41,541 bases of DNA from a virus. Each line of letters opens with the position of its first letter. The first letter of the stretch is position 1. The stretch is taken from positions 1 to 41,541 of the IMG/VR virus record IMGVR_UViG_3300022935_000048; one strand, 5' to 3'. The notes under the pieces are model-generated. The model did no database searches. It worked only from the letters and a program-made list of their open reading frames with translations, and had not been told where the DNA came from. Both the position numbers and the translations under genes were made by a program. Shown here piece after piece: positions 1 to 41,541 of the stretch.

Positions 1-476
1 CCTTCGTTCTTTGGATCATTGCCTTCGTAGCCATAAGTTAATCCAGATGATGAAAATCCATCAGCAGTAAACATACGTATTGTGCCATTTGCTAGACTAT
101 AACTAGAAATACTGTCTCCGGCGGCATTAAATCCGCCACCAGTTTGAATATAACCGTTGTAGTCAGAATAAAAACCATCGCAGTATGCTTGTGCAAAACT
201 AATTTGTTCACCTAAATAAATTGTAGTATCAGTTTGGTGCCAAGTTTTATTTACCGAACGCCATGGATTAGAACCTTTATATCCTGCTGCTAGATATCCA
301 TGCGTGTAAATTGATCTGTAACGCCACTGTGCGTTATCTATAGCACCACTACTAGTATTACCCATGTATCCCCAAAATGAACCTGAGGATCCGTCTGAAA
401 TAAGTGATGCTCCCCTTGATGCATCATTGCCTGGAGGAACAAATTCTAATGTAACATTTCCTAATTTAAATGCCAT
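1..476 (-). CDS. Glycine/aromatic-rich adhesin-like virion protein (3' part missing)
   Basis: The reading frame starts at the ATG at 476 and stays open to the window edge, giving about 158 residues. It begins MAFKLGNVTLEF and continues with SGSFWGYMG, WRYRSIYTHGYLAAGYKG and NPWRSVNKTWH. These blocks are nearly identical to the gene just upstream (476-1621), so the two are tandem duplicates; their DNA is also very similar (for example the first 24 bases of the window recur at 1139). The start overlaps the upstream stop by one base (TAATG), which suggests translational coupling. The protein is rich in Gly, Tyr, Trp and Ser and has no signal peptide or membrane segment. Its place just after an S74 fibre resembles the gp37-gp38 pair of T-even phages, so an adhesin or fibre-tip role is inferred, not shown. 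Confidence 0.75.
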   Translation of the reverse strand, partial: MAFKLGNVTLEFVPPGNDASRGASLISDGSSGSFWGYMGNTSSGAIDNAQWRYRSIYTHGYLAAGYKGSNPWRSVNKTWHQTDTTIYLGEQISFAQAYCDGFYSDYNGYIQTGGGFNAAGDSISSYSLANGTIRMFTADGFSSSGLTYGYEGNDPKNE

Positions 477-1621
477 TATCCGTGTCCTCCTAAAACAGTT
501 GCGGCAGCAGTTGCGCAAGCACCTGAACTTTGTCCGTAGTGTCCTTTAGGCATACAATCAGCACCCATTGTTACTTCTGAATCAGTTGAGTGTGTTTGCT
601 TAATTGTGTGGTTATTTTGTTGTCCGTCAAAGTGACCCATAATATAACCATGATCCTGACCGTCTTCAACATTATCTTCACCGTAACTTCTTACTTTGTT
701 AAAGTTTGCTAGTGTAGTTCCTGTTGAATCGCTAAATCTTGCTTTACCTGAAGTAACGTTATTGCCAGTACCAACATAATGGTGTCCCCATTTAGTTGAT
801 TGTATTTTACAATGGAAGTCTTTACCCCAACCACCCCAAACACCGGTACCAGACCATGTTGAGTTTGACCAAGTTACATATCGATAGTCGGATCCCCATT
901 CAAAATAACCTCTAAGTTCTCCCGAAGCTGCTGAATTTCCTCTACCGCTTTGACCTGAATCCCAACCAGTATACATAACTTCACTTGGAAAATGCATACG
1001 GTTAGTTGCACTAGAGTTGCCACCGTTAATCCATCCACCTTGTCCTTTGATGTCTGAACAAGCTGAACAATCAACTCTGGCTACGTCCATTGCCATACCA
1101 CCTACGTGGTTACCAAAGCCAGCAGAACCATAACCTAGTCCTTCGTTCTTTGGATCATTGCCTACGTATCCATAACTAATACCACTAGATGAAAATCCAT
1201 CAGCAGTAAACATACGTATACTTCCGTTTGCTAGACTATAACTCGAAATATTTGCTGTTGCGCCACTAAAGCCACCACCAGATACAATATAACCATAAAA
1301 GTCACTATAGTTACCATCTGTGTATGCTTGAGTAAATGATAATTGTTCACCACAGTAAAGTGTTGTATCGGTTAAATGCCAAGTTTTGTTTACACTACGC
1401 CATGGATTAGATCCTTTATAGCCTGCTGCTAGATATCCATGCGTGTAAATGGAACGATATCTCCAAGCATTGTTATCAACTTGACCTATGCCTAGTGATC
1501 CGCCGCCCATGTAGCCCCAAAATGCTGAACCTTCACCATCTGCCATAAGTTCAGCACCGCGAGTTGCATCGCTACCTGCCGGTACTGCTGTAACTTCTTG
1601 GGTTCCGATGTAGAATGCCAT
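476..1621 (-). CDS. Glycine/aromatic-rich adhesin-like virion protein
   Basis: This 381-residue protein is the complete copy of a tandem pair. It is dense in Gly, Ser, Trp and Tyr, with blocks such as AFWGYMGGG, YRSIYTHGYLAAGYKG, GGWGKDFHCKIQ and HGYIMGHFDGQQNN, and scattered cysteines (for example DCSACSD near residue 185). It has no transmembrane segment or leader. The start ATG at 1619-1621 abuts the stop of the upstream fibre gene (1622-1624). I do not recognise a named family. Glycine-rich loops are typical of gp38-type receptor-binding tips of T-even phages, and the position after an S74-terminated fibre fits such a role, but sequence homology to gp38 is not claimed. A host-surface binding protein under diversifying duplication is the best inference. 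Confidence 0.75.
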   Translation of the reverse strand: MAFYIGTQEVTAVPAGSDATRGAELMADGEGSAFWGYMGGGSLGIGQVDNNAWRYRSIYTHGYLAAGYKGSNPWRSVNKTWHLTDTTLYCGEQLSFTQAYTDGNYSDFYGYIVSGGGFSGATANISSYSLANGSIRMFTADGFSSSGISYGYVGNDPKNEGLGYGSAGFGNHVGGMAMDVARVDCSACSDIKGQGGWINGGNSSATNRMHFPSEVMYTGWDSGQSGRGNSAASGELRGYFEWGSDYRYVTWSNSTWSGTGVWGGWGKDFHCKIQSTKWGHHYVGTGNNVTSGKARFSDSTGTTLANFNKVRSYGEDNVEDGQDHGYIMGHFDGQQNNHTIKQTHSTDSEVTMGADCMPKGHYGQSSGACATAAATVLGGHG

Positions 1622-2539
1622 TTATGCAGTCCCCTTCAATCCTTTTAGTTCGTTTATTTCTGCTTGTAAATCTTTTACTGCTTCAACTAATAGTGCAACC
1701 ATGTTTTGATAGTTAATTGCTTTAGTACCCATTTCGTCTTTTTGTGTATGTACCATTTGTGGTAATACTTCTTCAACGTCTTGAGCAATTAAACCAATTT
1801 GGTTATCTCTACCATTCATTGTATACTGCTTGCCTTTTAGTCTTAAAACTTTTGATAGTGCATCTTTAATATCTGTAATATTAGATTTCAATCTTACGTC
1901 TGAGTTTGAAATAACGTCACCGCCAGCTGTAATGTCGCCGGTTGTAGTAACAGATGCTGCACTTAATGTTCCTGTAATAGTAATATTTGCACCAAAACTT
2001 GCACCGCCTGTTGTACTAAATGATGCAGCACTAACTGCTCCAGTAAAAGTACCTGAGGCTGCACTTAACCCGCCAGTAATAGTTAAATTACCTGTGTTAG
2101 GAGCAAATTGAATTCTACTTGAATACTTAACGCTAGAAAGAGTACTTCCAGTTTCACTTGAAAGCAATACTCCAACATTTCCACTTGCTGTATCACTTGC
2201 TAGTGCAAGCGTCTTTTGTGTCCAACTTAATGCACCCGAACCGTTTGTACTTAAAACGTACCCATTAGTTCCGTCTGCTCCTGGTAATGTAAAAGATACA
2301 TTGTTAGTAACTGCTGCCGGAGATTTAAGTGCAACATAATTTGTACTATCTGAATCTGCTAATCTTAATTCATTACCGTCGTTGACTTGCATTGATGCTG
2401 TCGATTTAACAATACCAGTACCATTTGGTTCTAACACAACATCTGCGTTAGCAATGATGCCGGAAATTGAATTATCTTCAACAACAATTTGACCTAATAT
2501 CGGTCTACCTACTTTACCTGTTGATACTTTTCTAGCCAT
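1622..2539 (-). CDS. Tail fibre with C-terminal S74 intramolecular chaperone domain
   Basis: This 305-residue protein has three parts. The N-terminus (about 1-60) resembles the attachment ends of other fibres here, with NADVVLEPNGTG. The middle is repetitive Ser/Thr/Ala/Gly beta-structure (about 110-210, with ITGGLSAASGTFTGAVSAAS). The C-terminal Peptidase_S74 domain starts at SDVRLKSNI (residues 213-221) and contains IGLIAQDVEEVLPQ and INYQNMVALLVEAVKDL, followed by a short coiled coil. In this family the Ser and Lys of S-D-x-R-L-K form the self-cleavage dyad; here they are Ser213 and Lys218. The domain is therefore expected to trimerise the fibre, cut just before Ser213 and leave. It is transcribed with the 108-aa gene upstream, and an AAGGAAT Shine-Dalgarno precedes the ATG at 2539. 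Confidence 0.88.
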   Translation of the reverse strand: MARKVSTGKVGRPILGQIVVEDNSISGIIANADVVLEPNGTGIVKSTASMQVNDGNELRLADSDSTNYVALKSPAAVTNNVSFTLPGADGTNGYVLSTNGSGALSWTQKTLALASDTASGNVGVLLSSETGSTLSSVKYSSRIQFAPNTGNLTITGGLSAASGTFTGAVSAASFSTTGGASFGANITITGTLSAASVTTTGDITAGGDVISNSDVRLKSNITDIKDALSKVLRLKGKQYTMNGRDNQIGLIAQDVEEVLPQMVHTQKDEMGTKAINYQNMVALLVEAVKDLQAEINELKGLKGTA

Positions 2540-2549
2540 AGTTTATTCC

Positions 2550-2876
2550 TTATGCTGTCGATGTTTCAATGCCATATACAACACATGTTGTATTTGCATC
2601 TGATGAACGAGCAAATACTTTTCTATCTGCTTCTAGAACAATACCAGTTCTTTCAAGTACGCCGTTTGGTAGAATTTCTGTTTCATATTCTAAGTAATCG
2701 TCGCCTTGTGGTAATGCTTGTCCTGGTTTTGCTAATGCTAACCTTACAGTCACTGAAGATGAGTTTTTATTACAAAAATTCACCGATACTACTGCGAAGT
2801 TATCATTAGGACAGTCGTATATTTCAGTATACGTTGCTGCTGCTAGATCCGCTGATCCTAATACTCCGTTTGCCAT
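2550..2876 (-). CDS. Small beta-rich virion protein (paralogue 1 of 3)
   Basis: A 108-residue protein with no signal or membrane segment. It starts MANGVLGSADL and has the pattern short lead, 'Y.EIY' strand, 'V.VNFCNKNSSSVTVRLAL', then a 'LPNGVLERTGIVLEADRKVFARS' block. The order (strand with N/C/N, x-P-x-G/A, 'L.....K.....') recurs in the small genes at 18239-18568 and 31421-31786, and all three sit beside giant fibre genes. This suggests a small attachment or capping subunit for fibres, but no function is known to me. A clear AGGAG ribosome site lies 5' of the ATG, and a GATAAATA late promoter lies about 49 nt upstream, making it the first gene of the transcription unit that runs to the left edge. 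Confidence 0.7.
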   Translation of the reverse strand: MANGVLGSADLAAATYTEIYDCPNDNFAVVSVNFCNKNSSSVTVRLALAKPGQALPQGDDYLEYETEILPNGVLERTGIVLEADRKVFARSSDANTTCVVYGIETSTA

Positions 2877-2924
2877 TTTTTAAATCTCCTGTTATATGCT
2901 AGATGTTTCAACATTATCTATTAA

Positions 2925-2932
2925 TATTTATC
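2925..2932 (-). promoter_or_regulatory. T4-type late promoter GATAAATA
   Basis: On the minus strand the bases read GATAAATA, matching the NATAAATA form of the T4-like late promoter (T4 consensus TATAAATA) recognised by the phage gp55-type late sigma factor. It lies in the only gap between the 3108-aa gene and the 108-aa gene, 49 nt upstream of the latter. Confidence 0.7.
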
Positions 2933-2940
2933 CATTCCCC

Positions 2941-5900
2941 TTATCGCTGGAAGTAATTCCATGCTAAAGGATATCCTAGTACTGTTCCACTAAACACTAC
3001 ATTTGCTCTGATGTTAATTGGTGAACCACTTACTGTTGTAATTTGTGTACCGCCTATAAAAATATCACCTGCTGTAACACTGTTAACAACTAGTGTAGCA
3101 CCACCACCACCAATTTGTGATTCAATGTATGCTTTAATTGCACGTTGAGTTGGAACAATAGTATCACTGTTTGCAGTAAAGAACGGGTCTGTACTAAATT
3201 CAGTAATACTTGCTGAGTTACCACCTAGTGTAACTTCGCCCAGTGTAAGTTCTTGTAGACCTGCAATGTTAAATGCTTCAGCGTTCAATGTAGCAACACC
3301 AGTTGCCTGTTCAACTTGGAACAAATCACCAACTCTAAAGTTACCATCTTGGTCAGTAGCAGTATAGAACACTCGTCCGCCGTCTGAGTCTACAGTTTCG
3401 TTTGACTGTACAGGATCGTTAACCGGAACTCCTGGATAATTAGTATCTACAAAGTTACCTGTACCAATGTCTAGGAAGTCGTGTCCTGTTAGACGTACTT
3501 GCGAGAATCTAATACGCATTGTTACTGGGTCACCATCTACTGGAGCATCAGTAACTGTCATACTTGGTGATATTTGTAAGAATGCAGTATAAGATCCATC
3601 ATTTGAACCAATAAAGGATACTGTACTAACCAACTTAAAGAACTGTCCTGGTAAACTGTCAAATATAACGTTTGATCCTGGAACTGGTCTTGAAGTTAAC
3701 TGTCTTACTGCAATATATGCGCCATACTGGTTAAAGTCAGCACTACCATTACTTGCTAATACATTTAAAGAAGCAGTTGATGATGTATAACCGCTACCTC
3801 TATGTATAAAGGTTGGGTTAGCAAGTGCTCCGTTACCTATTCTAACAACAGGAGTTACATCTTCAATGTTGTTAGGATCTGTAATAGTAATTGTAGGTGC
3901 GCTTGTATATCCTGAACCTGGTTCGTAAATTCTAAACTCAAATATTTGCTCATTTGCAATACCTGCTCTTGCTTTAGTAGTAGCACCAATGTTAGCATAT
4001 CTTGCTCCTGTGCCACTAGCATTAGGAAGTATGCTAAACACACCTGCTTTTTCTGGATTACCAAACGCAACTGCGTTAAAGCCACCGGTAACTGCACCGC
4101 CTGTTAGTGTATATGCTTGCCAGTACAATCCATCTTCTGAATACTGAATTTCGTCAGTGTCGTCTGAAGTAATTACAAACACGCCTTGTCCGTATGCAAC
4201 TTGTCTTTCTGTTGCAGTTAATGGAAGTGTTAAATTTCCTGCTCCTGGAATTGTAGGATTGTACCAGTTAACACCGTCTAATGAATACATTACACCATTT
4301 GTTCCACCAATTACAACAAATCTTCCATTACCCCAAGTAACATTTCCAGCGATTGTGCCTGGTAGTGTTGTATCTTGCCAAACAACACCATTGTCTGAGT
4401 AAGCAACACTTGTTGTTCCAGTTCTTGCAGCAACATACAAACCTTTACCATATGTTATACTGTCAAACCCAATTGCACTTAATGCAGATGATTGTAAGGT
4501 CCAGTTTTGACCACCGTCATCTGAGTATGCAATATCTTGATCAGCATCACTAATTACAACAAATCTGTTAACACCGGATGATACATTACCAAATGCAATT
4601 GAATTTTCGCCTGCACTGCTTAATGCTCCAGGAAGTGAACCTGCTGTCCAAGTATCACCGTCTGATGTTCTTACAATACTTCCTGATCCGTCAGCAACAA
4701 TAATTGTTCCCATTGGATGGAATGTTGTTGATCCATCATCTAGTAGTCCTGTGGCAATATCTGACCAGTTACCTGCACTTGGTGCTGTAACATTTTGTGC
4801 TGTCCAGTTAATACCATCATAACTCTTAGCGCCATTACTGCTATCACCAACTGCTAGGAAGAATCCTGCTCTACCATGACCAGTAAAGTCAAAGTCAACA
4901 ATTCCGCCATTTGCATCTAATGATGTAATTGTTACTGTAATATCATGAGTAGTATCTACCCCGTCTAAGTTAGAACCTTTAATAGTTACTGTATCTAAAC
5001 GTAAATAGTCACTACCTGCTGCATTAATTGTAACATAGTATTTGCTGCCATTTCTTATAACATCAAAAGTTGCGCCAAAACCGTCTGATTCTGTTTCAGA
5101 CGCTACGTTTGTGTATTCGCCCGCTGTTTGAATCCACTTATTTGCATGCCATGTTGTTGTAGTTGGTAGAGTTGATGCTCCGCTTGTTTTAGCTGGAGCA
5201 GTAAAATCTACATATGCTTCAATTTCATAAGTTGAAGTTGAGTTTGGTGCTTCCCAAGGCCATCCTGGAACAACATGATCCCATCCTGCTGCTCCGTCTG
5301 ATTCTCTAATAACTGTTAATGCTTTTGATCCAGCGTTGTAAGTATCAATAATACCATATAGACCAACACCAGCACCGCCAGTAATTTGAACTCTCATGCC
5401 CGGGTATGCAGTTGAAATGTTACCGTCTGTAGCAGAAATTGTAAGTCCTGTTGCACTACCAACCTGCGCAGTGTTTGATACGTTTAAGTAACCTGTACCA
5501 CCTTGAGTAACATTTGGAGTTTCATCAACTTGTACTTGATATGTTGCGCCATCACGGAATTCATCTGAAAGAACAATTTCATTATCGCCTGGACCAAAGA
5601 ACTCAATTTCTGCTTCAGTATATTCATTACCAGCATGGTTGAATTCAACATTTAAAAGTTCATCAGCATCAGTATTAACTATTGCAATAGTTGCATTATA
5701 CTGGAACTTGTTATCAACAACACCAGTTACTGGAGTTTCTTCTGGATCGGTGCCTTCTGCTACTGATCCAAATGTGCCATAAGAGTTGTTACCGTTAGTA
5801 GCACGTATACGTCCACCGTTTTCTGCTAGATAACCAACGTGTGAGTAATATGTAAACACTGACACAAGTTCTGCTCTACCATTGTTAGTAATCCAAGCAC

Positions 5901-8900
5901 CAATACCATCACTAATTAACTGAGTGAAGTCGTTTGATACCATAGAGTCGTTACCGCCGTTGTGCAATGCACCGTCAATTTTCTGACCAATTGCACCATA
6001 ACCAAAACATGTACAGTTCTGCATGTATGGAGAACGCGAAGTAATCCATACACGAGTATCATTTGGACCCCAACCTGGATCTAGTGAACTATAAGCACCC
6101 GCTGTTGGACGTCTTGTTCCATATGCGTTTGCAGGACCTAGATCACCTTTTAATCCGTCTAGTGTCTGTAGTCTTAGTCCTGTACCGTTACGCATGTAGT
6201 AGAAATCTTCTTCTTGCGATCCTAAAACAGCATTTACATACCAACGTGCTGCTAGTTTTGTTCTATAGCAACCTGGACGATATAATGTTATGCTATCTGT
6301 GTATGCACGTTTCCATTGTTGTGGATAGTTTAGATCCCATTTCATACCAAAGATAATTTCATTTAAATCTCTTGTGCATAATTGTAAATTATAATCATAA
6401 TCTGCTTCTAAACTAAACATTGAACTATATGTTTTGTCAACATAACGAACAGTTCTATTTGCAATTAGTTTTGCTTTATCTAATGCAGGTGCAATTTTAT
6501 CTATACCAGCTGCACCAATGTTACTTGTTGGATATGTTTTACTTGGAAAACTTGAATTGTTACCGCTACCAGCTGCTGATTCAAAAATTCCTACAAGTGT
6601 TTGTGCTTTAGTTGCATCAGCTGCTGAACCAGCAGCGTTTGAAGTATCCTGAAGTCCACCACTTAACTGAGTCCAACTTGCTGAGTCATCTAGTACAATG
6701 TTATCAATAAATGATTGTAAGTAGTTAAATGCAAGGTTACCAGCTGTTCTATTATTGTCTAAGTTAGAAATAAACGCATTTCCTACAAAATATCTATTTG
6801 CAAGTCTCCAAGATGCACTATTTCCTCCATATGTTAAGTCATATGCTAGTGCTTCTACAACGTATCCAATTTCTGTTGTAAACTGAGCAGTGTCCATAGT
6901 AGTGTAAATTGCATTGTAGTTTTGATTTAACCACTCTAATACTTCTCCAACTATAAATGAGTTATTAGCTCTTACTTGAAGTGCTGCATTAGTTAAGCCA
7001 GTATATGAATATGCATTTGCGTTGCCGGAGCCGTTAGTAACAATATCAGTTACCTCGTCGAATGCAGCATTTGCTCTTGTTAACCAAGTTCCACTATTAC
7101 CTGTTCTTATGGCTTTCAATGCTGCTGTTTCTGCTTTTGCTTTACTAATACCTGCGAGTATTTCAGTTGAAGCATTGCTAGTTTGTGTAGCATTATCACC
7201 AGTTACAAAGTCTAAACCTAATGTTACAGCGTTATAGTTTGTGTTAAAATAAGAATCGTATACTACACCTTCAACTATTTCTTCAATATCTACACGAAGT
7301 TTTCCTGTATCAACATCTGATGTAATAAAATCTTCTCCAGTTAATGAAACTGCTGTTCCACCTGGTGTAGCAGAAATTGTTAATGTTGTATCTGAAGTAA
7401 TATCTTTAACATAATATGTAGTTCCAGAAGCTAATCCTGCATTAGTAATTGCATCTGCAGAGTCATCTAAATTAACAAATCTAATTGCTTGGTTTTGTTC
7501 CATCCAAGTAGTATCAGAAACTGTAAGTTCGTTTGTTCCTGCTGTAGAGTTTGAAACGCCTACAGTAAACCATTCATCAACATATTTTTGAACTTCAGAG
7601 ACCATAAAGTCTTTGTTTAGTTCAATCATTCTAATTGCATTCCAGACTTCCTGATCAGCAACACCTTTGTTACTGCCTTCTGGAGTTGCATTAAAGATAG
7701 TATCGTCGATCCAATCCCAAGTATTATTAATTGCATTAATGCCTTTAGCAGTTGCGTTACCATCAATAGCATTAAGTACTTGTACCTTTGCATATTCAAA
7801 TGCTGCAATACTTGCAGTCTTTTGATCGCTTACTACATTACTGCTTGGAGCTCTCAAATATGAATGAGCTGCAAACATACCTGCAAAGTTTGTATTCATC
7901 GCATAATCATAAACTGCTGCATCAATAATTAATCCAACATCTCTTGAACATTTAGCATGATTATAATTAAAGTCATTATATGTATCACTAATATATTGTA
8001 CTACATCAAGAATTGTTTGTGCTTTTGCATTATCAATAGCAGTTTTTTCAGTTTGTAGTGTAGCACTTACTCCTAGAGAAGCAAGATTTGGATATGTCGC
8101 TGCTGGCATGCTATTAGTGTTTCCTGCTGTAAGGACGTCTTCAATAATTTGCATGTTTGCAAGTAAAATGTTGCCTTCAGTTGACGTAGCTGGACTACCT
8201 GACTGTGTTTGTGTTTCAGCATTACCAGATGATGTTGTAACAAGAACTTCTCTTGCAATCTGATCTAAAACTGTTGCAAGCCTATCATATGCTGCGGCAG
8301 TTTGTGCTGTTTGATCTGCTGGGTAAGAGTCGCCATAAATTCCAAAATATGATTCAGCAATACGTGTAGTAGACATTGTACCACCATAAAGAATATCATA
8401 TTTCATTGCTTCAACAATAAAGCCTACATCTCTAGCACACTTTGTTGAATTATATGTAAAGTTAAACCAAATACTGTTTGGATCTGGATTAGTTGTAGTA
8501 TTTTCTAATACTTGATCATCAATCCATGCAGTAATTTCAGCTTCAATAAATGCCTTGTTTGCTTCTAAGTTATTAAAAGCATCGTCTGCATTTGCAGTTG
8601 GAAGCGAACTTGGTACAGGATAACTTAGTGTATCTGCTGCGGCAGATCCGTTTTCAATAATATCAACAATTTCATTAAATGCTGCATCACTACGTGCTTC
8701 TGCTGTTGCATCTGTAATATCAGCTTGTAGCTGATCTCTTGCATAACGTAAAGCACCAATTGTTTCTTTACGTTGCCCTGTTAAGTTGTATGCATTTGTA
8801 GGACGTTGATAAGCAAGTCCTGAGAACACACCATTATAGTTTGTACCTAGTGCAACATCATATGCAATATCAGTTATAATGTTTGTTAAGTCTCTACGAC

Positions 8901-11900
8901 ATATTGCACTATTATAACGGAAACTACCAAAGTTTTTACTAATAAAGTCAATTGTTCCTGTTTGAATTGTTGACTTATCGGCATTAACTGCTGTTTGTAA
9001 TACATATGCATCTGAATCAGTTGATATTGTTGGATATGTAATTGCTGGAGCACTTGCATAACCTAAATCAATAGTAGTAATAATATCATCCATTAAATCG
9101 CCAATAGTAGTTGAAACTGCTATTGAGCCACCTGTACCTGCAACCTGTGGAACAGGTACTGTAGATACATCGCCGTTTGTTGACGGAGTTTGATAAGTTG
9201 GATTAACAGTAATATTACGTCCTGTTGTTTGCATTAATTCTTTTAGATATGCGTATGATGCAAGTGTTGCTGCTTTTTCTGCACTGTCAATTTGTAAATT
9301 GCCAGAAGCACCGTTAAAATATGCTTTACCTGTTTCAACACTCATCCAGTTGCCGCCATATGTCAAGTCGTAAGCGACAGCATCCAAAATTAATCCAACA
9401 TCTTTAAGACATCTAGTTTTGCTGTACATTAAATCTGGATATTGATCTGCTAGATATGCTTCAATCTCTGCTTTAATGAATGGCTTGTTAAGTAAGAACA
9501 AGTCTCTTGAATAACCATAGTTAGCATCAGATAACTCGTATGCAGGAGTATAAATTGCTTCAATTTTATCACCAATTGAACTATCAATTTGTCTACGTAC
9601 TGTACGTGCTAATTTTTGTACTTGTGGTCCAACTACGTCAGTTTCTGCATAAGGCCATGTTTGATCTTGTAGTTCAACATTTCCGCTTGTTGCTGTAACT
9701 GCAACGCCTTCAACAATGTCACCGACAATTTCTTCCATTCTTTCAAGTGCTTTGAAACTGAATGGAACATCTTTTCTTGGTGTTAAAGTGCCGTTGCCTT
9801 GCTTTCTAGGCTGTACGTTTGTTGCACGAAGTTCATCGCCCATAATACAACACTCTGCTGGAACAATAATTGGAAGTACTTCGTTGTAGTATCCAGTAGA
9901 AACTTTAACAAGTGTAGTTGGTACTAATTTCTTAGGCATACTTCTTTCATTGCCTTCAGCAATAGTATCTGTAATAATGCCTACATTTTCTGTAATGTGC
10001 GAAATTACATCTTCTGCAGAAATGTTAGCATCAAACCATTGTGCTACAACCGCAGTTGAATTATCACCGTTTGTAGTTTGATAGTTAACACTAGGTGCTG
10101 TTTGATTAAGTACATTTTCAATAACTGATAAACCATAGTTAATTGATGCAATAGTTTGATCTTCTTGTCCTAATGTATAAAGTGCCGATCCTGTGTCTAC
10201 ATATGAATATGCAGCGTCCCATGAATACTCGTTGCCACCGTGTTTGATATCCCAAATAAGTGCGTCAACAATATAGCCCATGTCTCTTTCACACATTGAA
10301 CTATCATAGTCTAAGTTTTCCCACATGCTACCAACGCCAGCATTAGCAATTTGATAATCTGTCCATTCAACAATTTCACGTTGAATAAATCTTCTGTTAA
10401 TTTCTAGTAGTTTTGCTGCATTAGGATTTTTTGTTCCTCTTTCAATTTGTTGTGTAGCATAACGTATTGATTTCCAAGGACGATCGATTGTTTTACCATA
10501 AATTGGTGCAGGGTTATCTTTACCGTGTCCTGCAACATAGTAAACATCGTCGGTATCACCAATGAACTCCCAGTTAGGAAGTCCTTCAGCATTGACTGTT
10601 AAAATTTGGCCATCTTGTCCAATTGGCAATCTCGCTGGTGCTGAACCGCTATAGTAAACTAAGTCACCTTTTGTTGTTAATACAGATTGTTCTGTACCAA
10701 CAGCAACAACCTGCCAGTAGGTACCAGTTAAGTCTAAGTCTGGGCGAGAATTTTGTGCGCCACCTAGTGATGAATAATCATCACCTTCTGAAATATGTCC
10801 TAAAATACAAATGTATGAGTTATCACCGTAACGTACAATGTCACCATCAAAATATTGTTGATCGTCTAACCAAGCACCTCTCCAGTTCAAACCTGAAGTA
10901 AATTTTTTCCAGTAAGTTGCATTTGGTGGTTCTTGGTTATTGTGATCTTGAATACAAATATAAGTATAACCACCATAACGTACAACATCACCTACTCTAT
11001 AGTCTTGGTTTGAACTGTCTGCTGCCCAGTCATCTAAGAAACGGAAGCCTTCTGTAAATAGATCCCAGTTTGCTGTACTTGTTGAAGGAAATTCTCCGCT
11101 GTGATCTGTTTTTGCAATATACTGATAACCGCCATACTGTACAATATCGCCTGGTTGATAATCTGCATAAGCGTCCCATTCGCCTTCGTACTGGAATCCT
11201 TCTACAAACTTTTCCCAGTTAGCACTATCACTACCAAACGATGTAGCTGCTGTATGAGAAGCAGTTGAAATCCATAAACTTGCACCATAACGTACAACGT
11301 CATTAACTTTATATCTTGTTCCAGTAACCCATTGTGACTTATAGTCTAAACCTTGGTTTAGATAATCCCATTTAGATTGGTCGTTTTCAAGTCCTAATGA
11401 TAGAGAATTTGCTGATGTGTGTGCAGTGTTACAAACATATGTTGTACCACCGTACTTAACAATATCATTTAATTTATAGCCAAAACTAGTTGTCCAATCA
11501 CCCTTCCAAGATAATCCTTCGCCAAATGTATCCCATTTTTCTGCATCTGTTTCAAGACCAACAAGTGAAATATCAATATCAGCATCAACTGCCATGTTGT
11601 TATGATTTGCACAGTAATAGTATAAAGGATCTGGTGTTGCGCCAGTTACTGCAATTCTAACTTCTCTTGTAGTTGCTGCATCAAAGCCTGCTACGTATGC
11701 TGTGCTGTCAGCAACAGCAGAACCATCTAGGTAATAAGTTACACCTGTTGTGTATTCTGTTCCACCGTTGTGAATACCGTGTTGTGTTTCACTAAACAGT
11801 AATGGATGAGTATCGTTTGACGCATCATCTTGATTAAATGTATATGTGTAACCTGCAATAAATTGTAGTTTAGGATATTGGGTTCCGTCTAAAACAAATA

Positions 11901-12267
11901 CATTATTAAATGGACTTTGGGCATTTGTATCTACAGTTACAGTATAAGAACCTGTTCCTGTTGTATTGGCAGATGTATGAATAGTATTACAAATGTATAA
12001 ACCTGATCCATATTTTACAATATCATTATAAATGTATTCTGTATTTGGTGACCAGTTGCCTCTCCATGCTTGACCGTCTGCTACCAAATTCCATTTTGGT
12101 GGTACAATATCAAAATCTGAATAAAAGTCTGCTGAACTACTATGTCCAATAGTACATATGTACGTCTTACCACCAACGCTTACAACGTCATCTTGATAAT
12201 ATGTTGTAGAAGCGGTCCAATCACCCTTCCAAACAAATCTAATTCTACCTAGTTTAAACTCTGCCAT
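2941..12267 (-). CDS. Giant multidomain tail/baseplate-associated protein, 3108 aa
   Basis: This is the largest gene here. Seven CBM5/12-like modules (about residues 10-524; W.G.W...Y...DIV.YGG..Y.C...H) carry an inserted cupredoxin-like domain (about 107-240). A TKGDLVYYSG linker leads into a pectate-lyase-like beta-helix beginning DDVYYVAGHG (about 575). That helix is interrupted by eight helical repeats of C.RDVG.I.DA..YDL.YGGN type (about 620-2040, roughly 175 aa apart). The helix resumes with SRSPYMQNCTCFGYG and ends near SYGTFGSVAEG (about 2175). Four or five Asp-box motifs (SDDGGQNW, SLDGVNW, SEDGLYW) mark a propeller at about 2465-2720. The C-terminus has HDFLDIGTGNF and TDQDGNFRVGDLFQVEQATG. 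It is a paralogue of the 1833-aa gene with many extra helical repeats. A virion surface or receptor-binding role is inferred. A GATAAATA promoter lies 24 nt upstream. Confidence 0.85.
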   Translation of the reverse strand: MAEFKLGRIRFVWKGDWTASTTYYQDDVVSVGGKTYICTIGHSSSADFYSDFDIVPPKWNLVADGQAWRGNWSPNTEYIYNDIVKYGSGLYICNTIHTSANTTGTGSYTVTVDTNAQSPFNNVFVLDGTQYPKLQFIAGYTYTFNQDDASNDTHPLLFSETQHGIHNGGTEYTTGVTYYLDGSAVADSTAYVAGFDAATTREVRIAVTGATPDPLYYYCANHNNMAVDADIDISLVGLETDAEKWDTFGEGLSWKGDWTTSFGYKLNDIVKYGGTTYVCNTAHTSANSLSLGLENDQSKWDYLNQGLDYKSQWVTGTRYKVNDVVRYGASLWISTASHTAATSFGSDSANWEKFVEGFQYEGEWDAYADYQPGDIVQYGGYQYIAKTDHSGEFPSTSTANWDLFTEGFRFLDDWAADSSNQDYRVGDVVRYGGYTYICIQDHNNQEPPNATYWKKFTSGLNWRGAWLDDQQYFDGDIVRYGDNSYICILGHISEGDDYSSLGGAQNSRPDLDLTGTYWQVVAVGTEQSVLTTKGDLVYYSGSAPARLPIGQDGQILTVNAEGLPNWEFIGDTDDVYYVAGHGKDNPAPIYGKTIDRPWKSIRYATQQIERGTKNPNAAKLLEINRRFIQREIVEWTDYQIANAGVGSMWENLDYDSSMCERDMGYIVDALIWDIKHGGNEYSWDAAYSYVDTGSALYTLGQEDQTIASINYGLSVIENVLNQTAPSVNYQTTNGDNSTAVVAQWFDANISAEDVISHITENVGIITDTIAEGNERSMPKKLVPTTLVKVSTGYYNEVLPIIVPAECCIMGDELRATNVQPRKQGNGTLTPRKDVPFSFKALERMEEIVGDIVEGVAVTATSGNVELQDQTWPYAETDVVGPQVQKLARTVRRQIDSSIGDKIEAIYTPAYELSDANYGYSRDLFLLNKPFIKAEIEAYLADQYPDLMYSKTRCLKDVGLILDAVAYDLTYGGNWMSVETGKAYFNGASGNLQIDSAEKAATLASYAYLKELMQTTGRNITVNPTYQTPSTNGDVSTVPVPQVAGTGGSIAVSTTIGDLMDDIITTIDLGYASAPAITYPTISTDSDAYVLQTAVNADKSTIQTGTIDFISKNFGSFRYNSAICRRDLTNIITDIAYDVALGTNYNGVFSGLAYQRPTNAYNLTGQRKETIGALRYARDQLQADITDATAEARSDAAFNEIVDIIENGSAAADTLSYPVPSSLPTANADDAFNNLEANKAFIEAEITAWIDDQVLENTTTNPDPNSIWFNFTYNSTKCARDVGFIVEAMKYDILYGGTMSTTRIAESYFGIYGDSYPADQTAQTAAAYDRLATVLDQIAREVLVTTSSGNAETQTQSGSPATSTEGNILLANMQIIEDVLTAGNTNSMPAATYPNLASLGVSATLQTEKTAIDNAKAQTILDVVQYISDTYNDFNYNHAKCSRDVGLIIDAAVYDYAMNTNFAGMFAAHSYLRAPSSNVVSDQKTASIAAFEYAKVQVLNAIDGNATAKGINAINNTWDWIDDTIFNATPEGSNKGVADQEVWNAIRMIELNKDFMVSEVQKYVDEWFTVGVSNSTAGTNELTVSDTTWMEQNQAIRFVNLDDSADAITNAGLASGTTYYVKDITSDTTLTISATPGGTAVSLTGEDFITSDVDTGKLRVDIEEIVEGVVYDSYFNTNYNAVTLGLDFVTGDNATQTSNASTEILAGISKAKAETAALKAIRTGNSGTWLTRANAAFDEVTDIVTNGSGNANAYSYTGLTNAALQVRANNSFIVGEVLEWLNQNYNAIYTTMDTAQFTTEIGYVVEALAYDLTYGGNSASWRLANRYFVGNAFISNLDNNRTAGNLAFNYLQSFIDNIVLDDSASWTQLSGGLQDTSNAAGSAADATKAQTLVGIFESAAGSGNNSSFPSKTYPTSNIGAAGIDKIAPALDKAKLIANRTVRYVDKTYSSMFSLEADYDYNLQLCTRDLNEIIFGMKWDLNYPQQWKRAYTDSITLYRPGCYRTKLAARWYVNAVLGSQEEDFYYMRNGTGLRLQTLDGLKGDLGPANAYGTRRPTAGAYSSLDPGWGPNDTRVWITSRSPYMQNCTCFGYGAIGQKIDGALHNGGNDSMVSNDFTQLISDGIGAWITNNGRAELVSVFTYYSHVGYLAENGGRIRATNGNNSYGTFGSVAEGTDPEETPVTGVVDNKFQYNATIAIVNTDADELLNVEFNHAGNEYTEAEIEFFGPGDNEIVLSDEFRDGATYQVQVDETPNVTQGGTGYLNVSNTAQVGSATGLTISATDGNISTAYPGMRVQITGGAGVGLYGIIDTYNAGSKALTVIRESDGAAGWDHVVPGWPWEAPNSTSTYEIEAYVDFTAPAKTSGASTLPTTTTWHANKWIQTAGEYTNVASETESDGFGATFDVIRNGSKYYVTINAAGSDYLRLDTVTIKGSNLDGVDTTHDITVTITSLDANGGIVDFDFTGHGRAGFFLAVGDSSNGAKSYDGINWTAQNVTAPSAGNWSDIATGLLDDGSTTFHPMGTIIVADGSGSIVRTSDGDTWTAGSLPGALSSAGENSIAFGNVSSGVNRFVVISDADQDIAYSDDGGQNWTLQSSALSAIGFDSITYGKGLYVAARTGTTSVAYSDNGVVWQDTTLPGTIAGNVTWGNGRFVVIGGTNGVMYSLDGVNWYNPTIPGAGNLTLPLTATERQVAYGQGVFVITSDDTDEIQYSEDGLYWQAYTLTGGAVTGGFNAVAFGNPEKAGVFSILPNASGTGARYANIGATTKARAGIANEQIFEFRIYEPGSGYTSAPTITITDPNNIEDVTPVVRIGNGALANPTFIHRGSGYTSSTASLNVLASNGSADFNQYGAYIAVRQLTSRPVPGSNVIFDSLPGQFFKLVSTVSFIGSNDGSYTAFLQISPSMTVTDAPVDGDPVTMRIRFSQVRLTGHDFLDIGTGNFVDTNYPGVPVNDPVQSNETVDSDGGRVFYTATDQDGNFRVGDLFQVEQATGVATLNAEAFNIAGLQELTLGEVTLGGNSASITEFSTDPFFTANSDTIVPTQRAIKAYIESQIGGGGATLVVNSVTAGDIFIGGTQITTVSGSPINIRANVVFSGTVLGYPLAWNYFQR
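6150..10410 (-). repeat. Eight helical repeats inside the 3108-aa protein
   Basis: Eight degenerate copies follow the scheme F..AEI..W....., F.YN...C.RDVG.I.DA..YDL.YGGN, then ..Y. Clear copies read CERDMGYIVDALIWD, CLKDVGLILDAVAYD, CRRDLTNIITDIAYD, CARDVGFIVEAMKYD, CSRDVGLIIDAAVYD and CTRDLNEIIFGMKWD. Two lack the Cys. Spacing is about 175 residues. The paralogue has one such unit (MADVQAMIRGIAYDLKYEGN), at about 15790-15860. Confidence 0.75.
10696..12231 (-). repeat. Seven CBM5/12-like modules in the 3108-aa protein
   Basis: Seven units of about 50-65 residues each carry an aromatic/W start (WKGDW, WRGNW, WKGDW, YKSQW, YEGEW, FLDDW, WRGAW), then Y...D.V.YG, then Y.C...H, then W....G. This pattern resembles the short chitin-binding CBM5/12 fold. 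Unit 2 is split by a domain of about 145 residues. The matching modules of the 1833-aa paralogue lie at about 16646-17785. Confidence 0.7.
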
Positions 12268-12290
12268 TTGTCTTTAACTCCAAGTTACTG

Positions 12291-12298
12291 TATTTATC
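12291..12298 (-). promoter_or_regulatory. T4-type late promoter GATAAATA
   Basis: The minus strand reads GATAAATAC, 24 nt upstream of the ATG of the 3108-aa gene and in the short gap after the 1833-aa gene. It matches the other late promoters of this window in the trailing C as well. Confidence 0.75.
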
Positions 12299-12319
12299 CA
12301 TTGCCGTTATCTGTGCATT

Positions 12320-15300
12320 TTATTGCACTGACTCATCTGGACCTTTCATTAATTGTTGCATCAAGTAAATTGTTCCTTGAACTGCAACTGGTTTAGTTGT
12401 TTCAATACCAAATTCGTCTTCCTCAGTATAAGTTCCAAAAATGTCTACATCAACTGGAAAATTAATATACCCATCTGATGCACTATCAATAATATTATCA
12501 ATAGTACCAATTTTAACCTGTCCTGCCTGGACTGCGTTTGTTTCAAGGTTTTCACCACCAACACTTAATCTATCTGCAAGGAATGATGCAATAGCTCGTT
12601 GTGTTGGCACAACGTTATTTGAATCTTCAGCAAATGTTGGATCTGTTGAAAATTCTCTAATTACTGTTCCTGAACCGCCTAATCGAACTCCACCTAGTGC
12701 TAGTTCGCTCAAACCGTCTAAGTCAAAGTAATCAGCACTAATAGTAACAATACCTGTTGCCTGTTGTACTGAAAACAGTTCACCAGTTCTAAAGTTACCA
12801 TCTTGGTCTGTACTTACATAAAATACTCGTCCGCCGTCTTGTTCTAGCACTTCGTTCTCAGGTGCTGCTACAAAATAGTTACCCCCTGCATAAATGTCAG
12901 GATAGTTTGTTGATTCAAAGTTTCCTGTACCAACGTCTAGGAAGTCATGTCCCGAAATACGACATTGACTGTAACGACTTCTTAGTGTTACTGCGGTTCC
13001 GTGTTCTAAGTTATATTCATTTCGTAGTCTAGGTGAAACTCTAAACTGTACAAGTCTTGTACCATTTCCAGTGCCATCATCTCCTAAATCTTCAATTTCA
13101 ATACCTGCAAAAAGTTTTAAATCGTCTGGATCTGCTGTTTCTTCGTCTAGTACAGTATCAATCCTAATTTGAACACCTGGTCCAGGAATTGTTGTTACCC
13201 CTGCTAGTGTTAGATATCCTTCTTCAGGAATAATATCTGCATATCCGTCACCACTAATTGTAACTGTTGTACTTGTTACACGATAGCCGCCGCCTCTATT
13301 TACAAAGTCTGGCTGTGCTATTACTCCGTTGCCAATTCTGTTATCAGTTTCAACTTCTGAAACAAATTGGTTATCTGTTACTGTTAATACCATAGGATTG
13401 TCAACTTCGTCATAACCACTACCTGGATCCCATATTAACATATTTGTAAACGCACCTTGACCAATTTGCGCTCTTAATTTTGCTTGACAACCTGTTTTAA
13501 CATGCTGTAATCCGCCAGTTGCATTTTGTGCTAATACTACAAACAACGATTCGTTATTAATACGTGCTTGAGCAATAGCTTGCCATTTATACGATAAATT
13601 AAGAGTTCTTGTTGTCCAATTAATTCCATCTTCAGAAGTAACACATTCGTCGTGTCCTTCAAGAACAATACCTCCTGCAACTACTTGAGAAGCCCAACCA
13701 ATACTAAAGAATACACCTTGTGCATAAATTCCGTTTTTAACATTAAACGCTCCGCTATCACTAGCACTACCGCCAGCTGTCCAGGTTACACCTTTGTCTA
13801 ACGAATATGCTGTAGTTCCGTCTTCTGCAATAGCAACAAATCTATTTTTACCATAAAGCAATCTTATCCATGCTGTATTTGCTGCTGGAAGAACAGCGTT
13901 TTGCAATGTCCAAGTAATACCATCGTCTGATGTTGCAACATCTTGTGTTGCACCACTTGTTACAGCAACAAATGTTCCTTGACCGTAAGCAACAACTGCC
14001 CAATCATCTGATTGCGGCATTGCAGTTTGTGTAAATGAAAGGCCGCCGTCTGTACTATAAAGTGCTTCGGCTGAGTTAGTTCCTACTAATACAAATGTAT
14101 TTTTACCATATGCTGCATCTGACCATTCTCTTGTTATAGGTAAACTTCTAGTAGTCCACGTTTCAGCAGTTAATGAATAGCTGTAAGTGTTTAATCCAGA
14201 TGCAAATGCTAAGAACTTGTTATCTTCTGCTAATACCTTAATGTAATTGTCTGCGCCTGCATCAAAACTTAAATTAGCATTTTGCCATACTTCGCCATCT
14301 GCACTGAATGATAACGTAGATTTATTATCAATAGCTACAAAAAGTCCTCCAATTGGTGTACCAGTATATGTAAACGCATCAATACTGTTCGAGCTGTCGT
14401 CTGTTACTGCTGTTACTGTAATTATAATATCATTTGTTCCTGACGCTCCGCCTAAATTAGCACCATCTAGTGTAATACTATCCCCTACTGCATATCCTGC
14501 TCCTGGATTTATAGCAGTTACAGTGTAAGTAGGTCCTTCTCTATTAACACGCCATGTTGAATTAATTGGATCAAGTCCAAATGTTTCGCCTGTACCTGTT
14601 TGTCCAATAAGTCCATTATATAATGCAGAAGTACCACCAAATGCTGCTGATACAAATGTTTTATCTACAATAGTTTTATTTTCACTAGAGTATCCTGGAT
14701 GATTTGCTATAACCCTTGGTTCAAATCTGTAATTTGTAGTTGGATCAAATGTTGCTTCTAAAGGATAGCCTGGAACAATATGATCCCATCCTGGAGTACC
14801 ATCGCTGTCTTTAGCAACAGTTACTACCCTTGACACTGCATTATAGTTTGTAACATAACCGTATTGACCTGCTCCTGTACCTGAAAGAATAATAATTCTC
14901 ATTCCTTGAATTTCTGAAAGGAATTGTGTGTCATCTGATTGTGAAATAATAATACTTGAAGATGCATCTGGAGTATCTTGTGCATAACCCTGTCTTGTTA
15001 GGTAGTTACTACCACCTTCTCTACCTGATCCTGAAGTATTAATTAATCGAGCATTAAACAATGCACCATCTCTAAAGTCTGTAAACTCTGTTTCATCTTG
15101 AGCGCCAGCACCTACTACTGATGCAGTAGCAGTTGTATAGTTTTCACCTGTATTTGAATATTCAAATGCTAAAATTCTGTCGTCGCTTAAACCTGAAAAT
15201 ACTGCTTCAACTTGTGCTTCGTTGTTTCTATTCATTAGTGTACAAGACTGAGGTGTTTCGGTAGGGTCACCGCCTGCTGAAATGCTACCAAATCTACCAT

Positions 15301-17821
15301 ATGAGTTGTTACCATTTGTAGCACGTATAACACCACCTGATTCTGCAAGGTATCCTACAGAACAATAATATGTAAACACCGATACAAGTTCGCATCTTGC
15401 ATTGTTTAATACCCACGCACCAACACCGTCACTTAAAACTTGTGTAAAGTCGTTTGCAACCATTGAACGTAAACCGCCGTTATGTAGGTTACCGTCAATT
15501 TTACAACCCGAGCAAGCAGTACCAAAGTTAGTTACACCTTGCATATATGGCGATCTGTTTACAATCCATGTACGCTCGTCGTCTGGACCCCAACCCGGAT
15601 CAAGTGCTACAAGAGCACCACCTGTAGGTCTTTGATACAAATCAAATACACCCGGAGGGTTAAGTGTACCTGTTAATCCTTCGGTAGTACAACTTCTTAA
15701 ACCGGTTGTGTCTCTCATACGGAATAAGTCATCTAATTGAGATCCAAGTGCTGAGTTAGCATAACGTCTTGCTGCATATAATGTTCTATGATTTCCTTCA
15801 TATTTTAAATCATATGCTATACCTCTAATCATCGCTTGCACATCTGCCATTTGATAACGTTTTGTAAATGTTATTGTTGGATTGTTTTCAACTAATCTTG
15901 CATAAACTTCTTCTGCAATAAATTTTTTGTTTGCAAACAACTGTTGATAAGCTGCTATTCTTGCAGTATCTGTTGCTAGTATATTAGTTCCGTATTCTAC
16001 AGGATCTACAGTGCCATTTTCAGATGGCAATCTAAATTCAATAAATTCTTCGTATTGATCTATTAAGTCTAATATAACTTGTGCAGTAGGTTGGTCAGAT
16101 GCAACACCAACAAGTGTTTGAGTTGCTGGGTTATTTGGATGTTTTTCAATTCTTACGTTTGAGATAATATCTAAAATAAATTCACTAATATATACATCAA
16201 GCTGTTTAGTATATTGATAGTTATTTGTATATTCATTAATAGCAGGAGTAGCAACAATAGTAGTTGCACGTAGTTCATCTCCCATAACAACAGTTCCTGC
16301 TGGAACTACAATAGGTCCAACTTCTTCAAATCTTCCTGCTGCTACAAAAATTTTAGCAGGTGTTCCTGCAGGGAATGTATCTTCAATATATTCACATGCA
16401 TGTCTAATAGTTCTAAATGCGTTTTTCCATCCTAATCCTGTTCCGTCTACATCGTCACCTTTAGTTGAAACATAAACTGCTTCTGCATCATATGCAAAGT
16501 TTCTCCAAAATGCTTCATAATCTTCTGTTACAGACAATGATTGTGTTTTGTCACCAATTCCTAATGCAATGTCTCCTAATGAACTTCCGTCTGATGTTGT
16601 TCCATAAGTAAGTAGATCTGCTTTAGTCTGCATTCCTGCTGGACGACCTGCTTGAATTGCTAAATCCCAAAAATCATAGCCGCTTCCGTTATCAGGAGCA
16701 TTGTCCATAGTAGCAACATGTTCGTATGTACATTTGTAAGCACTACCTTTGTAATATACTACTTCGCCTACAGCAAATTGAGAACCTTGTTCCCAGTTTT
16801 CTGACCATTTATTACCTGTAGCAACTAATTCCCACTGACTGTCGTCTAAATAATCTAAAGTACTATCGCTTCCGTCAGATATATTAACGTCTTTTAATGC
16901 TCTGTAAAGGTAGCCGCCTCTTAATACTAGTTCACCTGTTTTATATCGTGAACCGTATACATATTCTCCTGCAAAACTAGAATTTTTTGCCAGTATTTCC
17001 CAAGCAGTTGTACTATCTCCTGCACTTCTACTTGGGTCAACATCTTTATTGTTTGCTGTTGCAAAGTAAACATAGCCACCGTAGCGTACAACATCACCTT
17101 CTTGATAGTCTGTTTCAGAGTCCCAAACTAATAAGTTTGCTTGAGTGCCCGGAAACTCTAATTGAAATTTTGTTAAATCTAAAACTAAAGTGTTAGCAGT
17201 ATGTGTTTCTGTACAACGATAAATGTTTGCACCATAACGTACTAAATCATTTTTGCGATAATTATCTCCAGCTATCCAATCACTTTTATATTCTATGCCT
17301 TCTTTAAATAATTCCCAATCGTTAATATTATTTTCTAAAGTTCCGCCTGCGCTGTGAGCATTTTTACACTGATAAACATTACCATTATATTTTACAATGC
17401 CGCCTTTGGCATAAGTTGTTCCACTTTGCCAATCACCAACAAACTTTTGCCCTATTGCAAAGATTTCCCAATAACCTATTTCACTTGAAAAACTTCCTGC
17501 AAAGTGAGAATCAGTACATAGATAAAGTGTACCGTTAAATATTACAATATCGCCTAAGTTATATGCTGTTCCTTGTGTCCAAATACCTATAAAAGTTTTG
17601 CCACTGGTCATTACTATCCAATGTGGATATGGTTGTGGTGGATTTGATCCTGGCAGAGTTGCTTCTAATTCGTTTTGGAAGGCACCGGTTGAAGTATGAG
17701 TTACAATACAAACATAACTTTTACCGTTTACTCTAACAATGTCGTCACGTAGATATTCAGTAGAAGGTGTCCAATCACCTCTCCATATATATTTAAATTT
17801 GTCTAACTTAAACTCTGCCAT
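12320..17821 (-). CDS. Large multidomain tail/baseplate-associated protein, 1833 aa
   Basis: Shorter paralogue of the 3108-aa protein, with the same opening (MAEFKL..). Seven CBM5/12-like modules occupy about residues 10-392 (WRGDWTPSTEY, FVGDWQSGTTY, YKSDWIAGDNY). A TKADLLTYG linker precedes a beta-helix starting VYVSTKGDDVDGTG (about 445) and running through VVMGDELRATTIV, with one helical unit at about 590-740. SRSPYM and IRATNGNNSYGRFGS blocks follow (about 760-870). An Asp-box propeller (SADGEVW, STDGGLSF, SEDGINW) spans about 1155-1400. The C-terminus carries HDFLDVGTGNFES and STDQDGNFRTGELFSVQQATG. It has no inserted cupredoxin-like domain. Only a weak AGGGA ribosome site precedes the ATG, and the gene shares the transcript of 18575-24814. 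Host-surface recognition or degradation is inferred; no catalytic residues can be assigned. Confidence 0.85.
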   Translation of the reverse strand: MAEFKLDKFKYIWRGDWTPSTEYLRDDIVRVNGKSYVCIVTHTSTGAFQNELEATLPGSNPPQPYPHWIVMTSGKTFIGIWTQGTAYNLGDIVIFNGTLYLCTDSHFAGSFSSEIGYWEIFAIGQKFVGDWQSGTTYAKGGIVKYNGNVYQCKNAHSAGGTLENNINDWELFKEGIEYKSDWIAGDNYRKNDLVRYGANIYRCTETHTANTLVLDLTKFQLEFPGTQANLLVWDSETDYQEGDVVRYGGYVYFATANNKDVDPSRSAGDSTTAWEILAKNSSFAGEYVYGSRYKTGELVLRGGYLYRALKDVNISDGSDSTLDYLDDSQWELVATGNKWSENWEQGSQFAVGEVVYYKGSAYKCTYEHVATMDNAPDNGSGYDFWDLAIQAGRPAGMQTKADLLTYGTTSDGSSLGDIALGIGDKTQSLSVTEDYEAFWRNFAYDAEAVYVSTKGDDVDGTGLGWKNAFRTIRHACEYIEDTFPAGTPAKIFVAAGRFEEVGPIVVPAGTVVMGDELRATTIVATPAINEYTNNYQYTKQLDVYISEFILDIISNVRIEKHPNNPATQTLVGVASDQPTAQVILDLIDQYEEFIEFRLPSENGTVDPVEYGTNILATDTARIAAYQQLFANKKFIAEEVYARLVENNPTITFTKRYQMADVQAMIRGIAYDLKYEGNHRTLYAARRYANSALGSQLDDLFRMRDTTGLRSCTTEGLTGTLNPPGVFDLYQRPTGGALVALDPGWGPDDERTWIVNRSPYMQGVTNFGTACSGCKIDGNLHNGGLRSMVANDFTQVLSDGVGAWVLNNARCELVSVFTYYCSVGYLAESGGVIRATNGNNSYGRFGSISAGGDPTETPQSCTLMNRNNEAQVEAVFSGLSDDRILAFEYSNTGENYTTATASVVGAGAQDETEFTDFRDGALFNARLINTSGSGREGGSNYLTRQGYAQDTPDASSSIIISQSDDTQFLSEIQGMRIIILSGTGAGQYGYVTNYNAVSRVVTVAKDSDGTPGWDHIVPGYPLEATFDPTTNYRFEPRVIANHPGYSSENKTIVDKTFVSAAFGGTSALYNGLIGQTGTGETFGLDPINSTWRVNREGPTYTVTAINPGAGYAVGDSITLDGANLGGASGTNDIIITVTAVTDDSSNSIDAFTYTGTPIGGLFVAIDNKSTLSFSADGEVWQNANLSFDAGADNYIKVLAEDNKFLAFASGLNTYSYSLTAETWTTRSLPITREWSDAAYGKNTFVLVGTNSAEALYSTDGGLSFTQTAMPQSDDWAVVAYGQGTFVAVTSGATQDVATSDDGITWTLQNAVLPAANTAWIRLLYGKNRFVAIAEDGTTAYSLDKGVTWTAGGSASDSGAFNVKNGIYAQGVFFSIGWASQVVAGGIVLEGHDECVTSEDGINWTTRTLNLSYKWQAIAQARINNESLFVVLAQNATGGLQHVKTGCQAKLRAQIGQGAFTNMLIWDPGSGYDEVDNPMVLTVTDNQFVSEVETDNRIGNGVIAQPDFVNRGGGYRVTSTTVTISGDGYADIIPEEGYLTLAGVTTIPGPGVQIRIDTVLDEETADPDDLKLFAGIEIEDLGDDGTGNGTRLVQFRVSPRLRNEYNLEHGTAVTLRSRYSQCRISGHDFLDVGTGNFESTNYPDIYAGGNYFVAAPENEVLEQDGGRVFYVSTDQDGNFRTGELFSVQQATGIVTISADYFDLDGLSELALGGVRLGGSGTVIREFSTDPTFAEDSNNVVPTQRAIASFLADRLSVGGENLETNAVQAGQVKIGTIDNIIDSASDGYINFPVDVDIFGTYTEEDEFGIETTKPVAVQGTIYLMQQLMKGPDESVQ

Positions 17822-17831
17822 TTTCTATCCC

Positions 17832-18239
17832 TTATTTTTTCACCTGATCGTCTACGCCTTCGCCATAACCAGGTGTAGAAATGTTTTCAGGATAATTATA
17901 TCCTTCCGAAATTCTCATAATAAATTGTCCATCTGTTGGATCAATGTAATAAACTAAAGATCTACCGTCCCATCTAATTTGTGGGTATCTTAAGTTTGGA
18001 TATCGAATGTTCTTATCAGCATCAATGCCATCTAAAAAGTCAATACCTTCTTCAAAATCTAAAAAGTTATTTGCCGATACACCAATGTCGTTAATAACAG
18101 CAACGTTATCTGCACCTTGTAATTGGTCTACACGAATTAGGTATAACTCACCATCTTCGTTTCTACGAAGTCCGTAAAAATATCTTTTAATAAATCCGTC
18201 TAAAACGTCTTGGGGGTTATTACCTACATAATACGTCAT
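17832..18239 (-). CDS. Virion-associated protein of unknown function, 135 aa
   Basis: A soluble, acidic 135-residue protein. It starts MTYYVGNNPQDVL, has a short basic patch (FIKRYFYGLRRN) and ends in a beta-rich part with NLRYPQIRWDGRS and YYIDPTDGQFIMRI, then an acidic tail. The start ATG at 18237-18239 overlaps the stop of the 109-aa gene by one base (TAATG), so the two are probably translated together in matched amounts. I do not recognise the family. Its place between two giant fibre genes suggests a role in assembling or attaching them, and that is inference from position only. Confidence 0.65.
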   Translation of the reverse strand: MTYYVGNNPQDVLDGFIKRYFYGLRRNEDGELYLIRVDQLQGADNVAVINDIGVSANNFLDFEEGIDFLDGIDADKNIRYPNLRYPQIRWDGRSLVYYIDPTDGQFIMRISEGYNYPENISTPGYGEGVDDQVKK

Positions 18240-18568
18240 TATACAATCTCCACAAAGCTCATGACAACATCAACACTATCGTCAACACTAGCACGAACTT
18301 GTATTTTATTATTTGATGCTAAAATTAATTTTTCACCTTGGTTTACTACACGCAATGCTGTGTTTGCTGGCAAAACTGTGTCTTTTAAATAGTATCCTGT
18401 TACACTAGTATCGTCTTGTATTAAAACATCTACATATACGAACGAACTAGTTAAGTTAGTTAAACTTAATCCAATAACAGTTGATCGAGTACTTGCATCA
18501 GTCTCATAAATGTCAACAGGTAGTGTTCCTACTTGTTTTACTACTTTATTTTTAAATAGTGTTGCCAT
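18239..18568 (-). CDS. Small beta-rich virion protein (paralogue 2 of 3)
   Basis: A 109-residue protein beginning MATLFKNKVVKQVG. It shows the same layout as the 108-aa and 121-aa proteins at 2550 and 31421: a 'DIYE' strand, then 'VIGLSLTNLTSSFVYVDVLIQD', then 'VLPANTALRVVNQGEKLILASNNKIQVRA'. The central 'P-A/N-x' turn followed by a 'K-L/V-x-A' strand is the shared signature. It overlaps the 135-aa gene by one base and lies 6 nt after the 2079-aa gene. A structural attachment or capping role is inferred from repeated pairing with giant fibres. Confidence 0.68.
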   Translation of the reverse strand: MATLFKNKVVKQVGTLPVDIYETDASTRSTVIGLSLTNLTSSFVYVDVLIQDDTSVTGYYLKDTVLPANTALRVVNQGEKLILASNNKIQVRASVDDSVDVVMSFVEIV

Positions 18569-18574
18569 ATTCTT

Positions 18575-21500
18575 TTATCCTAAACTCAATACAATTTCAA
18601 ACGCAAGTTCTTCAGCTTCTGCTCTACTAATACCACTCGAAGTACCTGCAACAGACACCCAGTTAGCACCGTCGTAAATTTCTGTACGCTGAGCATCTGT
18701 GTTCCAGCGCATTTGACCTGTTTCAGTGTATGCAAGCGGGGGTCTATTTGCGTTGCCGCCGACCGGTATAACCATACCGTATGTTCCGTCAAACTTAACA
18801 TAACCATTATCTGTTTCTTCAAAAACAGTAACAGCGTTTGACACTGTGTTAGAAATAGTGTTATTTTTAATAGAAATGTTATCAATTTTAACACTACCTG
18901 TACCGTTTGCAGACAATACTAAATCAGTATTTGCTGTTACTGTACTTATCACATTACCGTCAACCTGAATGTCATCTACGGTTATTTTTAGAGCATTTAA
19001 CCTAGTTGAATCTATATCAACTGTTAAGTTTCCGTCGTTGTAAAATCTAATAACATTGTCATTAGCACCTTCAGTAAGCTCTGCTGTTACTCTAGTATTG
19101 CCATCTAAATCTTCAACGCCTTTAAGATTAATCCAATTAGTTCCGTTATATCCTTCAAAACGGTTTAACTCACTATTATAACGTATTTGTCCTGCTACTG
19201 CTGTTGGGCGTTCTGCTGTTGTTCCTATTGGCAACCTTAGTGAACCTGTAGCATCAATAATTGTTAATCCTGAACTAGGAGCAAGAGTCATATCTCCACT
19301 AGTACTAATTGTAGCATCATTAATATCAAATGTGTCAATTATAATGCTACCTGTACCACTAGCACGTAATTCTAAATCTGAATTACTTGTGGTTGTAGTA
19401 ATAAAATTATCGTCTACAAGTATATCACCTGTATAAAAAGTATTTGCTTGTATTTGTCCCGTACTTACGATATCACCAACTGTTAGTGTTCCATTAACAG
19501 TTAAATTTCCGTTAATGTCAACATCATTATTTGGTATAACTACTTGACCTGCACCATTGGCACGTAATTCTAAATCTGAATTTGATAGTGTAGTTTCTAA
19601 TACATTGCCTGCAATTTGTATATTTTCAAACTGTACTGCTCCAGCAATAGTAATATTTCCATCAACATCTAATGCTCCAGTTAAATTATAGTCGCCTGTT
19701 TGTGTAACATTACCTGTTTGTGTAACATTACCAACAATATTAGTTCCTTTAAGAGTTGTAGTTCCATTAACTGTTAAATCTTGTTCGATAGTAACATCAT
19801 TACTTGGAATATAAACTTCACCTGTACCACTAGCACGTAGTTCTAAGTTGCTATTACTTGTAGTTGTAGTAATAAAGTTATCATCAATTAAAATGTCACC
19901 AGTGCTAAATCTGTTAGCAGTAATTGTGCCTGCTGAATTAATATCGCCTACAGTAATTGTGCCGTCAACATATAAATCATTTGTAATATGAACATCATTA
20001 TTTGGAACAAGCACTTCGCCTGTTCCTGCTGCACGTAATTCTAAGTCACTGTTTGATTCTGTTGTAGTAACAACATTATTTGTAATGTTTACATTTTCAA
20101 ACTGTGCAACACTTGAAACGGTTACAGTACCAGTAACATCATAGTTACCTGTTAAATTAATATTACCTGTTTGTGTAGTACTTCCGGCGTGTGTTACAGT
20201 ACCAGTAATTGTAGTATTTTGTAAATCAGTTACACCACTAACTGTTAAATCATTATCAATTTGTACATTGTTAGTTGGAACATATATTTCACCAGTTCCA
20301 CTAGCACGTAGCTCTAAGTTTGAATTTGAAGAAGTTGTAGTGATAAAATTGTCGTCAATTAGAATATCACCAGTAGTAAACGTATTAGCAGTAACAGTAC
20401 CTGCACTATTAATATTGCCTACAGTAATTGTACCATCAACTGATAAATCATTTACAATATGTAAATTATTGTTTGGAATTAATATGTCGCCGGTGCCACT
20501 AGCACGTAATTCTAAATCTGTATTAGAAGTAGTTGTAGTAATAACGTTATCATCAATTAAAATTTCTTCAAATTGAGCAATGCTTGAAACGGTTAATGTT
20601 CCACCAACAGTAACATTAGCAGTAATTGTATAATCACCTGTTTGTGTAATATCACCTGTAATGCTAACATTACCAGTTAGTGTAGTATCACCTAGAGTTG
20701 CGTCTCCATTAACTACTAAATCATTAGTAATTCTAACATCGTTATTTGGAATTAATATTTCACCAGTGCCACTTGCTCTTAACTCTAAATCTGAATTACT
20801 ATTTGTAGTAGCAATAAAGTTATCTTCAATTAGTATATTACCGTTGCTAATTTCGCCAGCAATATCAAAGTTGCCAGTTTGTACAACATTTCCTGTATGT
20901 GTAATTGTTCCTGTAATTGTAGTATTTTGTAAATCAGTTGCACCACTTACAGTTAGTGCTTGACTAAATGTAACATTATTAGTTGGAACAATTATACTTC
21001 CACTACCACTAGCACGTAAGTCTAAATTACTGTTTGAAAGTGTTGTTTCAACTGTGTTACCATTTATCTGAATGTCGCCATTTGTCCAACTACCAGCAAT
21101 TATATAATTACCTGTTTGTGTAGTATCACCAGTATGTGTGATTGTGCCTGTTACAGTTGTATCTTGTAAATCAGTTGCTCCACTAACAGTTAAGTTGTTA
21201 TCAATTTGTACGTTATTGTTTGGAACAAGTATTTCGCCAGTACCACTTGCTCTTAGTTCTAAGTTTGAGTTACTAGCAGTTGTAGTAATAAAATTATCTT
21301 CAATGTAAATGTCACCGTTAGTCCATTCGCCTAACAATGTAACATTACCTGTTTGCGTAGTATTTCCAACGTGTGTTAGTGTTCCAGTAATCGAAGTACC
21401 TTGTAGGCTTGTGTTGCCTTGTACAGTTAAATCTTGTGAAAGTATAACATCATTACTTGGAACTAGTATATCACCTGTTCCGTTAGCTCTTAGTTCTAAA

Positions 21501-24500
21501 TCTGCATTTGAAGCAGTTGCTTCAACAGTTGTGCCACTAATTTGTACATCGCCAATATTAGCATCATTTGATGTAACATTTGCTGCTACTGTTAAATTAT
21601 TAGCACTAATATCTCCAGTAACATTTAAGTCATTTGTAATGTTTACATCATTATTAGGAATAACAATGTTACCTGTGCCAGCAGCACGTAAATCTAAATC
21701 TGCATTTGAAGTAGTCGTAGTAATAACATTACCATCAATTAGTATTTCTTCAAATTGTGCATCTGCACCAACAGTTAGATTTTGTCCAACTGACATATCT
21801 TCGGTTAGTGAATAATTACCAGTTTGGTTAAAGTCACCTACTAGTGTAAGTGTTCCTGAAATATTTGTATTTGCAAGTGTAGCAGTTCCGTCAACAGTTA
21901 AGTTGTTATCAATTTGTACATCGTTTGAAGGAATGTAAATATTGCCGGTACCGTTTGTACGCAATTCTAAATTAGCATTTGATTCTGTACTTTCAATAAA
22001 GTTGTCACGAATTCTTATTCCATCAACATTAATTTGATTGACAAATAAGTTGCTCCAAGTTTTAGTCTCAGTACCTAAACTCCAAGTACTATCTTGTCTT
22101 GGAATAATATCACTATCAATACCTGCAACAATTTGAATTGTATCAGTATCTTCGTCACCAATTGTAATATTACCGCCAATTGTAACATTACCTGTAACAT
22201 CTAAATTACCAGTAACGTTAACATTGTCTTGTAAATTAATTTGTCCACTTGCTGCGGTAAAGTTTGCATTTTGTGTTAGTGTTTGAATAGTGTTGCCACT
22301 AATTCTCCAGTCACCTGTTTCAATTTTAGTACCGTCGACAAATGTAGTATCGCCGCCTGTAGTAAATGTAACACCGCCAGTTGTATTGATAATAAAGTCG
22401 CTAACACTAAATGAAGCAGCACCAGTTTCTTGATTAACGTAGAATAAATCACCTACTCTAAAGTCGCCTTTGTGGTCAACTGAGTTATAACGAATTTGTG
22501 CATTATTATTTTCAACAACTTCGTTTGCTTGTATTACAGTATTTGCATCGTTTGTAACTTCTTTACCGTTACCAATGTAAGCAAGGTTGTGTCCAATAGC
22601 ATACATTAATACACCCGGGCCGTCACCTACTAAGCCATAGTTACCGTAAACTGAAGCAGATCCAATTAAACGTATTTCAGCACCAAAGTCTCTTATATCA
22701 ACATTTTCAATAGTTGTTGCTGTTGCTCCGCCACTACTAACAATGCTTATTGGTGTCCAGTCAAAATCTAATAGATCTTCATCTTTACCGTTAATAATAA
22801 GCGTGTCGCCTTCAACATCATTAATTGCTTTTGCATAAACTGTTGAATTGTCTGTTGATGTAAATGTAACAGTTTCGCCTGCGCCAAATGTACCAGTAAT
22901 TCCACTTAATCTAATTCGTGTTTTACCTTCCATTCCCAAACCGTGTCCGCGGTCAAATGCATAAATTGAACGATTTGCAAAATATGTAAATGAGTTTAGC
23001 CATTCTACTCTAACACCGTTTGTACAAGTAATGGTATCTACACCTGGTGTAATAAATGTTGCTGAATGGAACAACATGCTTGCTTCTTTAGAATTAGGCG
23101 TTGCGTATGCACCATCAATATAAGCACCCTTACCAGCATCGCCTGCGTTAAAGCCTCTTGGATCTTCTGCTGTAGTTGTGCTACCTTTTGTAATTACTGT
23201 TATGTTCTTAATGTACGGTGAGCGACTAGTTACTTCAAAATCTGCTGCAAAACGGAAAGCATATCCGTTGTCTGGGAATACTCTATTATATGCTAAGCCA
23301 TCTCCGCCAACACAACTAAATGTAATGTTGCTTATAAAAACATCATTGCCAATAGTTGCTGTACCGCTTGCGCTGTGTGTTAGAACTAGTACACCTGTAG
23401 TATGTGTATATGTTGCTCCAGTTATATTGTAACTAATGCCGCCAATAGTAATAGTTCCGCCACTAACGTAAGTGTGAGAAAAACTACCATCAGCATAGTT
23501 CGGAATGTTAACTGTTGTTGATCCTGCTGACGCTGCTGTAACTTCATAATATCTACCGCCACTGTAGAAATCTGCAACGGTGATGTCTTCTATTGTAGTT
23601 TCACCGTTTAGTAAAAATGCATCGTTATATTCAGTAGCAGTTGTAGGGACAATCTTAACTGAGCGTAGTCCTTGTCCTTTTACTGTTACACCAGCCGGAA
23701 CAGTTAGAGGAAAAATTTCAGTATATACACCTGGATAAATGTGAACAGTATCGCCAGCTCCTGCAACACTTAATGCTTTTTGTAAACTAGCAAACGGATC
23801 TTGTTGGTGTGTACCAGTATGTAAATCATCGCCGTTTTCTGCAACATAATAAATGTTGCCTTGGCGTAGTGTTAAGTTAATACCATCAACAATAATAGTG
23901 CCTGTGTTGATGCCATTAGTTATAATACTGTCAACCCAAACATCTGCCCAACGTTTTGCATCTATGTTAACTTGTACAATATTATAAGTGCCGTCAAGTA
24001 TACTAGGTGCTGATATTGCTGCTGTTTGAGGTTGAGTTCCGCTCCAGTTTCCTGTTCTTGTAACTTTATGTAAAGTTCCTGATGTTCCTTCTAGTGCAAA
24101 TAGATATGTATAATTTAAAGGTTTTTCTAAAACATCATCAATCCATGCTGTACTATCTGTTGAAGGTATACTTACGGTTCCAACTCCATTAGAAACTGTT
24201 AAAGTAATATCTCCTAATGAAAAATCAATGTTGCTTTGGTATTGTCTTCCACCTTCGCCTAGTCTATAAGTATCATCTGCATCTGGAATAATGTTTGAAG
24301 CAATATCTGCATTAAATGTAATATTGTCTGTATTTGCATCTCCTAAAACAATATTTCCATCTGCTGTGATATTTCCTGTTGCATGTATGTTTCCGTCTAC
24401 TTCCATATTACCGTAGACATGTACTTCGCCTGTTCCGTTAGGACGAAGTTCTAAATTTGAATTCGATGTATTTGTACTAATAACGTTGCCTTCAATGTCA

Positions 24501-24814
24501 ATATCGTCGACACGCAATTTATTGTTGTAAACAACATTATCTAAAGTACCTAAGTGTAAATATTGATCGTCACTCCATATAGTATTACCTTGTACATTGA
24601 TGTTTCCAATGTCTGCTCTGTTTGTTACTATAAGATTTGTTGTACGAGTTGTACCGTTGACGTCTAATTCGTATTGAGGCGTTGCGCTTTTAATACCGAT
24701 ACGCTGATTATTAACATCTAGATAAAGTAAGTCTGTCTCAAACGCCAGATCTATCCCATTACGGATAAGATTTGACTTTAAGAGCGGACCACTTATACGA
24801 CCAAGTGCGCTCAT
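18575..24814 (-). CDS. Giant tail fibre with beta-helix and ~14 short repeats, 2079 aa
   Basis: The first 30 residues (MSALGRISGPLLKSNLIRNG) match the 1964-aa paralogue and probably anchor the fibre to the virion. Residues about 50-200 hold fibre beta-structure. A pectate-lyase-like beta-helix starts at YYVAENGDDLHTGT (about 318), with HIYPGVYTEIFPLTVPAGVTV, and continues to RVGDLFYVNQETG (about 795). About fourteen units of the type DDNFITTTxSNSxLELRASGTGEI-x-PNNDV....L.V.G...L..T..TG...H.G...QTGN fill most of the rest. Two short motifs, RYNSELNRFEGYNGTNW and RWNTDAQRTEIYDGANW, lie near the C-terminus. A CATAAATA promoter lies 135 nt upstream, with a structured leader. An AGGAG site precedes the ATG. 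It is likely a trimeric fibre. No catalytic residues were identified. Confidence 0.85.
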   Translation of the reverse strand: MSALGRISGPLLKSNLIRNGIDLAFETDLLYLDVNNQRIGIKSATPQYELDVNGTTRTTNLIVTNRADIGNINVQGNTIWSDDQYLHLGTLDNVVYNNKLRVDDIDIEGNVISTNTSNSNLELRPNGTGEVHVYGNMEVDGNIHATGNITADGNIVLGDANTDNITFNADIASNIIPDADDTYRLGEGGRQYQSNIDFSLGDITLTVSNGVGTVSIPSTDSTAWIDDVLEKPLNYTYLFALEGTSGTLHKVTRTGNWSGTQPQTAAISAPSILDGTYNIVQVNIDAKRWADVWVDSIITNGINTGTIIVDGINLTLRQGNIYYVAENGDDLHTGTHQQDPFASLQKALSVAGAGDTVHIYPGVYTEIFPLTVPAGVTVKGQGLRSVKIVPTTATEYNDAFLLNGETTIEDITVADFYSGGRYYEVTAASAGSTTVNIPNYADGSFSHTYVSGGTITIGGISYNITGATYTHTTGVLVLTHSASGTATIGNDVFISNITFSCVGGDGLAYNRVFPDNGYAFRFAADFEVTSRSPYIKNITVITKGSTTTAEDPRGFNAGDAGKGAYIDGAYATPNSKEASMLFHSATFITPGVDTITCTNGVRVEWLNSFTYFANRSIYAFDRGHGLGMEGKTRIRLSGITGTFGAGETVTFTSTDNSTVYAKAINDVEGDTLIINGKDEDLLDFDWTPISIVSSGGATATTIENVDIRDFGAEIRLIGSASVYGNYGLVGDGPGVLMYAIGHNLAYIGNGKEVTNDANTVIQANEVVENNNAQIRYNSVDHKGDFRVGDLFYVNQETGAASFSVSDFIINTTGGVTFTTGGDTTFVDGTKIETGDWRISGNTIQTLTQNANFTAASGQINLQDNVNVTGNLDVTGNVTIGGNITIGDEDTDTIQIVAGIDSDIIPRQDSTWSLGTETKTWSNLFVNQINVDGIRIRDNFIESTESNANLELRTNGTGNIYIPSNDVQIDNNLTVDGTATLANTNISGTLTLVGDFNQTGNYSLTEDMSVGQNLTVGADAQFEEILIDGNVITTTTSNADLDLRAAGTGNIVIPNNDVNITNDLNVTGDISANNLTVAANVTSNDANIGDVQISGTTVEATASNADLELRANGTGDILVPSNDVILSQDLTVQGNTSLQGTSITGTLTHVGNTTQTGNVTLLGEWTNGDIYIEDNFITTTASNSNLELRASGTGEILVPNNNVQIDNNLTVSGATDLQDTTVTGTITHTGDTTQTGNYIIAGSWTNGDIQINGNTVETTLSNSNLDLRASGSGSIIVPTNNVTFSQALTVSGATDLQNTTITGTITHTGNVVQTGNFDIAGEISNGNILIEDNFIATTNSNSDLELRASGTGEILIPNNDVRITNDLVVNGDATLGDTTLTGNVSITGDITQTGDYTITANVTVGGTLTVSSIAQFEEILIDDNVITTTTSNTDLELRASGTGDILIPNNNLHIVNDLSVDGTITVGNINSAGTVTANTFTTGDILIDDNFITTTSSNSNLELRASGTGEIYVPTNNVQIDNDLTVSGVTDLQNTTITGTVTHAGSTTQTGNINLTGNYDVTGTVTVSSVAQFENVNITNNVVTTTESNSDLELRAAGTGEVLVPNNDVHITNDLYVDGTITVGDINSAGTITANRFSTGDILIDDNFITTTTSNSNLELRASGTGEVYIPSNDVTIEQDLTVNGTTTLKGTNIVGNVTQTGNVTQTGDYNLTGALDVDGNITIAGAVQFENIQIAGNVLETTLSNSDLELRANGAGQVVIPNNDVDINGNLTVNGTLTVGDIVSTGQIQANTFYTGDILVDDNFITTTTSNSDLELRASGTGSIIIDTFDINDATISTSGDMTLAPSSGLTIIDATGSLRLPIGTTAERPTAVAGQIRYNSELNRFEGYNGTNWINLKGVEDLDGNTRVTAELTEGANDNVIRFYNDGNLTVDIDSTRLNALKITVDDIQVDGNVISTVTANTDLVLSANGTGSVKIDNISIKNNTISNTVSNAVTVFEETDNGYVKFDGTYGMVIPVGGNANRPPLAYTETGQMRWNTDAQRTEIYDGANWVSVAGTSSGISRAEAEELAFEIVLSLG
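18830..21985 (-). repeat. Tandem fibre repeats of the 2079-aa protein
   Basis: Thirteen close copies of SN(S/A)(N/D)LELRA(S/N/A)GTG are spaced about 70-90 residues apart, each with a companion strand-turn-strand block; one further copy lies near residue 120. The DNA keeps near-identical stretches (variants of ACTAGCACGTAGTTCTAA on the plus strand), so recombination between units is feasible. Confidence 0.85.
19767..19846 (-). repeat. 80-nt exact repeat shared with 26329-26408
   Basis: Eighty consecutive bases here are identical to 26329-26408 in the paralogous fibre gene, with differing sequence on both sides. They encode the same stretch, from LELRASGTGEVYI to the end of TIEQDLTVN. Identity at synonymous positions points to recent recombination or gene conversion. 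Confidence 0.9.
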
Positions 24815-24948
24815 TCTATCTCCTCAACACGGGGATCCTGTCCCTCTAGCCTAAATTTTCAGCTTTCGCTCTTTGCTGGCTAACCACAGTTTGTTGTGCT
24901 AGGCTTGTTGATATGGTGGTCAACAATGGTCTTGCTTCGCATTAATAG
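24815..24948 (-). promoter_or_regulatory. Structured 5' leader of the 2079-aa fibre gene
   Basis: About 130 nt separate the CATAAATA promoter from the ATG at 24814. On the transcript I see a hairpin TTGTTGA/TCAACAA (24905-24911 with 24920-24926), an AGCCTA/TAGGCT pairing further on, and a GGGA/TCCC hairpin just before the AGGAG ribosome site. A 20-codon frame starts at the ATG at 24942, almost at the predicted transcript start. Other late leaders here are only about 20-50 nt. A role in translation control or mRNA stability is possible. Confidence 0.4.
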
Positions 24949-24956
24949 TATTTATG
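24949..24956 (-). promoter_or_regulatory. T4-type late promoter CATAAATA
   Basis: The minus strand reads CATAAATAC in the gap between the 1964-aa and 2079-aa genes. It should start a transcript covering 24814-12320 (the 2079-, 109-, 135- and 1833-aa genes), since no terminator is visible between them. Confidence 0.72.
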
Positions 24957-24977
24957 TGATTTGAAAATAAACTAGGA

Positions 24978-27900
24978 TTAACCAAAGATTAATGTGTATT
25001 CTAAGAGCAAATCGTCGAACTCCGCTGGAGTAATTGCTGTTGCAATACCCGCTGAAGCTATATATTCAGTACCGTTCCAAGTTTCAAGAACTTGATTTGA
25101 TGTGTTCCATCGTGTATCACCAATTTGCGGATTAGGCTGTCCTAAATTTGCAGGACGTTCTCCTGTTAATCCTGTAGGAACAACTATACCCTTTGAACCA
25201 TTAAATTTAATGTGTCCAAATCCTTTAGTTTTAAGTATTAGATTGTTACCGTTGTCTTTAATAGAATTATCTTTAATAGATATATTACCGAAAGAAGTTT
25301 CTCCTGTGCCATTTGCACTAAGCTCTAAATCTGAATTTGTTACATTTGTTTCTATAGTATTGTTGTCAAACAAAACATCGTCAACTTGTATTCCGTGTAT
25401 AAACAAGCCTTCGCCAGTAACTTCTCCTGCTAAGTTTGTACTATCTAAAGGATTTTCTGCACCATTAACTATAAATCTTATGTTATTTGATGTAGGATCT
25501 GCTGTAACACTAGTTTGTCTATTTGCAGAATATACTCCATTAAATGTTATAGTGCTTGTAGAACCAGTCCCTTCAAAAATATGATCATCAATATTAAATC
25601 TAATATCTCCTATATTACCAGAAGATACTAACACAGAACCTCCTGAGTTGTATATAGTGTCTGATGATCCAAATATTGTAGACGCACTTCCGCCGTCTAG
25701 TATACTGCCGCTAATTGTTGATAACCCGCCATCTAAGAATATGTCTTGTGATTCTACACGCTGAGATGTTAATCCTTTAGGAATTTGTAAAGCAGACGTT
25801 GAATCAATAATTAAATTTTCAGTAGGCGCTAATGTAATATCTCTTACTGTACTATCTATTGGTGATGTTGTTCCGATAGTATTACCAGTAAACTCTATTT
25901 CTTGTAAGTAGACACTACCGGTACCGTTAGTACGTAGTTCTAAATTACTGTTGCTATTTGTAGTAGTAATAACATTATCAAAGAACTGTATATCAGTGCT
26001 TAGTTCTATAGTATCTAAGTCAACATTATCATCTACAGAAATAGAATTAACATTGAAAGTACTTGTTGTTAAGTCTTTATAAACATGAAGATTTTCATTA
26101 AAAATAATTTGTCCTGTGCCAGCAGCACGTAAATCTAAATTGCTGTTAGACAACGTTGTTTCTAGAACATTTCCGTGTATTTTTATATCATCAAATTGAA
26201 ATGCTTGATCGGTAACTAAAGAACTAATATTTAAATTACCAATTAAATTATAATTACCGGTTTGCGTTCTAGTACCTGTAAGGATTAAATCTCCAGTAAT
26301 AGATGCATTATCAATATTTGTGTTACTGTTAACTGTTAAATCTTGTTCGATAGTAACATCATTACTTGGAATATAAACTTCACCTGTACCACTAGCACGT
26401 AGTTCTAAATTTGAATTAGATATCGATGTAGAAATATAGTTTTCATTTATTTCTATATTGCTATCAGTAATGTTAATTTCATCTAACACAAGATCTTGAG
26501 CAACATTAATATCTGTAGTTGTTATACTTGCTGTAAATAAATTATTGTTAACACGTAAATTTGTTCCGTCTATTAATACTTTACCTGTTCCTACTGCACG
26601 TAGATCTAAGTCATTATTATTAACAGTTGTTGTAATAACATTATCACTAATTCTAATATCAGTAAGTTGTACATCTCCTTGGAAATCAACTTGCCCTGTT
26701 ACATCTAAATTACCAACTTGCGTGTATTCTGAAATTGTACTAGTAGGTCTAGTATCGCCAACTTTTTCAATTTGATATGTATAAACGTTGCCATTAATAT
26801 CAACTAATGAACCTCTATTATAAGTATCATTTCCAGATAAGAATGTTGATTGAGTTCCTGTAAATGTGCCTACTGAAACTCCGTTATACAACAATGTATT
26901 GCTATTTGTTCCAATATCAACTACCCAACTTGTTACACCTATATCTACTATAAATCCTGTAAGAACAGTTGTAGTTCCAGAGGTTATATTTGTATCTCCA
27001 GCATGTGTTATTGTACCTGTAACTGTAGTATTTTGTAGATTTGTTGTTCCGCTAACAGTTAAATTATTATCAATTTGTACATTTTCAGGCATATAAACAT
27101 CGCCAGAGCCACTAGCACGTAGTTCTAAATTACTGTTTGAAACATTTGTAGTTACATAGTTGTCTCTTATTTCAATGTTGCCGTCTGTAACATTAATTTC
27201 ATAAAGATTTAAATTATTAGTAACATTAATGTCAACAGCACTAATGTATCTAGTAGACAAGTCGTTATCTACTTGCATGTTATTATTTGGAACTAGTACT
27301 TTACCGGTTCCACTTGCACGTAGTTCTAAATCTGCATTTGAAGTTGTTGTTGTAATAAAGTTATCATCTATAAGAATTTCTTCAAACTGCGCTTGCTGAG
27401 ATACATCAAGTGTTCCGTCAATAAAAAGATTATCTGTAACAGTTAAACTACCGTCTTGTATACTTTTAGCCAAGACGACATTACCATTAATTGTTAATGC
27501 ACCGGTATATTCCATTGTGCCGCCTACAAAAAAGTTATTATTAATAGTAAGAACATTACCTGTATCAATTATAACTTCGCCTGTACCGCTTGCACGTAGT
27601 TCTAAATCACTATTTGAATTTGTAGTAGTAATAAAGTTATCTTCAATTAGTATATTACCGTTACTAATTTCACCTGCAATATCAAAATTACCTGTTTGTT
27701 GGAGATCTCCAACATGTGTTACAGTACCAGTAATTGTAGTACCTTGTAAACTAGTTGCGCCGCTTACAGTTAAGTCTTGAGCAATTTCTACATCGTTGCT
27801 ATCAACATTAATTGTTCCGGTACCAGCTGATTCTAATATTAAATTACCTGAAGTAGTTGTAATAAAATTATCTTCAATATATACGTTGTCAACTGTTAAC

Positions 27901-30872
27901 TCACCGCTTTGTTGGAAACTTCCAACTTGAGTTCTATCACCTGTGTGAATAATTGTACCTGTAATAGTAGTACCTTGTAAATTTGTATCTGTACTTACTG
28001 TTAAATCGTTGTTAATTTGTACATCGTTATTAGGTATTGTAACTTCACCTGTACCACTAGCACGTAGTTCTAAATTGCTATTTGATTCTGTAGTAGTAAT
28101 AAAATTATCTTCAATATAGATATTACTATTTGTCCACTCACCTAAAAGTGTTACATTGCCAGTTTGATTAGTATCTCCAACATGTGTTACATTGCCAGTA
28201 ATTGAAGTGCCTTGTAGACTTGTATATCCTTGTACAGTTAAGTCTTGCTGCAATAAAGTATCTGTTCCTGTAATGATAACATTTCTGTCAGCACCTAAAT
28301 TTAAATCGCCATTTAAACTAGTTGTTTCAATGTAGTTGTCGTTTATTTCTACATTTCCAATATTTGCATTATCAGTTGTAATGTTTAAATTTACAGTTGT
28401 GTTTGTAGCACTAGTATCTCTAGCACTGAGATTATTTGTTACATTAACAGTTTCTTGTAAATTAACTGTACCGGTGCCAACAGCACGTAGTTCTAAATCT
28501 GCATTTGAAGTTGTTGTAGTAATAGTATTGTCATTAATTAATATTTCTTCAAACTGTACACTTGCACCAACAGTTAAATTTTGAGATATATCTGCATTTC
28601 CAGAAACTGTAAAGTTTCCAGTTTGATTTATATCTCCAACATATATAAAATTAGGGTCAGTAATGTCAACATCGCTATTAATTGTTGTAGTGCCTGAAAC
28701 AGTTAAGTTGTTATTAACTTGTACACTTTCGGGGATGTAAATTTCACCAGTACCATTAGCACGTAGTTCAAAATCAGCGTTTGAAACATTAAGTTCAATA
28801 ACGTTATCATAAATGCTAAAGTCTGCTCCTTCAACTCTGTCTAAGTGTGCAAGTAACCAACGTTTTTCAAAACTACCTAAATCAAATGTTAAAGTCTGAT
28901 GAGGATTAAAGTTTTGCTCAAACTCTGTATTAAATTCTAATCTGTCAGTTGCCTGATCGCCATAAAAGTTTAAAGTTCCGTCAAATGTTAAGTCTCCTGT
29001 TATGTTAACATCGCCTGTAACATTTGTATTATTTTGTAGATTGATCTGTCCGGTAGCACTAGCAATGTTTATATCACCTGTTCTGCTTTCTATTACATTA
29101 TTTGATATTGTAAAATTTCCAAGATCAATAAATGCACCGTCAATAACAGTTGTGTTTGCTCCTGTATTAACACGTAAAGCATTAAACTGATTAACACTTA
29201 ATGTATCAATGTTAATTGTTGTGTTGCCTGTTTCAAAGTCAACCCAGAAGTTATCACCAATTCTAAAACCACCTAGATGATCAGTTGTTGTAAAGTGTAT
29301 TTTACCACTGTTTAGTTCTTCTATTTCGTTTGCATAAATTGCACGACTTTTATCATTGTCAACATATTTGCCAGCACCGATATATGCCATGTTGTGCTGT
29401 ATCAAATACATTAGTGTATCTGCGCCGTCTGCTACTGCACCATAGTTACCGTATACGTTAGCACTGCCTATTGAGCGTACTTCTGCACCGTATTCTACAG
29501 TACTGCCGTCATAAGTTGTGCGTCCTGTTACACCATTAAATGCATAAAGGCCTCTATTAGCAAAGTATGTAAATGAATTTAACCATTCTACTCTAACACC
29601 GTTAGTCATACTAATAACATCAGCATTAGGACAAATAAATGTACACGAATGGAATAGCATACTTGCTTCTATGCTAGAACTATCTAGTTCTGCACCATCA
29701 ATCCAAGCACCTCGTCCTGCATCACCTTCGTCAAAGCCTCTAGGATCACTTGCACTAGTTACACTACCTTTTGTAATAACTGTAATGTTTTGTGCATAAG
29801 GACTTCTGTTTGTTATAACAGCATTAGGTGCAAAACGTAATGCATAACCTGTGTTGTTAATGCTGTTGTAGTAATAATCTTTAATGGTGATATCTGATAA
29901 TGTACTACTATCATTTAAATGAAATATATCTTTGTCTTGTGTTGCAACAGTAGGTTTAACTACTGTGTTTCTTAAATCCACACCACGTACTGTTACTCTT
30001 TCTGGAACAACTAATGGACAAGTTTCTTCGTATACTCCTGGATAAACTAGTACTGTCACCGGGCCTAGTGTACTTGCATCGCATCGTGCTAGTGCTTCTT
30101 CAATTGTTGCTAACGGACTTTGAGGATGATCGCCTACATTTGTATTGTCACCGTTTGCTGCAACATAAAATATGTTTCCTTGACGAGAATCTAGGAACAT
30201 ATTATCTACATTAACTACTCCAGTAGTAACTAGTTGACCGTTAACTAAGTTAGTATGAATTTCATTCCATCTTTTAAATTTTTTACCTATTGTATATGTG
30301 TCAGTAATGTCTGGCATGATGTCGTCTTTGACATCTGCGTTAAAGTCAACACTATCAGTATCTGCGTCACCAAAAGTAATATTTCCGTCAAACGTAATAT
30401 TTCCTGCAGAGTGCATATTACCAAACACTTCTAGGTTAGATTTTACATCTAGTAATCCAGTACCATTAAATTTTAAATCAATATCTGTATTAGTACTATG
30501 TGTTAAAATATAATTGTCTGAAATATAAAATTGTTCTGTTTCTAAATTTGAGGCTTGTATGTGTTCACCTGCATTTAGATATATAGGTCCGTTATTAGAA
30601 TCAATTCTATTAGTAGACCAACTAAAGTTAGCAATATCGGCAGTGTCGCCAATTAAATTTGTTGTTTGTGTTGTATTAGAGATATGTAATTCGTTAGCAG
30701 GCGCTTCGACGTCAACACCAATACGGCCGTCGTTAACGTTTATTTTTAGTAGTGTTGGATCACTATTAGTATTTTTAAATGTAAGGTTCGCTTGAGAAGG
30801 ATTGCTTGTTGTACCTTGTCTTAAAAGGTTAGCTTCTAATAACGGACCGGATATTCTACCTACTTGTGCCAC
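24978..30872 (-). CDS. Giant tail fibre with beta-helix and ~14 short repeats, 1964 aa
   Basis: Paralogue of the 2079-aa fibre with the same architecture: attachment segment MAQVGRISGPLLEANLLRQG (1-20); fibre strands; a pectate-lyase-like beta-helix starting FYVAANGDNTNVGD (about 230) with LVYPGVYEETCPLVVPERVTV and ending at GGFRIGDNFWVDFETGN (about 531). About fourteen units built on ESNSNLELRASGTGEV and TIPNNDVQINNDLTVS follow. Units 4, 6 and 10 are degenerate (LNGDLNLGADRN, SGNLILESAGTG, NNNDLDLRAVGTG). Around residues 1300-1390 the repeat rhythm is broken by a distinct piece (TTVLTGFIVDIGVTSWVV). The C-terminus ends DTRWNTSNQVLETWNGTEY and an acidic tail. TATAAATA lies 22 nt upstream. A trimeric receptor-binding or side fibre is inferred. 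Confidence 0.85.
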   Translation of the reverse strand: MAQVGRISGPLLEANLLRQGTTSNPSQANLTFKNTNSDPTLLKINVNDGRIGVDVEAPANELHISNTTQTTNLIGDTADIANFSWSTNRIDSNNGPIYLNAGEHIQASNLETEQFYISDNYILTHSTNTDIDLKFNGTGLLDVKSNLEVFGNMHSAGNITFDGNITFGDADTDSVDFNADVKDDIMPDITDTYTIGKKFKRWNEIHTNLVNGQLVTTGVVNVDNMFLDSRQGNIFYVAANGDNTNVGDHPQSPLATIEEALARCDASTLGPVTVLVYPGVYEETCPLVVPERVTVRGVDLRNTVVKPTVATQDKDIFHLNDSSTLSDITIKDYYYNSINNTGYALRFAPNAVITNRSPYAQNITVITKGSVTSASDPRGFDEGDAGRGAWIDGAELDSSSIEASMLFHSCTFICPNADVISMTNGVRVEWLNSFTYFANRGLYAFNGVTGRTTYDGSTVEYGAEVRSIGSANVYGNYGAVADGADTLMYLIQHNMAYIGAGKYVDNDKSRAIYANEIEELNSGKIHFTTTDHLGGFRIGDNFWVDFETGNTTINIDTLSVNQFNALRVNTGANTTVIDGAFIDLGNFTISNNVIESRTGDINIASATGQINLQNNTNVTGDVNITGDLTFDGTLNFYGDQATDRLEFNTEFEQNFNPHQTLTFDLGSFEKRWLLAHLDRVEGADFSIYDNVIELNVSNADFELRANGTGEIYIPESVQVNNNLTVSGTTTINSDVDITDPNFIYVGDINQTGNFTVSGNADISQNLTVGASVQFEEILINDNTITTTTSNADLELRAVGTGTVNLQETVNVTNNLSARDTSATNTTVNLNITTDNANIGNVEINDNYIETTSLNGDLNLGADRNVIITGTDTLLQQDLTVQGYTSLQGTSITGNVTHVGDTNQTGNVTLLGEWTNSNIYIEDNFITTTESNSNLELRASGTGEVTIPNNDVQINNDLTVSTDTNLQGTTITGTIIHTGDRTQVGSFQQSGELTVDNVYIEDNFITTTSGNLILESAGTGTINVDSNDVEIAQDLTVSGATSLQGTTITGTVTHVGDLQQTGNFDIAGEISNGNILIEDNFITTTNSNSDLELRASGTGEVIIDTGNVLTINNNFFVGGTMEYTGALTINGNVVLAKSIQDGSLTVTDNLFIDGTLDVSQQAQFEEILIDDNFITTTTSNADLELRASGTGKVLVPNNNMQVDNDLSTRYISAVDINVTNNLNLYEINVTDGNIEIRDNYVTTNVSNSNLELRASGSGDVYMPENVQIDNNLTVSGTTNLQNTTVTGTITHAGDTNITSGTTTVLTGFIVDIGVTSWVVDIGTNSNTLLYNGVSVGTFTGTQSTFLSGNDTYNRGSLVDINGNVYTYQIEKVGDTRPTSTISEYTQVGNLDVTGQVDFQGDVQLTDIRISDNVITTTVNNNDLDLRAVGTGKVLIDGTNLRVNNNLFTASITTTDINVAQDLVLDEINITDSNIEINENYISTSISNSNLELRASGTGEVYIPSNDVTIEQDLTVNSNTNIDNASITGDLILTGTRTQTGNYNLIGNLNISSLVTDQAFQFDDIKIHGNVLETTLSNSNLDLRAAGTGQIIFNENLHVYKDLTTSTFNVNSISVDDNVDLDTIELSTDIQFFDNVITTTNSNSNLELRTNGTGSVYLQEIEFTGNTIGTTSPIDSTVRDITLAPTENLIIDSTSALQIPKGLTSQRVESQDIFLDGGLSTISGSILDGGSASTIFGSSDTIYNSGGSVLVSSGNIGDIRFNIDDHIFEGTGSTSTITFNGVYSANRQTSVTADPTSNNIRFIVNGAENPLDSTNLAGEVTGEGLFIHGIQVDDVLFDNNTIETNVTNSDLELSANGTGETSFGNISIKDNSIKDNGNNLILKTKGFGHIKFNGSKGIVVPTGLTGERPANLGQPNPQIGDTRWNTSNQVLETWNGTEYIASAGIATAITPAEFDDLLLEYTLIFG
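25300..28790 (-). repeat. Tandem fibre repeats of the 1964-aa protein
   Basis: About thirteen units of the same SNSNLELRASGTGE type as in the 2079-aa fibre, more divergent and interrupted by one non-repeat insert at about 26720-26990. An 80-nt block at 26329-26408 is identical to 19767-19846. Confidence 0.82.
26329..26408 (-). repeat. 80-nt exact repeat shared with 19767-19846
   Basis: Second copy of the 80-nt identical block between the two fibre paralogues. It lies within the repeat region and in the same reading frame. Confidence 0.9.
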
Positions 30873-30893
30873 TCGATAATCTCCTTGACACAG

Positions 30894-30901
30894 TATTTAT
30901 A
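30894..30901 (-). promoter_or_regulatory. T4-type late promoter TATAAATA
   Basis: The minus strand reads TATAAATAC, a perfect T4 late consensus, 22 nt upstream of the 1964-aa fibre ATG. It overlaps the gap after the 171-aa gene. Confidence 0.8.
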
Positions 30902-30905
30902 GGAT

Positions 30906-31421
30906 TTACTTATCGAAGTTATGTAGGACTGTTACTGGCTTACCAAGATCAGGAGCACTTGCAAATTCTATATACCAACCTGCTGGCTTTCCGCTTGGAT
31001 TTTGTACTAAACTGTAGTTTGTATTTGGTAATTGATAAACGTTTTCAACAAACACTAAAATATTTTGTGCTGCTGCTGGAATAGGGTAAAAAGGATCACT
31101 ACTATTTAAAGGACCAAAGTATACTTCATTTGCATCGCCATTACCTAAACTTTGTACTGTAATAGGTGCATATGAAGAAGGAGCAGCATTTCTAATACCG
31201 TTCCATTCGCCTGCTTCGTATACTTCAAATCTGTTATCAGTAGTATTATAACGCATATGACCGTTTTTTGGAAATTGCGGACGGGTTTCTGTAGGACCTT
31301 TAGGGACAAGAACAACATTTTCACTATCAAGTATAACTTCTTTATCTACAGTAGTCACATGTACGCCTCTTCCTATTCCAAGGCTTCTAGTATTAGTTGT
31401 TTGTCTCTTAATGTATCTCAT
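30906..31421 (-). CDS. Virion protein of unknown function, 171 aa
   Basis: A soluble 171-residue protein starting MRYIKRQTTNTRSLGIGRG. At about residues 60-90 it has RYNTTDNRFEVYEAGEW, the same motif found near the C-termini of both giant fibres (RYNSELNRFEGYNGTNW). This shared element is probably a small beta-hairpin trimer unit of fibre ends. The C-terminal half (NILVFVENVYQLPNTNYSL and PVTVLHNF) is beta-rich. The start overlaps the stop of the 121-aa gene by one base (TAATG). A fibre-associated or fibre-tip role is inferred. The exact function is not known to me. Confidence 0.68.
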   Translation of the reverse strand: MRYIKRQTTNTRSLGIGRGVHVTTVDKEVILDSENVVLVPKGPTETRPQFPKNGHMRYNTTDNRFEVYEAGEWNGIRNAAPSSYAPITVQSLGNGDANEVYFGPLNSSDPFYPIPAAAQNILVFVENVYQLPNTNYSLVQNPSGKPAGWYIEFASAPDLGKPVTVLHNFDK

Positions 31422-31786
31422 TATACTTCCATATAGCTTACTGTTGCTGTAATATTAGTTGGTGATGTAGTTGCTGCTTTAATTACATCTCCAGGTGCAA
31501 GTATAAGTTTCTCTGTGTCCATTGTAAAGGTTTCGCCTGCTGGAATAGGAATGTTATTTAAAACCATATTACCTACACCTGCTGCTGCGCCATTTGCACA
31601 GACATGCACATCTAAGTACGTATCACCGCCATCGGTGTATATTTCTTCTTGCGGATTTTGCGCCGTATTACAGAACATTATAGTTGTAACAGCCCAGCCG
31701 CCAGCATTATAGTTGGGATCACCTACACTAGGAACTTCTAATATGTCTGTATATGCGCCGCCAATTTGTGTGTTTTGGATTGCCAT
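31421..31786 (-). CDS. Small beta-rich virion protein (paralogue 3 of 3)
   Basis: A 121-residue protein starting MAIQNTQIGGAYTDILEV. It shares the outline of the 108-aa (2550-2876) and 109-aa (18239-18568) proteins: a 'TDILEV' strand, 'VTTIMFCNTAQNP', a variable insert with DGGDTYLDVHVCANG, then 'IPIPAGETFTMDTEKLILAPGDVIKA'. The last block lines up with VLPANTALRVVNQGEKLILA in the 109-aa protein. An AAGGAA ribosome site lies upstream. It is coupled to the 171-aa gene by a one-base overlap. Function unknown; a repeated adapter subunit is a reasonable guess. Confidence 0.68.
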   Translation of the reverse strand: MAIQNTQIGGAYTDILEVPSVGDPNYNAGGWAVTTIMFCNTAQNPQEEIYTDGGDTYLDVHVCANGAAAGVGNMVLNNIPIPAGETFTMDTEKLILAPGDVIKAATTSPTNITATVSYMEV

Positions 31787-31798
31787 TTATCGTTCCTT

Positions 31799-32848
31799 TT
31801 AAAATATCATAGAAAACAAAAGTGCTTTCTTTTTACTTACCATTTCATCTTTCGTATTATTTTCGTTTACGAAATACAAGTTTGTTCCTGCAGGTCCTTC
31901 TGTTTTGCTGTATAGCTTAATACCAGTTGCCGGAGCATCTGGATTATCAGTATCTGCATCAACACCAAAATTTGGTATACCACCACCTTGTGTACCATCA
32001 TCGTCTTGATACGGTCCTTGAGGAATATACAACACATCATTAATTTGAACTTGTCCAGTGCCTGGAGCACTTAATATTAAATCAGTGTTACTTGATGTAG
32101 TTTCAAGGGTTGTATCAAAAATTCTAATATGTTGTAATTCTGTTCTATCATTAAAGAAGTATGCTGCTGGATTACTATCAATAGTAAACTCAATAGCACT
32201 TACTGCATCTCCTGAATCAGTATCGTGAATTGCAACGTATGTATCATCTTTTTCAATTTTACTTTGGAATTTACCAACAAAGAATCCATCAACATAATCA
32301 ACAACACCCTTAGCATTAATTAATGTATCGTGATGATTTGCTTTTAATACAGGATTTGCATTAAAGTCAACTAGACTACCACTATATTCAAATATTTGTT
32401 TTTCGTAATCTGTAGTGCCGTTAACACTAACAACACCTGTACCTTGGTTTATTAAGTCAAGGTCTGTGCCGCCTGTTTGAATTTTTCTTGTTAGTATATC
32501 AACAACTGTACCTGTTTGTGAACCACCAATTCTTCCCACAAACACAGGATCGCCGCCACCTTGTTCGTCAAAGATCCAAAATGCATCGGAGCCGCCCCTG
32601 TCTATTTGGATGCCTGCAACATCCCCTGCAGAGTTACTAATAACTCCTCCGGCGTTACCACCTAAGTTAACAGTAATAAACGGATCGTCAACAGTTAACT
32701 CTGTACTATTAATAGTAGTAGTTGCACCGTCAACTTCTAGGTTTCCGATAATTTTAACTTTACCAGTTGTACCAGGATCAAGGCGGATTTCTCCACCATC
32801 TGTTACTGTTAATTTATAGTCACCGTCTACATTTAAAAATTTTGACAT
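31799..32848 (-). CDS. Fibre-like virion structural protein, 349 aa
   Basis: The N-terminus (GDYKLTVTDGGEIRLDPGTTG, then VKIIGNLEVDGATTTINS) and a later SSNTDLILSAPGTGQVQI block (about 265-285) are the same short fibre strands seen in the giant fibres. Between them lies a globular part with IQIDRGGSDAFWIFDEQGGG (about 85-105) and FFVGKFQSKIEKDD. The C-terminus ends in a charged stretch, NENNTKDEMVSKKK. It is the second gene of the unit started by the promoter at 33375. It is likely a smaller fibre or baseplate-associated protein, of a type common in marine T4-like phages. An AGGAA ribosome site precedes the ATG. Confidence 0.72.
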   Translation of the reverse strand: MSKFLNVDGDYKLTVTDGGEIRLDPGTTGKVKIIGNLEVDGATTTINSTELTVDDPFITVNLGGNAGGVISNSAGDVAGIQIDRGGSDAFWIFDEQGGGDPVFVGRIGGSQTGTVVDILTRKIQTGGTDLDLINQGTGVVSVNGTTDYEKQIFEYSGSLVDFNANPVLKANHHDTLINAKGVVDYVDGFFVGKFQSKIEKDDTYVAIHDTDSGDAVSAIEFTIDSNPAAYFFNDRTELQHIRIFDTTLETTSSNTDLILSAPGTGQVQINDVLYIPQGPYQDDDGTQGGGIPNFGVDADTDNPDAPATGIKLYSKTEGPAGTNLYFVNENNTKDEMVSKKKALLFSMIF

Positions 32849-32864
32849 TCGTTAATTCCTAATT

Positions 32865-32886
32865 AAGGGGAAAATTAATTCCCCTT
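32865..32886 (-). terminator. Hairpin between the 128-aa and 349-aa genes (weak terminator or processing site)
   Basis: An 8-bp perfect stem, AAGGGGAA/TTCCCCTT (32865-32872 with 32879-32886), with a 6-nt loop lies just after the stop at 32892. In the direction of transcription it is followed by AATTAGG, not a T-run, so full termination is doubtful. A T-rich tail follows on the other strand. Confidence 0.4.
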
Positions 32887-32891
32887 TTATA

Positions 32892-33278
32892 TTAGATAGC
32901 AGTTAAGCGTAAAATGTTTGCTGTTGAGTCGTCTTGGATTTCCCAAGTATAACGGTTGTTATCAAAATCAATCATTGTACGGTTTTGCACCTTACGAATG
33001 AATACTTCGTTTCCGTCAACCCATCCAGCTAATGACATTTCGTTTGCTGCTAGTGAACCAACTGCTTTGTTAACTAGTGTACATACGCCAGTGTTGCCAC
33101 CGCCTGCTGGATTATCATCAACATTGAAAGTAGTTTCTGAGCGTTGTGATAAAATAATTCCTAATTCAGTAGCTGTGTTTGAACCTACTTTAACTGCTAC
33201 TGTTAAATTTTCTTCATTTGACTCGTCACCGCCTGAAGCAGTTGTGCCAAAATATCTCTTGTTTAATGGACGTCCCAT
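32892..33278 (-). CDS. Small virion-associated protein, 128 aa
   Basis: A 128-residue protein beginning MGRPLNKRYFG. It is beta-rich, with NLTVAVKVGSNTATELGIILSQRS, GVCTLVNKAVGSL, VFIRKVQNRTMIDFDNNRYTWEIQ and ILRLTAI. I chose the ATG at 33278 because an AAAGGAG site stands 6-10 nt before it; an in-frame ATG at 33347 has no ribosome site. It is the first gene after the capsid gene and the island, and leads the unit driven by the late promoter at 33375. Short proteins starting MGRPLNK are familiar near the gp23 region of marine T4-like phages, where a virion-decoration role has been supposed. The function is not established here. Confidence 0.75.
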   Translation of the reverse strand: MGRPLNKRYFGTTASGGDESNEENLTVAVKVGSNTATELGIILSQRSETTFNVDDNPAGGGNTGVCTLVNKAVGSLAANEMSLAGWVDGNEVFIRKVQNRTMIDFDNNRYTWEIQDDSTANILRLTAI

Positions 33279-33374
33279 AATATTCTCCTTTGTTTTTACA
33301 TTTGCCGTTCTAGGGTCTACGCGGTGGATTTCCGCATAAGTCCTCATTTAAGAGGCACCTATAATTGACATATG

Positions 33375-33382
33375 TATTTATC
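33375..33382 (-). promoter_or_regulatory. T4-type late promoter GATAAATA
   Basis: The minus strand reads GATAAATAC directly after the terminator that ends the structured RNA, 97 nt upstream of the 128-aa gene. It restarts transcription for 33278-30906. Confidence 0.75.
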
Positions 33383-33388
33383 AAAAGA

Positions 33389-33422
33389 GAAAAAAGCCCG
33401 ACACAGTTAAGTATCGGGCTTT
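33389..33422 (-). terminator. Intrinsic terminator ending the structured RNA
   Basis: A perfect 9-bp stem, AAAGCCCGA/TCGGGCTTT (33414-33422 with 33393-33401), followed on the minus strand by a T-tract (TTTTTTCTCTTTT). It lies a few nt after the long-range closing helix of the RNA. Confidence 0.88.
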
Positions 33423-33426
33423 GAGA

Positions 33427-33643
33427 ATAAGCAAAATAGGTAGGACTCGGTTACACCTACAAGCCACGGACCAAATACCATTTCATCTCCGCAGCAACCT
33501 GCTTCCGCTCGGTAGAGCGATGTGACACTGCCTGTTTCCAGTACAACGCCTGGGTACCACCCCTAAGCAGTCAAGTTCGACGCTCTGGTAAACGCCTCTT
33601 CCTTGCACTATAAACATTGACTAGCTAAGTCTTTGTTGCTTAT
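33427..33643 (-). ncRNA. Novel structured phage RNA candidate, ~217 nt
   Basis: This segment is visibly richer in G+C than its surroundings and has no gene with a ribosome site. Its ends pair perfectly over 8 bp: ATAAGCAA (33636-33643) with TTGCTTAT (33427-33434). Nested inside are AGAGCG/CGCTCT (33581-33586 with 33514-33519), then ACTGCT/GGCAGT (33566-33571 with 33527-33532), a GTAGG/CCTAC hairpin (33456-33460 with 33440-33444), and a short GCAG/CTGC hairpin at 33491-33502. A sigma70-type promoter predicts a start at about 33643, exactly the first base of the closing helix, and a terminator follows at 33422. It does not match tRNA, tmRNA, RNase P or glutamine-riboswitch signatures that I know. 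A regulatory, 6S-like or other trans-acting RNA is possible; function unknown. Confidence 0.65.
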
Positions 33644-33649
33644 GTTATT

Positions 33650-33677
33650 AATATAACATCTTTTTAGTAAAAGTCAA
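33650..33677 (-). promoter_or_regulatory. Sigma70-type promoter for the structured RNA
   Basis: The minus strand shows TTGACT (-35, 33672-33677), a 16-nt spacer, and an extended -10 TGT-TATATT (hexamer 33650-33655). This is the only strong host-type promoter I see in the window and is unlike the late promoters, so the RNA could be made early or throughout infection by unmodified host polymerase. Confidence 0.65.
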
Positions 33678-33691
33678 TAACTTTTTTGTCC

Positions 33692-33720
33692 AAAATATAA
33701 AAAACCCGCCGAAGCGGGTT
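33692..33720 (-). terminator. Intrinsic terminator after pqqA
   Basis: A 7-bp stem, AACCCGC/GCGGGTT, is capped by a UUCG tetraloop (33703-33709 with 33714-33720). It is followed on the minus strand by TTTTTTATATTTT. It is a very stable, strong terminator that ends the pqqA transcript. Confidence 0.9.
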
Positions 33721-33829
33721 ATTCACAGTCTTGTGTTTCTAAAAGTCTGTGCATGTAATCTACTTGTTCATTACATACATTGTTACTTCGAAACCAAAAC
33801 GCATTTCTGTGTATGACGGTTTTGTCCAC
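33719..33829 (-). CDS. Alternative 36-aa frame overlapping pqqA (uncertain)
   Basis: A GTG two bases inside the pqqA start codon opens a frame of 36 residues that reads through the whole pqqA gene in another phase. It ends in a TAA on the base of the terminator stem. Its C-terminal part (NVCNEQVDYMHRLLETQDCE) looks protein-like, and an internal ATG could start an 11-residue version. The same AGGAG site could serve it. It may be chance, because the pqqA frame is strongly conserved and constrains the sequence. I list it because the 40 nt between the pqqA stop and the terminator are otherwise unexplained. Confidence 0.2.
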   Translation of the reverse strand: MDKTVIHRNAFWFRSNNVCNEQVDYMHRLLETQDCE

Positions 33830-33831
33830 AT
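33760..33831 (-). CDS. pqqA: PqqA-like coenzyme PQQ precursor peptide
   Basis: A 23-codon gene. It begins MWTKPSYTEMR and continues GFEVTMYVMNK, matching the PqqA family along its whole length (bacterial examples run W-x-K-P-A-Y/F-T-D-L-R-I-G-F-E-V-T-M-Y). PqqA supplies the glutamate and tyrosine that PqqE crosslinks, bound by PqqD, to become pyrroloquinoline quinone. Those residues are Glu15 and Tyr19 here, at the family spacing E-x-x-x-Y. A perfect AGGAG stands 7 nt before the ATG. The gene lies alone between two terminators behind the capsid gene, and pqqB-E are not in the window. If functional, host PqqBCDEF would have to mature it, so it may act as an auxiliary gene raising host PQQ for quinoprotein dehydrogenases. 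A decoy or signalling peptide is an alternative. Confidence 0.85.
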   Translation of the reverse strand: MWTKPSYTEMRFGFEVTMYVMNK

Positions 33832-33838
33832 ATGTTTT

Positions 33839-33843
33839 CTCCT
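33839..33843 (-). promoter_or_regulatory. Shine-Dalgarno AGGAG for pqqA
   Basis: AGGAG on the minus strand, 7 nt from the ATG at 33831. It confirms that this very short frame is meant to be translated. Confidence 0.8.
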
Positions 33844-33868
33844 AGTTAGTTAATAAAAACTACTCTAT

Positions 33869-33876
33869 TATTTAAA
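33869..33876 (-). promoter_or_regulatory. Possible late promoter variant for pqqA
   Basis: The minus strand reads TTTAAATA, one base from both NATAAATA and CTAAATA, 38 nt before the pqqA start and after the capsid terminator. Spacing fits the other late promoters, but the match is imperfect. Read-through from gp23 is the alternative source of transcript. Confidence 0.35.
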
Positions 33877-33923
33877 CACATTTTTTAATAAAAGTCATAC
33901 GTAAAATCATTAAATTTTAGTCA

Positions 33924-33952
33924 TAAAAAAAGGGCGACTTGCGCCGCCCTTT
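33924..33952 (-). terminator. Intrinsic terminator after the major capsid gene
   Basis: An 8-bp stem, AAAGGGCG/CGCCCTTT (33945-33952 with 33929-33936), with a T-tract of seven on the minus strand, lies about 22 nt after the gp23 stop. It closes the head-gene transcript. Confidence 0.9.
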
Positions 33953-33973
33953 AGTGTAGTTATAAAATAACTA

Positions 33974-35146
33974 TTAGCTGAAAGAAAGGTTAGCTGAATT
34001 AACTTCAACGCTTTCTAAGTAGTCAGCTGCGTTACCTAGAGATGATGCTGTGTTGTTTAGCTCAACATATCCGTAACGTGTCATGAAGCTCACGACTGGT
34101 TCGAATGTTGTTGGATCTAGTACAACACCACTGCTCATTAATGGAATGTATGGGCAGTAGAATGCAGCAGCATCAGATTCGCTAGAACCTTTGTAACCAA
34201 CTAGCACATCGTCATCAGCAGCATATGTGTTAACATATACTTTCATTGCGTTGTTTAGAGTACCAACCATCTTAGTGTTAGTTGGTGCTTCGAAAGAACC
34301 TTCAGTAGTTCTTGCAAACGCAGAAGTAGTTGCTGACTGTAGAACAGTTAGCATTGCTGGTGAAACAACAGCCCAGTTACCTGCGCCACGGCGTGTACGC
34401 TGTGCGATTCTGTTTGCAGCTCTGTTAATTAGAACAGCTAGTGCAGCATGTTCGTCACCAACGAAAGTTGCAGTACCGCTAACAGCAGCCTGGTTGTAGG
34501 TATCTGTACCTGTACCTGCTAGTGATTTAAGAGATGATAGTACCTCTTGATCGATTTCAGCAGTAATTTCTTGTGCTAAAGCAGCCATAATTTCTGCTTC
34601 AACGTCGATGCCATGCTGTGACTGAGCGTCTTGAGCAGACTCAAAAGTCCATCTTGCGCTTAGTTTACGAGTTTTGGCTTCAACAGTTTGCTTCAAGATT
34701 TGGATACTTAGTCTGTTTCCAGCAGTACCTTCTTTAGAAGCAGTAGCGTCTGCTTTACCGTTTGCGTTACCTGAGTAACCTTCAGCAATTTTGAATGGGC
34801 TTAGTGCCTCTTCGCCTGCTGTAGTTGATCCACCTGCTGTGCCTGTAAACGCATCTGCGTAACGAACACGTAGAGTGTGAATTTGACCAACTGGTCCAGT
34901 CATTGGCTGAACACCAACAATCTCGTTTGCAATAACTGTTGGCATTACACGTCTGATAACTGGTAAAATAACTCTGTTTAGAGTTGCAACATTACCGGCA
35001 GAAGTAGCTCCAGCTGTAGCACTTTCAGACAAATACTTGCGAGTATTTTCTAAAGTTGTTTCCATCACAGATTTTTTGTTACCTGTTAGGCCTTCAACTA
35101 GGGCACTTTTGGTCTCCTGCCAGCGACTTTCTAGTAGTTCTGACAT
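33974..35146 (-). CDS. gp23: Major capsid protein gp23
   Basis: A 390-residue major head protein of the T4 gp23 family, which forms the hexamers of the shell. Typical blocks are NVATLNRVILPVIRRVMP with IVGVQPMTGPVGQIHTLRVRY (about 52-95), ARWTFESAQDAQSQHGIDVE (about 160-180), EITAEIDQEVLSSL, and the C-terminal YCPYIPLMSSGVVLDPTTFEP and TRYGY. It is clearly shorter than T4 gp23 (521 aa). The N-terminal part before the core is brief; a gp21-type site (LVE before Gly19) may mark a propeptide of only about 18 residues. It lies 16 nt after gp22 with an AAGGAG site, and a strong terminator follows. Its order after gp21 and gp22 is that of T4. Confidence 0.95.
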   Translation of the reverse strand: MSELLESRWQETKSALVEGLTGNKKSVMETTLENTRKYLSESATAGATSAGNVATLNRVILPVIRRVMPTVIANEIVGVQPMTGPVGQIHTLRVRYADAFTGTAGGSTTAGEEALSPFKIAEGYSGNANGKADATASKEGTAGNRLSIQILKQTVEAKTRKLSARWTFESAQDAQSQHGIDVEAEIMAALAQEITAEIDQEVLSSLKSLAGTGTDTYNQAAVSGTATFVGDEHAALAVLINRAANRIAQRTRRGAGNWAVVSPAMLTVLQSATTSAFARTTEGSFEAPTNTKMVGTLNNAMKVYVNTYAADDDVLVGYKGSSESDAAAFYCPYIPLMSSGVVLDPTTFEPVVSFMTRYGYVELNNTASSLGNAADYLESVEVNSANLSFS

Positions 35147-35162
35147 TTTATTCTCCTTAAAA

Positions 35163-36263
35163 TTATATTCCAGCTAGACGCTTAAATTCAACCAAGTTGT
35201 CCTTTGCGTCTGCTTGTCTACTAACGTTAGTTTGTGAAACTTGTTCACGATTGCCTGTGATTTCTTTGCCTTCTGTGATAGTTGCCTTCTTGGCTGGAGT
35301 GTTACCGTCAATTACTGCCGGTAGGTACTTGTCAAACGCTGAACGTAGTTTAGCTGTTTGAACAGATTCCAGTAAATCCATCATGATTTCTTTCTGATCC
35401 TTACTTAAAGGTCCAGTTAGTTCATTTAAAACATCTTTGCGCTCTGCTGCTTCAACTAAACGCTTCTTCTCAGTTGCCTGATCTTCTGCTAGTTGCTTCG
35501 CTTTTGCTGCAAATGCTTTTGCTTCTGCTAATTGAGCATCTTTTGTTGAGATAACTTTCATTAGCTTGGCTGCTTCTGACTTCTCATTTAAGTAAGAGCC
35601 AGCGTATTCAGAAGCAAATGCTTCGAATAGTTTGCGACCGAAGTCATTTCTACGTGCTTCTTCAATATCTTCTTTAAGTGCAGAAATCTCTTTATTAAGA
35701 GTTTTTCCAACTGTATCAGATACTGCTTTAGCACTTCTTTCGATAAAGGTTTTCTTAACCTTCGCGAAGTGTTCCTTAGCTTCACGTACTAGACGTACTT
35801 TTGTTTCAGCTAAGTCTTTTTTGTCTTCATGGAACTCTGCAATTTCTTTTGCAAGTGCTTCAACAACAAATTCTTCAAGTTTTCCGAAGTTTTCTGCCAT
35901 TGCTTTTTGATCTTCATGTAGCTCGTTAACTTCTTTAGTTAACTGCTCCATAACAAAACCTTTTAGTAAGTTTGCGTCTTCGCGCATTTTTACTGCATAC
36001 TTTGCACGGGCTTCGGCTAGTTGCTTACGATCATTAGCAAATTCAGCAATTTCGTCTGCTAGACGCTCAGATACAAGCGCATCAATGGCTTCAACCATTG
36101 TTGACTTGTCATGCTCGTATTTCTGAGCAAACTCTTCACGTAATTCAGCAGTTACTTGTTGGCGATTCTCTTTGATCTTCGCGTCCCAAGCTTCTTGAAT
36201 TTCGTTGCGCACTTCTTCTGAAACTACATCGTTTTCAAAAAGTGTTTTTAGTGCATCCAACAT
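35163..36263 (-). CDS. gp22: Prohead scaffold protein gp22
   Basis: A 366-residue, highly charged, almost wholly helical protein, longer than T4 gp22 (269 aa). It forms the inner core around which gp23 assembles and is then degraded by gp21. Residues about 60-215 contain four related coiled-coil units (LADEIAEFANDRKQLAE, LTKEVNELHEDQKAMAE, LAKEIAEFHEDKKDLAE, LNKEISALKEDIEEAR), about 35-55 residues apart. The end is less charged: LTGPLSKDQKEIMMDLLES then a C-terminal FKRLAGI. An AAGGAG site precedes the ATG. It sits between the protease gene and the capsid gene, as in T4. Confidence 0.93.
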   Translation of the reverse strand: MLDALKTLFENDVVSEEVRNEIQEAWDAKIKENRQQVTAELREEFAQKYEHDKSTMVEAIDALVSERLADEIAEFANDRKQLAEARAKYAVKMREDANLLKGFVMEQLTKEVNELHEDQKAMAENFGKLEEFVVEALAKEIAEFHEDKKDLAETKVRLVREAKEHFAKVKKTFIERSAKAVSDTVGKTLNKEISALKEDIEEARRNDFGRKLFEAFASEYAGSYLNEKSEAAKLMKVISTKDAQLAEAKAFAAKAKQLAEDQATEKKRLVEAAERKDVLNELTGPLSKDQKEIMMDLLESVQTAKLRSAFDKYLPAVIDGNTPAKKATITEGKEITGNREQVSQTNVSRQADAKDNLVEFKRLAGI

Positions 36264-36280
36264 AACATTTTTCTCCTTAA

Positions 36281-36913
36281 TTATTGGAGTTTGTTGATTA
36301 TATTAACCAACGATTCCTTTAGATACTTTTGTGCCTTTTCATCATTTCTTGTTGCCTGTGCTAATTCATATGCCTTATAGCCGCCACGTGCATTCATTAA
36401 ATGCTCGTAGATTGGTGTAGGGTATGCGCCCGGAGCACTTGGTTGTGCTACTACGTCTACCGTAATTATTTCAAAATCGGAAACTTGATTGCTTCCGTCT
36501 TCGCTTACATTACCAGAACCTCTAGAGCTAACGCCAAGTTTGACGCCAGCTTCTAGCATAGTTCTTACTAACTGCCCCATTGGGGTGGGTAAAATTTTTA
36601 ACTTACCATAACCGTTTGGTCCATCCATCCACATATCTGTAATCATATGGCTTACACGGTCTAAGTTAATGTTAAGGCCTTCTGGATGATCAACCTCTCC
36701 GAGAACACTATATCCTCCGCTTATTTGATCATTGAGAGTTTTGACAGCCCTTCCAATCTCGTTTACAGGATATACACGCTGGTTTGCATTACGCACACCG
36801 CCTTGTATGCAGATGCCTTTCATATAAAGGTCTTTGCCCCCGTTGGGATTTTCGGTAGACTCAACAACCATATTAGCTTGGTCGAATGTCAAATGCTCTC
36901 GTAAGTTTCTCAT
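36281..36913 (-). CDS. gp21: Prohead core protease gp21
   Basis: A 210-residue serine protease of the T4 gp21 family (T4: 212 aa), which matures the prohead by cutting scaffold, core and capsid proteins. Family hallmarks are present: GEVDHPEGLNINLDRVSHMI with His76 as the likely catalytic histidine, and GVSSRGSG with Ser129/Ser130 containing the likely nucleophile. The N-terminal KGICIQGGVRNANQRVYP block is also typical. The C-terminal helices (about 170-210) resemble the self-processed tail of the family. An AAGGAA site precedes the ATG, and the gene is 13 nt after the acidic core protein gene. Confidence 0.95.
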   Translation of the reverse strand: MRNLREHLTFDQANMVVESTENPNGGKDLYMKGICIQGGVRNANQRVYPVNEIGRAVKTLNDQISGGYSVLGEVDHPEGLNINLDRVSHMITDMWMDGPNGYGKLKILPTPMGQLVRTMLEAGVKLGVSSRGSGNVSEDGSNQVSDFEIITVDVVAQPSAPGAYPTPIYEHLMNARGGYKAYELAQATRNDEKAQKYLKESLVNIINKLQ

Positions 36914-36926
36914 TCAAACTTCCTTA

Positions 36927-37868
36927 TTATTTGCCAACTACAGATTTCTTGTTGTCAGCTGCTTCGCCTGCGCCTTTTTTCTCAGCGCCGTGGCCTTTTG
37001 GCTCACCTGTCATTGACTTAGAAGCCTTACCGCCTGGAACATTTACGTTGCCTGCGCTATCTTCTTTTGCAGAGTCTGCTTTGCTGCCTGCTTCTTCGCC
37101 ACCTTGTGCTAAGTTGCCAGCGTCACCGCCCATGTCATTAGCACCTGCTACTGGTGACTTAGCGTTTGCGCCGTTGTCGCCCATTTTAGCAGTTACTTTT
37201 TGAACATACTCTTTCATTACATCAATGTCTGACTTAGGACCTTTAGATTCTTCAACTTCTTCAGTTGCTTCTTCTTCAACTTCTTCATCAGTTTCTTCAG
37301 CTTCGCCAAAGTTTAGAGCCTCCTCAGGAGCCTCTTCTTCATCACCAGCTTCCATATCGTCTCCAGCTTCGTCTTCTCCGCCTTCATCGCCAGCCATCAT
37401 TTTTTCAAATTCAGCTTTTAGGTCATCTAGTGCATCTTCTAGGTCTTCAACGCGGTCTTCCATGTCGCCATCTTTTTCACCTTCGTCGTCACCTTCATCT
37501 TCATCGTCGCCTGCTTCGATGTCTGCCATCATATCGTCAGCTGGGTCACCGCCCATATCATCGTCGCCTTCAACTTCAAATTCGTCTAAGTCAAAGTTTT
37601 CGTCAACTTCTTTGTCATCACTTGACTCGTCAACTTCTTCGTCATCACTTGACTCTTCAACTTCTTCGTCAGTAGCTTCGTCAACTTCTTCGTCAGTTGA
37701 TTCTTCAACTTCTTCGTCTGCTACTTCTTCTAAATCATCTTCTAATAGTGATTCGTAGATATCTCTTGATTTTTCAACTACGATCTCGTGGAAAAGCTCT
37801 TCAGCACCTGCTTTATCTTCATTGATTAGGCGCTCAAGCATTTCTTCAAATTTATTTTGATCTGCCAT
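36927..37868 (-). CDS. gp67: Acidic prohead core protein, gp67-like (extended)
   Basis: A 313-residue protein. A short helical N-terminus (about 1-45, LERLINEDKAGAEELFHEI, then RDIYESLLEDD) is followed by a very acidic stretch to about 205, with repeated DEEVDE/DEEVEES units (48-90). A coiled coil lies at about 136-158 (EDRVEDLEDALDDLKAEF). The C-terminal part (about 210-313) is Gly/Ala/Lys-rich and lacks acidity. T4 gp67 is 80 aa, also helical then acidic, and lies in the same place between gp20 and gp21, so this is assigned as its counterpart with a large extension. It is an internal core protein expected to be cut by gp21 into acidic peptides. A CTAAATA late promoter and a GGAG site precede it. 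Confidence 0.75.
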   Translation of the reverse strand: MADQNKFEEMLERLINEDKAGAEELFHEIVVEKSRDIYESLLEDDLEEVADEEVEESTDEEVDEATDEEVEESSDDEEVDESSDDKEVDENFDLDEFEVEGDDDMGGDPADDMMADIEAGDDEDEGDDEGEKDGDMEDRVEDLEDALDDLKAEFEKMMAGDEGGEDEAGDDMEAGDEEEAPEEALNFGEAEETDEEVEEEATEEVEESKGPKSDIDVMKEYVQKVTAKMGDNGANAKSPVAGANDMGGDAGNLAQGGEEAGSKADSAKEDSAGNVNVPGGKASKSMTGEPKGHGAEKKGAGEAADNKKSVVGK

Positions 37869-37913
37869 TGTTTTCTCCTATAAAAGTTATACCTATGGTA
37901 AGGCTGTCATTAT

Positions 37914-37921
37914 TATTTAGT
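37914..37921 (-). promoter_or_regulatory. Late promoter ACTAAATA
   Basis: The minus strand reads ACTAAATA, 46 nt upstream of the gp67-like gene. CTAAATA is the variant reported for marine T4-like phages. It lies in a true gap after the 241-aa gene, so it is likely the source of the head operon gp67-21-22-23. Confidence 0.65.
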
Positions 37922-37977
37922 ATAATGGAGAAAATATACGTAGATATAGGCGTTTTTTACGCTCTTTTAGAAATTTA

Positions 37978-38703
37978 CTACCTTAAATTGAAGATTTCTT
38001 TGAAATCTGCAACTAAGATATTGTTTAAGTTGTCTAATTTATTTAGTTCTGGAGGCAAATAATTATCTGGCTGTATTACTCTTACAAACTCAATGTGTGG
38101 ATTTTCTTTAATTACTGAAACAGTTTGCCTAAGCCAATTACCAAAAAAAGTAGCACTATCAGACTCTTTTTTGTAATTCATAGTGTTTGCATATATGTTG
38201 TTTAAGGTTTTACCTTCGTTTAACCCCTTATAATCAAATCCTAATATGTATATCCGTTGATATCCGTGTTGTGCTGCAAGCCATAGTGCAGTAGGACCAC
38301 TACTCCATCCTTTTCCAGGATTAAAAAAATTTAAGTTTCTAATACCATCAAAAGATCTATTAGGATTAGTCCAAACTGTATTCTTATGTTGATATCCAGA
38401 TCTATTAATTTCTAAAATCATTTTTACATCAACTGCTACTAGATAATCAGGAGTAAATGTTCTATATACAGCATTACATGCATATATTTTGCCGCACATT
38501 GATAATTGAGGTAAGTCAATAGACTGTCTACTTGTGCCATTACCTAACACAAAGCCTACTTTTCCTTTATTTGATCTTTTTAATAGTTCGTTTAAGGATA
38601 CAGTATGTTCTTCAATAAGACGTTCACGCTTAGTTTTACGTCTAGCGTCTCTTACTTTTTTCCATTGTTCTTTGGTGTATCCGGACTTCTCTAATTTTGG
38701 CAC
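37978..38703 (-). CDS. DUF115/GT-like Rossmann-fold protein, 241 aa
   Basis: A 241-residue soluble protein. A basic helical N-terminus (about 1-45, RDARRKTKRERL) is followed by a nucleotide-binding-like GKVGFVLGNGTSRQSIDL (48-64), IYACNAVYRTFTPDYLVAVD (73-92) and SSGPTALWLAAQHGYQRIYILGFDY (134-158). The pattern G-N-G-x-S-R...D-L, then P-D-x-x-x-x-x-D, resembles DUF115/MptE-like and sialyltransferase-like Rossmann proteins. This suggests sugar or nucleotide-sugar chemistry, perhaps capsid modification, but the active-site residues cannot be proven. It starts with GTG (38701-38703), overlapping the upstream TAG by one base. It stands between the portal and core genes, where T4 has none of this type. 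A basic tail may bind DNA or another protein. Confidence 0.6.
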   Translation of the reverse strand: MPKLEKSGYTKEQWKKVRDARRKTKRERLIEEHTVSLNELLKRSNKGKVGFVLGNGTSRQSIDLPQLSMCGKIYACNAVYRTFTPDYLVAVDVKMILEINRSGYQHKNTVWTNPNRSFDGIRNLNFFNPGKGWSSGPTALWLAAQHGYQRIYILGFDYKGLNEGKTLNNIYANTMNYKKESDSATFFGNWLRQTVSVIKENPHIEFVRVIQPDNYLPPELNKLDNLNNILVADFKEIFNLR

Positions 38704-38951
38704 TAAACTCCACCCGCTTCAGCGTTAGATGCTATACCGTACATTTGACGTACAAAGTCAAGCTCTTTTGCTTGCTCTTTAGTATGTAGCTCTGCCGCTT
38801 TGCGAACTTTGTTTATTTGACGAAGTGTTAGACGTGTTTTACGTGTATCGTCGTACTTTAGAGGTGACTGATCATCACGCTCGTCGTATAGATCGTCTTC
38901 GATAGTTTCAAAGGTTTCTTTATCGTAGTAAAACAATTCACGTAGTATCAT
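38703..38951 (-). CDS. Small charged protein downstream of gp20, 82 aa
   Basis: An 82-residue helical, highly charged protein with MILRELFYYD at the start, a DETRKTRLTL-like basic stretch (KYDDTRKTRLTLRQINKVRK, about 32-51) and a C-terminal ELDFVRQMYG. Small proteins at this position are usual in marine T4-like phages, between the portal and the prohead core, and it may act as a core component (in T4 the two neighbours are 67 and 68). I do not assign gp68. There is no Shine-Dalgarno before the ATG at 38951. A TATAAATA sits only 6 nt upstream, so it is translated either by coupling to gp20 (stop 9 nt upstream) or from a nearly leaderless transcript. Its last base is shared with the GTG of the next gene. 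Confidence 0.65.
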   Translation of the reverse strand: MILRELFYYDKETFETIEDDLYDERDDQSPLKYDDTRKTRLTLRQINKVRKAAELHTKEQAKELDFVRQMYGIASNAEAGGV

Positions 38952-38956
38952 GTTAG

Positions 38957-38964
38957 TATTTATA
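38957..38964 (-). promoter_or_regulatory. T4-type late promoter TATAAATA at the end of gp20
   Basis: A perfect TATAAATAC on the minus strand, straddling the gp20 stop codon and only 6 nt from the next ATG. A normal start about 7 nt later would fall at the ATG itself. Confidence 0.55.
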
Positions 38965-40702
38965 TCGTTTGATCAGTAGTTGCCGGTGCTGGTGCTGTTG
39001 CGCCAGCTTCAGGTGCTGGTGCCATTTCATCGCCGCCCATTTCCGGTGCTGGTTCTTCGGTAGATGTATCTTCTATTCCGCCGAGGTCTGCACTTATACC
39101 TGCTGAACTAATTCCTGCGCCACGCATTTCGCCAGCAGCATCAGTATTCATAGGTTGTAGTGTTTCGTCATTTTCTTCACGCCATAAACGTTCGTTTTCT
39201 GCAATTTCTTCGTCTGTCATGCCTAAGAAACGTTTCATTGCAAAGCGATTTGAAATATAAGGTATAGCACTCATTTGTGTATATGTTGGTACACGAGCAT
39301 TATCAATTTCACTTTGTCTATAACTTGCAAAGTTTTGTGGTGGTTGGAATCTAACATCAAACATTGCTGTGTCAATGTTAACTCCTTTTTCTAATAGATA
39401 GCGTTTAAATTCTTGATTAAATTCTTCAATTAATAAATTTTGTAGTCTTTCACAGTATGTATTAAAACGTAGTTCTTGAATATATGCAGTACCTACTCTT
39501 CCGTCACTATATTGTGCTTGTCCGTCATCTGGCCCAGTTGGAAGGTAACTTGAAGGGATACGCAAACCTCTAACAAGTTTATTAGTAAAATATCTAAGAT
39601 CATCAATTTCACCTAAGTTTGTACCGCCTGGTAGTGTTTCAACTTTAGATCCACGCCCTTCAGCAGTTTGAGGGAAGAAGTAGTCTTCGTTGATTGACAG
39701 AGGGTTGTATGCAGAGTCTATAACATTCTGACCGCCGCCTGTTTGTGATGGGATACGTCTTTGATGTATTTCTGTTTTAACACGTTCAACAAATTGCATA
39801 GCAAGGTGTGAAGGCATGTTACCCACATCAACATAGAATACTCTACGTTCTGGAGCTCTTTGAACACGATAGATAATAATCGCATCTTCAAGCAATTCTT
39901 TTTGTTTGAATACTTTGAATACTGTTTCTAACAGACTGTTACCAAATGGATAATTTAAATCTAACCCTTCTGATAAACTTAAATGTACAACGTGTTCTGC
40001 ATCAACTGCGATTTCATTTTCGCCTTGTTGGAATCTGCCACCACCTGCTGCGGTATTTGTGTTTCCAACCATTCCACGAACGCCGCCTGTTAGATATCCG
40101 TCACCGCCGCCTGTTACATTTCCGTTTGTTTGGTATGGTGTTGTTGCAACCATTTCTTTAAAATTTAAATTAAAGTCTTTAACCATGTATTGTTCAGGTG
40201 TTTTACCTTCACTTTCGTTTACAATGATTTTTGTAACTTTACCAGGATCTACGTGAAATAGTCTTTTTGTTTCTGGATCTCTAATGAAAAACTGATCGCC
40301 ATACTTAAACGTATTACGCAATATACGGAACATGCGTGTTTCAAAATTTTGTAACTTACACCATTGTTGCAAGTATTGCTGAATAATTGTAATTTCTGAG
40401 TTTGTTGCTTTAGTTTTAAAGTCAATTAAAAATGGTGTTTTATTTTGTTTGTTTTGTTGTGTTGTAAATTCAGCAAGAATATCAAGTGCAGCATTAACTT
40501 CTGAATCCATATCCATAGTATTATATTGTCCGTAGCGTTCAATACGATTTGGACTACCTACATATACATCTGGAAGATATGATGAATAATTCGAACGAGC
40601 CGGACCTGCTTGGTTTCCTGAACCTGCACGAGTAAATGGACTGTAACTCCCGTCCGGGTTATTTCCAGTTTTTACTGGTGTAAAGTGTTTTTTCCAACTC
40701 AT
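38960..40702 (-). CDS. gp20: Portal protein gp20
   Basis: A 580-residue portal vertex protein of the T4 gp20 family (T4: 524 aa). It forms the dodecameric channel that starts head assembly and carries the packaging motor. Recognisable blocks are RYGQYNTMDMDSEVNAALDILAEF (about 56-79), TPFLIDF, YGDQFFIRDPETKRLFHVDPG, YRVQRAPERRVFYVDVGNMP (about 280-299), RRIPSQTGGGQNVIDSAYNPLSINEDYFFP and VETLPGGTNLGEIDDLRYF (about 355-374). The last 50 residues are rich in Pro, Ala and Glu and extend beyond the T4 protein. The ATG at 40702 lies 3 nt from the stop of the upstream structural gene. This gene is used as a diversity marker for marine T4-like phages. Confidence 0.95.
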   Translation of the reverse strand: MSWKKHFTPVKTGNNPDGSYSPFTRAGSGNQAGPARSNYSSYLPDVYVGSPNRIERYGQYNTMDMDSEVNAALDILAEFTTQQNKQNKTPFLIDFKTKATNSEITIIQQYLQQWCKLQNFETRMFRILRNTFKYGDQFFIRDPETKRLFHVDPGKVTKIIVNESEGKTPEQYMVKDFNLNFKEMVATTPYQTNGNVTGGGDGYLTGGVRGMVGNTNTAAGGGRFQQGENEIAVDAEHVVHLSLSEGLDLNYPFGNSLLETVFKVFKQKELLEDAIIIYRVQRAPERRVFYVDVGNMPSHLAMQFVERVKTEIHQRRIPSQTGGGQNVIDSAYNPLSINEDYFFPQTAEGRGSKVETLPGGTNLGEIDDLRYFTNKLVRGLRIPSSYLPTGPDDGQAQYSDGRVGTAYIQELRFNTYCERLQNLLIEEFNQEFKRYLLEKGVNIDTAMFDVRFQPPQNFASYRQSEIDNARVPTYTQMSAIPYISNRFAMKRFLGMTDEEIAENERLWREENDETLQPMNTDAAGEMRGAGISSAGISADLGGIEDTSTEEPAPEMGGDEMAPAPEAGATAPAPATTDQTI

Positions 40703-40705
40703 TTA

Positions 40706-41541
40706 TTAAAATCCTACTTGTAAATCGCCGCTCATTCGTCTACTGGTTTGTTTTGTATTAACTTCAATCTTTTCATTTATTTCTATCAGCATTTGCATTA
40801 ATGTATTTAACTGATTTAACTGATCAGAACTACCAGAGCCGGATCCTGAGCCTGCAACATTTAATTGTCCGTTTGAAATCATAGATCCAGCTGATACTCC
40901 AGTTCCGCCGCCAAATGTGCCTTTATTGTCTTCTGCAAGTACGTCATTTAACTTTTCTAGTGTGTCAACCAAATCTTCCATAGCACTATTATAACTTGAA
41001 ACTGTTGTTGCGTCAAGAGAATTGAGCGAAGTAATATTTGTATTAAGTCCTGTTACATCAGCAACTGCTTGTAAATTAGTTGCAAGTGTATTAATACCAG
41101 CAGCACCGCCTATTTCTCCTAGTCTAGTTAAAGAAGTAACAGTTTTCTGAGGTATGTCAATTTCACCTGATTCACCGCCGTTAAATGCATTTAATGCATT
41201 TGCCATATTAACCATTGCAGTAGCATTTGTTGCAACACCTTCTGCATTAATATCTAGTGCACCAAAATTCTTAACTTGATCAAACGGAGTTTCGCCGCCA
41301 AAGAAACTAGAAATAGCATTACCTATTGCACCAATTGCATTGCCTACTCCGCTAGTAGCATTTGCTGCCGAACTTGATGTTAGTGCATTATTAAATGCAA
41401 CCATTGCTGCTGCATTTGCTCTTACTTTTTCTGCATCAAATGTATACTGCTGGAATGCAATTATATCATCGTATGGTATTCCTGTTTCTCCGCCAAAGAA
41501 CGAAGTAATACCGTCTGCTAGGCCGCCTACAAGTGAGCCTA
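40706..41541 (-). CDS. Repeat-containing virion protein (5' part missing)
   Basis: The frame stays open to the window edge; no stop lies upstream of the internal Met at 41404, so the real start is outside and at least 277 residues are present. The visible part contains two copies of an FFGGET-P-[YF]-D unit followed by about 20 residues with AE-x-V-x-x-NA-x-AMV (copy 1 around 41420-41510, copy 2 around 41210-41310). The repeated piece is about 70 residues long. The C-terminus ends in a helical LNTLMQMLIEINEKIEVNTKQT segment likely to be a coiled coil, then a short DLQVGF. It lies just before the portal gene. I do not recognise a T4 equivalent; a tail or neck-associated repeat protein is inferred. 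Confidence 0.65.
   Translation of the reverse strand, partial: GSLVGGLADGITSFFGGETGIPYDDIIAFQQYTFDAEKVRANAAAMVAFNNALTSSSAANATSGVGNAIGAIGNAISSFFGGETPFDQVKNFGALDINAEGVATNATAMVNMANALNAFNGGESGEIDIPQKTVTSLTRLGEIGGAAGINTLATNLQAVADVTGLNTNITSLNSLDATTVSSYNSAMEDLVDTLEKLNDVLAEDNKGTFGGGTGVSAGSMISNGQLNVAGSGSGSGSSDQLNQLNTLMQMLIEINEKIEVNTKQTSRRMSGDLQVGF

Follow-up and report, generated by a model that had tools for sequence, protein, structure and literature searches.

The analysed stretch, here called the window, comprises the 41,541 nt of IMG/VR record IMGVR_UViG_3300022935_000048. The record is that of a T4-like phage of aquatic bacteria, with gp20-, gp21- and gp23-like genes (portal, prohead protease and major capsid protein) that match PHROGs. 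All structural genes of the window lie on the minus strand, and the RNA block at 33427-33643 is therefore to be read on that strand. An earlier note had described this block as a candidate new structured RNA with its own promoter and terminator; all of the elements it listed are present, though on the minus strand (Table 1). Between the prohead genes and the portal gene lies a sialyltransferase-like (CST-I) or glycosyltransferase-like gene (37978-38703, minus strand), with a match to phrog_4603 (E 1.7e-6) and a Pfam match below cut-off.

Table 1. Features around the RNA block, in the direction of transcription.
Feature	Position	Strand	Remarks
gp23 gene, 3' end	33974	-	Upstream of the RNA block
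Terminator after gp23	33952-33929	-	
PqqA-like 23-aa ORF	33831-33760	-	Between gp23 and the RNA
Terminator after the pqqA-like ORF	33703-33720	-	Upstream of the RNA's promoter
Sigma70-type promoter	33650-33677	-	-35 TTGACT 33677-33672, 16-nt spacer, -10 TATATT 33655-33650
RNA body, assigned to the manA family	33427-33643	-	Predicted start 33643; RF01745, R1 (see text), covariation
P0 terminal helix, 5' strand	33636-33643	-	ATAAGCAA; first base is the predicted transcription start
P0 terminal helix, 3' strand	33427-33434	-	TTGCTTAT
Intrinsic terminator of the RNA	33393-33422	-	12-bp stem, 6-nt loop, T-run
T4-late-type promoter element	33374-33382	-	GATAAATAC; belongs to the next transcription unit
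freshwater-2 RNA (RF02980)	33283-33356	-	Predicted 5' leader of the next gene; element separate from manA
Next gene, 127 aa	32892-33275	-	MGRPLNKRYFG..., start 33275

The PqqA peptide upstream of the RNA (Pfam PF08042, 46 bits, cut-off 21.1) is followed by a terminator that is predicted to insulate the RNA from upstream transcription. About 20 of the fetched loci encode related peptides. In some close relatives (L006, L016, L017 and L019), this segment has the opposite orientation to that in the window. Phage PqqA has been described for methylotroph viruses of Lake Baikal (PMC7678222), and its presence hints at a PQQ-using, perhaps methylotrophic, host. On the other side, the late-type promoter element, which also precedes freshwater-2 in relatives, is followed by freshwater-2 itself (43.9 bits, E 1.6e-5, under the RF02980 gathering score of 49.9). 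The freshwater-2 segment folds better than its shuffles (z -2.6) and is kept before the same MGRPL gene in most of 62 relatives; it is predicted to be the leader of a late-type transcript carrying this gene. The 127-aa MGRPL protein has no match in PHROGs or Pfam and is a probable virion protein of unknown family. Given the signals on either side (terminators at 33720-33703 and 33422-33393, late-type promoter at 33382-33374), the RNA appears to be fenced off from both neighbours.

The block itself is GC-rich, with a GC content of 0.51 over 33400-33599 against about 0.31-0.39 on the flanks, and apparently non-coding, as had been claimed for it. A small protein was rejected as the product: the minus strand has a single small ORF, of 44 aa, which is interrupted by a stop codon in 32 of 42 relatives and whose length is not a multiple of three in 29 of the 42. 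An RNA on the plus strand was rejected too, with a worse fold (-52.7 vs -68.4 kcal/mol on the minus strand) and no suitable promoter. No tRNA or tmRNA was found within the window. The promoter matches the consensus at 10 of 12 positions and has a TG before the -10 (extended -10). The -10 stops 6 nt short of 33643, which places the predicted start on the first base of a perfect helix (33643-33636 with 33434-33427, 8/8 paired) closing a block of roughly 217 nt. The promoter, the predicted start and the terminal pairing are present as described, together with the strong terminator behind the block. Both promoter and terminator calls are consensus matches: promoter-like sites in the stretch are not above chance (3 found, 4.1 expected), and terminators number 5 against 1.0 expected. 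What makes them convincing is that the same signals reappear at a constant position in RNAs that have diverged. The minimum free energy structure of the transcript keeps the RNA fold and the terminator side by side.

At gathering scores, no Rfam family reaches its cut-off anywhere in the window. At a relaxed threshold, the RNA matches the whole manA model (RF01745, model positions 1-192) at 33430-33630 with 49.9 bits and E 6.5e-12, which is below the gathering cut-off of 55.2. The helices follow the RF01745 order: a 5' hairpin, a closing helix, a stem with a hairpin, a three-hairpin arm and two 3' hairpins. A covariance model built from window-like RNAs only (R1), whose seed contains the window sequence, scores 195 bits on the window at 33431-33637. 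In the reverse search, R1 matches the tested classical cyanophage manA loci at the same places (E 2e-14 to 2e-7), and two classical loci that it matched score 181-182 bits with RF01745. Intermediates lie above the cut-off, namely L066 with 79.3 bits (L053/L066, a relative at the same genomic place as the window's RNA) and Pelagibacter phage Mosig with 64 bits. Among 50 window-like records, 37 match RF01745 at E <= 0.01 and only 6 reach the cut-off. The reverse search and the intermediates indicate that the sub-threshold score reflects a limit of the seed alignment, not of the relationship; since R1 recognises the classical loci and RF01745 recognises the window, membership holds in both directions despite that score. 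The window's RNA is thus, as judged from these models, almost certainly a divergent member of the manA family. The earlier note had proposed the RNA as new and had named an Rfam match as evidence to the contrary; the Rfam scan returned manA, below cut-off, and a new family is ruled out by this match, the intermediates, the 37 records and the reverse search. The 5'-UTR, cis-regulatory location given for RF01745 is an annotation of the family, outside its sequence definition; it does not describe the window, where a terminator and a separate late-type promoter come before the next gene. The bridging RNA of L066 found no match by blast in the phage collection. Bacterial genome contigs were scanned for manA as well, and the matches checked were due to chance, except for a manA-like RNA (L359, 3924-4157, minus strand, 71 bits with R1) on a contig of a Marinifilum metagenome-assembled genome (Marinifilum sp., Bacteroidota). 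This contig is perhaps of phage origin.

Taken alone, the block has an unremarkable folding energy against shuffles (z -1.1), which was dropped as evidence of structure. Because stability proves nothing here, the case for a structure rests on covariation and on the promoter that recurs in relatives. In a set of 43 distinct window-like RNAs (A2), the manA fold pairs 85.7% of cells compared with 67.9% in shuffles, changes on both sides are seen in 35 of 49 pairs, and pairing collapses once the partners are slid by one column. Although the A2 structure was derived from a subset of the same rows and the shuffles ignore relatedness, the nearly threefold excess of double-change cells (392 vs 141 in shuffles) and the slide control are well beyond what these biases would give. 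The structured RNA proposed earlier is supported by this covariation. P0, which lies outside the RF01745 model, covaries within the window's subtype (37 distinct ends): its own pairs outscore every one of 300 permutations, and the exchanges seen include ATAAGC/GCTTAT, TATGC/GCATA, AATGC/GCATT and AATAG/CTATT. No such signal was detected for P0 in the CGACGG subtype (38 RNAs). The consensus fold is a multi-branched junction with helices P0 to P5, and the conserved residues (UAGUGCAAGGAA, AACUUG, GGU and AGUCC) sit in junctions and short helices.

Relatives were collected from viral contigs with two DNA patterns, which favour RNAs carrying the chosen motif, and from loci fetched via the neighbouring gene; among the matches listed, this gave at least 144 distinct manA RNAs, 89 window-like and 55 classical. 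A sigma70-type promoter like that of the window, with at least 10 of 12 matches and within 105 nt upstream of the core motif, is present in 128 of these 144 listed RNAs, compared with 66 of 1440 random windows (4.6%) and 56 of 1440 shuffled upstream sequences. At 11 of 12 or better, the counts are 89 of 144 (matches listed), 27 of 1440 and 3 of 1440, respectively. Among the matches listed, the spacer is 16 or 17 nt in 131 of 132 promoters and a TG precedes the -10 in 105 of 132; the -35 is mostly TTGACA or TTGACT. The predicted start coincides with the 5' end of the manA RNA.

By script, a canonical intrinsic terminator was scored no more than 90 nt after the RNA in 50 of 83 listed window-like RNAs (about 60%; one of the 50, in L083, falsely counts part of a tRNA) and in 8 of 54 listed classical RNAs, against 17 of 685 shuffles overall, 8 of 415 for the window-like set (about 2%) and 45 of 720 random windows (6%). 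The terminators of window-like RNAs differ in sequence from one another. Many of the terminator-less window-like RNAs belong to the pelagiphage kind, in which TATAAATA comes right after the RNA and is closely followed by a gene that is often gp32-like. Just 3' of the RNA, 13 of 54 cyanophage-type loci among the matches listed carry a conserved, imperfectly paired hairpin, AGACCUAAGAUGCAACU..AGU.GGGCAGAUGGUCU, with a run of U's behind it; it falls outside the terminator rule and was left uncounted (L207, L209, L216, L225, L247, L258, L259, L267, L272, L274, L293 and L301 are among them). In L207 and L267, this hairpin has no Rfam match at E 0.05. Apparently non-coding blocks also recur right behind the RNA, TAGTGTTTTG..CACACCAGAGTAGATGCACC in L085 and L173 and ACTATATGGGAACAACCTG in L150 and L188. 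No Rfam match was obtained at E 0.05 for those in L085, L173 and L150, and the blocks are possibly further structured RNAs of the same transcript. The L085 phage contig also contains a tmRNA of the permuted, alphaproteobacterial type (12888-13275, plus strand; RF04321 118 bits, RF01849 98 bits), and SsrA is annotated in phage Mosig too.

The first proteins downstream fall into about 47 similarity clusters among the matches listed and by eye include the MGRPL virion protein and gp32-like, transaldolase-like and Hsp20-like proteins. An element linked to tRNAs was rejected, as tRNA adjacency is rare (4/87 and 5/54, among the matches listed). R1 finds the RNA in 16 of 64 sources, made up of the window, Mosig and 62 loci that were retrieved via the downstream gene. 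Freshwater-2 is present in most of them. At this site, the manA RNA behaves as an accessory cassette that the MGRPL gene can do without.

The sequence itself shows the membership of the manA family, the structure, the promoter, the terminator and the insulation from the neighbours, and a discrete stand-alone transcript in the window is very likely. It would run on the minus strand from about 33643 to 33387, roughly 255 nt including the terminator, and host RNA polymerase carrying the housekeeping sigma factor would make it from a strong promoter. By analogy with those early genes of T4-like phages that host promoters drive, expression would probably come early in infection. The predicted fold is closed and multi-branched, with helices P0 to P5. 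We consider it probable that this structured RNA is itself the product, rather than a control over the next gene. Its most likely mode of action is in trans, where the fold would engage a protein or an RNA-protein complex of the host or the phage. Action in trans, taken by itself, is a fair but less secure inference, drawn from the conserved residues lying in junctions and short helices rather than in a single long open region, the pattern of antisense RNAs. The promoters, the terminators, the roughly 47 downstream groups and the late-type promoter that the next gene has of its own argue for an independently transcribed RNA rather than a cis-regulatory leader.

Such a leader or riboswitch candidate, sensing something and governing read-through of the terminator into the freshwater-2 and virion gene, is nevertheless the type under which Rfam files RF01745 (Cis-reg), and manA RNAs are frequent in potential 5' UTRs (Weinberg et al., 2010; PMC2864571). 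In almost all loci the RNA is promoter-proximal, and pelagiphage-type and many cyanophage-type loci lack a terminator. In the window, however, a terminator lies between RNA and gene, followed by a late-type promoter separate from that of the RNA, and the minimum free energy structure holds RNA fold and terminator together. Downstream genes are unrelated between phages, and in most relatives the gene found in the window follows freshwater-2 without a manA RNA at that site. Over 50 loci, terminator arms paired no better with their own RNA than with others (mean -7.75 vs -7.85 kcal/mol), so that no antiterminator is visible; an attenuator was rejected on this test, which likewise gave no sign of an expression platform excluding the aptamer fold. 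A platform of another kind is possible. For the window, the leader is thus unlikely. Against the stand-alone RNA, about 40% of window-like and most cyanophage-type RNAs among the matches listed have no canonical terminator nearby. At these loci, a longer early transcript would begin with the RNA, for instance one that continues into gp32-like or transaldolase-like genes; there the cis-regulatory reading survives, and mixed use of one RNA domain, in cis and as a stand-alone RNA, is possible.

Less likely again is that the RNA serves to stabilise or process the 5' end, as a folded cap guarding early transcripts (gp32, transaldolase, tRNAs), and that its terminated copies are by-products. Its position at the extreme 5' end of the predicted transcript and the varied downstream genes, some tRNAs among them, would suit this role. 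However, the RNA is too elaborate and its junctions too strongly conserved for a generic cap, terminated copies protect nothing, and tRNAs are seldom adjacent. A 6S-like inhibitor of host RNA polymerase, the example given in the earlier note, is suggested by size and an own promoter only and is highly improbable, as 6S families have no match in the stretch up to E 10 and the consensus is a multi-branched junction, not a single or long bulged hairpin.

The manA RNA has been an unexplained riboswitch candidate since 2010. While the family itself is known, what looks new is its context: here it resembles a separate RNA gene that brings its own promoter and terminator. In the relatives, manA usually stands first in the transcript predicted from a near-consensus host promoter, in many cases with a terminator of its own, and the genes behind it are unrelated. 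The RF01745 cut-off misses a large clade of the family. The stand-alone reading shifts the search from a ligand to a stable small RNA and its binding partner. More tentatively, and short of an even chance, the whole family may consist of widespread, early-expressed, trans-acting RNAs of T4-like aquatic phages that target a host machine and have been misfiled as cis-regulatory.

Compared with manA as described (RF01745; Weinberg et al., 2010), the window's RNA shares the full-length model match, the helix order and the occurrence in T4-like phages and aquatic metagenomes, and differs in its score under the gathering cut-off, its own promoter and terminator and a subtype-specific P0 outside the Rfam model. 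The downstream genes of manA were found to be similarly varied in that study, and regulation of host metabolism was suggested (PMC2864571). The nearest RNA in the phage collection is an intergenic one of Pelagibacter phage Mosig EXVC030M (77% identity over 211 nt; unannotated in MT647606), which also has a sigma70-type promoter and P0 but lies before a rubrerythrin-like gene and has no terminator. With 6S RNA, only a similar length is shared; the architecture is another, and no covariance model matches. Stand-alone small RNAs of phages, such as the cyanophage-encoded CfrI (reviewed in PMC12197685), are likewise short transcripts outside protein genes. However, CfrI is antisense to psbA, whereas the window's RNA is intergenic and relies on a conserved fold.

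Follow-up and report, generated by a model that had tools for sequence, protein, structure and literature searches.

Why should a phage carry a lone gene for PqqA, the peptide precursor of the cofactor PQQ, directly beside the gene for its major capsid protein? The question is raised by IMG/VR record IMGVR_UViG_3300022935_000048, of which the whole stretch of 41,541 nucleotides (the window) was analysed. A first-pass annotation, made from the letters alone, had pointed to a 23-codon pqqA and offered two roles for it, namely supply of the substrate for host PQQ synthesis or hijacking of the host proteins PqqD and PqqE. Our analysis indicates that the gene is probably an auxiliary metabolic gene of a large T4-like phage which supplies precursor from its own host-readable unit and so feeds PQQ synthesis in the host.

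A full-length PqqA gene beside the capsid gene

The encoded peptide (MWTKPSYTEMRFGFEVTMYVMNK) matches both PqqA profiles end to end, with 46 bits to Pfam PF08042 (cut-off 21.1; model positions 1-19 of 19) and 47 bits to TIGR02107 of NCBIfam (cut-off 20; model positions 1-21 of 21). No match to the peptide was found in PHROGs. The gene occupies the interval first assigned to it but lies on the minus strand, where it is read from 33831 to 33760 and ends in TAG; the plus-strand frame is meaningless. Translation gave W2, P5, R11, G13, F14, E15 and Y19 just as had been claimed, with Glu15 and Tyr19 at the E-x-x-x-Y spacing. The Glu and Tyr of this motif are the pair that PqqE joins in PqqA. The phage product is therefore like the known RiPP precursor of PQQ in its full-length match, its leader, its Glu-x-x-x-Tyr pair and its 23 residues, and differs from it in that the gene stands alone, with no adjoining pqqBCDE. 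The ribosome site (GGAG, 7 nt before the ATG) and the position between two terminators, its own and that of the capsid gene, were likewise borne out by sequence and fold (Table 1). A terminator-like hairpin within 90 bp after pqqA was found for 58 of 95 viral genes, compared with 8% of random 90-mers.

Table 1 Features of the pqqA locus in the window.
Feature	Position	Strand	Basis
manA-type structured RNA, between pqqA and the next gene; a neighbour, outside the pqqA unit	33430..33630	-	Rfam RF01745, 49.9 bits, E 9.4e-12, under the gathering score of 55.2
Intrinsic terminator 3' of pqqA, CCCGCTTCGGCGGG + T-run	33697..33719 (about)	-	sequence + fold
pqqA, 23 codons + stop, encoding MWTKPSYTEMRFGFEVTMYVMNK	33760..33831	-	translation; PF08042 + TIGR02107
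Shine-Dalgarno AGGAG, 7 nt 5' of the ATG	33839..33843	-	sequence
-10-like box TTTAAATAATAG, about 38 bp from the operator start	33865..33876	-	sequence; relatives; spacing statistics
Operator-like element TTAATGATTTTACGTATG, common to host pqqA promoters	33896..33913	-	de novo motif; matrix scans
Major capsid gene terminator, upstream of the pqqA promoter	33931..33951 (about)	-	sequence + fold
Major capsid protein gene, T4 gp23-type, upstream neighbour of pqqA	33974..35146	-	phrog_138, 340.9 bits

Viral contigs were then searched with a degenerate DNA pattern, which recovered at least 118 viral PqqA genes (IMG/VR contigs were taken as filed). The pattern fixes E9, M10, R11, G13, E15, V16, T17 and Y19, so that conservation at these positions is in part a product of the search. 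In the 95 non-redundant genes, pN/pS (pooled pairwise, without a tree) was 0.16 overall and 0.26 when recomputed without the pattern-fixed positions, where pS was 0.56 and pN 0.15. W2 and P5, which the pattern leaves free, are present in all 95 genes, as is F14, a position open to F, L, I, M or V in the pattern. E9-M10-R11, G13, E15-V-T and Y19 are also invariant, partly because the pattern fixes them. The viral pqqA frame is thus kept by purifying selection. The first-pass annotation had staked its reading on relatives keeping the frame and the E15/Y19 pair, and they do: both residues occur in all 95 genes compared, both being required by the search pattern. The window frame is not a chance one, since the same frame recurs with synonymous divergence in more than 100 other viral contigs, and the window peptide is confirmed as full-length PqqA encoded by a real gene.

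The genes near pqqA are T4-type head genes (capsid, protease and portal). The capsid shares 66-72% identity with its counterparts in phages of 285-470 kb that infect Vibrio, Sinorhizobium, Pseudomonas and enterobacteria; these 41.5 kb are therefore probably a piece of a large T4-like phage genome. With head genes as neighbours, and with copies in isolated phages as well, pqqA is here a host-type gene in a true phage genome, as is expected of an auxiliary metabolic gene. Only four of the 65 capsid relatives with sequence beyond the capsid gene carry pqqA at this locus, all within 300 bp of the capsid gene and in either orientation, while two more large relatives hold it at another place. The gene is therefore patchy cargo and is not essential to this phage group.

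An operator-like element shared with host promoters

A recurring TTAATGATTWT element was visible on reading the sequences upstream of pqqA. De novo motif searches of the viral and of the host upstream regions, each set taken by itself and trimmed of the ribosome-site end, recovered closely similar elements: the 18-bp viral motif TTaATGATTTTcctTAt in 89 of 95 regions (LL 558, against 64-71 for dinucleotide shuffles) and the host motif nTcATGAatTTcaTTAG in all 100 (LL 766, against 81-109). When viral contigs were scanned with the host-only matrix, 38 of the 42 matches of at least 15 bits fell within the 2.35% of bases directly upstream of pqqA. The viral matrix, whose training set of 95 includes the window, found its best site in the whole window at 33913-33896 (22.0 bits; the next site has 12.1). 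With the host-only matrix the same site scores 13.1 bits and ranks second, after a 13.7-bit site at 5630-5613, and the sites of some close relatives reach only 2.5-9 bits; the phage form of the site has therefore drifted. Over 1.7 Mb of strand scanned in capsid relatives and reference loci, some of which also belong to the training set, each of the five best viral-matrix matches lies upstream of pqqA. Among the isolated phages, the element lies upstream of pqqA in P19250A, MEP301, MEP402 and Melnitz, and the Venkman site is weak.

The distance from the element to the -10 box is sharply defined. Of 90 host promoters, 61 have it at 61 bp, and of 79 viral promoters, 30 have it at 38 bp; the window, at about 38 bp, has the commonest viral and not the commonest host spacing. 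At the same -10-like place, GTTTAAATAATA occurs in the other pqqA loci of large T4-like relatives (L143, L163/L164, L181 and L333). The site in phage promoters is hence about two helical turns nearer the -10 box than in most host pqqA promoters. An operator of this kind is expected to match the host pqqA upstream motif and to stand at a set distance from a -10 box, and both were found here. The orphan pqqA genes of Methylophilaceae (PMC4109929) likewise lie away from pqqBCDE under a closely similar element, but with the usual 61 bp in place of the 38 bp most often seen in phages. By eye, a spacing of about 39 bp also occurs at a host MoxJ-like gene in two host sequences (L368 and L369). In the large relatives L333 and L334, a terminator-like hairpin with a T-run separates the -10 box from the pqqA start, in the manner of an attenuator.

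Two other identities for the element were rejected. A general phage promoter should recur, and no repeat of comparable score was found in relatives or in the rest of the window. That the element belongs to proteobacterial pqqA genes in general is contradicted by a class-level draw of 25 pqqA loci, 23 of which score no more than 4 bits with the host matrix; of the two loci above 16 bits, one is from Methylophilus methylotrophus and the other from a genome with nine pqqA copies.

Eight host genomes contain 18 matches to a degenerate form of the site, compared with three for a reversed control, and 12 of the 18 lie, by position, upstream of pqqA copies. The site also precedes pqqB in M. methylotrophus (TIGR02108, 299 bits), a dehydrogenase-like operon made up of a cytochrome c gene and a glucose/sorbosone-dehydrogenase-like gene (below cut-off) and, in Methylotenera mobilis 13, a TonB receptor gene. 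The first 250 residues of this receptor match PqqU best, at 225 bits, the model cut-off of 1200 applying to the full protein. In two host genomes a looser search placed the site before a MoxJ-like gene (family TIGR03871), and the one gene tested was above cut-off. The element would thus mark a putative host PQQ regulon, apparently undescribed in the open-access literature. With its candidate members exposed (pqqA copies, pqqB, the PqqU-like receptor and the MoxJ-like gene), the regulator can now be sought. The upstream element is the new part of the finding; phage pqqA itself was known before.

Spread among phages of methylotrophs

A tblastn search of 50,697 phage records found pqqA in nine isolated phages of Methylophilales (Venkman, P19250A, MEP301, MEP401, MEP402 and four Melnitz strains) and in one environmental phage genome. 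The hosts of the isolates are all Methylophilales and, according to the records and papers, the phages span several unrelated groups: Venkman/P19250A, MEP301, Zobellviridae and the T4-like Melnitz. They hold the same gene as the window, and in the isolate records examined its site is unannotated or lies beneath a different, hypothetical ORF. It was overlooked because it is so short. PqqA is not named in the papers on Melnitz, MEP401 and Venkman; the first mentions PQQ once, as a component of the growth medium, and the other two make no mention of PQQ. Two tblastn matches to Acinetobacter 'phages' were set aside as probable bacterial DNA. One record, CAKLQF020000010.1 (Acinetobacter phage MD-2021a), holds a pqqBCDE region and pqqA amid chromosome-like genes and is probably bacterial. 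Host contamination as a general source of viral pqqA is argued against by the isolated phages and by the differing promoter spacing.

The rarity implied by the first-pass annotation did not hold. With at least 118 viral contigs and nine isolates carrying it, pqqA is a common gene among Methylophilaceae phages, and its place in the genome varies. One published case in the open-access literature already made phage PqqA known from a methylotroph virus: the Lake Baikal virus population VP_266, a predicted methylotroph virus whose PqqA was read as an auxiliary metabolic gene (PMC7678222, 2020). VP_266 differs from the window, where the gene is alone, in also encoding methanol dehydrogenase, and, as far as the accessible part of that report goes, the operator is not mentioned in it. 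A later study put viral pqqA among phosphorus-cycling genes (PMC13188868, 2026).

PqqE over cut-off was found in none of 50 pqqA-bearing viral contigs, and a PQQ alcohol dehydrogenase in only one of the 50 searched. That contig (G401, 72 kb) encodes the PQQ-dependent alcohol dehydrogenase at 34049-35731 (TIGR03075, 608 bits over two stretches), a combination with pqqA like that of the Baikal methylotroph viruses. In eight likely host genomes we found 1-12 pqqA genes per genome, and seven of the eight have PqqE over cut-off, which bears out the expectation that likely hosts carry the enzyme; the eighth is a 0.9 Mb OM43 genome that is perhaps incomplete. Since PqqE is found in these hosts and in none of the 50 viral records, the enzymes acting on the phage peptide would have to come from the host.

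The host assignment draws on the peptide as well as the operator. The commonest PqqA peptide is the same in the viral and host sets (MWTTPAATEMRFGFEVTMYVMNK), and many of the phage peptides match Methylophilaceae PqqA at every residue. In a scan with one genome per species, EMRFGFEVTMYxMNK was found, among the matches listed, in Methylophilaceae or in bins classified only broadly, for example as Nitrosomonadales, Betaproteobacteria or Pseudomonadota. From just these two features, peptide and operator, the window phage most likely infects methylotrophs of the Methylophilaceae. Together, the two also provide a practical marker of Methylophilaceae phages in metagenomes.

Role of the phage peptide

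Of the two roles first proposed, substrate supply is the better reading, because the hosts have many pqqA beside few pqqBCDE, no PqqE over cut-off was found in 50 phage contigs and the operator is of the type of the host PQQ regulon; hijacking found no support. Published genomes agree on the host side, with 3-12 pqqA copies in Methylophilaceae and essentially single pqqBCDE (PMC4109929). Under precursor supply, the 23-mer would be transcribed during infection from its own small unit of operator, -10 box, pqqA and terminator. Given the likeness of the operator to the host site, host RNA polymerase and the host PQQ regulator would read this unit. Host PqqD would then bind the peptide, host PqqE would cross-link Glu15 and Tyr19, and PqqB and PqqC of the host would complete PQQ, so that PQQ-dependent methanol oxidation would be kept up in the infected cell. 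We also lean, with less confidence, towards a portable unit that is the same in unrelated phages of one bacterial family, joining a RiPP cofactor precursor to an operator whose host PQQ regulon is apparently undescribed, and switched on by the host's regulator. This suggests that phages of methylotrophs boost precursor peptide supply and not an enzyme, and that several phage lineages came to the same solution or have it in common.

PqqA binds PqqD and PqqE, and surplus peptide could compete for them, so that a phage copy might occupy these proteins and slow or redirect host PQQ synthesis. Loss of E15 or Y19 would be expected in such a peptide, whereas the phage peptides retain the leader and both cross-linked residues, in a 95-gene set that was chosen with E15/Y19 fixed and would miss variants lacking them; many are moreover identical to host PqqA, and we regard the decoy as unlikely. 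The same low probability attaches to pqqA as a neutral passenger, gained by recombination and without function for the phage. Its patchy presence beside the capsid gene (four of 65 relatives) fits such an origin, but the purifying selection, the conserved promoter unit and the occurrence in unrelated isolate lineages on one host group speak for a function. That the peptide is incidental, the unit titrating the host regulator or acting as a small RNA, is very unlikely in view of the protein-level selection at pattern-free positions, even though no shared feature is more specific than the operator and the unit is short, monocistronic and closed by a terminator. It is conceivable, and highly improbable, that extra PQQ holds the outer-membrane receptor PqqU closed and shuts out other phages. 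PQQ does block a PqqU-dependent phage in E. coli (PMC12124388), and the PqqU-like receptor gene of M. mobilis 13 lies under the same operator, but a shared operator is expected anyway within a PQQ regulon.

Other elements of the head-gene region

Neither tRNA nor tmRNA was found within the window, and an Rfam scan of the window at the gathering threshold gave no matches. The manA-type RNA of Table 1 was found in the relatives L130 and L163 too. A freshwater-2 RNA (RF02980) at 33283-33356 on the minus strand (43.9 bits; gathering score 49.9) precedes the gene at 33283-32892. In the relatives L130, L134, L135 and L162 it scores 68-75 bits, well above the gathering score, which ties this RNA to large T4-like phages. 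Glutamine riboswitch aptamers (RF01739) lie directly 3' of the capsid gene in L143 (10213-10260, 50 bits) and L130 (7738-7784, 43 bits). The gap that follows the capsid gene appears to be a site where RNA elements and cargo are exchanged. Among the head genes, the frame at 37978-38703 (minus strand) has a weak match (28.7 bits) to phrog_4603, a phage alpha-2,3-sialyltransferase family, and matches phrog_30607, a family of unknown function, more strongly.
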